36,927 nt of DNA, taken from positions 1-36,927 of the IMG/VR virus record IMGVR_UViG_3300035138_000014. The stretch is one strand, 5' to 3'. A program made the position numbers and the translations under genes. Each line of letters opens with the position of its first letter. The stretch's first letter is position 1. The notes under the pieces are model-generated. The model was not told the origin of the DNA, did not search any database, and saw only the letters and a program-made list of their open reading frames with translations. This document shows, piece after piece, positions 1 to 36,927 of this stretch. Origin of the DNA: a virus.

Positions 1-26
1 TAATTTTATACAGGTTTTTGTTGATG
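1..26. repeat. Terminal direct repeat, left copy (circular-assembly overlap)
   Basis: Bases 1-26 are identical to 36902-36927. One open frame runs through the join without a break, so this is best read as the overlap of a circular or circularly permuted assembly. The length is too short for a typical phage terminal redundancy, and I cannot tell the packaged ends from it. Confidence 0.9.
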
Positions 27-613
27 AGGGGGGGGGTGCTATGTTGATGAGGGGGGGGATGCTCTGCGGAAATAAGTACGGATTTATCAGAGCATGGCAT
101 GAACACCAACGTATCAACCGACCACAACCAACACAGCATACCCATATTTTAGAAGCTATTAAGAAAGAAAATTCACTGAATATTCACGGAACTATCACTG
201 ATGATTCACTGCTGGAAAGGAATAAGGAAAAGGAAAAGGAATATATATATTCAGTGAATGAAATAACTGAAATATTTGAACACTGGAATAAACAAGGTAT
301 TGTGAATCATAAAAAAATAACTAATGGAATAAAAAGAAGGATAAACTCCGCTCTTAAGGAATATTCCTTAGAAGAAATAAAAGAACGGATTACAAATTAT
401 TCCGCCGTGCTTCACGATCCAGAGATTAAGTGGGATTATCGGTGGTCACTCGAAACATTTTTAACTGGTACTGAAAGGATGGATAAATTTCAAAACCTTG
501 AAATTGCTAAAGCGAATTATAGGAGTGTGGGTAATAATGGAGCCAATAAAAATAATCCTGCCTCGCGTGGACTTGTCGACCGCTCCAAGTATACCAGACC
601 AGAAGATATCTAA
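1..613 (+). CDS. Replication initiator / replisome organiser, C-terminal part (continues from 36681 across the circular join)
   Basis: The frame open from base 2 to the stop at 611-613 is the direct continuation of the gene starting at 36681. Joined across the 26-base overlap, the two parts give 834 nt, or 277 residues. The joined protein starts MPRIRTIKPQFWTD and carries KYGFIRAWHEHQRINRPQP, the usual N-terminal domain of phage replisome organisers. That family binds origin DNA and passes the helicase loader on. The C-terminal half is charged and helical (ITNYSAVLHDPEIKWDYRWSLETFL), as in DnaD-like proteins. The loader gene at 537 follows with a 77-nt overlap, which supports the role. Oddity: two poly-G runs (28-36, 51-58) inside a 23-bp duplication insert a Gly/Met-rich stretch in the conserved region. 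An ATG at 41 exists but lies inside this repeat and I do not take it as the start. Confidence 0.8.
   Translation, partial: NFIQVFVDEGGGAMLMRGGMLCGNKYGFIRAWHEHQRINRPQPTQHTHILEAIKKENSLNIHGTITDDSLLERNKEKEKEYIYSVNEITEIFEHWNKQGIVNHKKITNGIKRRINSALKEYSLEEIKERITNYSAVLHDPEIKWDYRWSLETFLTGTERMDKFQNLEIAKANYRSVGNNGANKNNPASRGLVDRSKYTRPEDI
19..64 (+). repeat. 23-bp tandem duplication with G9 and G8 tracts
   Basis: TGTTGATGAGGGGGGGGG plus TGCTA (19-41) is followed by TGTTGATGAGGGGGGGG plus ATGCTC (42-64). The period is exactly 23 with a single internal mismatch (G36 against A59), apart from the last base. The unit length is not a multiple of three, so the two copies are read in different frames. Deleting one copy would shift the frame into TAA soon after. 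The repeat lies at the assembly join, so an assembly or homopolymer artefact is possible. Confidence 0.85.
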
Positions 614-1199
614 GGAAAGCCCGAAGCGATTATTGACGTTCGATGATATAAAGCCAGTGCCGGGGATTGAAAACACTTTACAGGCTTTCACGGATATAGC
701 TACCGGCAAAGGAAAACCGATGTTGATGGTTTACGGCGGAGTAGGGAACGGCAAGTCTCACCTCATGGAAGCCCTTGTGAATGATCTTAAAAGTCAAGGT
801 GAATATTTGCGAGTTATGGAATGTCCGCAGGTTATCCGGACACTGCAGGATGCACAGGAATGTGACAAGAGAAGAAGTAATGGCGGTTTACCCTGGCGAC
901 CGTATGATGAACTGATGAACTCGTTTTGCACTTCGAAGTATTTTATTCTTGATGATCTCGGAATGGGTATTCCGGACAGCGGTTATAAAGCTGGTGATAT
1001 ATGGGCGATCTTCGAGGAGATAATCAACTCTCGATATGACAGGGCAATACACGGCTATCCGGGAATAACGGTGATTTCAACGAATCTTGACCTGAAATAC
1101 CTTAAAGAAAATCAGCCTAGGATACTATCGAGGTTTCAGGATAAACAGGTTGCCAGGCTGGTATTAAACGAGGCACCGGATTACAGGAAAACGAAGTAA
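537..1199 (+). CDS. DnaC/IstB-like AAA+ helicase loader
   Basis: A 220-residue ATPase with Walker A GGVGNGKSHL in the N-terminal third, Walker B YFILDDLG in the middle, a sensor-like VISTNLD and an arginine-rich end (ILSRFQDKQVARL). These are the marks of DnaC/DnaI-type loaders, which place the replicative helicase on origin DNA. I chose ATG 537 because AGGAG (521-525) lies about 11 nt upstream. A longer reading from 498 would put the start before that site. It overlaps the initiator gene by 77 nt, the usual initiator-loader pairing in phages. No helicase gene is seen, so the host DnaB is probably used. Confidence 0.88.
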   Translation: MEPIKIILPRVDLSTAPSIPDQKISKESPKRLLTFDDIKPVPGIENTLQAFTDIATGKGKPMLMVYGGVGNGKSHLMEALVNDLKSQGEYLRVMECPQVIRTLQDAQECDKRRSNGGLPWRPYDELMNSFCTSKYFILDDLGMGIPDSGYKAGDIWAIFEEIINSRYDRAIHGYPGITVISTNLDLKYLKENQPRILSRFQDKQVARLVLNEAPDYRKTK

Positions 1200-1201
1200 A
1201 A

Positions 1202-1387
1202 ATGTGTATTGAAAGTGAATCTATAGAATTATGGCAAGCTAGCCTTGAGGAAGAATATTACAATGAATTTCTTCAAGATAACAGGATTCATCAATTAATC
1301 ACACGCAGGTATTTTGTTTCTAAAAGTAAGGGTAGACGAAATGGAAAAAAAGGATGCGTAAACACTGGAAGGAAGTTGAGCTATTGA
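1202..1387 (+). CDS. Small hypothetical protein (61 aa)
   Basis: Starts two bases after the loader stop (TAAAAATG). The N-terminal half is acidic (ESESIELWQASLEEEYY) and the C-terminal third is very basic (KSKGRRNGKKG). No family is recognised. It overlaps the next small frame at 1354, which argues for tight co-translation, but it could be partly spurious. Confidence 0.5.
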   Translation: MCIESESIELWQASLEEEYYNEFLQDNRIHQLITRRYFVSKSKGRRNGKKGCVNTGRKLSY

Positions 1388-1530
1388 GATATCGGGATGG
1401 TGGATTTACTCAAGCTCATAGATTCCCCTTCGATATCTATGCTACTGAAATACTTGGTTCTGGTATAAAAGCTGATGATGCGGAGAATATTCTTAGGGAA
1501 CAGATACCAATATATGCAAGAAGTAAATAG
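1354..1530 (+). CDS. Small hypothetical protein (58 aa)
   Basis: Begins MRKHWKEVELLRYRDGG and ends IPIYARSK, with AAAAAAAGG directly upstream. Its sequence looks protein-like (mixed helix, no low complexity) and it bridges the frames at 1202 and 1514 by overlaps at both ends. Not recognised. Confidence 0.5.
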   Translation: MRKHWKEVELLRYRDGGFTQAHRFPFDIYATEILGSGIKADDAENILREQIPIYARSK

Positions 1531-1663
1531 TGAAATGAACTGTCCGGCAAATAAAAAAGAATGTCCATGTAAAGAGTATTCGAAGGAAAATCTTTGCGAC
1601 TATCCATACCGAACAGGCATGACCTTGGAAGAGATAAAGGAACTGAGAATTGAAGAAAAATAA
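1514..1663 (+). CDS. Small cysteine-rich protein (49 aa)
   Basis: Carries C-P-A-N-K-K-E-C-P-C and a later Cys, a possible metal-binding cluster, then a helical tail (MTLEEIKELRIEEK). Starts at 1475, 1514 or 1535 are all possible because no strong SD singles one out. I list 1514. It overlaps the HNH gene start by 14 nt. Confidence 0.5.
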   Translation: MQEVNSEMNCPANKKECPCKEYSKENLCDYPYRTGMTLEEIKELRIEEK

Positions 1664-2045
1664 AGGCGTGAGTGATGGCTACCTGGATAACCTAGTAAGA
1701 AAGTACATCCAGTTGATATCGGGTGGATACTGCAAGCGGTGTAAGCGACACGTAGGGGTTGAGAATATAGCAACTGCTCATATCTACCGGCGCCGGAGAA
1801 AGACGGTACGGTGGGATCTGATGAACGTAGTACCCCTCTGTGATAACCCGCCTTCAGGAATGATGTGTCACACAATAGTCGATAAAGACCCGATAGAAAT
1901 GACCTCTTTAATGTATGAGATTATGACCCCGGAAGAAGTCAAATATCTCCAGGAACTAGCCAACAAGACTATCAAGGAACATCCGATAGACCGCGAAGAA
2001 ATAAAGCGTGACCTCAAGGAAAGGATAAGGAGGTTAGAGGAATGA
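1650..2045 (+). CDS. HNH-type nuclease, NinG/Rap-like
   Basis: 131 residues. A zinc knuckle CKRC is followed by AHIYRRRRKT, then RWDLMNVVPLC and CHTIVDKDP. This gives the Cys2...His...Asn...Cys...His order of a beta-beta-alpha-metal fold. Phage proteins of this layout include NinG/Rap nucleases, which resolve recombination intermediates. A role with the RecT-like protein at 34402 is plausible. The start is TTG 1650, with AGGA (1638-1641) about 8 nt upstream. GTG 1668 is an alternative. The last four bases overlap the next ATG (GGAATGAAGG). Confidence 0.65.
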   Translation: MKKNKGVSDGYLDNLVRKYIQLISGGYCKRCKRHVGVENIATAHIYRRRRKTVRWDLMNVVPLCDNPPSGMMCHTIVDKDPIEMTSLMYEIMTPEEVKYLQELANKTIKEHPIDREEIKRDLKERIRRLEE

Positions 2046-2392
2046 AGGTAATTTATATAGCAGGTAGATATCGCAGTTCCTGTGAGTGGGAGTTAGAGAC
2101 ATTCTTGAGGAAAGCTGAGGATGCAGCAATAAAATTGTGGTCTGAGGGTTGGGCTGTTATCTGTCCACATAAAAATACCGCACATTTTGGTGGTGCCGGT
2201 GGGATACCAGACGATGTGTGGCTCAATGGTGACTTGGAAATTCTAAGCCGATGTGATGCTCTTTATTTATTAGATAACTGGAAGGAATCATCAGGGGCAA
2301 AAGCTGAATGTGAGTTTGCTAAGGAGAAAGGGATACCTGTTCGTGGTGAACAATGGACTGATGGGAATGAAATCTGGAATGAAAACCTGTGA
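2042..2392 (+). CDS. DUF4406 protein, nucleoside 2-deoxyribosyltransferase-like fold
   Basis: 116 residues. It opens with MKVIYIAGRYR, has a central GWAVICPHKNT, then DLEILSRCDALYLLDNW and SSGAKAECEFAKEKGIPV. This order matches the DUF4406/nucleoside deoxyribosyltransferase-like family that is common in phages. In true transferases the Glu of the G-A-x-x-E segment is catalytic, and it is present here. The substrate is unknown. A role in nucleotide or ADP-ribose-like metabolism is inferred from the fold only. The GGAGG at 2030-2034 is well placed for ATG 2042. Confidence 0.75.
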   Translation: MKVIYIAGRYRSSCEWELETFLRKAEDAAIKLWSEGWAVICPHKNTAHFGGAGGIPDDVWLNGDLEILSRCDALYLLDNWKESSGAKAECEFAKEKGIPVRGEQWTDGNEIWNENL

Positions 2393-2507
2393 TAACTGTA
2401 AATTTAAAGTCAAGAATGAGTGTCAGTTGGCAATCGGCAAGCCGAAGAAAGCCAGGACACCTAGAGAACATTATAAGGAATTTTTTAAGAGGGAGTGTAC
2501 CAGATGA
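2379..2507 (+). CDS. Small Cys-containing protein (42 aa)
   Basis: MKTCDNCKFKVKNECQ and a final C-T-R give CxxC-x7-C plus a distal Cys, likely a small zinc site. The rest is basic. The ATG at 2379 is the last of several in-frame starts (2361, 2367) and overlaps the DUF4406 stop. Its own stop overlaps the next ATG as ATGA. Confidence 0.6.
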   Translation: MKTCDNCKFKVKNECQLAIGKPKKARTPREHYKEFFKRECTR

Positions 2508-2644
2508 ATGGTAGGGTTGCAAGGAAATTAAGAAAATACAGTAAAAGAGCATGGAAGAAATACTGGAATGAAATGTGTGATTTAAGTTTTATTAATCGAT
2601 TGCAACTTTGTTTTGATTTGATGAGAAAGTATAAATGGTTATGA
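2504..2644 (+). CDS. Small basic protein (46 aa), common phage micro-protein type
   Basis: Starts MNGRVARKLRKYSKRAWKKY and ends LMRKYKWL, highly basic and aromatic. The ATGA overlap with the upstream gene and the SD GAGGGAG at 2489-2495 support translation. Proteins beginning with this R-V-A-R/K-K-L-R-K pattern are frequent in phage early regions. Their function is unknown. Confidence 0.65.
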   Translation: MNGRVARKLRKYSKRAWKKYWNEMCDLSFINRLQLCFDLMRKYKWL

Positions 2645-2760
2645 TGAAGAACCTTTTACATTACCGAATCCCATTACCGGATAAGCTGGTCAGGTTCTTA
2701 CTTGCCGGAGGGGTTTTATATCTCATACTCTGGTGGTTTTCAGGAGGGCAGGTCTGGTGA
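2641..2760 (+). CDS. Single-TM micro-protein (39 aa)
   Basis: MMKNLLHYRIPLPDKLVRFL precedes a hydrophobic helix (LLAGGVLYLILWWF) and the tail SGGQVW. This is one membrane span with a positive N-side. Its stop TGA (2758-2760) shares bases with the GTG start of the methyltransferase gene. The last codons GGA GGG CAG GTC TGG TGA are repeated exactly at the end of that next gene, which bears on how the methyltransferase arrived (see findings). Confidence 0.65.
   Translation: MMKNLLHYRIPLPDKLVRFLLAGGVLYLILWWFSGGQVW
2743..2760 (+). repeat. 18-bp direct repeat, left copy, bounding the TrmH cassette
   Basis: GGAGGGCAGGTCTGGTGA occurs here and again at 3189-3206. Each copy encodes GGQVW-stop of the gene upstream and supplies the SD (GGAGGG) and GTG start of the gene downstream. 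Confidence 0.9.
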
Positions 2761-3206
2761 GAGGTTATTGTGGTATAGGAATTTACAATATTAAAAACAA
2801 AATAAATTACGGAACGCTTTTCCGTTCTGCTTATGCCTTTGGTGCTAATTTTATATTTCTAATAGGTAAACGATTCGAGAAGCAATGTACTGATACAACG
2901 AGAAGTGAGCGTCATATACCGTTGTTTGAGTACAAGACATTTGATGAGTTTTATGATGGGAAACCTTATTCTGCACAATTAGTTTCAATAGAGATTACAG
3001 AGAACGCTAGGAATATAACTAATTTTATTCATCCTGAGAGGGCTGTATATATACTTGGTCAAGAAGACGGTAGTTTACCATCTTCGATATTAGAGAAATC
3101 GCAACACGTTATACAAATACCAACACGATTATGCCTTAATGTTGCTGTGGCTGGTAGTATTGTTCTTTATGACAGGATAGTAAAACGTGGAGGGCAGGTC
3201 TGGTGA
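2757..3206 (+). CDS. SpoU/TrmH-family (SPOUT) RNA 2'-O-methyltransferase
   Basis: 149 residues, the length of compact TrmL-like enzymes. All three SPOUT motifs are visible: N-Y-G-T-L-F-R-S-A near residues 17-25, YILGQEDGSLP at 98-108 and IPTRLCLNVAVAGSIVLYD at 121-139, which forms the trefoil-knot SAM site. Family members methylate the ribose 2'-OH in tRNA or rRNA. The substrate here is not known. GTG 2757 is chosen because AGGAGGG ends 8 nt upstream and the GTG overlaps the previous stop. The gene is bounded by exact 18-bp repeats and looks like a recently added cargo gene. Confidence 0.88.
   Translation: MRGYCGIGIYNIKNKINYGTLFRSAYAFGANFIFLIGKRFEKQCTDTTRSERHIPLFEYKTFDEFYDGKPYSAQLVSIEITENARNITNFIHPERAVYILGQEDGSLPSSILEKSQHVIQIPTRLCLNVAVAGSIVLYDRIVKRGGQVW
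3189..3206 (+). repeat. 18-bp direct repeat, right copy
   Basis: Identical to 2743-2760. It ends the methyltransferase (GGQVW-stop) and starts the gene at 3203 with the same GGAGGG SD and GTGA overlap. Confidence 0.9.
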
Positions 3207-3418
3207 AAACAACACCGTTTCTACTGTGCATACCGGATAACCGGATAGCTCAGGTAATAGCCGACCTGGACTCATACAACGTGAAAAAGCACAAGAGTCA
3301 TATCGAAATGCCGTCATACCTGACCGAGAAACAGGAGGAGGTAACGTTTGAGTACCAGGGTGAAGGTGAGGACTACGATTCTGAGATGAAAAAACCACCG
3401 TCGAGGTCGAAAGATTAA
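3203..3418 (+). CDS. Hypothetical protein (71 aa)
   Basis: GTG start overlapping the methyltransferase stop (GTGA), with GGAGGG well placed. It begins MKTTPFLLCIPDNRIAQVIA. The second half is charged and likely disordered (GEGEDYDSEMKKPPSRSKD). No family is recognised. It was probably the original neighbour of the TM micro-protein before the methyltransferase inserted. Confidence 0.6.
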   Translation: MKTTPFLLCIPDNRIAQVIADLDSYNVKKHKSHIEMPSYLTEKQEEVTFEYQGEGEDYDSEMKKPPSRSKD

Positions 3419-3419
3419 T

Positions 3420-4094
3420 ATGATTTGGAATAACTTAGAAATACCAGATAACCCCTACTACTCAGATGATGATGTAGTTATCTATCATGGGGATTGCAGG
3501 GAGATACTTCCTAATTTACCGAAGGTTGATTTGGTATTGACTGACCCGCCGTATGGGATTGGTGAAGCTAGGGGTAAAAATAAATCACGGTGGCAACTTG
3601 CAAAACCTAAAGATTATGGTATTTCCGATTGGGATGATAGACCGGTTGAACTTAAATTATTGCATTTGATTATGGCTAAAGCTAAAAACACGATTATATT
3701 TGGTGGGAACTTTTATTACTTACCACCTTCTTCTTGTTGGATAGTTTGGGATAAAGATAATAGTGGAGACTTTGCTGATTGTGAACTTGCATGGACTAAT
3801 TTTAGTTCTGCAGTACGAAAATATACTTGGCGTTGGAATGGTATGTTACAAGAACCTAAAAACCCAAAGGATTATCGCTGGCATCCTACTCAAAAACCAA
3901 CAGGTTTAATATCTCTAATCATTTCAGATTATTCAAAAGAAAATGAAACAATACTTGACCCATTTCTCGGTTCAGGAACTACCGCCTATTGTGCCAAGAA
4001 ACTCAACCGCAAATGTATAGGCATAGAGATAAAAGAAAAATACTGTGAGATAGCGGCTAAACGATGTTTGCAAGGAGTATTCGATTTAAGATGA
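3420..4094 (+). CDS. Orphan DNA methyltransferase (N6-adenine or N4-cytosine), beta-class
   Basis: 224 residues. The catalytic motif IV TDPPYGIG lies near residues 41-48, and the SAM-binding motif I (ILDPFLGSGTTAYCAKKL) lies near the C-terminus, followed by the acidic IGIEI strand. Motif IV before motif I is the beta-class order seen in CcrM/HinfI-type enzymes. HPTQKPTGL, the usual lead-in to motif I, is present. No restriction gene adjoins it, so it probably protects phage DNA or alters host expression. Target base and site cannot be read from sequence. The start is one base after the previous stop, with a weak SD (GAGGTCG). Confidence 0.88.
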   Translation: MIWNNLEIPDNPYYSDDDVVIYHGDCREILPNLPKVDLVLTDPPYGIGEARGKNKSRWQLAKPKDYGISDWDDRPVELKLLHLIMAKAKNTIIFGGNFYYLPPSSCWIVWDKDNSGDFADCELAWTNFSSAVRKYTWRWNGMLQEPKNPKDYRWHPTQKPTGLISLIISDYSKENETILDPFLGSGTTAYCAKKLNRKCIGIEIKEKYCEIAAKRCLQGVFDLR

Positions 4095-4600
4095 TCGACT
4101 ACGAAGGCAACAAGATAGTCTGGATTAGTGAGGGAACTCTCAACTACTCACCCGATCATGTTGCCTGGCTCCTGGAATATCTGGAGGACTTGAAAGAAGG
4201 TCGATATCCGGTCCGGCATAAAGACTCCGGATATACCGGCCGGACGCGTGGTAGAAAAGTATGGTATCAGATGAAGGCGGTCATGGCGTATATCGAAATA
4301 AGCAGGAGGTTAGCGAAATGCGGAACCGACCGGCTGTTGGTAGAACTGTATTACTGCCAGGGTTGGGACGTTGATAGAATAGCTAAATACGTGAGTAAAA
4401 CACCGGAGGATGTTATTGACCGGATCGGAAACGTTATCAGTTATATATCATCTGGTGACTGTCCTCGGTGGCTTGAATGTAGAAAATGTGGGAGGTTTGG
4501 AATATGCCGAAAGCGAAAGAAACTTAGGAGACGGACATATACTTACGAGGAGTGGGTAGAATATCAAAACAGGGAAAGGAATCGTAAAAAGGGTTGGTAA
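4091..4600 (+). CDS. Putative late transcription regulator, sigma-like (ArpU/RinA-like) with a Cys4 cluster
   Basis: 169 residues from ATG 4091, which overlaps the methyltransferase stop as ATGA. AAGGAG (4072-4077) is upstream with a rather long spacer. The middle reads RLLVELYYCQGWDVDRIAKY then TPEDVIDRIGNVI, the pattern of a region-4-like helix-turn-helix as in phage ArpU/RinA activators. It is followed by CPRWLECRKCGRFGIC, a likely zinc site, and a basic tail. The family activates late genes. Here it would do so for the operon at 8728 onward, which is inference. Confidence 0.55.
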   Translation: MIDYEGNKIVWISEGTLNYSPDHVAWLLEYLEDLKEGRYPVRHKDSGYTGRTRGRKVWYQMKAVMAYIEISRRLAKCGTDRLLVELYYCQGWDVDRIAKYVSKTPEDVIDRIGNVISYISSGDCPRWLECRKCGRFGICRKRKKLRRRTYTYEEWVEYQNRERNRKKGW

Positions 4601-4639
4601 TAAAGTAGTCTAGACAAACCTGATGGTGAGAAAGATGAA

Positions 4640-4879
4640 TTGTGGGCAGATCTTGGTAAAGTGTATCAAGTGATTTTTAAAGAAGGGTGCGAATCCCAGC
4701 TTAATTCAGACCACGACCACTACTCCAAGATAATCAGGGAGATATTTGACACTATAGAAGCTCTAGGCAATTATGACATGAATGGTAATTACGTAGTCAC
4801 TATTAGTATATGTGAAAGTGAAAAGTATCGAGAACCTGATTGGTATAATAATCTCAAATCAAAATATCTGGAGGATTAA
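4640..4879 (+). CDS. Hypothetical protein (79 aa)
   Basis: The only usable in-frame start is TTG 4640, with GGTGAG about 9 nt upstream. No in-frame ATG lies between it and the upstream stop. The sequence is acidic and mixed (HYSKIIREIFDTIEAL, VVTISICESEKYREPDWYNN). Not recognised. It is followed without a gap by the gene at 4880. Confidence 0.55.
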   Translation: MWADLGKVYQVIFKEGCESQLNSDHDHYSKIIREIFDTIEALGNYDMNGNYVVTISICESEKYREPDWYNNLKSKYLED

Positions 4880-4987
4880 ATGATTCTTACAATTTATTAC
4901 CAATGGTATGGTTGGTGGTTTATAAGATACATACCAATTTACACTCGTTATTGGACTGATACTGGAGGAAATTTGTGCATGGCATAG
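4880..4987 (+). CDS. Aromatic micro-protein (35 aa)
   Basis: ATG follows the previous stop directly and GGAGGA (4870-4875) is ideally placed. The protein is rich in Trp/Tyr/Ile (MILTIYYQWYGWWFIRYIPI), so it may associate with membranes. No family known. Confidence 0.55.
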   Translation: MILTIYYQWYGWWFIRYIPIYTRYWTDTGGNLCMA

Positions 4988-4999
4988 GAGGATTAAAGG

Positions 5000-5176
5000 A
5001 TGGATGAGATAAGGAAGATACTAATAGACTTTGAACACGATTCAGGTAAGGTAAAAAAGCACTATAAGCTAGATAAAACACCTGATTGGTTGCTTGATAA
5101 GTATAAACAAGAACTCTCTGCCCTCTGCTCAAGGGTATGTCCTAAGTGTCATGGTAAAGGTAAAAAGCCCGAATAA
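5000..5176 (+). CDS. Small protein with a DnaJ-type CxxCxGxG motif (58 aa)
   Basis: ATG 5000 follows AGGAGGATTAAAGG. The C-terminus holds CPKCHGKGK, one half of a DnaJ-like zinc repeat. This motif pair is usually doubled in the full zinc centre, so here it may need a dimer. The upstream part is helical. Function unknown. Confidence 0.6.
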   Translation: MDEIRKILIDFEHDSGKVKKHYKLDKTPDWLLDKYKQELSALCSRVCPKCHGKGKKPE

Positions 5177-5193
5177 TACAAGAGAATTAAAGG

Positions 5194-5496
5194 ATGACTA
5201 TAAGAGAGATTGAAAATAGAGCCAAAGAGGGTTTAAAGGCATTACCACCAGATGAACAAGGATTCTGGAAAGGATATTGGCAAAGTAGAATAGATTTAAT
5301 ACCAGAACTCTCTGCCCTCATACCTAGTGAGGAACAGGTGAAGGAGATACTAAGGCTTTTTATAGATGAGTATAGAAAGGTCATGCTTATCCAAATAGAA
5401 AGTGACCGTAAAAGGGAGTATGAAAGGCTTGAGGATAAGATAATCAAAGCCATCTGCTCTCAACCTGTGAAGATGGAGAGATTGAGTGATGATTAA
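5194..5496 (+). CDS. Hypothetical helical protein (100 aa)
   Basis: Almost wholly helical and charged (IREIENRAKEGLKALPPDE, EILRLFIDEYRKVML). It shares the phrase ELSALxxxEEQVKEIL-like wording with the C-terminal part of the 5000 gene (QELSALC), which suggests a common linker peptide. Its 3' end overlaps the peptidase-like gene. Confidence 0.6.
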   Translation: MTIREIENRAKEGLKALPPDEQGFWKGYWQSRIDLIPELSALIPSEEQVKEILRLFIDEYRKVMLIQIESDRKREYERLEDKIIKAICSQPVKMERLSDD

Positions 5497-5896
5497 GGTT
5501 TATCAAACTAAGTTTGGTGGCATAGATGTACCAGATGAAGAAAAGGGTAACTGTTTCCAAGCTGCATTAGCTTCTATACTTGAATTACCCGTAGAAAATT
5601 GCTTCCATATTTGGGATTATTCAACCAGTACATGGTTTGAAGAACTTACTAAATGGTTGTCAGAGTTTAACTTAGTAATGGTTGGATTCGATGTGTCTAA
5701 AAGTCAAACCCTACCATTTCCAATAGGATACCATTTAATTGACGCCGAGAGTGCTACTCTTAAGAATGGTGAGCTTCATACTTTGGTTGGTTATAATGGG
5801 GAAGTTGTACACGACCCAAATCCAAACGCAAAGGAAGTTGGCAAGTTCGTAAACTTCTGGTTATTTGCTGAAATCAGCCCAACTCGAAAAGGATAG
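5489..5896 (+). CDS. Papain/C39-like cysteine peptidase-fold protein
   Basis: 135 residues. GNCFQAALASILELPVE supplies a nucleophile-like Cys at the start of a helix, and HTLVGYNGEVVHDPNP supplies the His plus a later Asp/Asn. This is the Cys-His layout of small papain-like/C39-like proteins that recur in phage early regions. The substrate is unknown, and host-protein processing is possible. ATG 5489 is preferred, with GGAGAG upstream. GTG 5486 is an equal alternative. It overlaps the previous gene by 8 nt. Confidence 0.65.
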   Translation: MIKVYQTKFGGIDVPDEEKGNCFQAALASILELPVENCFHIWDYSTSTWFEELTKWLSEFNLVMVGFDVSKSQTLPFPIGYHLIDAESATLKNGELHTLVGYNGEVVHDPNPNAKEVGKFVNFWLFAEISPTRKG

Positions 5897-5907
5897 GAGA
5901 TAGATAG

Positions 5908-6006
5908 ATGTACGGTTCGGTGATTCCTTGGTTTTTAGTCGTACTTGTTATACTGTATTTAATAGGTCTTACATTTTGGTCGCTAAATAAAAGAAACGGG
6001 AGGTAG
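5908..6006 (+). CDS. Single-TM micro-protein (32 aa)
   Basis: GGATAGGAG lies upstream of ATG 5908. Residues 3-25 form one hydrophobic span (VIPWFLVVLVILYLIGLTFW) followed by SLNKRNGR, a positive cytoplasmic end. It is a second micro-membrane protein of the early operon, of unknown role. Confidence 0.6.
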   Translation: MYGSVIPWFLVVLVILYLIGLTFWSLNKRNGR

Positions 6007-6009
6007 ATA

Positions 6010-6444
6010 ATGGATAACAAAAAACTGATAGAAAAGTGTGCAAGAGCGTTTGGTTACCAGAGTTACATACCGATAGACGATGAGACTGGACTTGCATTAG
6101 CTTCTTTCATTGTCCCCATAATCCAAAAAGCCTTACTGGATGTGGATGATGAGGGGATATTAACACCAGATGAGTTGTCAGATATATGGAAAGGTACCAT
6201 TGAAGCACATGAAGAAACCAATGATGCAAATTCTGATATTGTGTGGACTGTTATAGAAGCTATGGTAAATACAGCCAAAGCCCAACACGCCATTACCCGG
6301 GAGAGAACAAGGAAAGAGATATTTGATTTTATAGAAACAATAGAAGTCCCAAATTTACCATCAGGACATGAAGATTTTATTGGTTATGCGGCAGGTAAAC
6401 ACGACATGAGAAAATCTATTTTGGCACAACTTAAAGGAGAATAG
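6010..6444 (+). CDS. Hypothetical acidic protein (144 aa)
   Basis: SD GGGAGG (5999-6004) precedes ATG 6010. It is acidic and helical (DDEGILTPDELSDIW, ETNDANSDIVWTVIEAMV). Not recognised. Confidence 0.65.
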   Translation: MDNKKLIEKCARAFGYQSYIPIDDETGLALASFIVPIIQKALLDVDDEGILTPDELSDIWKGTIEAHEETNDANSDIVWTVIEAMVNTAKAQHAITRERTRKEIFDFIETIEVPNLPSGHEDFIGYAAGKHDMRKSILAQLKGE

Positions 6445-6446
6445 AG

Positions 6447-6668
6447 ATGACAAGAGATGAACTAATAGAAGAACTGGCAGAGATAATAACAGACGGGATA
6501 ATTGATGATGATTCATCCAAACAGACAGCCCAAAGATTTCTCCCCATCTTCTCAAAGTATATTAGTGAGTTTGAGAATCCTTATGGAGCTGAGACCGACT
6601 ATTTAAGATTAAGTCGAAATGGTTTTGAGCAATTCCGTTTAGCCATACTTAAAGACCTGGAGGGATAA
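6447..6668 (+). CDS. Hypothetical protein (73 aa)
   Basis: AAAGGAG is just upstream and only two bases separate it from the previous stop. It starts MTRDELIEELAEIITDGI and ends LAILKDLEG. Its general layout resembles the C-terminal part of the 6010 protein (short helices ending in LKG/LEG), possibly an old duplication, but I cannot show it. Confidence 0.6.
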   Translation: MTRDELIEELAEIITDGIIDDDSSKQTAQRFLPIFSKYISEFENPYGAETDYLRLSRNGFEQFRLAILKDLEG

Positions 6669-6678
6669 AGGAGTGTGA

Positions 6679-6708
6679 ATGATGTGGAGACCGGATGAGG
6701 AGGAGTAA
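6679..6708 (+). CDS. Possible 9-codon coupling ORF
   Basis: AAAGGAG (6667-6673) precedes ATG ATG and a peptide MMWRPDEEE. Its last codons (GAG GAG GAG) provide the SD for the gene at 6709, whose ATG follows the TAA directly. This could be a translational coupler. It is short enough to be chance. Confidence 0.25.
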   Translation: MMWRPDEEE

Positions 6709-7200
6709 ATGGATACTTCGGAAACTTATATAAAAATGTGTGATTGTCCTGAAATACAGGATTTAAGACCGGTTGGTGAGGAATACATTGACGGCGATTG
6801 GTATAAAATGGGTGATCATTACACACGTGATTTGAAACCCGGTTTCGAGATATTAGAAGTTACCAAAGACCCGGATTGGTTTGAAAATGATAAGTATTTT
6901 GAATCAGCCCGTACAATAACTTTTGAACCAATGGTAGTAGAAAGAACGACAGGTTATGACAATTCTAGTTGGCTACCCGAAAGGGATGAGGGTGATATCT
7001 GGCTACCACGGCAAGACCAATTACAGGAGATGTTAGATAGTGATTTACCCTTTATCCTTGTGGATTTTTATTATTTTGCCCGGGATGATGTGCCAGCAAT
7101 AAGCGTGGAATTTACCACAATGGAGCAACTCTGGCTCGCTTTCGTAATGAAAGAGAAATACAACAAGGTCTGGTCGGGTACTGAGTGGGTGACCAGCTGA
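6709..7200 (+). CDS. Hypothetical phage protein (163 aa)
   Basis: GAGGAGG lies 6 nt before ATG 6709. SSWLPERDEGDIWLPRQDQLQEM and FTTMEQLWLAFVMKEKYNKVW are reminiscent of a widespread uncharacterised phage protein with a WLPRQDQLQEM block. Function is unknown. It is the last gene of this plus-strand block, followed by a terminator. Confidence 0.7.
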   Translation: MDTSETYIKMCDCPEIQDLRPVGEEYIDGDWYKMGDHYTRDLKPGFEILEVTKDPDWFENDKYFESARTITFEPMVVERTTGYDNSSWLPERDEGDIWLPRQDQLQEMLDSDLPFILVDFYYFARDDVPAISVEFTTMEQLWLAFVMKEKYNKVWSGTEWVTS

Positions 7201-7205
7201 AGCTA

Positions 7206-7232
7206 AATACACAAAATCCGTGTATTCGTTTC
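7206..7232 (+). terminator. Rho-independent terminator of the early plus-strand block
   Basis: AATACAC (7206-7212), a loop, and GTGTATT (7220-7226) form a perfect 7-bp stem, followed by CGTTTCTT. It starts 5 bases after the stop at 7198-7200 and would stop transcription before the convergent minus-strand operon. Confidence 0.6.
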
Positions 7233-7310
7233 TTAAAAATATTTGACATTAGCCTTAAAGTGTGATATTCCTATTACAAGAATGGATTTATAGGCTCGAT
7301 AGGCAGCCGG

Positions 7311-7439
7311 TTATGACTGCCTATCTCTTATTCTAGGGCGATCCCAGTATGGACTCTTACATTTCGAGCAATGTTTAGGTTTCTTAGGTGTCCTGGGATA
7401 CCATTCGTGACCGCATCTTAGACATTTATATTTTTTCAT
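7311..7439 (-). CDS. Zinc-ribbon micro-protein (42 aa)
   Basis: Reads MKKYKCLRCGHEWYPR, then HCSKCKSPYWDRPR. This CxxC...CxxC ribbon with the SPYWDRPR ending is a frequent phage/archaeal small protein type, thought to bind nucleic acid or regulate transcription. AGGGGG precedes ATG 7439 on this strand. It is the last gene of the minus-strand operon. Confidence 0.75.
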   Translation of the reverse strand: MKKYKCLRCGHEWYPRTPKKPKHCSKCKSPYWDRPRIRDRQS

Positions 7440-7447
7440 AATACCCC

Positions 7448-7618
7448 CTAAAATAAAGTTGATTGTAGTTTCTTTTCAGTATTCATGCCCGGCAGCTCCG
7501 GGACCTCATCGTATATTTTCCAGCCGATCAGTCTCCAGTAATGCTTATACTCAGAGTATCGAACCTGCATTAGTTGACCTGTAGGATCCTCGAGATAAAT
7601 TATTACTTGCTTATCCAT
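7448..7618 (-). CDS. Small hypothetical protein (56 aa)
   Basis: Reads MDKQVIIYLEDPTGQLMQV, then YKHYWRLIGWKIYDEVPELP. ATG 7618 shares bases with the TAA of the upstream gene (TAATG), and GGAGGC lies about 8 nt before it. It begins like a small beta-rich binding domain. Not recognised. Confidence 0.6.
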   Translation of the reverse strand: MDKQVIIYLEDPTGQLMQVRYSEYKHYWRLIGWKIYDEVPELPGMNTEKKLQSTLF

Positions 7619-8001
7619 TATATCGCCTCCAGGTAATCAGAATACACATTTAATTGTGCTTCTAGTTGTGTCATGTGGTATTCGGGATATGGATTCCTGA
7701 CCCCTCCGTGAAATGGTAATCTTCGGTTATTAAGTTCTGTATTGATATTGAACATATTATCAGTTAGAATATCCTTGACAAGCATAGAATCATAGTCAGC
7801 GAATTGTAGTGTATTGAGTATGTCAAGATATGCTTCCAGTTTAGCCTTATGGATTTTATCGCTTGTTACGGATAGGAGAGAGGTCACCCGTTCGATCTCC
7901 AAACTGAGCGGGTGACTCTCCGGTCCAGTTACTAACTGAATTGTCAAGCACTTAGTCTCGAACATCAGCCAGATAAAAGCTAGTATAATTAGGATGTACA
8001 T
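7618..8001 (-). CDS. Membrane-anchored hypothetical protein (127 aa)
   Basis: Residues 1-20 (MYILIILAFIWLMFETKCL) are a likely signal anchor. The rest is soluble, with helical stretches (KIHKAKLEAYLDILNTL, MTQLEAQLNVYSDYLEAI). Its start overlaps the stop of the ArdC-N gene by one base. Not recognised. As part of a takeover-like operon it may act at the membrane. Confidence 0.6.
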   Translation of the reverse strand: MYILIILAFIWLMFETKCLTIQLVTGPESHPLSLEIERVTSLLSVTSDKIHKAKLEAYLDILNTLQFADYDSMLVKDILTDNMFNINTELNNRRLPFHGGVRNPYPEYHMTQLEAQLNVYSDYLEAI

Positions 8002-8390
8002 TATGACTTTACCTCCATATTTTCAGTTTGCGTGATATCGAATACAGAAGCTGTGTAAAAGTGTTCAGCTTCTACTAGTTTTTCGCCATTCTCTGTTTCA
8101 ACTTTGGGACCAACTGGAAAGAATATTGTCATACCATGTTGACCTTTGACTATATACCTGCCGGCATTTTTCCACTGCTTGAAGCCACCAACTACAGTCG
8201 GAAGTGTAGCATTACCAGAAAATATACCAGGCGTTTGTAGATAGCACATCATAGTGTTATGTGTCGATAAAATCTTACCATCTATTGTCGCTATCAATCC
8301 GTTGTCAAGTAACTGCTTTTTCTCCTGATCCGATAAACTTTTTAGTTTCTCTCGAATCTGTTTCAATCTAGCTTTTTTTTCGTCAGTCAT
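8001..8390 (-). CDS. ArdC N-terminal-domain protein (stand-alone)
   Basis: 129 residues. STHNTMMCYLQTP, VGGFKQWKNAGRYIVKGQHG and MTIFFPVGP are the hallmarks of the ArdC N-terminal domain (the ssDNA-binding part of the plasmid anti-restriction protein ArdC). They are followed by FYTASVFDITQTE, the domain's usual end. The C-terminal metallopeptidase domain (HExxH) of full ArdC is absent. The first 35 residues form a charged helix. It probably binds single-stranded DNA. Protection from restriction is inferred from the family. Confidence 0.75.
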   Translation of the reverse strand: MTDEKKARLKQIREKLKSLSDQEKKQLLDNGLIATIDGKILSTHNTMMCYLQTPGIFSGNATLPTVVGGFKQWKNAGRYIVKGQHGMTIFFPVGPKVETENGEKLVEAEHFYTASVFDITQTENMEVKS

Positions 8391-8394
8391 GTTT

Positions 8395-8583
8395 CTATCC
8401 TCCTTGGCAATTCTCCCATGTTTTTCTACTGCAATAAAATTCTATATTCTTATTCTCAAAGCTGATAATATATCCTGATTTACTTCTACTTGTTAATGAT
8501 GTAAGATAATGCCCTTTGATATATGGCTTGTAACCCTTGTCAATAAGTGTCTGTAATAACTTCTTGGATATATATTGTTTCAT
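8395..8583 (-). CDS. Small hypothetical protein (62 aa)
   Basis: First full gene of the minus-strand operon. MKQYISKKLLQTLIDKGYKP precedes a beta-rich second half with two Cys. GGAGTG lies 6 nt upstream of ATG 8583, inside the end of the short leader frame, so translation of the two may be coupled. Confidence 0.6.
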   Translation of the reverse strand: MKQYISKKLLQTLIDKGYKPYIKGHYLTSLTSRSKSGYIISFENKNIEFYCSRKTWENCQGG

Positions 8584-8586
8584 ACT

Positions 8587-8619
8587 TCACACTCCTAGTT
8601 CACTAAATTGGTGCTTCAT
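8587..8619 (-). CDS. 10-codon leader peptide of the minus-strand operon
   Basis: A perfect AGGAGG (8628-8633, this strand) stands 8 nt before ATG 8619, which opens MKHQFSELGV-stop. Its last codons include the GGAGTG SD of the 62-aa gene. The strongest SD in the region serving a 10-residue frame suggests a translated leader. Confidence 0.45.
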   Translation of the reverse strand: MKHQFSELGV

Positions 8620-8637
8620 GTCTCTAACCTCCTTATT

Positions 8638-8679
8638 TATATTATTATAAGTATATTATTATAAGTATATTATTATAAG
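8638..8679. repeat. Three perfect 14-bp tandem repeats at the divergent control region
   Basis: TATATTATTATAAG occurs three times without a mismatch (8638-8651, 8652-8665, 8666-8679). The array covers the -10 and the start region of the minus-strand promoter and the -35 of the candidate plus-strand promoter. It is the natural place for an operator or iterons for a phage regulator. Confidence 0.9.
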
Positions 8680-8695
8680 TATGTAACCATGTCAA
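8667..8695 (-). promoter_or_regulatory. Sigma70-like promoter of the minus-strand operon
   Basis: On this strand TTGACA (8695-8690) is followed after 17 nt by TAATAT (8672-8667). The -35 is perfect and the -10 lies in repeat 3 of the 14-bp array. Transcription would begin within repeats 1-2, about 40 nt before the leader peptide. Confidence 0.6.
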
Positions 8696-8701
8696 TATAC
8701 T
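8673..8701 (+). promoter_or_regulatory. Candidate promoter for the terminase/late operon
   Basis: TTATAA (8673-8678) and TATACT (8696-8701) are 17 nt apart and end 26 nt before ATG 8728. The -35 is weak and lies in repeat 3, so activity may depend on an activator. The AT-rich context makes chance matches likely. Confidence 0.35.
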
Positions 8702-8727
8702 CAAAGTAACTTTTAGGTAACTTTTTT

Positions 8728-9303
8728 ATGAATGATAAACAACTAACCTCTCAAGATTTTAAGTACTCTAATAAGGAATGGAAGTTCGCTGAATGCCTGT
8801 TCCTGGGTCATTCTCAATATGAATCTTGGGGCCTGGCCGGATATTCTACTAAATACGATAGAGCTATTATTGACTCTAATGCTTCGAACCTAGCTAACTC
8901 AAGTAAGATACAAGTAAGATTGGCAGAACTACGCCAGGCTGCTCTCACACCTAAAATTATGGATAAAACTGAAATCCTCGAGCGTCTATCAGATTTATCT
9001 CGCGCTAATCTTACCGATTTTCAGGATCCTGAAGGCAATATCACACTATCGAAAGACGTTCCTCATCACGCAGCTGCCAAGGAATATAAGACATCTACTA
9101 CGGAGGATCTACTCGGTAAAAAACGAACCAATAAATCAATCAAGCTATCCGATCCGATAGCTGCAATCCAGGAAATTAATAAAATGCTAGGCAACTATGC
9201 ACCCACAAAGCATGTACACGCGAATGTAAACTTCAATGTTAGCTTTGGTGAGAAACCAAAGAACCGGGACTCTGATATTGACATGATAGAAACATCGGAT
9301 TGA
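8728..9303 (+). CDS. terS: Terminase small subunit
   Basis: 191 residues. An N-terminal helix-turn-helix segment (WKFAECLFLGHSQYESWGLAGYS type) is followed by the oligomerisation helices PKIMDKTEILERLSDLSRANLTDF, then AAIQEINKMLGNYAP. This matches the Terminase_2-type small subunit, which recognises the packaging site. It is first in the late operon, ahead of the large subunit. The SD is weak (AGGTAAC) and the start is the first ATG after a GTAACTTTT direct repeat (8706-8724). Confidence 0.85.
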   Translation: MNDKQLTSQDFKYSNKEWKFAECLFLGHSQYESWGLAGYSTKYDRAIIDSNASNLANSSKIQVRLAELRQAALTPKIMDKTEILERLSDLSRANLTDFQDPEGNITLSKDVPHHAAAKEYKTSTTEDLLGKKRTNKSIKLSDPIAAIQEINKMLGNYAPTKHVHANVNFNVSFGEKPKNRDSDIDMIETSD

Positions 9304-9762
9304 TTCTATCGATGCCCTAGATTTCGATTACAGGACGTCTTCGATATGGAACTGATGTTCTGGATAGGTAAGATTCGAGCCTGACTACCATAATAATATA
9401 CATAACCATTATAGTGCGAACCATGTATATCTAATCTGAGACTGGCAATCATTCGATCATACCCGGTCAATTAAAATTATGTAATGCCTGGGAGGTGGGG
9501 TAGCCGTAAATGTTCACGCACCCCCTGTCTGATATTGAGTACCCGAAAGTTGAATAAGGTAGTTTGAAAAGTTCTGTACTTATTTATGTAAAGGTGGAGT
9601 AAAAGTGAGATAGAAGGGGCAGAAATGTTACTTTAAGAAATGGGGTGGGGAGGGGTTATGATACATATTCTATTAAAAATATATATATAGGGGGTTGTGC
9701 AACCTAAATGAGCCTGAGGAATTTGTGCAACCTAAATGAAGCTAAAAACGAGGGTTTACATA
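9304..9762. other. Gene-free stretch between terminase subunits, possible packaging-site region
   Basis: No convincing gene on either strand over about 460 bp. It holds a GC-rich inverted stretch (GGTGGGGTAGC with GCACCCCC near 9493-9535), an AT run (9672-9689) and a 17-bp direct repeat (9695-9739). The site next to the small subunit is where pac/cos often lies, but nothing in the sequence proves it. Confidence 0.4.
9695..9739. repeat. 17-bp direct repeat, period 28
   Basis: TTGTGCAACCTAAATGA at 9695-9711 recurs exactly at 9723-9739, just before the gene at 9763. The half TTGTGCAA is itself palindromic-like, so a protein-binding site is possible. Confidence 0.8.
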
Positions 9763-10116
9763 ATGCCGTTAAGTAAGAAAAGAAACAGGGAGAGGATGAG
9801 GGTTAAAAGGGGTGAAAAGAAGGGTATAAATGTATTATCTTCGTTTAAGGTCAAAGAGATAAGGAAGAGTGGTTTTGACATAGAGAAGTTATTTGATAAT
9901 GGCATGGTACCGGCAGTGGAGTATTACCGGTTAATGAGGGACAGGGATGCGATCAAGGCGCATTTGGATTGGCACCATGAGTCGGTAAAGTTTCCTGACA
10001 TTGTGACGGTAGTTGAGAGGTTGCAGTCAAGGGTTACGTTGCTTGAAGCTGAGATGGCGTTAAGGAACGCTCAGGAAGAGAAGGGAAGTGGATTTTTAGA
10101 TGGCGGTATCGACTGA
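9763..10116 (+). CDS. Small basic protein between the terminase subunits (117 aa)
   Basis: ATG 9763 has GAGGG about 8 nt upstream, so I prefer it to 9736. It opens MPLSKKRNRERMRVKRGEKK, a very basic segment typical of small phage proteins in this position. It has a VPAVEYYRLMRDRDAIKAHL helix and ends in a coiled coil (VERLQSRVTLLEAEMALRNA). It overlaps the large terminase by 17 nt and may bind DNA or aid packaging. Confidence 0.65.
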   Translation: MPLSKKRNRERMRVKRGEKKGINVLSSFKVKEIRKSGFDIEKLFDNGMVPAVEYYRLMRDRDAIKAHLDWHHESVKFPDIVTVVERLQSRVTLLEAEMALRNAQEEKGSGFLDGGID

Positions 10117-11524
10117 GGCGAAGCAAATAGACATAGTAATACCGAAGCCGTATGCGGGTGTGCAGGATGAGTTTGTTCGTTGTGTAGCGAAGAGGCAAAT
10201 GAACAAGAGTGGGAGGCGAGTGGGTAAGACATACGGGGTAGCGATAAAGGCTTCATCTGCGTTTCTTGGTGTATGTTGGGCTTGTCTTGGTGAGGGCTGT
10301 GCGTTATGTGAATATTCAGGAAAGGTTAGGCGGAAGAGGATTTTGTATGCTGCTCCTACAGATGAGCAGGTAACAAAGTTCTGGTTTGAAGTTGTGTCTA
10401 CATTATCACCTGGTATAGAAATGGGAGTATTCAAGAAGGATGAGACACGGCATATTATCGAGATACCGGGAACAGAGGTAAGGATACGGGCTAAGACGGC
10501 TTGGAATGCCAATACCATGCGTGGTGACTGGGGTGATGTGGTGATAATGGAGGAGTACCAGTTATGGAATGAGGACGCATGGCAGAATGAGGTACAGCCG
10601 ATGTTGCTTGATAAAGATGGTACGGCGATATTTATATTTACACCTCCGAGTTTGAAGTCAGATGGCGTGAGTAAGGCAAAGGATCCTCGTCATGCTTCGA
10701 AGTTGTTTCGAAAAGCTGAAGCAGATAAAACGGGTAGATGGGCTACATTTCATTCGACATCATATGATAATCCGTATCTTTCATCGGTTGCTTTGGATGA
10801 ACTTACTTTTTCCGGCGATATGACTGCCGATACATACCGGCGTGAAATATTGGCTCAGGATGATGAGGCAGAACAGAGCTGGTTGGTTTACGGGAAGTGG
10901 AATGAGGAATTATGCAAGATAAAGCGTTTTGAAATACCGGAACACTGGGATATTTTTACGGGACATGATTTCGGGACGGCGAATCCTGGGGCTTTGTTTG
11001 TTGCGAGGGTGAAGTTACCGATACCGGATTATGTACCGAAGTATTTAAGGTATGGTGATTATGTTGCATTCCATGAATATTGTCCTGGTGCCGGGTATTC
11101 TGCGGTACAGCACGTAGAACATTTTATAGAGACGTTGGGGAAGAAAGAAGATTTAAGTCCGAGGCTTAAACTTTCAGGTGCAGTGGGTGGAAATGCTACA
11201 ACCGAAGAAGAAACACGTCAACTTTACCAGAAATTAGGGTGGTTTATTAAAGCTCCGAACATTTCAAGGGTAAGTTTACAGATTGAACGTGGTATATCGG
11301 TGATCGAGGGGAATCAGTTATATGTTTTCGAGGACTTACATAACTTCCTTTCGCAATTATTGTCGTGTATGTGGGAACTTGACGACAATAAGATACCGAT
11401 AAACAAGGTAAAAGACGAAGCAAAATATCATTTACTGGCGTGTTTCAGGTATTTGGCAACATTATTACAGCCGAGGCATTCTGTATTTGGTGAAAAAAGA
11501 CAGAGAAGCCGGAGTTTCATGTAG
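10100..11524 (+). CDS. terL: Terminase large subunit (ATPase-nuclease)
   Basis: 474 residues. Walker A is SGRRVGKT (37-44), the Walker B/catalytic Glu is VVIMEEYQ, and a C-terminal RNase H-like nuclease begins FTGHDFGTANPGALFVA and continues with VGGNATTEEETRQLYQKLGW. It pumps DNA through the portal and cuts concatemers. Two oddities stand out. CWACLGEGCALC (59-70) is a Cys4, DnaJ-like zinc knuckle inserted just after Walker A. The usual HxxDAxRY end of the nuclease reads HLLACFRY, with Ala where the third acidic residue is expected. Confidence 0.93.
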   Translation: MAVSTEAKQIDIVIPKPYAGVQDEFVRCVAKRQMNKSGRRVGKTYGVAIKASSAFLGVCWACLGEGCALCEYSGKVRRKRILYAAPTDEQVTKFWFEVVSTLSPGIEMGVFKKDETRHIIEIPGTEVRIRAKTAWNANTMRGDWGDVVIMEEYQLWNEDAWQNEVQPMLLDKDGTAIFIFTPPSLKSDGVSKAKDPRHASKLFRKAEADKTGRWATFHSTSYDNPYLSSVALDELTFSGDMTADTYRREILAQDDEAEQSWLVYGKWNEELCKIKRFEIPEHWDIFTGHDFGTANPGALFVARVKLPIPDYVPKYLRYGDYVAFHEYCPGAGYSAVQHVEHFIETLGKKEDLSPRLKLSGAVGGNATTEEETRQLYQKLGWFIKAPNISRVSLQIERGISVIEGNQLYVFEDLHNFLSQLLSCMWELDDNKIPINKVKDEAKYHLLACFRYLATLLQPRHSVFGEKRQRSRSFM

Positions 11525-11535
11525 GAGATTAGCTT

Positions 11536-13251
11536 ATGGCTGATAATTTATTAGCTCTTTATGAAGAAAGGGAAAAGGATTTCTCCAAACTTCGTACTCG
11601 AATGAAGAAGGATAAGAAGCAGTACGAATTAGAACCCTATTACCTTAAGAATTTTAACGGTAAAAAGTTGCCAAAGGTTGTATCTACCACGTTGAATGAC
11701 CCGCGTACATTCGGTAAGAGGGCTGTAGCTATCCTTTCGTCTGCCGATCCACAAATTGTCGTTGAAAGTGACAATCTCAAGACAGATATCGAATCCAGCG
11801 TAGAGAAATATCTTGATGCAATAGAGGTTGAAGGTGATATCAGGCTTGGTAATCAGGTAAAATCATCAGCTTTTCCATATTTTTGTGAGCAGTCATGCTT
11901 GAGGGGTTGGATAGTCGGTGCTTCTTTTTTACGTGAAAAGGACGGTAAGTTAGTTGTAGACCGTAGACCTCTGGAAGCTATGGATATAGTTTTCGATTCG
12001 GATTTGGATGGTCTGGTATGGGCTGGATATAAGGTTGCCCGGTCTGCTGCGAAGATCGAAGCTGAGTACGGTAAAAAAATTACCAATAAATACGGTAATG
12101 TGACGGTTATCTATAGCAGGGATAAAGAAGAAGTCTATGTTGACCGGAAAAAGATACGAGAGCAAGGACATCCGTATAAATGGAATGGCGAAGGGTATGT
12201 GCCATTTGTTATCAAGCCGGTTAATTACGCCGGTGAATTAGAGCATCAGGGCGAAAGTATCTACGACATGGACCGTGATCTCTACGACAAGATGAACGAG
12301 ATGGCTTCCGTCCTTGAAAATCTGACGATGGCTTCTTACTTCAATGCCATGCAATATCAATCAGAGATGGGTGAACAGGGTGAACCTCCGGACGTTAATC
12401 CTTACGAACTGGGACAGGTTGCCTCCGTTGAAAGGGGTGGCGGATTCTTTTCTATGCCGATAGCGGATATCAGGAATGCTACCAGGCTTTTGTATTCTAT
12501 CTACGAAAACAGAATTCAGAGGGGTAGCTTACCGAATATCGACTATGGTAATCTTACTTTCCCTCTATCTGCGGTTGCTATTACCAGATTAACCGAATCG
12601 AAAGATATGATATTCCTTCCAAGACTTCAGGCATTAGCCAAGTTTTATCAGGAATGGGATATGATGGCGATTAAACAACATCTCCAGATTGGTAGAGAAC
12701 TTCAGATAGGCGAAGGTGATAATAGAAAATCCTTCAAACCTTCAGAGCTTGAAGGGAAATACACTATTAAACGTCAATACTTTTCTATCTCACCGGATCA
12801 GGATATTGCCAACACTTCTATTGCTCAAACACAGATGGCGATTGGGCTACCTCAAGAATATATCATCCGGCATACCATGAAGTTGAAAGACCCGGACGCT
12901 ATCATGGATCAAATAAATTACCAGAAATCCAAACAGTATAATCCTATCCTTGAACTCATTGAGCAAGTGCATTCTCTTATAGATATGGAGGAGCCGGTAA
13001 AAGCGGAGATTATCTTACAGCAGGTAGAAGAGATGTACCGGCAGAAAACAACCGGTCAGTTTATCGCTCAAGCTAAGAACGAAGGTCAACAGGCGATACA
13101 GGGCGGGCAATTACTACCGTTAATGGAAGGTGGCGGTGGTGGCAAACCTCCGAAGGGTGAACAGGATAGGGTTGAAGATCAGATGAACGAAGAAGAAACA
13201 CTTAGTCGATTGGCTGAAACTGCCAGAGCAGGCAGGAGGAATCAGGAATGA
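11536..13251 (+). CDS. Portal protein
   Basis: 571 residues, directly after the large terminase. The mixed alpha/beta portal core is visible: YDMDRDLYDKMNEMASVLENL and GSLPNIDYGNLTFPLSAVAI. It carries a long C-terminal helix region ending in a Gly-rich linker (GGGGGKPPKGEQ) and EEETLSRLAETARAG. It forms the dodecameric ring for DNA passage and docking of terminase and adaptor. Its size fits podovirus-type portals. Confidence 0.85.
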   Translation: MADNLLALYEEREKDFSKLRTRMKKDKKQYELEPYYLKNFNGKKLPKVVSTTLNDPRTFGKRAVAILSSADPQIVVESDNLKTDIESSVEKYLDAIEVEGDIRLGNQVKSSAFPYFCEQSCLRGWIVGASFLREKDGKLVVDRRPLEAMDIVFDSDLDGLVWAGYKVARSAAKIEAEYGKKITNKYGNVTVIYSRDKEEVYVDRKKIREQGHPYKWNGEGYVPFVIKPVNYAGELEHQGESIYDMDRDLYDKMNEMASVLENLTMASYFNAMQYQSEMGEQGEPPDVNPYELGQVASVERGGGFFSMPIADIRNATRLLYSIYENRIQRGSLPNIDYGNLTFPLSAVAITRLTESKDMIFLPRLQALAKFYQEWDMMAIKQHLQIGRELQIGEGDNRKSFKPSELEGKYTIKRQYFSISPDQDIANTSIAQTQMAIGLPQEYIIRHTMKLKDPDAIMDQINYQKSKQYNPILELIEQVHSLIDMEEPVKAEIILQQVEEMYRQKTTGQFIAQAKNEGQQAIQGGQLLPLMEGGGGGKPPKGEQDRVEDQMNEEETLSRLAETARAGRRNQE

Positions 13252-13385
13252 CAGCTTTATATGAAATAAAGAGTAAAGAAAAACAACACGAAGAAGCTGA
13301 AAAAAGAATCAAAGCAGCTATTTCGGGTACATCATCCGGTAATTTATTTAACAGGTTTAAGCAGGTAATAGAGGGACGTAAGTAG
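13248..13385 (+). CDS. Small coiled-coil protein (45 aa)
   Basis: ATGA overlap with the portal stop and GGAGGAATCAGG upstream. MTALYEIKSKEKQHEEAEKR is a charged helix and the end is basic (FKQVIEGRK). It overlaps the GTG start of the next gene by one base. Possibly a virion assembly helper. Not recognised. Confidence 0.6.
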   Translation: MTALYEIKSKEKQHEEAEKRIKAAISGTSSGNLFNRFKQVIEGRK

Positions 13386-16300
13386 TGGCTGACGGGATCA
13401 CACAAGCACAAAAAGAATTTCAGGATATTATCAAACGGCTTGAGGAATTAAAGTCCGGTTCTGCATTGACAACAGAAAATATACCGACTCCGAAAGTTCT
13501 TACGTCTACACAAGCGAAAGACTACGGTATGGATATCGATATGCCGGACGACTGGTTCATGGAAGTCATGCCTTCTCCGGCCGGTGTTGAGCCGGAGATT
13601 AAGTTCATAGCACCTGATCTGCAGGAATATAATCCGGCTGATATCTATGTAGATGAACAGGGAACGTGGATGCCTTCTCAGCAATACAATATCCTGGAGC
13701 AAAGAAAACAGACTGAGACTGTTGAAATGTTCAAGCGTCTATATCCTGATGAATTTACTGGAGATATTGATGAGATATACCGAACAGGTGAAATCGTATC
13801 GCGGTTCGAGGATGAAGCGTTCTTTAATGAATTTCTAACGAAGGTTTATTCCGGTGGACAAACGCCAGAATCTACAAGGCTTTTACAATTCGTCATGCCG
13901 GAAGCTACTCAGGACGATATACGTGAGTTTTTCTCCGGCGCCGGTGGGGTATATGAGATCCCGGGACTCTTAATGAAGGCGTTACCTCATGTGGTCACGG
14001 AGGATACAGTTGATGTAATGATTGACTTCTTTGTAGAAAATCCTGAGAACCTCCGGTCTGCATTAATAACAACCGGTAGAAATGAGCAAACCGAAAATGT
14101 TGTTAAAGCAATATATCCTGGCATTACTGACAGGCAGATAAAAAATTACTTTGATCCTTACTGGAGGGAACATGAGAAAGCAGCTAAAAAAGTACCTGGT
14201 TGGCTTGGTGCGCTGGCTTCTGGTATGGGTGAACTCACTTCTATGGTCGGAGGTCTTTCCAGGATAGTAGGGGCTGATGGTGTAGCTGAGAATATGGCTC
14301 AGTCTACAGACTGGTGGCACGCCTATATGCCTGAAGATACATTAGGTGAGTTTGAATGGAGCCACTTAATGAACCCTATCTGGTGGCAGAACAGGGTTTT
14401 ACCGATGGTGCCTTCCTTATATGTATTAGGTGTGACCTCTGTTGCTGGTGCTGGTTGGGCTACTGCCGGAACTGCTGGTAAACTTGGCGCATTCGGTCAA
14501 ACAGTTCTTGGTAAAACTCTGGCTTATGGAACTGGAGCTTTGTCTGGAGCTACCGTATCACGTTTAATGGAATCAGGTATGGAGTCTGGGGCTGCCTATG
14601 ATGAAGCAATAGCAAGAGGCTTGACTTCAGATGAAGCGAAAGAGGTTTCCGATAAAGTATTCTGGGATAACATGAAACTCGTTGGACTGGATGCTGCTCA
14701 GTTGGCATTAGCTTTAGCACCTAATCCTCTTGTTAAATATTCTGGGTTAATCAATAAAGGACTTGCGAAAACAATTACAGTTGGAGGTAAATTAGTTGGT
14801 GTTGGATTAACCGAAGGTGGTGAAGAAGTCTATCAGGAGATCATAAAGAAGAAAGCCTTTGGTGAAGAAATTACATGGACTCCTGAAATGACCGAAGTCT
14901 TTGCATTGGGTAGCCTGGCAGGACTTGGCTTTGCCGGTGGCGCACACGCTATTTCAAGAGCCAAGGGAAACATATACGAGTCAATGACTACCGAAGAGAA
15001 GAAGGCTTTTAACGAGGCTAAATCTGAAAGCATATCATCGGGGGAATCTCCTGAAGTAGCGGAACAAAAAGGTTTTGATGCAGTTACCGATATGTCAAAG
15101 GAAAAGGTTGAAGAGGTAATTGACAGGACTGAGAGAGAGATAGCATTTGAGCAGATAAAAGATAAGACCGAAGCCGATAAGATAGTCTTTGAAAGACAAA
15201 CGCAAGTAACCCCACCTGAAACGCAAGAGATGTCTACTGAATTAAGAGAGTTACATGAACATCCAGCAAGGCTTTCTCGTTTTGGTGCTGAATATGCAGA
15301 GACTCAACGCTATGGCAGTAAGGAACTAGATGCACAGATAAATGATTACCTAAATAAATTAAAAAACTATGCTGAAAAGAATAACCCAAAATATTTACCA
15401 GAAATTAATGCGCTAATCCGTGAGGCAGAAGAGGGTAGTATTAGTGAGGCAGTTATATCTAACGAGAGGGTTCTACAGAAACTTCATGGTGATGAATCTG
15501 TACAAGTCGATGAAGCCATAAAATCATTAACTGAAACTGCTATAAGAATACCAGAACAAGCTCGTGTACCAAGTGTACAAGGAGTACCGGAGCCGTCTAT
15601 ACCGGAAGAGGTGTCTCCAGAAATCCCTTTGATTGAAGAGGTTGACGAATCGACTGATCCGGTTGATGCGACTTTAGCTCACATATCATTCGAGGGTGAT
15701 AGAAGAAGTCTAATCGAATCTGTTGTTAAAGGCTGGAGAAATGCTAAAACTCAGTGGTTAGATAGATTATATCCTATTGATCGGTTTACTAATGAAGCAT
15801 TAAAAGGTAATGTTGAACTTTCATTTGAAGAAAATCCTTACCTGATGGCTCGTATGCTTGAAGGTGTAATGAGTAAGGCAAATAACTTCATTGAGAAGGG
15901 TACGTTTGGACGTAAGTTTTGGAAGAAAGTAAAAGGTAAAGCCGTACCAAATTATACCGGTGAAGGTCTTGAAACTATATTCAGGGAAGTAAATAGTATC
16001 GCAAACTGGAAAGATTTTTCAGCTTATGTTACCGCATTACACGCCTTAGAGCTTTCGAATTATGATATAACTACTGGATTAAGTCCAGATGTCGCAGTTG
16101 CTACTATTACCAAATTAAATGAAAAAAATCCTGAGTTTAAGGGATTGGCTGATAGATTATATCAATACCAGTCCAGGTTACTTGATTACATTCAGGAGTC
16201 GGGGTTAATCGATCAGGAATTAAGAGATAAACTTAATGCTAAATATTTTGCCTATGTGCCTTTTTACAGAGTATTAGAAGATGTCCAAGCTAAAGGTTAC

Positions 16301-19300
16301 ATGGGTAAGAAGATGGCGAATATTGCCAAGCAGATTAAGCGAATTAAAGGGTCTGAGAAAACCATAATCAATCCTCTTGAAAGTATTGTTAAGAATACCT
16401 ATGCTCTTATCAATGCTGCGGATCGTAACCAAGTCGGTATTTTGATGGCAAGGTTAGTCAATGAAAATCCTGAACTGGCTACGATGTTTGAACCGATAAA
16501 AACACCGATCTCGAAAGTGGCAACTGTTACCGCTAAAGAACTCGGTATCGATATCGAAGGTCTGAATGAAGATGAGATGGAGGGTGTATTCAATATTTTC
16601 CGCCCTTCGATGCGTATAGACAAAGACGTTGCTACCGTGATGATTGATGGTAAAAGAAAGTTCTTCAGAGTAGAACCCGAACTAAGGAATGCGTTACTTG
16701 CTGTAGATGATACGAATTGGGGAATTATCGGAGCTTTATTATCTTACCCTGCCAAATGGCTACGTGCTGGTGCTACCCTGAGTCCTGACTTTATGGCCCG
16801 TAATCCTGCCAGAGATCAAATGACAGCCTTCGTTTATTCGAAGTATGGATTTCTACCTGGGATAGATTTTCTTAGGGGAATTGCTAATGTACTTGGTAGA
16901 ACAAAAACCTATGAACTTTATAAATCATCCGGTGCCGAACATTCGATGCTTGTTAGTCTTGACAGAGATTATCTACAAAAGTCTTTCAATGAGGTAATGT
17001 CAGGTAAGAAATTCACAGACTATGTAAAACATCCACTTAGATTATTACAAATAGTGAGTGAATTAAATGAAAAAGCTACAAGGGTAGGTGAGTTTGCTAA
17101 AGGTATACGAAGGGGTGCGACACCACTTGAAGCCGGTTTATCATCCAGGGAAGTGACTCTTGACTTTGCCAAAGCAGGTAATCAAGCAAGAGCCTTGAAT
17201 AGTATCATAGCGTTTTTCAATGCGAATATTCGAGGTTGGGACCGGATGATAACTGCCTTCAAGGAACATCCTGTCAAGACATCTACTAAAGTTTTTATTG
17301 GTATTACATTACCATCAATTATTCTTTATGGCATAAACAAGGATGATCCCAGATGGAAGGAAATACCTCAATGGCAAAAGGACTTATTCTGGATAATAAT
17401 GACTGAAGATTATATCTACCGAATTCCTAAACCTTTTGAGTTAGGAATAATCTTCGGTTCTGTGTTTGAGAGATTCTTGGAGTACATGGACAATCAGGAA
17501 CCGGATATGTTAGGCGAAACCTTCAGCAATGTTGCTGAAGCAGGACTGCCAGGATTCTTACCAACAGCTATACTTCCGATTATTGAAAACTGGACTAATT
17601 ATAGTTTCTTCCGAGATAGAGAAATTGTACCAGAATCCAGACAACAGTATATACCGGAACTTCAATATACAAGATATACTTCAGAGGCAGCAAAGAAAAT
17701 AGGTGATCTTACAAATTATTCTCCGGCAAAAATAGAGAATCTTATTAATGGCTGGACTGGTACTCTAGGAAGATATGGATTAAATATAGTAGATTCAGTT
17801 CTTAAAGGAACTGGCATTACGCCTGATATTGCCGAACCAACTCCGAAGCTTGCAGATTATCCTTTAGCGAGAGCTTTTGTTATAAGAAATCCTTATGGTT
17901 CTTCGAGTGAAAGCGTTAATAGATTCTATAAGATCACTGAAGAATATACCGAGAATGAGAATTATCTCCAGGAAATGCTTAAAAGTGAGGACATAGAAAA
18001 CTTTGAATCATTCAAATTAAAACATCCTGAACTTTTATTCTTTTCAGACTGGGAAACAGGCGAAGGTTATTCAGCTACAGCCAGATATCTCAGGCGTGTA
18101 TCTAATGAACTTAGTGACATAACAAAAGAAGAAGATAAAATATACGAATCAGATACATTAAACGCAGATCAGAAACGCGAAAAAATCGACAAACTTGAGA
18201 TGGCTAAGACTGAAATAACCCGGAGGGCTTTAGAGAATATTTACGGTTCTGATATATTAGAAACCCAGTTGAAGGAACTTGAGAATAAATTGGGACAGAT
18301 AAAAGGTGAAGTCCCTATCCTTTCAATAGATGAACCGGAAATAAATTCAATGAAGGATTTATATAGCGACTCTAATTATTTATTAGAGATGGTTACTTCT
18401 GAGGATTTATCTTCATACTCTCCTATATGGCAGTCTAGGATACAGACCGATGAAATAAAAAATACCTTAAAAGCATTGCCAAGCGTTGCACCATATCAAA
18501 TAAATGCGTATCCGGAAGAAGGTGATACATATATAGAACTCTATAAACAATGGCAGGAAAGGTCAAAGATCACTGATCTTGAAGAGTTAAAAGCGTTTGA
18601 CTCAAATCCGTATACTAAAAATTCCTACATGGGAAATCTAACTAAACAACAACTCTACGCTCTTGACCTTTATCACAAAGCAACTACGAAAGAAGAGAAA
18701 CAAGATATACTTGAGCAATACCCTATAATTGCACAGGACTCAAGGGAGGCATATCTTGCCAGTCATCACGAAGAGAATGCTCTGTATGCGTTGTGGGGAC
18801 AGAGTAAGCTATACTCCAAAGCTGCCTATGAGAAACTGAAGTCTCTATCGAATGAGTTTGACATTCCTTACAATGCCATATCTGATACTTTACCACCGGA
18901 AGATATAGCAGATTCCTACTTTGAATACCTAGAAACCTCAGACCAGTATGGTTCTCAAAGCCCTCAGATTAAACTCATGCTCTACAATAATGATGAACTA
19001 AGAAAATATCTTAGCAGAGCAAGGATTGATACTGATCCAAGAATACTTCAATTCAATGTAGACTGGTACGAAGAGAATAATCTTTATGATTCATACTCTG
19101 ATACTGAGTCTGAAAACTATATACCAGTTGACAGAATGCGAGCAAATGCCAGAGATATATTAAAGACAAGGACAAACGAATCAGGTGAAACTTACGGAGA
19201 AGCATTAAGGCGGGTTGAAGCCATCAGAAAAGAAATACCTGACGAATATATAAATGATTACATCTATTACTACGAGCATCTTTCCGAAACTTTGGAACGT

Positions 19301-19432
19301 AAGATATGGCTTCTTGATAACGATGATTACTACAATGATATCTGGTTGGGATTATTGGGAAGGGAACCTGTATCATTACCTAAACAGAGTATATATCCAT
19401 ACCAGCTAGAAGCAATCGGCAAAGCTAGATAA
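13385..19432 (+). CDS. Giant virion protein with LPD38-like region (2015 aa), putative ejection protein
   Basis: The largest gene, GTG start. Residues about 1-330 are acidic with several short PD/FF blocks. About 330-540 is Gly/Ala-rich and hydrophobic (LGVTSVAGAGWATAGTAGKL, LAGLGFAGGAHAISRAKG), typical of membrane-active ejection proteins. About 770-1290 includes RLYPIDRFTNEALKG and SPDFMARNPARDQMTAF, like large polyvalent-protein-associated domain 38. The C-terminal 700 residues are helical and charged. The position between portal and capsid and the absence of a tape measure suggest an internal protein injected with the DNA. The function is inferred from architecture. Confidence 0.7.
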   Translation: MADGITQAQKEFQDIIKRLEELKSGSALTTENIPTPKVLTSTQAKDYGMDIDMPDDWFMEVMPSPAGVEPEIKFIAPDLQEYNPADIYVDEQGTWMPSQQYNILEQRKQTETVEMFKRLYPDEFTGDIDEIYRTGEIVSRFEDEAFFNEFLTKVYSGGQTPESTRLLQFVMPEATQDDIREFFSGAGGVYEIPGLLMKALPHVVTEDTVDVMIDFFVENPENLRSALITTGRNEQTENVVKAIYPGITDRQIKNYFDPYWREHEKAAKKVPGWLGALASGMGELTSMVGGLSRIVGADGVAENMAQSTDWWHAYMPEDTLGEFEWSHLMNPIWWQNRVLPMVPSLYVLGVTSVAGAGWATAGTAGKLGAFGQTVLGKTLAYGTGALSGATVSRLMESGMESGAAYDEAIARGLTSDEAKEVSDKVFWDNMKLVGLDAAQLALALAPNPLVKYSGLINKGLAKTITVGGKLVGVGLTEGGEEVYQEIIKKKAFGEEITWTPEMTEVFALGSLAGLGFAGGAHAISRAKGNIYESMTTEEKKAFNEAKSESISSGESPEVAEQKGFDAVTDMSKEKVEEVIDRTEREIAFEQIKDKTEADKIVFERQTQVTPPETQEMSTELRELHEHPARLSRFGAEYAETQRYGSKELDAQINDYLNKLKNYAEKNNPKYLPEINALIREAEEGSISEAVISNERVLQKLHGDESVQVDEAIKSLTETAIRIPEQARVPSVQGVPEPSIPEEVSPEIPLIEEVDESTDPVDATLAHISFEGDRRSLIESVVKGWRNAKTQWLDRLYPIDRFTNEALKGNVELSFEENPYLMARMLEGVMSKANNFIEKGTFGRKFWKKVKGKAVPNYTGEGLETIFREVNSIANWKDFSAYVTALHALELSNYDITTGLSPDVAVATITKLNEKNPEFKGLADRLYQYQSRLLDYIQESGLIDQELRDKLNAKYFAYVPFYRVLEDVQAKGYMGKKMANIAKQIKRIKGSEKTIINPLESIVKNTYALINAADRNQVGILMARLVNENPELATMFEPIKTPISKVATVTAKELGIDIEGLNEDEMEGVFNIFRPSMRIDKDVATVMIDGKRKFFRVEPELRNALLAVDDTNWGIIGALLSYPAKWLRAGATLSPDFMARNPARDQMTAFVYSKYGFLPGIDFLRGIANVLGRTKTYELYKSSGAEHSMLVSLDRDYLQKSFNEVMSGKKFTDYVKHPLRLLQIVSELNEKATRVGEFAKGIRRGATPLEAGLSSREVTLDFAKAGNQARALNSIIAFFNANIRGWDRMITAFKEHPVKTSTKVFIGITLPSIILYGINKDDPRWKEIPQWQKDLFWIIMTEDYIYRIPKPFELGIIFGSVFERFLEYMDNQEPDMLGETFSNVAEAGLPGFLPTAILPIIENWTNYSFFRDREIVPESRQQYIPELQYTRYTSEAAKKIGDLTNYSPAKIENLINGWTGTLGRYGLNIVDSVLKGTGITPDIAEPTPKLADYPLARAFVIRNPYGSSSESVNRFYKITEEYTENENYLQEMLKSEDIENFESFKLKHPELLFFSDWETGEGYSATARYLRRVSNELSDITKEEDKIYESDTLNADQKREKIDKLEMAKTEITRRALENIYGSDILETQLKELENKLGQIKGEVPILSIDEPEINSMKDLYSDSNYLLEMVTSEDLSSYSPIWQSRIQTDEIKNTLKALPSVAPYQINAYPEEGDTYIELYKQWQERSKITDLEELKAFDSNPYTKNSYMGNLTKQQLYALDLYHKATTKEEKQDILEQYPIIAQDSREAYLASHHEENALYALWGQSKLYSKAAYEKLKSLSNEFDIPYNAISDTLPPEDIADSYFEYLETSDQYGSQSPQIKLMLYNNDELRKYLSRARIDTDPRILQFNVDWYEENNLYDSYSDTESENYIPVDRMRANARDILKTRTNESGETYGEALRRVEAIRKEIPDEYINDYIYYYEHLSETLERKIWLLDNDDYYNDIWLGLLGREPVSLPKQSIYPYQLEAIGKAR

Positions 19433-19433
19433 T

Positions 19434-19652
19434 CTAACTTTTTTTTGAGAATACATATCTACCGATAAAAAATCCAGTTAATAAGCCTATTCCTATAAGA
19501 CTTGGAATGAGCCACTTAATAGCAAGAATACCCAAAACTACATAAAACAGCATTGGCATTACCATGTTAGTAATAACGTGTTTCTTGTAAGAACGCTTAT
19601 CACTATCGAATTCTATCTTTGATATTACTTCTTTAATCGGATCATCTTTCAT
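19434..19652 (-). CDS. Two-TM micro-protein on the opposite strand (72 aa)
   Basis: Convergent with the giant gene, with one base between their stops. A soluble N-terminus (MKDDPIKEVISKIEFDSDKR) is followed by two hydrophobic spans (MVMPMLFYVVLGILAI and LIPSLIGIGLLTGFFIGRY). ATG 19652 is chosen because the promoter's predicted start falls only about 4-5 nt upstream. GTG 19673 would lie inside the -10. It may be a superinfection or lysis-timing factor. That is speculation. Confidence 0.55.
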   Translation of the reverse strand: MKDDPIKEVISKIEFDSDKRSYKKHVITNMVMPMLFYVVLGILAIKWLIPSLIGIGLLTGFFIGRYVFSKKS

Positions 19653-19663
19653 CGTAATCAATA

Positions 19664-19691
19664 ATAATATCACAACTTAACAATTTGTCAA
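19664..19691 (-). promoter_or_regulatory. Near-consensus sigma70 promoter giving a leaderless mRNA
   Basis: TTGACA (19691-19686), 16 nt, then TATTAT (19669-19664) on this strand, 11 of 12 consensus bases. Only 11 nt separate the -10 from ATG 19652 and no SD fits between them. Confidence 0.65.
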
Positions 19692-19709
19692 CGAGAACAG
19701 ACGTTCTAT

Positions 19710-19733
19710 ACCGGCTTTACGAGCCGGTTTTTT
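19710..19733 (+). terminator. Rho-independent terminator before the scaffold/capsid genes
   Basis: ACCGGCT, loop TTACG, AGCCGGT, then TTTTTT. This is a 7-bp GC-rich stem with a perfect T tract. It separates the giant gene from the capsid block, so capsid transcription either reads through or uses a promoter I do not see. Confidence 0.85.
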
Positions 19734-19764
19734 AGTTCCAAATAAAAGGAGGGAATAAAAAAAC

Positions 19765-20436
19765 ATGGACGAAACCAACAAAACAAACCAGGACGAACAA
19801 AAGGTGACTTCTGGCAAGAAAAGTGGGAGTACTTCAAAAACGGTATCACTCACTCAAGAAGAACACCAGAAGTTAGTCAATGATGCGAGTGCATCAAGGG
19901 GCAGGGCTGAAAAAGTAAGCTCTCTCGAAAAGGAACTCACGAGGTTGAATGACGAACTTAAATCTAGCACAGATAGATTTAACGAACTTAACAACCGACT
20001 GAATCAAGCTGAACTGGACAAAGTAAAAGACGATCCTGACAAGCTGAAAATCTACCAGACAACACAGGAAGCCACACGGTTAAAGGCTGAAGCTGAAGCT
20101 ATGAGACAGGAAGCTACACGCCTGAAAACCGAAGCGGAAGCTGAAAGAAAACAGCTTGCTCAAGATCAGTTCAATTTCTCTACCGGATATGTTGCTTCGA
20201 AATACGGTCTTGATGTCAACAAATTTGAAGAAACAGCGAAGGGACTTGGAATCAATGAAGCTGCTAAGTTAGAGATTCTGGGTCAACAGATGTCCGGTAA
20301 GGTTGTCCAGCAACAAACTACCTCATGGAGTCCTGATTCTGGAGTGGGTGTAACCAATACGTCTACCGTTATTCGCGGTGACGAATCTCCAAGAGACTAC
20401 ATAAAGAAAGGTCTTGAGGAGAGAGAAAACAAATAA
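19765..20436 (+). CDS. Putative scaffolding protein
   Basis: 223 residues. An N-terminal Lys/Thr/Ser-rich disordered segment is followed by a long coiled coil (about 45-135: KVSSLEKELTRLNDELKSST, LKAEAEAMRQEATRL) and a small C-terminal domain. It lies 11 bp before the capsid gene with an ideal GGAGG. Coiled-coil proteins just before the capsid gene normally guide shell assembly and are then lost. Confidence 0.75.
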   Translation: MDETNKTNQDEQKVTSGKKSGSTSKTVSLTQEEHQKLVNDASASRGRAEKVSSLEKELTRLNDELKSSTDRFNELNNRLNQAELDKVKDDPDKLKIYQTTQEATRLKAEAEAMRQEATRLKTEAEAERKQLAQDQFNFSTGYVASKYGLDVNKFEETAKGLGINEAAKLEILGQQMSGKVVQQQTTSWSPDSGVGVTNTSTVIRGDESPRDYIKKGLEERENK

Positions 20437-20447
20437 GGAGAATGTAA

Positions 20448-21449
20448 ATGGCTAATTCACTCACGGAATTAGAATACCTCTCAAATGACACCCTTAAAAC
20501 CGGTATTGCCAAAACCATTATCACTGAATCACCATTTGCAAGATATATGCCCTGGATCACAGTTCAGGGTAACTCTTACAAATACAACATGGAAACTGTG
20601 GAAGCAGCAGCCCAGTTCTATTCAGTGAATGAACAGTGGCAAGAAAACACTCCTGAGTGGGAACAGAGAACAGCCGACATCACTATTCTTGGCGGTGATG
20701 CTGATACTGATAAATTCATTCAGGATACCAGAAAAGACCAGGATATCAACGCAGCTATTATCGAACTCAAAGCTAAAGCAATAGCCAGGAAACTTGAAGC
20801 TCATGCAATACTCGGACGAACAACTGCACTTGGGACATATAGCACAGCCAAGTCATTTAAGGGACTTGCTCTGCTTCTCGCTGAATGCGAAACCTCATCC
20901 ACAACCGATCTTGATGGTCTTAATAATACTCAGGTTTATGCCTGCCATGCGACAAGTGCAGTACTCACGCTCGATATGATGGATGAGCTGAAATCCAGGG
21001 TAAAACCATCTGAAAATGTTTTGTTCATAATGAATACACAACACCGCAATAAACTGGCAAGCCTAGCAAGGGCAGCTGGAAACAACCTCACCGTTGCTGA
21101 CGGTAAACTTGGTATGCCTGTCGAGTATTGGGGTACTAATCCTATACTGATATGCGATCATATACCCAACAATATTCAGGACGGTTCTTCAAGCGTTCTT
21201 GCTATTGCTTCTTACGACAATACAGCAAGAGCTTCCGGCTATGACAATTCACTGATCTTTGCTGTGAGATTTGATGAGGTCGATGGTCTCTGCGGTCTGC
21301 TTGGTGGAAACATGATGGAAATCGAACATTTCGACAAACTGGAAACCAAGCACGCCCTGAGAGACAGAATCTATCTGTATCCTGGTATGGCGTTATTCAA
21401 CAAACTCGCTGCTGCTGTAATGATTAACGTCCAATATGCTGCTGCTTAA
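20448..21449 (+). CDS. Major capsid protein
   Basis: 333 residues, SD AAGGAG, straight after the scaffold. It opens MANSLTELEYLSNDTLKTGI and has a long helix (INAAIIELKAKAIARKLEAH) like the spine helix of HK97-fold capsids. It then has a GLALLLAECETS region and a C-terminal stretch DRIYLYPGMALFNKLAAAVM. Assignment rests on position, length and layout; I cannot name the subfamily. Confidence 0.8.
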   Translation: MANSLTELEYLSNDTLKTGIAKTIITESPFARYMPWITVQGNSYKYNMETVEAAAQFYSVNEQWQENTPEWEQRTADITILGGDADTDKFIQDTRKDQDINAAIIELKAKAIARKLEAHAILGRTTALGTYSTAKSFKGLALLLAECETSSTTDLDGLNNTQVYACHATSAVLTLDMMDELKSRVKPSENVLFIMNTQHRNKLASLARAAGNNLTVADGKLGMPVEYWGTNPILICDHIPNNIQDGSSSVLAIASYDNTARASGYDNSLIFAVRFDEVDGLCGLLGGNMMEIEHFDKLETKHALRDRIYLYPGMALFNKLAAAVMINVQYAAA

Positions 21450-21484
21450 ACCTGACTTTATAAAATAACGCGGAGGAAACATAA

Positions 21485-21886
21485 ATGGCTTTAACAGAAG
21501 GAACTAGAGTTATCGTTGCCGGAGTACCGCCTCAAGGAATCAGAATGCCCTGTGCCGAAGATGTGAAGGTCGGTGATCTTCTCGGCATTGATTCTGACGG
21601 TAAAGTATTTCCGGTAGACAGTGACGATGCTGAACATGGGCGTTTGGTAGCAGGTACGGACGGAAATACCACAAAGGATTGCACTTGCTATCTACTCGCT
21701 GTCATTGATGGCTTTACCAGTGGAACGGAGGCTGCTGCAATTTATCCATCGGGTACTGCCGGATCCTACACCGAAACCGCCGATACTGATGCCGGAGATT
21801 CTAACGAGATCGTTGGCTACGTTATGACCGAAACAATGATTCTTGTACTTCCTGGTATCAGGGCTGACAGCGTAGTCGCTACTTAA
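21485..21886 (+). CDS. Putative capsid decoration/stabilising protein
   Basis: 133 residues. An all-beta, Gly/Asp-rich sequence (VKVGDLLGIDSDGKVFPVD) resembles DUF2190-like or head-decoration proteins found after capsid genes. GCGGAGG is 8 nt upstream. A G-rich hairpin follows the stop. Confidence 0.55.
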   Translation: MALTEGTRVIVAGVPPQGIRMPCAEDVKVGDLLGIDSDGKVFPVDSDDAEHGRLVAGTDGNTTKDCTCYLLAVIDGFTSGTEAAAIYPSGTAGSYTETADTDAGDSNEIVGYVMTETMILVLPGIRADSVVAT

Positions 21887-21896
21887 ATCTGAAAAC

Positions 21897-21920
21897 GGGG
21901 GGTGGGGAAACTCACCCCCC
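21897..21920 (+). promoter_or_regulatory. Strong G/C hairpin between capsid-block genes
   Basis: GGGGGGTG (21897-21904), loop GGGAAACT, CACCCCCC (21913-21920). A perfect 8-bp GC stem without a T tract, so it is more likely an mRNA 3'-end stabiliser or partial attenuator than a full terminator. It would protect the abundant capsid message. Confidence 0.65.
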
Positions 21921-21929
21921 GGGGGAAAT

Positions 21930-22154
21930 ATGTTTTGTGAAACAGTGAAAATCGAATGTCCCATGAAAAAACAGGAATGTGATACCTGTCTCTTAAAACA
22001 TTCGTGGACAAAGCTCGGATTGGATATCGAAGAAAACCATATAAAAAATTACTCGAATATCGATGAGATATTCAAAGATTATCCGAGTTTAATGTCAAAA
22101 GACAAATATCCGGTATTGATCGAGAAGTGGCAAACAATCGATATAACTGGTTAA
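21930..22154 (+). CDS. Hypothetical Cys-containing protein (74 aa)
   Basis: MFCETVKIECPMKKQECDTC contains five Cys in 20 residues, a likely metal site. The rest is helical and acidic. GGGGG upstream acts as a poor SD next to the hairpin. Not recognised. Confidence 0.6.
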   Translation: MFCETVKIECPMKKQECDTCLLKHSWTKLGLDIEENHIKNYSNIDEIFKDYPSLMSKDKYPVLIEKWQTIDITG

Positions 22155-22166
22155 AGGAAGTGAAAT

Positions 22167-22403
22167 ATGTCTGAGATACCAACGATTACAATTTCCGAAT
22201 TTAAGCTACTTAAAGTAAAGGAAATCAAAGAGATGAAGTCCTGCGAAATAATCAGTGACGGTGAATATCTCTGTACTGTTGTAATACCTCCGAAAAACGG
22301 AGGTATTACAATAACCGATCATATCAGAGCAAGGGCTGAACAGGCTGGCTTTTCTGGAAATTCAGTCGGAGGTAAGGAATATTCTCACATAAAAGGAGGA
22401 TAG
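22167..22403 (+). CDS. Hypothetical protein (78 aa) containing a coding hairpin
   Basis: SD AAAGGAAG precedes ATG 22167. VKEIKEMKSCEIISDGEYLC is followed by VVIPPKNGGITI, which is encoded by a 14-bp perfect inverted repeat, and then a Gly-rich end (HIKGG). Function unknown. Confidence 0.6.
   Translation: MSEIPTITISEFKLLKVKEIKEMKSCEIISDGEYLCTVVIPPKNGGITITDHIRARAEQAGFSGNSVGGKEYSHIKGG
22279..22311 (+). repeat. 14-bp perfect inverted repeat inside a gene
   Basis: TTGTAATACCTCCG (22279-22292), loop AAAAA, CGGAGGTATTACAA (22298-22311). All 14 pairs are Watson-Crick. The 3' arm contains CGGAGGT, an SD-like string that the stem would hide. Confidence 0.9.
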
Positions 22404-22404
22404 T

Positions 22405-22563
22405 ATGCCGTACACAAAAGACCAATTAAGGCTGTTCGGCATAGCTCTTTCGATGAAGGAAGGGAAAACTCCATATTCCTACAGTAAGGCTGCTGCCGAT
22501 ATAGCAAAAAGTACATCTATCGATACACTCAAAAGGATGATAGATGAAGGGGTAAAGAAATGA
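22405..22563 (+). CDS. Small hypothetical protein (52 aa)
   Basis: AAAGGAGGATAG precedes ATG 22405. The sequence MPYTKDQLRLFGIALSMKEG then YSKAAADIAKSTSIDTLKRM is a helical, DNA-binding-like pattern common next to phage capsid genes. Its stop overlaps the next ATG (ATGA). Confidence 0.6.
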   Translation: MPYTKDQLRLFGIALSMKEGKTPYSYSKAAADIAKSTSIDTLKRMIDEGVKK

Positions 22564-23615
22564 GCAGAACTCTCAGCGTTATAAGACAGAATGTAAGGCA
22601 TATACTTCGTGATGAGTTTGATGTTGATGAATCTCAGGAGTTTGACGATGATGAGATAGATGCTCATGTCCTTCACTGTCTCGATCAAATATCTGATGCT
22701 CGTCCTTACGAGATTGACGAAATCGTAATACCGGTAGACCATTCAAGGATTGTCGATATCAGTAGCATTGAACGGTTGATAAAGATAGAGTACGCCGAAT
22801 ATCCACTTGGCAGTTATCCCCAGAACTTCAGGAATGTTAAACGGATTGATAGCGAGACGGTCGAAGTTCTTATTACTTCACCATTCTCTGATGGTGCTTC
22901 GGGTACTTTAACCGGTACTGTTACTTTTACTTCCGGTAGTGGTACGGTAACAGGATCAGGCACCGCTTTTACTACAGAGCTTGGCGCTAATTATCTTATC
23001 AAGAAATCTACAGGAACAAGGTACTATCGAGTCTACTCAGTGGAAAGTGACACCTCTTTGACGCTTTCAGAGCCGGTGAGAAGCGCTGACAATGGGGCTG
23101 ACACTGTGGATGTGACTGCTTATGCTTATCGTCCTGTCATTCTCCACTGTTGGAAACGTCACGAATTAACAGACGAATCATCCACTCTTGAAGAAGATTG
23201 TGAAAGAGTCTTAATAGATGGTTCTGTTGGATACACGGCTCTTTCCTGGATAAGCGATATCAGGGAACACGTCAAGGAAACAATAACACTCGTTGGTAGT
23301 ATGGAAACAGCAATCGGAAGTATGACTGAACGAATTGAACAGGCAGTTATCGATCTTGATTCAAGTAGAGATTTACAGAATCAGGTACTTATAGGCTATG
23401 ACGAATATCGTGGTGTTGGTTCTGGAGAACTTCAAAGCGCGAACACTTACTTGAATCAAGCAAAAGGATATCAAAGTGCTGGTAATTCTCGAATGGCGAT
23501 AGCCAGTATGATAAACGCCTACCAGGTATTCGCTAATGGTAGGATTGCAATTTATAACCGCGGTCTTAAATCAATCACAAAGCGAAGAGTAAAGAGAATC
23601 TACAGTATGGACTAG
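22560..23615 (+). CDS. Head-tail adaptor/connector protein with inserted beta domain
   Basis: 351 residues. The N-terminus is helical (VRHILRDEFDVDESQEFDDD). A Gly/Thr/Ser-rich beta domain is inserted at about 115-180 (LTGTVTFTSGSGTVTG and YRVYSVESDTSLTLSEP). Long helices then follow to the end (NTYLNQAKGYQSAGNSRMAI). Position after the capsid genes and helical ends fit an adaptor that binds the portal. Assignment is by context. Confidence 0.55.
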   Translation: MSRTLSVIRQNVRHILRDEFDVDESQEFDDDEIDAHVLHCLDQISDARPYEIDEIVIPVDHSRIVDISSIERLIKIEYAEYPLGSYPQNFRNVKRIDSETVEVLITSPFSDGASGTLTGTVTFTSGSGTVTGSGTAFTTELGANYLIKKSTGTRYYRVYSVESDTSLTLSEPVRSADNGADTVDVTAYAYRPVILHCWKRHELTDESSTLEEDCERVLIDGSVGYTALSWISDIREHVKETITLVGSMETAIGSMTERIEQAVIDLDSSRDLQNQVLIGYDEYRGVGSGELQSANTYLNQAKGYQSAGNSRMAIASMINAYQVFANGRIAIYNRGLKSITKRRVKRIYSMD

Positions 23616-23624
23616 GAGAAGTAT

Positions 23625-24131
23625 ATGCCTATTGAAAAAATGTCTAACAGAGGGAAGATACGGGTTAAATTCGAAGGACAGCATAAATCGGGGGACGGGA
23701 AGTTGATTACTCAACTTGTCGATATTCAACCACCGGACCCACCGGTCTGCATATCTCCTAAATGTCTTTTTATATTTATACTTGATTCACTCTATGTAGC
23801 TCTTCTTTCTTCTTACCATTCAAGACGGGTAGCCTACTGCGAGTCAATGCGGTACGTGGCGGATGAGGTACACGGAGTATACAGGATACGCAGAGCCGGA
23901 CTTATCCCCGGAACGAATGAGCTTTACCCGTATAAGCCGGAAGTCTACGGCACAATACAGGAAGCACAAAAAGCCTGTGACAAGATATTTGACAAGGTAC
24001 TCGAGAGATACCGGACTGGACAGCCATCACCTAAGAACATCTGGCAGGCTATTCACGCAAACATAAAACTTCGGTGTCCTGTGTGCCGGAAGTATAACGT
24101 TGACCCATTACTATTTAACGGAGGGAAATAA
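23625..24131 (+). CDS. Hypothetical protein (168 aa)
   Basis: SD AGGAG precedes ATG 23625. PPDPPVCISPKC leads into a hydrophobic stretch (LFIFILDSLYVALLSS) that may be a membrane helix. CPVCRKYN near the end is a half zinc site. Not recognised, and a membrane helix in a structural block is unusual. Confidence 0.55.
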   Translation: MPIEKMSNRGKIRVKFEGQHKSGDGKLITQLVDIQPPDPPVCISPKCLFIFILDSLYVALLSSYHSRRVAYCESMRYVADEVHGVYRIRRAGLIPGTNELYPYKPEVYGTIQEAQKACDKIFDKVLERYRTGQPSPKNIWQAIHANIKLRCPVCRKYNVDPLLFNGGK

Positions 24132-24132
24132 G

Positions 24133-24360
24133 ATGACAAAAGATGTAGGAACTATCGACATCGGGGAAGCAAATCGCAAGAAAATAAAAGCGATTTGGGA
24201 GGAAGGGATTAAACCCTATCCCGAACTAAAGAAACAAGGGCTTGCGTTAATCGACTTAATCAAGCGGAAGGCTATGGGAATGCCTGACGCTACTGATGAG
24301 AAGATAGCGAAAGCCCAGAAAATGTACGATGCGTGTCTCAACGCTATGAAGGAGGAATAA
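24133..24360 (+). CDS. Small hypothetical protein (75 aa)
   Basis: GGAGGG lies about 8 nt upstream of ATG 24133, which I prefer to a longer start at 24100 that overlaps the previous gene. All-helical (KKIKAIWEEGIKPYPELKK, EKIAKAQKMYDACLNAM). One base separates it from the next gene. It may be a small assembly factor. Confidence 0.6.
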   Translation: MTKDVGTIDIGEANRKKIKAIWEEGIKPYPELKKQGLALIDLIKRKAMGMPDATDEKIAKAQKMYDACLNAMKEE

Positions 24361-24361
24361 G

Positions 24362-24763
24362 ATGGCTCAGACTGATGAATTCCTGGACGAAGGCATAGCT
24401 GAAATGATTGATTCCTTGCAGGCTGCTGCGACAAATATCGTCTGCATGACGGACTCAACACCATGTACGGCAGCTAAAACAAATACCCACGCTTCACCGG
24501 CTGATACGCTGGTAACCGACTCAGGGCTGGCAGATCAGGCAGTCGACACAGTAAGCGAAACGACCACCAACACGACCGGGGATACTATTACGTGGGATCA
24601 CGAATTTACCGCTACCGGTACAAAGAACGTCTCAGGTATCCATATTACCAATTCAACACCGGATGCCAGTTACGTTGAAGTCTGTTTTAACGCTATCCTG
24701 GCTATGGAAAATACCGACACTCTTACCATTGACGGCGAAGCTGTAATAGACCAGGCTGCATAA
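24362..24763 (+). CDS. Putative virion structural protein (133 aa)
   Basis: SD GGAGG, start ATG 24362. Helical start, then Thr/Ala/Asp-rich beta strands ending WDHEFTATGTKNVSGIHITN and MENTDTLTIDGEAVI. This pattern (TATGTKxVSG, xxTDTLTI) is common in phage tail or fibre-attachment proteins. Role inferred from location. Confidence 0.6.
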   Translation: MAQTDEFLDEGIAEMIDSLQAAATNIVCMTDSTPCTAAKTNTHASPADTLVTDSGLADQAVDTVSETTTNTTGDTITWDHEFTATGTKNVSGIHITNSTPDASYVEVCFNAILAMENTDTLTIDGEAVIDQAA

Positions 24764-24771
24764 GGTGAAGC

Positions 24772-25092
24772 ATGCCTAACATTCAAGGTATAAACATAGA
24801 CCCGGAAGTTGGGTTGACTATTTATGACAAGAGGGGTAATGCTCATATCTTTACGAATGCCGAAATAGAGGATTACCTCTTAAGTCACAATGTGGAAAAG
24901 ACAGAACAGTGGTTAGTAGATAAGGCTAATTCTCTCATATTTGCCCGGGAAAATGACCAGTGCGCCTTGAAGATTCTGTCCGTTTCGCCACTGGACTACC
25001 AGTTCAGGGTTGCTGTGAAGAACTACCCTTCCTTTGAAAATGGTGAGTGGGTAACAAAGCAATACGAAATACCAGACGGATGGTGGCTATGA
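24772..25092 (+). CDS. Hypothetical protein (106 aa)
   Basis: AAGGTG upstream of ATG 24772. It begins MPNIQGINIDPEVGLTIYDK and ends VTKQYEIPDGWWL, a mostly beta-rich sequence. The stop overlaps the next start (ATGA). No family is recognised. Confidence 0.6.
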   Translation: MPNIQGINIDPEVGLTIYDKRGNAHIFTNAEIEDYLLSHNVEKTEQWLVDKANSLIFARENDQCALKILSVSPLDYQFRVAVKNYPSFENGEWVTKQYEIPDGWWL

Positions 25093-25499
25093 GCTGCTCA
25101 ATGACTACGTTTGAATTTACACCCGCAAACGTAATGAGCTTCCTTGCAATGTTTGAGTGTGAACGCTGTAACGAATGTGAGCGGAAAATAAGCAGGATAA
25201 ATGTCACCCGGAATGATGCAATCCGAATAGCTGAACACCTGAATATGAGTCCTGACGATTTCCTCGAGAAGTATTGCTACCCAGAGGACAAGAAAGTATT
25301 TCTACCTTCACCATGCCCGTTCTGGGATGGATTCGGTTGCAGGATATGGGAAGTCAAACCAGAGGTATGCTGTCAGTTTCCTTTCAATCAACCCGTAAAG
25401 TGTGGCAATAAGATGATGATTACAATCAATACCGGCTGTCCTGCTGGTAAGAAGCTGGCTGAGAAGTTTGGTATTAACCCAGCGGAGGTTAAACCGTGA
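25089..25499 (+). CDS. YkgJ/UPF0153-type cysteine-cluster protein
   Basis: 136 residues. ECERCNECERKI supplies CxxCxxC. It is followed by NVTRNDAIRIAEHLNMSPDD, then PSPCPFWDGFGCRIWEVKPE and VCCQFPFN, the family's order of Cys motifs. The family (YkgJ-like) is thought to bind zinc or an Fe-S cluster; its reaction is unknown. It is unusual in a phage tail block. The ATG at 25089 overlaps the previous stop and an in-frame upstream start at 25047 is less likely. Confidence 0.8.
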   Translation: MSCSMTTFEFTPANVMSFLAMFECERCNECERKISRINVTRNDAIRIAEHLNMSPDDFLEKYCYPEDKKVFLPSPCPFWDGFGCRIWEVKPEVCCQFPFNQPVKCGNKMMITINTGCPAGKKLAEKFGINPAEVKP

Positions 25500-26158
25500 A
25501 AATGACTCTGATCTTAGTAATGATATTGCTTATCCTTGTTAATGTTTCCGCATCTCCTCACAAGGTAGACGAATCTGATTCCGTTACAAAATACGCAATA
25601 GTATGTGGACAGGCAGATACTAGGATATTAAAAGGTGCTGATGGTGATGCCAGGCTAATGGTTAGTATCTTAAAACAGAATGGATTTAAATCAAACAATA
25701 TCAAATCGTTAATAGGAGGCAAGCTAAACAGTGAGTCACTACTTGATGCTTTGGTATGGCTTAATGATGTCTCAACTCCAAACAGCGAGATCGTAATATT
25801 ATTCGCCGGTGAAAGTATGCCTTTGAGTCACTACGCTATCAGTCAAATGCTTCCGATAGAATATGAAAAGATGGCCATCCTAATAATGAGGTGCTATGCC
25901 GGGCGTTTGATACCAGTATATGAAGGTGCTAATAGGCTGATTATTACATCTTCTGACATAACAACCGTGTCCGGTGACAGGAAGCCATTAACAGTCTGGG
26001 GACAGATATATCTTGATAGAGGTATTAAAAGAGAACAGGCTGATTCGGATGGTGATGGTTTAATATCGTTACAGGATGCGTTGGATTATTATTTACAGTC
26101 ACTATCTATGAATAAGGAGGAAATGATTTCTGATAATACAGGAGAGTTTTATCTGTAA
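25496..26158 (+). CDS. Secreted caspase/C13-like fold protein with EF-hand-like C-terminus
   Basis: 220 residues. Residues 1-20 are a good signal peptide (KMTLILVMILLILVNVSAS). The caspase-fold landmarks are in order: KYAIVCGQA strand, LKGADGDARLMVSILKQNGF, IVILFAGES (94-106 region, where FAGHG is usual), ILIMRCYAGRLIP with the nucleophile-like Cys133, and NRLIITSSDITTVSG. DSDGDGLISLQDALDYY (183-199) is a Ca-binding loop, a pairing known in C13-like proteases. The catalytic His is replaced (GES), so activity is doubtful. GTG 25496 has GGAGG 7 nt upstream and overlaps the YkgJ stop. Confidence 0.7.
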   Translation: MKMTLILVMILLILVNVSASPHKVDESDSVTKYAIVCGQADTRILKGADGDARLMVSILKQNGFKSNNIKSLIGGKLNSESLLDALVWLNDVSTPNSEIVILFAGESMPLSHYAISQMLPIEYEKMAILIMRCYAGRLIPVYEGANRLIITSSDITTVSGDRKPLTVWGQIYLDRGIKREQADSDGDGLISLQDALDYYLQSLSMNKEEMISDNTGEFYL

Positions 26159-28467
26159 TGGATTATAATTTTATGGATGGTGGAGAGTTAGGTTCACTCG
26201 GATTATGGAAATCTGCAACTGGTACTATTGCAGTTGATACGGGTGTGAAACGTACTGGTGGTTATTCTATAAGAGCAAATCCATCATCTGGTACTGGATA
26301 TGTAACCTTCCCTGATAATGTAGGTATTAGCCGATTCAGCTTTTGGATATATATAAACTCTGCGCCCGATACTGATACACAGATTTCCTGTATTTGGGGG
26401 TCTAATGTTTCTGCTGGTCAAATAGGGAAATTATATCTTACCACCACACTTGAATTAGATATTTATGATTATGATGGTAAAAATACTGACGGTACAACAC
26501 AATTAAGTACTGGAAGTTGGATAAGGATTTCTGGGGCTTATCATTTTACAAATGAAACTGTTTCCATATGGATCGATGGCAACTTAGAGCATGATGCAGT
26601 TTCGATTAACAGCAACCTCCAATCAGGTAAGGGTATTGGTGTCATTACAACATGTACAGCGGATATATATTTTGAAGATATATTTACAGATAATACTGTC
26701 GATACCATTGCGGATATAGGAACAGATGAATCTGGTATTATCCATGCTTTACCCGACCAAGATAAGACTATCCAGTATGACGTATTCAACCCATCTGACC
26801 CCGGAAGTGGCTCTCGCTACACACTAATTGACGATGCTCCTGGCTCTCTTTCTACTGATGATAATATCGGCTATGCAGATAAATCTGCAGTCTATATCGA
26901 GTTCTACTACCAATCCGCTTCCGATATAGGGCTTGCCGAATCAGATATTATCGATGCTGTTAAGGTATGTGCTCATTACACGATAAGTAAGGATGGTGAT
27001 GCTCCCCCGCAATTATTTTTATTTGATACTTCTTTTTATGATTATAAGTCTGTAACTGATTTAGATGGAATATGGGCGTGGGATTTTCTACTTTCACCTG
27101 ACTTACCAAGTGGCGGGGCTTGGACACAGGAAGAATTTGATGGAGTCTATACAAGATGGGCACATATTGTCAACCAAGCAGCAGATGACAATGTAGCAAA
27201 CCTGATGCTGATGGTTGCCTATCATGCGGGGGCAGCCGGTGAACAATACAATGAGTCATTCACCGTAGGACTGACGGTAGGTGAAACTGTAGCCACTCCT
27301 TCATTAGATTGGACTAGGTCATTATCTGAAGGACTTTCAATATCCGAATCAATCTTAAGGGCTGTTGACTGGACGGAATCATTTACTGAGGCACTTACTA
27401 TCTCCGAAACAGTAAATTCAGTATTTGGCAAAATAATAACATTCAGTAAAGGGCTTACCGTCTCTGAGACAATGGTCGCTTCTATTGATTGGGTAAGGTC
27501 TTTCTCAAAGGGATTAACCGCAGCATTAACATTGACCATATCGAACACATGGTCAAGATCGTTAAGCCTTTCACTCACAATAAGCGAAACCATAACAGCT
27601 GTAAAAGGATTCAGTAAGTCTTTCTCAAAGGGATTAACTATCGCTCAGACTGTGGCGAATCGGGCTGTTACCTGGACTCAAAGTTTTACAAAAGGTCTTA
27701 CGATAGCCGAGACTATTCTGAGATTACGAGGTCGAACGATATCATTTACTGAAGGTCTTACGATTGCAAAGACTTTCGTTGTCACTAAAGGCTGGAATCA
27801 GTCATTCTCAGAAAGCCTTACAGTAGCTCTGACAATAACAAAAAAGATAGATTTCAAGCGGGCTTTCAGTAAAGGATTGACGATCGCTGAAACTATACTG
27901 GCTTCAGTTCCGGCTGCCGAATCTTTTGTTGTCGGGCTGGTCGTCAATCAGACGTTCACCAAGCAGGTTGATTTTCACCGGGCTTTCTCGAAGGGATTAA
28001 CAATAGCGGAAACGATTACCCGATCAATGGGTAGGACAATCACATTCAGTAAAGGGCTTACCGCATCTCTTACTATATCAGGTCAAGCTGCTTACAATCG
28101 TGCTATGACTCTTGGAATTACAATATTAGAAACGATTACAAAACAAGTAGATTTCAATAAGGCATTTACTAAAGGCTTAACAATAGCTGAAACTGTTATA
28201 GCTAGTACTGAACAAAATTTAATCAGTTTCAGTGTAGGGCTTGTTACTTCTGTAACTTTCACAAAGGTATTTGGTTATACAAGAACATTCAGTGAGAATC
28301 TTAATATAGCTGCCACTATCATTATAAGTATGCCAGGTAGAGCATTTCATGTATTTGCCGAGACAGGTCTATACCGAAGTGTTACCGCTACAATCTCTCA
28401 GGAAAGAACTGTTAAGGTTATCTCGACCATGAAAAGAATTGTTAAGTCTATCACTACCGGAGGTTAG
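26158..28467 (+). CDS. Large tail/fibre protein: LamG-like domain plus eighteen 20-residue repeats
   Basis: 769 residues. About 1-190 is a LamG/concanavalin-like jelly roll (FSFWIYINSAPDTDTQ, WIRISGAYHFTNETVSIWID). About 190-360 is a second beta-rich domain. Residues 365-727 are the tandem repeats with consensus xxSFSKGLTIAETI. The last 42 residues are basic. Such proteins bind surface polymers and form stalks. The adjoining YkgJ/caspase-like genes and the tail genes downstream suggest it is in the adsorption apparatus. ATG 26158 overlaps the previous stop (TAATG). Confidence 0.75.
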   Translation: MDYNFMDGGELGSLGLWKSATGTIAVDTGVKRTGGYSIRANPSSGTGYVTFPDNVGISRFSFWIYINSAPDTDTQISCIWGSNVSAGQIGKLYLTTTLELDIYDYDGKNTDGTTQLSTGSWIRISGAYHFTNETVSIWIDGNLEHDAVSINSNLQSGKGIGVITTCTADIYFEDIFTDNTVDTIADIGTDESGIIHALPDQDKTIQYDVFNPSDPGSGSRYTLIDDAPGSLSTDDNIGYADKSAVYIEFYYQSASDIGLAESDIIDAVKVCAHYTISKDGDAPPQLFLFDTSFYDYKSVTDLDGIWAWDFLLSPDLPSGGAWTQEEFDGVYTRWAHIVNQAADDNVANLMLMVAYHAGAAGEQYNESFTVGLTVGETVATPSLDWTRSLSEGLSISESILRAVDWTESFTEALTISETVNSVFGKIITFSKGLTVSETMVASIDWVRSFSKGLTAALTLTISNTWSRSLSLSLTISETITAVKGFSKSFSKGLTIAQTVANRAVTWTQSFTKGLTIAETILRLRGRTISFTEGLTIAKTFVVTKGWNQSFSESLTVALTITKKIDFKRAFSKGLTIAETILASVPAAESFVVGLVVNQTFTKQVDFHRAFSKGLTIAETITRSMGRTITFSKGLTASLTISGQAAYNRAMTLGITILETITKQVDFNKAFTKGLTIAETVIASTEQNLISFSVGLVTSVTFTKVFGYTRTFSENLNIAATIIISMPGRAFHVFAETGLYRSVTATISQERTVKVISTMKRIVKSITTGG
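27250..28338 (+). repeat. Coding tandem repeat, about 18 x 60 bp
   Basis: The translated units are 20 residues (a few are 21), for example SFSKGLTIAQTV, SFTKGLTIAETI, AFSKGLTIAETI, TFSKGLTASLTI. The phrase SKGLT recurs strongly at the same place in each unit, with an aromatic residue closing most units. Codon choice differs between units, so the expansion is not recent. Confidence 0.85.
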
Positions 28468-28469
28468 AT

Positions 28470-28784
28470 ATGGCTATCAAGGTTATTACCGATTTTATAG
28501 ATATAGCCACTGTGAGAATCAGAGGTTATATAAAAGATGATGATGGAGCATTAGTAGATCCCACCAGTGTAGTAATAGATATATACGATCCTGATAGCAC
28601 ATTAAAGATTGATGGTTCTGCTATGACAAAGGAATCTACCGGTGTTTATGAGTATTACTACCATAAAGATACATCTGCGGACCCGATGGACTCTGGTAAC
28701 TGGAGAGGAGTTATTAAGGCAATAGATGGTTCAGGCGCAGACGCAATAATATCACCGGCTACATTTGGATTCAGAGTACTATGA
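28470..28784 (+). CDS. Ig-like beta protein, tail-associated (104 aa)
   Basis: TVRIRGYIKDDDGALVDPTS, then YEYYYHKDTSADPMDSG and a final VRVL-like end suggest a single Ig-like or CARDB-like domain as found in phage tail and baseplate proteins. It overlaps the next gene's ATG. Function from context only. Confidence 0.55.
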   Translation: MAIKVITDFIDIATVRIRGYIKDDDGALVDPTSVVIDIYDPDSTLKIDGSAMTKESTGVYEYYYHKDTSADPMDSGNWRGVIKAIDGSGADAIISPATFGFRVL

Positions 28785-31243
28785 GAACAGTTGACGACTG
28801 GGTAATTTCGGTACAGGCTTTAGGGACAAACCAAGAGAATAGATATATCCCGAAGCCTAAAATAGTATTCTCGAAGTCCGGAGAGGACGATCAGACCTAT
28901 ACGGAGTCTAATAGGTTGATAAGTATCCGTCACATCGAAAAGACACCGGGAAGTTATACTGCCGTTTGTCGATTAGATAATAATGACGGATATTTCTCTG
29001 GTCTGTTCGGAGGTTATCCAAGAACGTATACCTATCTTGGGTATACGGTTAAATTATACTGGGGAGTTGATAGTCCGGCTGCTAATGATTACTCTCAAGC
29101 TGCACCGCTATATATTAAGTCAGGGAAGACAATATCCGTTAAGGGTAGAAGCAGAGCGGAGTTCGAGTTCAGTAGCGGTATAGACTTGATGAGGGAAGAT
29201 TTTGCCAGAGCAGAGAGAAGATTTGATGATCCTCAAGCTGGAGATTATTCGACTTCATATACTGTAAAGGAATTGATTGAAGCTCTGTTTGATCCTTCCA
29301 ACAATGCAACTATAGTCGGAGGTACTTATTCTCACTGTCAATCATTTACGGTTGTATGGGATTCGGAAGATGCACTTGTAAATAACACTCTTACTTCACC
29401 CGATGTAGGTTGGATGTTTGCCATTAAATCAGGCGATATACGCTTTGATAAAATAATGGAATTGTTCAACTATACAAGATGTGTTTTTCGTTTTGAGAAT
29501 GATGGTTATGTTCATATCTTTTATCCAAGAATAGAAGGTGATGATTGGAAGGCATCAACTGAATACCACGTAGGAGATTTTGTAATTCCTACTTCTCCGA
29601 ATGATTACACTTATGAATGTACTACCCCCGGCACTTCAGGGAGCGGTGAACCTTCCTGGGGTACTACACCGGATGGTACGACAAATGATAATACTGTAGT
29701 CTGGACTTGTAGGGATTATCATTACGAGTACAGTCTTAGTGGTTCTAATCATCCATTCTATTCAAAAGTAAACCGCGATAGATTGGTATTGCCAAATAGA
29801 ATATTGGTACAGAATTTTCACAGGCTTGATACTTATGATGAGGGTGGTAATTATCATTCAGGTTTTGCCGGATTAAAGACTGACGGTACAATTACTAATG
29901 ATATTAACGATGCGGATTTATTTGATGTAAAGATTCATTGGCGTTACTACTTACTTCCAGTAACTTCAGACGCACAGGCTGAACAGAACGCTACTGTTAT
30001 CCTCAAGAACTTCATTCTCAATTCTCAGACTGGTGCTGCTGAAGTACCGATGAATGTAGCTCAAGAACTTTATGATTATGTTAAAATAACTGATTCAAGA
30101 CTAAGCAATTATCTTATCGGTAATATCCAGTATATCGAAAGAGAATATAACGCATTTGTAGGAAACGCCCGTGAGGGTGCGTACAAAATGACGATCTCTT
30201 TCGGTAGTAATTATAGTTCCGTAGGCTCTCTTTCTCCCTCCACTGTTGATGAAAACTCTCCCTGGACAGAAGATATACTGGCTTTGTGGAACGCTCTGAA
30301 TTCATTAGGGTTACAGGTTACAGAAAACTTTGAAGCACAGCAAAACCAATTTACATCAAAGTGGATTTCATCATTACAAAGAATACAGATACCTCATGGT
30401 GCTGATGAGGATAAGGAAACTTATCCAAGATACGGGGCTATGTATATCGCCGGTTATCCTGCTACGACTGAGAATGCCAAACTCTATATTTGTCCTCAAG
30501 ATGGTGTATGGGTACAGATAGGAGGCTCTGTTTTATTCATAGAGAAAAATCTTTTCTTAGCAGAGCTTAGTGAGGTTATACCAACTATTTCAATGATTAC
30601 AAATACACCCGGTAGCGGTGATGGTGGTAGCCCAACTTTACCTTTATCAACTATTTTGCCATCACTTCAAATGACGGCATCAGATCCTACCGGAACGGGA
30701 AGTGGTAGTCCATCAGACCCAGAGCCTACTTTATCTGCAATAGTACCAAGTATAACTCTTTACGCACCTATTCTTTATGAGACTTATACAACAGGGAAGG
30801 ATTCGGATTCTACAATCTATGGTGATAACTGGGAAGCTCAAATATTCCAACCACAATCAAACCACAATCTTTTTGCTATCTGGTTATATCTGAAAAGGAG
30901 TACAGCCGGTGTGGGGACAGTGAATGTTTCGCTTTATTCAACAACGGGTACACCCTCACTACCGAACGCTCAACTAAAAACTGCACAGTTCAATGCGAAT
31001 ACCTGGCTTACTACGTCTTATCAATGGAAGATGGTTATATTGTCAGCACAGGCTGTTACAGCTTTAACTGATTATGCAATCGTAATTGAAGTTCCAGATG
31101 GTGATGAAACTAATTATGTTTCTTGGGGATATGATGGAACTTCACCGTCATACGCTAACGGATACAGAGCTTATTCAGACGATGATGCAAGCTCATGGAA
31201 TCAGGATACAGCATCAGACTTTTTATTTGAGGAAGGTGGATAA
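28781..31243 (+). CDS. Tail hub/receptor protein with carbohydrate-binding domains (820 aa)
   Basis: The N-terminus (SNRLISIRHIEKTPGSYTAV, RLDNNDGYFSGL) resembles tail proteins I associate with Chloroflexota phages. About 250-310 reads WKASTEYHVGDFV, then CTTPGTSGSGEPSWG and WTCRDY, a CBM5/12-like chitin-binding fold. The middle region includes NYLIGNIQYIEREYN and then a long linker of Thr/Pro/Gly repeats. The last 165 residues (YTTGKDSDSTIYG, FAIWLYLKRST) form a jelly roll of the kind called choice-of-anchor R. Together these suggest binding to a glycan coat. Confidence 0.65.
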   Translation: MRTVDDWVISVQALGTNQENRYIPKPKIVFSKSGEDDQTYTESNRLISIRHIEKTPGSYTAVCRLDNNDGYFSGLFGGYPRTYTYLGYTVKLYWGVDSPAANDYSQAAPLYIKSGKTISVKGRSRAEFEFSSGIDLMREDFARAERRFDDPQAGDYSTSYTVKELIEALFDPSNNATIVGGTYSHCQSFTVVWDSEDALVNNTLTSPDVGWMFAIKSGDIRFDKIMELFNYTRCVFRFENDGYVHIFYPRIEGDDWKASTEYHVGDFVIPTSPNDYTYECTTPGTSGSGEPSWGTTPDGTTNDNTVVWTCRDYHYEYSLSGSNHPFYSKVNRDRLVLPNRILVQNFHRLDTYDEGGNYHSGFAGLKTDGTITNDINDADLFDVKIHWRYYLLPVTSDAQAEQNATVILKNFILNSQTGAAEVPMNVAQELYDYVKITDSRLSNYLIGNIQYIEREYNAFVGNAREGAYKMTISFGSNYSSVGSLSPSTVDENSPWTEDILALWNALNSLGLQVTENFEAQQNQFTSKWISSLQRIQIPHGADEDKETYPRYGAMYIAGYPATTENAKLYICPQDGVWVQIGGSVLFIEKNLFLAELSEVIPTISMITNTPGSGDGGSPTLPLSTILPSLQMTASDPTGTGSGSPSDPEPTLSAIVPSITLYAPILYETYTTGKDSDSTIYGDNWEAQIFQPQSNHNLFAIWLYLKRSTAGVGTVNVSLYSTTGTPSLPNAQLKTAQFNANTWLTTSYQWKMVILSAQAVTALTDYAIVIEVPDGDETNYVSWGYDGTSPSYANGYRAYSDDDASSWNQDTASDFLFEEGG

Positions 31244-31984
31244 ATGGATAACCCTATTATTAAAAGAGATATTTTTATACCGGATGAGAGAGAACCTTAC
31301 TATGAACAACTAGCAAGGATACAGCCACATCTTCATGTTCCAATTCCACAGGCATTTCTTGAAACCCAGATATGGAATAAAAATGGACATACACTTCACC
31401 ATGCACAACGGAGAACACAATCATGGAATAGAAATGCTTATAATCATGCCTTATGTATCTTTGGTTTTAAGAATGCTGATGATTCAACATTTACTGGAGG
31501 CAAGTTAAGTTTTAAGGACACGGGTGGAACTATAAGGCATGGAGAAATTCCAGGCAGATTAGTTAGTAGTTCTGATGCGGATTCCTCGGGTGATGGAGTG
31601 CTAGCAGAAGCAGCTGTTTCTTCATTTGGTATTTTGGTGGGTGATGATAACACGGCTGTCACATTTGAAGATTACGTTTTGGGAAGCAAGATAGCTCATG
31701 GAGAAGGTGCGGGTCAGTTATCTTATTCTGATATGCAGACACAAGATGAAAACTATGTTGGTGGGTCTTTAACTTATACGATAACTCATGCCAGATACTT
31801 CAATAATAATGAATCAGGTGAGGGTTCAATTAGCGTAGAGGAAGCCTGCTTTGTTTGTAATGGGTATGTTACAGCTTCGGGTCAAAAATTTCTATTATCC
31901 CGTGATTTAACGGGTAGTCTCAGCGTCCCCTATCAAGGACAGTTGAAGGTTTCCTATGCAATCAGCCTTGTTTTTTCGGCTTAA
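31244..31984 (+). CDS. Tail/receptor-associated beta protein (246 aa)
   Basis: Starts on the heels of the hub gene (TAA ATG). The N-terminus mentions HVPIPQAFLETQIWNKNGHT and the body is repetitive beta (GGKLSFKDTGGTIRHGEIPG, LVGDDNTAVTFEDYVLGSKI, GEGAGQLSYSDMQ). It resembles virion proteins with GxxAGQLSY segments in phage tails. Its terminal SYAISLVFSA is typical of a beta-strand end. It probably caps or extends the fibre. Confidence 0.6.
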   Translation: MDNPIIKRDIFIPDEREPYYEQLARIQPHLHVPIPQAFLETQIWNKNGHTLHHAQRRTQSWNRNAYNHALCIFGFKNADDSTFTGGKLSFKDTGGTIRHGEIPGRLVSSSDADSSGDGVLAEAAVSSFGILVGDDNTAVTFEDYVLGSKIAHGEGAGQLSYSDMQTQDENYVGGSLTYTITHARYFNNNESGEGSISVEEACFVCNGYVTASGQKFLLSRDLTGSLSVPYQGQLKVSYAISLVFSA

Positions 31985-32034
31985 AGTAACCTACGAATTG
32001 CAATTAACATATCCAAGTTAGAAAGGAATAACCT

Positions 32035-32367
32035 ATGGACGGAGAAATAGTTGGATCTTTGATAGTGGCAGGGTTATCGGTTATTGGTAGTGTCGGATCT
32101 TCTTTTTACTGGGCAGGTAAAATAAAATCAAAGGTAGAAGAATTTGCCTCAGACTTGAAGGAACTGGATAAAGACAACAAGGCAGCTCACAAAACAATCT
32201 ATTCAACACAGGAATCAATAGGTAAATCAGTGGCTAAGACAGAGGAGCATTTGAGAAACCTGAACGGCTTGGTCAATAAGAATTCATCGGCAATCGATAG
32301 CTGTAAATCTGCGATTGATAAAAACACCGAGCGTATCTTTACCCATACTCACCAGAAACCGGACTAA
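32035..32367 (+). CDS. TM plus coiled-coil protein, holin candidate (110 aa)
   Basis: Residues 1-27 are one hydrophobic span (IVGSLIVAGLSVIGSVGSSF) followed by about 75 residues of helix (KIKSKVEEFASDLKELDKD), ending in THTHQKPD. A single N-terminal span with a coiled coil, last in the late operon and directly before a terminator, fits a holin or a membrane-bound assembly factor. No endolysin gene was recognised, so the lysis assignment is weak. GAAAGG precedes the ATG. Confidence 0.45.
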   Translation: MDGEIVGSLIVAGLSVIGSVGSSFYWAGKIKSKVEEFASDLKELDKDNKAAHKTIYSTQESIGKSVAKTEEHLRNLNGLVNKNSSAIDSCKSAIDKNTERIFTHTHQKPD

Positions 32368-32389
32368 TAAATCAGTTTTGAAAGGAACT

Positions 32390-32426
32390 CGGGACGCGGT
32401 AATAATGCCGTGTCCCGCCTTTTTTT
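32390..32426 (+). terminator. Late-operon rho-independent terminator
   Basis: CGGGACGCGG (32390-32399), loop TAATAATG, CCGTGTCCCG (32408-32417), then CC and seven T. The stem is 10 bp with one G-U pair. It lies 23 bp after the stop of the 32035 gene and ends the whole late transcription unit. Confidence 0.92.
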
Positions 32427-32553
32427 ATTTCAAAATTAATGAAATTATATTATAATTATTCGTGAAATAGCCGAAAATGTATGAAAAACATAGATATTAG
32501 TAGTATAAGATAGATTATGTCACCACATTGGCTATAAATAGCTTACAATCAAT

Positions 32554-32583
32554 TTGAAATTACATAACATATATATTTATGAT
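32554..32583 (+). promoter_or_regulatory. Sigma70-like promoter of a predicted small RNA
   Basis: TTGAAA (32554-32559), 18-nt spacer, TATGAT (32578-32583), each 5/6 to consensus. The predicted start lies at about 32589-32591, at the foot of a 9-bp hairpin. The surrounding DNA is AT-rich, so chance is possible. Confidence 0.45.
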
Positions 32584-32585
32584 AG

Positions 32586-32672
32586 AGGCGGTTAGGACTA
32601 CTAGATAACATAACCGCCTTAAAATTTATGGTAACTGAATAAAACCCACGTCTTAACCGGCGTGGGTTTTTT
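32586..32672 (+). ncRNA. Predicted small RNA, about 85 nt
   Basis: A stem AGGCGGTTA (32586-32594)/TAACCGCCT (32611-32619) with a 16-nt loop (GGACTACTAGATAACA) is followed by an AU-rich linker and a terminator. A promoter lies just upstream and no reading frame of note is present. The arrangement (promoter, structured body, terminator within about 120 bp) is that of a free-standing small RNA. The next gene begins 109 nt past its end. It resembles no family I know. Confidence 0.45.
32641..32672 (+). terminator. Second rho-independent terminator, small-RNA end
   Basis: AAAACCCACG (32641-32650), loop TCTTAACCGG, CGTGGGTTTT (32661-32670) and TT. The stem is perfect and U-tailed on the plus strand. 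The A-run on the other side makes it partly bidirectional. Confidence 0.88.
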
Positions 32673-32780
32673 ATTTGTAAAAGAACAAAAGGATGACAAA
32701 AAACTATATACATATAGGAGCCGTATTGTTATGTTACCTCTTGGTGCGGTAAATCAGGTGGGAATTAAAGGGGTAATAAA

Positions 32781-33197
32781 ATGGCGAAATCATTAGAAGT
32801 AAGGTTGAGAGAGATTGACGGCGAAGAAGATTTCTTACAAGACGTTGAGTGGTTCGGAAGATCGAAAGCGCTGGATATGTGGGATGAAAAACTTGGCGGA
32901 TTTCACGATTTTGTCTCATTGCAGAGATTCCTTGAAAGAGAAACGGGTGATCCCGATTTCGGTAAGATTCCTAAACTTGATACTACTACTTATAAAAACC
33001 AGACTCAAGTCTTGTTGGAAGGATTTGCGGATTTTGTACTTAGAACTAAAACTCAACTCGAAGCAAAGGAAAAATATATTAAAGAGCTTGAGATGAAAAT
33101 TAAGTATCTTGAATACCAGAATAAGGCACAATACAAAGACAGTTCTATTTACATTCAGGAAGCGATAGAGCGGGTTATGGAGACCGACAGAGAATGA
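32781..33197 (+). CDS. Hypothetical early protein with coiled coil (138 aa)
   Basis: AAAGGGG precedes ATG 32781. The first part is DVEWFGRSKALDMWDEKLGG and the last third (LRTKTQLEAKEKYIKELEMK) a coiled coil ending in ERVMETDRE. First gene of the second early operon. Its stop overlaps the next start (ATGA). Function unknown. Confidence 0.65.
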   Translation: MAKSLEVRLREIDGEEDFLQDVEWFGRSKALDMWDEKLGGFHDFVSLQRFLERETGDPDFGKIPKLDTTTYKNQTQVLLEGFADFVLRTKTQLEAKEKYIKELEMKIKYLEYQNKAQYKDSSIYIQEAIERVMETDRE

Positions 33198-33340
33198 AGA
33201 AATGGAAACGAAAATCAAATCTGACAAAGCGATTACGTAACTTTTTGATACGTTCAATATATCCGGTGTGTGGTGAAGAGAGACTTGCCAAGTTATTCAA
33301 TTTATCAACTAGGCGGATACTTCAGATAGTGAAGGGATAG
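33194..33340 (+). CDS. Small helix-turn-helix-like protein (48 aa)
   Basis: A basic N-terminus (MKKWKRKSNLTKRLRNFLIR) precedes ERLAKLFNLSTRRILQIVKG, a segment that looks like a helix-turn-helix recognition pair. It could be a DNA-binding regulator or a recombination accessory factor. ATGA overlap upstream. Confidence 0.55.
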   Translation: MKKWKRKSNLTKRLRNFLIRSIYPVCGEERLAKLFNLSTRRILQIVKG

Positions 33341-33343
33341 TCA

Positions 33344-33466
33344 ATGAAAAAATGTCCGAGATGTGGTTGCACGATGGTATTAATGAGTCCGCATTTCCGT
33401 CCTTACTGGTACTGCACGAACCGGAACGAACCTTGCGGATACATTGAGTACAAATATAAAAGTTGA
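33344..33466 (+). CDS. Zinc-ribbon micro-protein (40 aa)
   Basis: MKKCPRCGCTMVLM then YWYCTNRNEPCGYIEYKYKS gives CxxC...C-x6-C, a ribbon-type zinc site. Its TGA lies inside the 5' arm of the hairpin at 33465-33488. Similar micro-ribbons occur in many phages, with unknown roles. Confidence 0.65.
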   Translation: MKKCPRCGCTMVLMSPHFRPYWYCTNRNEPCGYIEYKYKS

Positions 33467-33488
33467 GGGCTGAGTAGGATCAGCCCTC
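33465..33488 (+). promoter_or_regulatory. Intergenic 9-bp hairpin hugging an SD
   Basis: GAGGGCTGA (33465-33473), loop GTAGGA, TCAGCCCTC (33480-33488). Perfect stem, no T run. AAAGGAGTG, the SD for the 33502 gene, follows directly. The stem includes the stop of the previous gene, so ribosomes finishing that gene would open it. A coupling or processing element is likely. Confidence 0.6.
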
Positions 33489-33501
33489 GAAAGGAGTGTA
33501 G

Positions 33502-33627
33502 ATGAATAATAAAGTTACCTCGATTATATCTCTCAAAGGAAAAGCCCGTCAAGTATTTTCTTACCTGGAGTTACTCGCTAAACACAAGGGGAATGTGACA
33601 CTTGGCGAACTGGCAGGGGTGAAATAA
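33502..33627 (+). CDS. Small hypothetical protein (41 aa)
   Basis: MNNKVTSIISLKGKARQVFS continues YLELLAKHKGNVTLGELAGVK. The end resembles a short winged-helix segment. AAAGGAG precedes it, and its TAA overlaps the next ATG (TAATG). Confidence 0.55.
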   Translation: MNNKVTSIISLKGKARQVFSYLELLAKHKGNVTLGELAGVK

Positions 33628-33878
33628 TGCCTATATCAAAATCAGAAAAAAAGAAAATGTGTGCTGGTTGTGATAGCGATTATTATAACCATGGAAACAA
33701 CTCAACAACAGGTGAATGCTGGAGCCTAGACACAGCGAAGGTAATCAATGGTTTTTGTATAGGCTGGTGGACTCCAATGGACAAAAAGGAACGGTTCATA
33801 AAATCACGGCACTTATCTTGTTATACACAGACAGGACATACATTGTATTGCGAAAAATTACCGGCACACTTGAGGTAA
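33627..33878 (+). CDS. Conserved-type Cys-rich phage protein (83 aa)
   Basis: MCAGCDSDYYNHGNN, then GECWSLDTAKVINGFCIGWW and W-T-P-M resemble a family of small phage proteins (C-x-G-C-x-x-D-F/Y-Y-N...C-W-S-x-x-x-A-K) with unknown function. The Cys pattern suggests metal binding. The last third has two further Cys. Confidence 0.7.
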   Translation: MPISKSEKKKMCAGCDSDYYNHGNNSTTGECWSLDTAKVINGFCIGWWTPMDKKERFIKSRHLSCYTQTGHTLYCEKLPAHLR

Positions 33879-33884
33879 TGAACC

Positions 33885-34037
33885 ATGTGGAAATGCGTAA
33901 ATCCAGATTGCCGTAAAACACATTGGGGATCTTCACCGGTATGTCCTCATTGCTGGAGTCCGTATTGTTTCCGAGTCGGTGAGGGTGCTTTCTTCGGTTG
34001 CATCAGGAGATACCCGGTTAAAAAGGAGCGGTTATAA
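33885..34037 (+). CDS. Zinc-ribbon micro-protein (50 aa)
   Basis: MWKCVNPDCRKTHW and VCPHCWSPYCFRVG form a CxxxxC...CxxC ribbon. It starts 7 nt after the previous stop and the GAGG (33872-33875) is at a good distance. An out-of-frame ATG at 33878 yields only a 12-residue peptide and is disregarded. Confidence 0.65.
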   Translation: MWKCVNPDCRKTHWGSSPVCPHCWSPYCFRVGEGAFFGCIRRYPVKKERL

Positions 34038-34202
34038 ATGGTTGATATAGAGCTTGCTAGGTGGTCACTCATAAAACTCCAGATGGAAAATGACATCCGT
34101 CTACTTACGGATAATGAACGACTGAACCTATTAGACATGATAAACGAATACATTACCGATCAGGGCTGGTCAGTAGAAGAAATTATGCAGGAGGGAAAAT
34201 GA
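34038..34202 (+). CDS. Small hypothetical helical protein (54 aa)
   Basis: Adjacent to the previous stop (TAA ATG) with AAAAGGAG upstream. MVDIELARWSLIKLQMENDI and LNLLDMINEYITDQGWSVEE are two helices. ATGA overlap with the next gene. Confidence 0.55.
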   Translation: MVDIELARWSLIKLQMENDIRLLTDNERLNLLDMINEYITDQGWSVEEIMQEGK

Positions 34203-34402
34203 CTGAACGATCAGAGGTTCATCACATCAATGATGATAGTAAATATCGTGTTTCCTATGAGCAGTCGGCTACCAAAGGAATACTAGGTTTCAAGGTAGAA
34301 TCTCACGGAAATGACCTTATGCAGTGTCATCTTGATGCAGTTGAACTATTAGAAAAGGCTTATAAACAGTCGAAGATATACTCGGAAAACAAGGAGGGAT
34401 AA
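34199..34402 (+). CDS. Hypothetical protein before the annealing protein (67 aa)
   Basis: GGAGGG precedes the ATG. SEVHHINDDSKYRVSYEQSA, GILGFKVESHGND then CHLDAVELLEKAYKQS is a short beta sheet plus helix. In this position phages often carry single-strand binding helpers, but no such motif is seen. TAATG overlap with the annealing gene. Confidence 0.6.
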   Translation: MTERSEVHHINDDSKYRVSYEQSATKGILGFKVESHGNDLMQCHLDAVELLEKAYKQSKIYSENKEG

Positions 34403-35445
34403 TGCCAATAACCGAAGCTGAAATGCCCTATGAAGATATGAAAAAATCAGCTGATACTCATCGTTGTGCCTGCGGTGGTCGGCTTAATATCGCCTGGGGT
34501 GGCAGCTTCGGTTATGACTGTTACATTCTTCGGTGTTCAGAAAATATCGAACACAAAACGATAACCAGGCACAGTAAGAAACAGGAAGATTACGAAAATT
34601 TAAGGAGGGAAGTTTTCAAATTGGATACTAAATCACTTCAAACAATGACGGAAACTCAGATGATAACCCGTATCGACATGGCGAAGTTTCCGCAAGACCT
34701 GACAAAGACAGATAAGAAGATGCTCGCCGAAGCTGCCATCTCTTACGGATTTGATCCATTGATGGGTGAGATATCAGTCTACCAGGGTCGACCTTTTATT
34801 TCGATCGATGGTCGGTACCGGAAAGCCCAGGAAACCGGACTGCTGGATGGCGTCGAAACCAGACCAGCAACCAAACAGGAGCGGGAAGACTGGCAGATAC
34901 CGGAGGGAGATTACTTCTTCCGCGCGGAGATTTACGTCAAAAACACCGGACATCCTTTCATCGGCTGGGGACGGGTCCGGAAATCAGAAATGACCGGCGG
35001 TAAAGGATATAAACCTGTTGAGACAAATCCCCAGCGCATGGCGGAAAAGAGAGCCGAAGCTCAGGCGCTCAGGAAAGCATTCCACATTCCTCTACCTTCA
35101 ATCGAGGATATCGGAAATCTTGAAGAACAATACGTACAGCCTGAATATGACATCGATAGCACAGCACGGATTGTCGATGAAGAAACCGGTGAAATTACCG
35201 AAAATGAACCCGTACCAGAACGCACAGAATCGAATTCTACAGAGCAAAAGCCGGAAAGCAAGGGGAATGATAAGCTAGTACGCGATCCTGCATCAATCAA
35301 GTCGATCACCGATTTACAAAAGGCCTGTCAGGATGACTTCGGAATGAAACGGGCTGATTGCCTGAAAGAATTGAATATCGCTTCCTGGCCGGACTTGGCG
35401 ATAACTCCGGCAGAAGCATACGAACAGATTAAGAGTGTGAGATAG
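34402..35445 (+). CDS. RecT-like single-strand annealing protein with N-terminal zinc ribbon
   Basis: 347 residues. Residues about 22-60 hold CACGGRLNIAWGGSFGYDCY and ILRCSENIEHK, a zinc ribbon. The RecT/Bet-like core spans about 95-235: FPQDLTKTDKKMLAEAAISY, GFDPLMGEISVYQGRPFISI, YFFRAEIYVKNTGHPFIGWG and MAEKRAEAQALRKAFHIPLP. The last 100 residues form an acidic linker plus a small helical domain. The family anneals complementary strands during replication and recombination. No partner exonuclease gene was recognised. An internal SD (34602-34609) with an in-frame TTG 34621 could give a core-only form. Confidence 0.85.
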   Translation: MPITEAEMPYEDMKKSADTHRCACGGRLNIAWGGSFGYDCYILRCSENIEHKTITRHSKKQEDYENLRREVFKLDTKSLQTMTETQMITRIDMAKFPQDLTKTDKKMLAEAAISYGFDPLMGEISVYQGRPFISIDGRYRKAQETGLLDGVETRPATKQEREDWQIPEGDYFFRAEIYVKNTGHPFIGWGRVRKSEMTGGKGYKPVETNPQRMAEKRAEAQALRKAFHIPLPSIEDIGNLEEQYVQPEYDIDSTARIVDEETGEITENEPVPERTESNSTEQKPESKGNDKLVRDPASIKSITDLQKACQDDFGMKRADCLKELNIASWPDLAITPAEAYEQIKSVR

Positions 35446-36000
35446 GATTGGGAAAGCGGACATATCGCAAATCAAAAAGCTCGACCGTAATCTGAATAAG
35501 GTTGCCTAATGACGTGTTGTATACAACGTTACGCAGAATAAACGGTAGGCGGTCAAGGTGGTCATCTGTGGGGGAATACATTAAAGACCGGATTATCTAT
35601 GATGTACGGCGAAGTCATGGGCAGAGAAAGGAAAGTTGAGGAAGGAGTTAATTGAATAGGCTTGCTGGTATGGGAGACGCCACTGTAAGCAGGGTGCGTA
35701 AGGTTGGCAGTATAAAACGCCCCTCACCAGCAAGAATGCCGGATACCGAAACCGTAAGGGAGTAGGAGTTTCGAGGGCTGTAGCATCAAGTTATAGCTCT
35801 AAGGAGTGACAAGTGCGAGGTATAGGGTTCTTACCGCTTGAGGCATTTGACTGACCCACCTAGCTACTATCCGGTAAAAGGACTCGTAAGGTGGGAGTGT
35901 AAGTTGAACTCGATAGTGAGTGGCGGAAAACCGAAATCTTACCTTGCGAGTCCAGCCTGGAAAACCGAAAGCGTGAGTAACATAGAAAAAGTTATAGAAA
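35446..36000 (+). ncRNA. Large structured noncoding RNA, class unassigned (about 555 nt)
   Basis: No convincing gene on either strand over 555 nt, yet the region is rich in stems. The longest is GGACTCGTAAGGT (35880-35892) with ACCTTGCGAGTCC (35941-35953), 13 pairs including a G-U. Others: CTTGCTGGT/ACCAGCAAG (35661-35669/35726-35734), AGGGCTGTA/TATAGCTCT (35774-35782/35792-35800), CGAAAC/GTTTCG (35747/35768), TTACCG/CGGTAA (35831/35872), GACCG/CGGTC (35483/35550), and a GTTGTATACAAC palindrome (35516). CGTAAGG recurs at least three times and AAAACCGAAA twice in loops. Size, position in a phage and stem density recall ornate phage RNAs such as GOLLD or ROOL. I cannot assign a class. Confidence 0.65.
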
Positions 36001-36087
36001 ATGAAAAGATGTGAGATTTGCAAAACACCTTTAGTCAAGAATAGATGCGTGAATAAACTCTGCCCTAAATACGGGAGAGTAAAGTAA
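36001..36087 (+). CDS. Cys4 micro-protein (28 aa)
   Basis: MKRCEICKTPLVKNRCVNKL then CPKYG, four Cys arranged CxxC...C-x4-C. No SD is clear; it follows the structured RNA by no gap. Its TAA overlaps the next ATG (TAATG), which supports translation. It may be chance. Confidence 0.45.
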   Translation: MKRCEICKTPLVKNRCVNKLCPKYGRVK

Positions 36088-36347
36088 TGTTACAGCCGAC
36101 GAAAGAAGTTGATTATCGAGAAGCAGAAAAGACATTAAGGGCTTATCTTAAAGAACATGGGTATTCTGTATCTAAAACCCCATTAAGTCCCGGAAGCTGG
36201 AATCGGTGGGAATATAGTAATAGTCCATTCTGGTCAACTGTCTGCATGGTTTATATCAATCTTAATCTAAAAATGATTGGTTTTCATATTCACGATAACG
36301 GTGAGGTTATAGAGATTGAACTACAAAGTAACTTCAACCAGGAATAA
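36087..36347 (+). CDS. Hypothetical protein (86 aa)
   Basis: GGGAG upstream. EVDYREAEKTLRAYLKEHGY, then WEYSNSPFWSTVCMVYINLN and GFHIHDNGEVIEIELQSN is a helix followed by three beta strands. Not recognised. Its 3' end overlaps the next gene by 32 nt. Confidence 0.65.
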   Translation: MLQPTKEVDYREAEKTLRAYLKEHGYSVSKTPLSPGSWNRWEYSNSPFWSTVCMVYINLNLKMIGFHIHDNGEVIEIELQSNFNQE

Positions 36348-36546
36348 AAGAGAGCCGGGAATACACGCAGAGGGTAAGCCCGTAGAGTACGTAACATCTG
36401 GAGGTATTAAGTACGGGGAACAGAAAAAGACTCTCTGCGGATTCGATATCTCGAATAGCTATTATTCAAAGTGGGAAAAGACTAACGAGCCTGTGAACTG
36501 TAAACGATGCTTGAGGAAGATAAATGAAACCATGTCCCAAGTGTAA
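36316..36546 (+). CDS. Small Cys-pair protein (76 aa)
   Basis: TTG start with GAGG (36303-36306) 9 nt upstream. KKTLCGFDISNSYYSKWEKT then VNCKRCLRKINETMSQV; the TLCG...V-x-C-x-x-C pattern is a recurring phage small-protein type, likely binding one metal. Confidence 0.6.
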   Translation: MNYKVTSTRNKREPGIHAEGKPVEYVTSGGIKYGEQKKTLCGFDISNSYYSKWEKTNEPVNCKRCLRKINETMSQV

Positions 36547-36652
36547 CGGTCAGATGATAAGAGCCTATCCCGGCGAACCGGAGTTTTGTCTCCAGTGTGG
36601 TTACAGAAACCCGGTAAAACCGATCATGAAGAAATACAGCAATATTTATTAG
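36524..36652 (+). CDS. Zinc-ribbon micro-protein (42 aa)
   Basis: MKPCPKCNGQMIRAYPGEPE then FCLQCGYRNPVKPIMKKYS form CPxC...CxxCG, a clear zinc ribbon with a basic tail. GAGGAAG precedes ATG 36524. It overlaps the previous gene by 23 nt. The replication initiator follows. Confidence 0.65.
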   Translation: MKPCPKCNGQMIRAYPGEPEFCLQCGYRNPVKPIMKKYSNIY

Positions 36653-36680
36653 ATATTATTTTTAGAGGTCATTAAAATCT

Positions 36681-36927
36681 ATGCCTAGAATCAGAACTAT
36701 CAAACCGCAGTTCTGGACTGACACAAAGGTGGGACAATTACCACTTGGAGCCAGGTTGCTATTTATTGGCACATGGAATTTAGCTGATGATGAAGGCATT
36801 GTTGTTTGGAATTCCAATTACTTAAAAGGTCAATTATTTCCTTATGATGAAAGAATCACAAATACCCAAATAAATAAGTGGATGGAACAACTTGTATCAC
36901 TTAATTTTATACAGGTTTTTGTTGATG
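36681..36927 (+). CDS. Replication initiator / replisome organiser, N-terminal part (continues at base 2)
   Basis: MPRIRTIKPQFWTDTKVGQL, then ARLLFIGTWNLADDEGIVVW and YDERITNTQINKWMEQLVSL. The IKPxFWxD start and the LADDEG motif mark the winged-helix N-terminus of phage replisome organisers. The stop lies at 613 after the join. GAGG (36664 area) is rather far from the ATG. Confidence 0.85.
   Translation, partial: MPRIRTIKPQFWTDTKVGQLPLGARLLFIGTWNLADDEGIVVWNSNYLKGQLFPYDERITNTQINKWMEQLVSLNFIQVFVD
36902..36927. repeat. Terminal direct repeat, right copy
   Basis: Exact copy of 1-26. See the left copy; the overlap shows the sequence closes on itself. Confidence 0.9.

Follow-up and report, generated by a model that had tools for sequence, protein, structure and literature searches.

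The window, by which we mean the whole stretch of DNA analysed, is a virus record of 36,927 bp. It carries a gene for a RecT/Bet-family single-strand annealing protein and, further downstream, a replication-initiation-like gene (Table 1), and the ORF list showed no long ORF between these two genes in 35446-36000. The sequence-only reading had proposed that all 555 nt of this interval form a structured non-coding RNA of the early operon. The core of that proposal, including the possibility of a new class unlike the known giant RNAs, was supported by the test it had itself named, namely homologues with covarying pairs; at least three further phage records (here G001, G002 and G007) carry such homologues, in comparable positions. 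The extent was not: the structured RNA proper spans about 35652-35960 on the + strand (~300-350 nt), with its 3′ end somewhere in 35953-36000, and it is shorter than 555 nt because the first ~200 nt resemble a decayed or interrupted small gene. A family search with the Cys4 micro-ORF that follows the RNA gave no convincing match, and ARAGORN found neither a tRNA nor a tmRNA in the window. Elsewhere in the window, a 16-bp hairpin (GTTGTAATACCTCCG/CGGAGGTATTACAATA, 5-nt loop, 22278-22313) that forms on both strands lies among late genes and may be terminator-like or regulatory, and a short tandem repeat of TATTATTATAAGTA-like units (8640-8683) lies in the intergenic space between divergent genes.

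Table 1. Features at and around the structured RNA, in window coordinates
Feature	Position	Strand	Basis
RecT/Bet-family ssDNA-annealing protein gene, upstream of the RNA	34402-35445	+	phrog_252, E 5e-11; Pfam RecT, E 4.8e-6, above its cut-off
Probable ribbon-helix-helix-like small gene, outside the RNA	35448-35639	+	tblastn to L009 10689-10895 of G001; in-frame TGA at 35493-35495
Structured RNA proper (5′ word, P1, P2, P3)	35652-35960	+	homologous architecture in G007, G002 and G001; covariation; Rfam-negative
Conserved 5′ word AATAGGCTTGCTGGT	35655-35669	+	exact in G007 (L049 1501-1515) and G009 (L051 1501-1515)
P1 5′ arm CTTGCTGGT	35661-35669	+	pairs with 35726-35734; arm sequence kept in relatives
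P1 3′ arm ACCAGCAAG	35726-35734	+	(G)CCAGCAAG in G007 and twice in G001; CCAGCAAA in G002
P2 5′ arm GCCGGATA, then CCGAAA	35738-35745	+	descriptor match unique in window; covariation
Hairpin AGGGCUGUAGC-aucaa-GUUAUAGCUCU within P2	35774-35800	+	11 bp, three G-U; minimum-free-energy fold of the window only
CTAC (35864-35867) and P2 3′ arm TATCCGGT (35868-35875)	35864-35875	+	CTRC and complementary arm in all copies
P3 5′ arm GGACTCGTAAGGTGGGA	35880-35896	+	17-bp stem, best of the window
P3 3′ arm TCTTACCTTGCGAGTCC	35937-35953	+	17-bp stem, best of the window
Cys4 micro-ORF, 28 codons, downstream	36001-36087	+	sequence; not kept beside the RNA elsewhere
Replication-initiation-like gene	from 36681		phrog_16167 and phrog_5718 matches

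The frame that occupies the first third of the interval translates to LGKRTYRKSKSSTVI, an in-frame stop, and IRLPNDVLYTTLRRINGRRSRWSSVGEYIKDRIIYDVRRSHGQRKES up to the final stop, and it resembles a ribbon-helix-helix protein. Over 54 residues it aligned with an intact 68-aa ORF of G001, which among the terminase relatives is the closest (TerL identity 68%), at 37% identity in tblastn. With an X placed at the stop the E value was 0.002, compared to 0.014 for the best of 100 shuffled queries, and a search of the single genome gave 1e-4. This reading was unrecognised by any of the profile libraries and its codon score was low, so the frame is graded only as a probable, not a proven, ribbon-helix-helix-like gene. 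This phage uses TGA as an ordinary stop, at the end of 15 of the 46 ORFs taken as genes, and the internal TGA may be a nonsense mutation, a case of recoding or an assembly error. The earlier statement that the interval holds no credible gene is thus doubtful for the first third. Two further open stretches lacked a family match. These are a TTG ORF of 37 codons at 35652 with a Shine-Dalgarno-like AAGGAG, and an open stretch at 35826-36014, and a protein-coding reading of 35652-36014 was rejected given the weak codon signal and the absent family match. Two alignments to G002 were also set aside. Window 35520-35674 aligned to a coding gene at chance level or as an old remnant, and for window 35604-35719 against L001 2519-2625 the score was reached by 5 of 1000 shuffles and equalled by unrelated stretches.

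The 13-bp stem described before, GGACTCGTAAGGT/ACCTTGCGAGTCC with a 48-nt loop and one G-U pair, was confirmed at 35880-35892/35941-35953. When further G-U pairs were allowed it grew to a stem of 17 bp over a 40-nt loop, here called P3. P3 was the top-scoring uninterrupted stem of the 36.9-kb window (span ≤200 nt), a score that was reached in none of 200 shuffles, and it formed on the + strand only. As P3 needs its G-U pairs, it belongs to the RNA level and to the + strand. The surrounding region also folded more stably than shuffled sequence, with z -2.7 for 35640-36000 (2/300) and z -2.98 for 35650-35985; over the region the + strand values ranged from about -2.1 to -3, and the - strand fold was much weaker (z -1.25). 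Inside the region, 150-nt windows were unremarkable except for 35821-35970 (z -2.4). Fold energy alone is weak proof, because random 361-nt coding windows were also shifted below zero (mean z -0.87, with 15% below -1.9). Over the whole region, z was -2.98 in the window, -2.27 in G007, -2.31 in G002 and -3.84 in G001, again with a weaker - strand where this was tested.

The homologues were reached by different routes. In a blastn search of the region against the terminase relatives, G007 (19/20) and a further phage, G009 (15/15), matched the same query bases from 35655, and both matches sit immediately after early-operon genes. Allowing up to 2 mismatches, no further copy of this 5′ word was found in the window or in the scanned parts of the relatives. 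Among four relatives reached through RecT, only G002 (L001) had the RNA, and G003, G004 and G005 had ordinary genes after RecT and no RNA. The G002 stretch is 464 nt of non-coding sequence with a similar folding bias and no sequence similarity to the window. A copy of about 750 nt that follows the ERF annealing gene of G001 was located with P1 and P2 words taken from the G007 architecture. Together, G007, G002 and G001 share with the window the order of 5′ word and P1, a covarying P2 and a strong P3, and in every phage copy the RNA lies on the coding strand of the operon and is flanked by early genes. P1 is conserved at the level of sequence (CTTGCTGGT ... ACCAGCAAG), and the 5′ word AATAGGCTTGCTGGT and P1 arms of the form CTTGCTGG/CCAGCAAG, which we used to define the family, were both found.

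No RNA copy was found by blastn or with the RNA model at the 17 loci reached through the replication initiator. Searching 31 records with the full P2 model added no convincing member, a pattern search of 20 of these records gave no further copy, and scans of genome contigs found none. Blastn with the window, G002, G007 and G001 copies against annotated phages and plasmids returned nothing convincing. Three other observations were made in the relatives. G009 carries a short version (L051 1498-1632) in which the 5′ word and P1-like ends surround a ~100-nt insert; P2 is absent from it and its fold is unremarkable (z -0.48). On the - strand of G004, opposite to RecT, P2-like arms with 7/8 pairs and TTTGACTAC before the 3′ arm run from L018 1269 to about 1190, possibly by chance. 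A second non-coding stretch of G002 (L001 2490-2830; z -2.98, 13-bp hairpin) may be another structured RNA.

P2 has the general form GCCnnnnA ... CTRC followed by the complement, and CTAC or CTGC stands directly before every 3′ arm. The arms are GCCGGATA/TATCCGGT in the window, GCCAGCTA/TAGCTGGC in G007, GCCAGCCA/TGGCTGGT in G002, and GCCAACCA/TGGTTGGC and GCCAGCCA/CGGCTGGC in the G001 copies G001B and G001C. Across these five copies from four phages, 4 of the 8 pairs were altered on both sides. In the alignment (A4), made by hand from trimmed arms with two of its five rows from G001, 97.5% of the cells were paired, compared to 5-52% when the arms were slid by 1-3 columns. Statistics at the level of R-scape are out of reach with only four phages (five copies) carrying P2. 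A descriptor (GCC plus 5 nt; CTRC plus an 8/8 complement), the design of which had seen the window copy, gave a single match in each of these phages, always where P2 was expected; the scan of 466 kb contained no further match, and 2.2 Mb of shuffled sequence yielded none at all. Nevertheless, although P2 with covarying pairs and the conserved CTRC is present, the window copy escaped R2, a leave-one-out covariance model of P2 that excluded it, probably due to the 126-nt spacing of this copy, which is the longest loop, and its most diverged arm. What places the window in the family is therefore the 5′ word, P1, the element order and the descriptor.

In all four copies (window, G007, G002 and G001C) P3 begins 4-6 nt after P2. 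Its 5′ arm starts with GGACTCG in the window, GCTTGAGC in G007, GCTCTCGGGT in G002 and TTGGGCC in G001C, and each has its full complement even though the arm sequences are unrelated. The corresponding stem p values were 0/1000, 0.022, 0.003 and 0.107, so that the window, G007 and G002 are individually below 0.03 and G001C is not. A fourth element, P4, consists of a short stem, an internal loop and a G-rich stem of 9-10 bp; it is present in G007 (p 0.003), G002 (p 0.043) and, by eye only, in G001C. P4 is absent from the window copy, and we do not hold it to be obligatory.

The shared elements bear on the possibility that the region has no RNA function and consists of decayed genes with chance stems. 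Such decay would fit the in-frame TGA of the probable gene in the first third, the TTG ORF with its AAGGAG and the second open stretch with their weak codon signal, and a fold energy that taken alone is only mildly unusual. However, it would leave the covarying P2 of five copies and the element order common to four phages to chance, and both further open stretches are without a family match. We consider this very improbable.

Some finer points of the sequence-only reading did not carry over to the relatives. CCCACC (35855-35860) and GGTGGG (35890-35895) are present, but the pseudoknot or alternative state proposed for them found no support, because the bases that precede CTAC differ in every relative. 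The repeated loop words (three CGTAAGG and two AAAACCGAAA) are within chance for 555 nt by our own estimate, and no conserved counterparts were seen by eye. The idea of repeated modules failed for the words named, but in G001 modules of the RNA are repeated. At L009 1166-1912 of that phage there are six families of direct repeats with spacings of 115-363 and 80-100% identity, a pattern that duplication or nesting of P1-P2 units would produce.

A comparison with Rfam 15 (4227 families; gathering score and, for the window, E≤5) gave no match by cmscan for 35200-36300, and the relatives gave only chance-level matches at E≤2. GOLLD, ROOL, HEARO and the group I/II introns, the families proposed earlier for this check, were thus without a match. 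The RNA belongs to a family absent from Rfam and by kind resembles the large structured RNAs of phages, which are few and have unknown functions (PMC12286853). ROOL is one of these, found in phages and prophages, with many stems, no known function and often a position near tRNA islands (PMC12286853). The window RNA also has many stems, but it is about 300-350 nt long, does not match the ROOL model, and lies beside annealing-protein genes in a window free of tRNAs. In GOLLD, where many members are longer than 800 nt and also sit near tRNA islands, one part is more conserved than the other (PMC12286853). The same can be said of the window RNA, but the conserved part is the 3′ region in GOLLD and the 5′ word here, and the GOLLD model was unmatched. 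The genomic setting is one that our RNA has in common with the operons of phage ssDNA-annealing proteins (RecT/Bet, ERF). To our knowledge no RNA of this kind has been described in such operons, and the literature consulted, mostly outside subscription papers, reported no RNA for phage annealing operons.

Phages can carry HEARO RNA and group I/II introns, which have several stems, and the RNA might be what remains of such an intron-like or transposon-associated mobile element after loss of its protein and spread among early operons, with nested or repeated copies in G001. The repeated modules of G001, a size range of ~135 to ~750 nt among the phages, and the different flanking genes would all agree with this. 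In contrast, the Rfam search that remained negative included the intron and HEARO models, no split gene was seen, and the ORF lists hold no associated protein. The RNA is intergenic in 5/5 phages and never inside a gene, and no conserved 3′ end was seen. A mobile remnant is thus unlikely in our judgement.

The replication-initiation-like gene near the RNA in the window may also suggest a part of the replication origin, acting at the DNA or RNA level as a structured origin or as a primer RNA beside the initiation gene. However, a role as cruciform DNA is unlikely because the stems rely on G-U pairs and on the strand, the repeated words lack an iteron-like spacing, and the downstream genes differ in G001, G002 and G009. 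There is little probability in an origin part on these grounds.

The neighbourhood also bears on a cis-acting intercistronic element, the fold of which would work only inside the early mRNA. It could, for instance, form a barrier that sets how stable the upstream annealing-protein mRNA is or how well the following gene is translated. In 5/5 phages the RNA lies between genes of one operon, and in G007, G002 and G009 it starts at, or within about 10 nt of, the upstream stop codon; in the window the 5′ word begins 16 nt past the stop of the probable small gene. An annealing-protein gene lies upstream in three phages, as RecT in the window and G002 and as ERF in G001. However, the upstream gene is a phrog_19042 member of unassigned function in G007 and unassigned in G009, RecT is separated from the RNA by two small ORFs in G002 and by the one probable gene in the window, and no downstream gene family is common to the phages. 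This variation on both sides argues against cis-regulation of one particular gene, and the element, at 300-750 nt and with duplicated modules, would make a large intercistronic regulator. We regard a cis-acting element as possible but doubtful.

The explanation we propose, with a probability of about 0.6, is that window 35652-~35960 encodes a structured non-coding RNA of a non-Rfam family that is carried in a phage lineage's recombination/replication operon, made with the early transcript, stable, and active in trans. Matches resembling a promoter or a terminator were absent at the RNA, which would thus most probably be made as part of the polycistronic early transcript. The stems may protect the RNA and give a stable species from this transcript. 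Once processed, the stable RNA could act in trans during replication or recombination of the phage DNA. In this model a partner would recognise P1, whose sequence is conserved, and the covarying stems P2-P3(-P4) would serve as the scaffold. Judged from the sequences compared, a changing neighbourhood around a fixed P1 favours a putative trans-acting RNA over a single-gene regulator.

More speculative, and in our view rather unlikely, is the extension that this is a new class of modular trans-acting phage RNA that works with or protects single-strand-annealing recombination, for instance by tying up a host nuclease or a defence protein that monitors phage recombinases. Phage homologous recombinases are among the known targets of defence systems (PMC11846896), and an RNA in a recombinase operon is for this reason worth testing against such systems. 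A family that is absent from Rfam, is tied to recombination operons and has a conserved stem would give a concrete handle on an RNA partner, or on an RNA-based protection, of annealing-protein operons.
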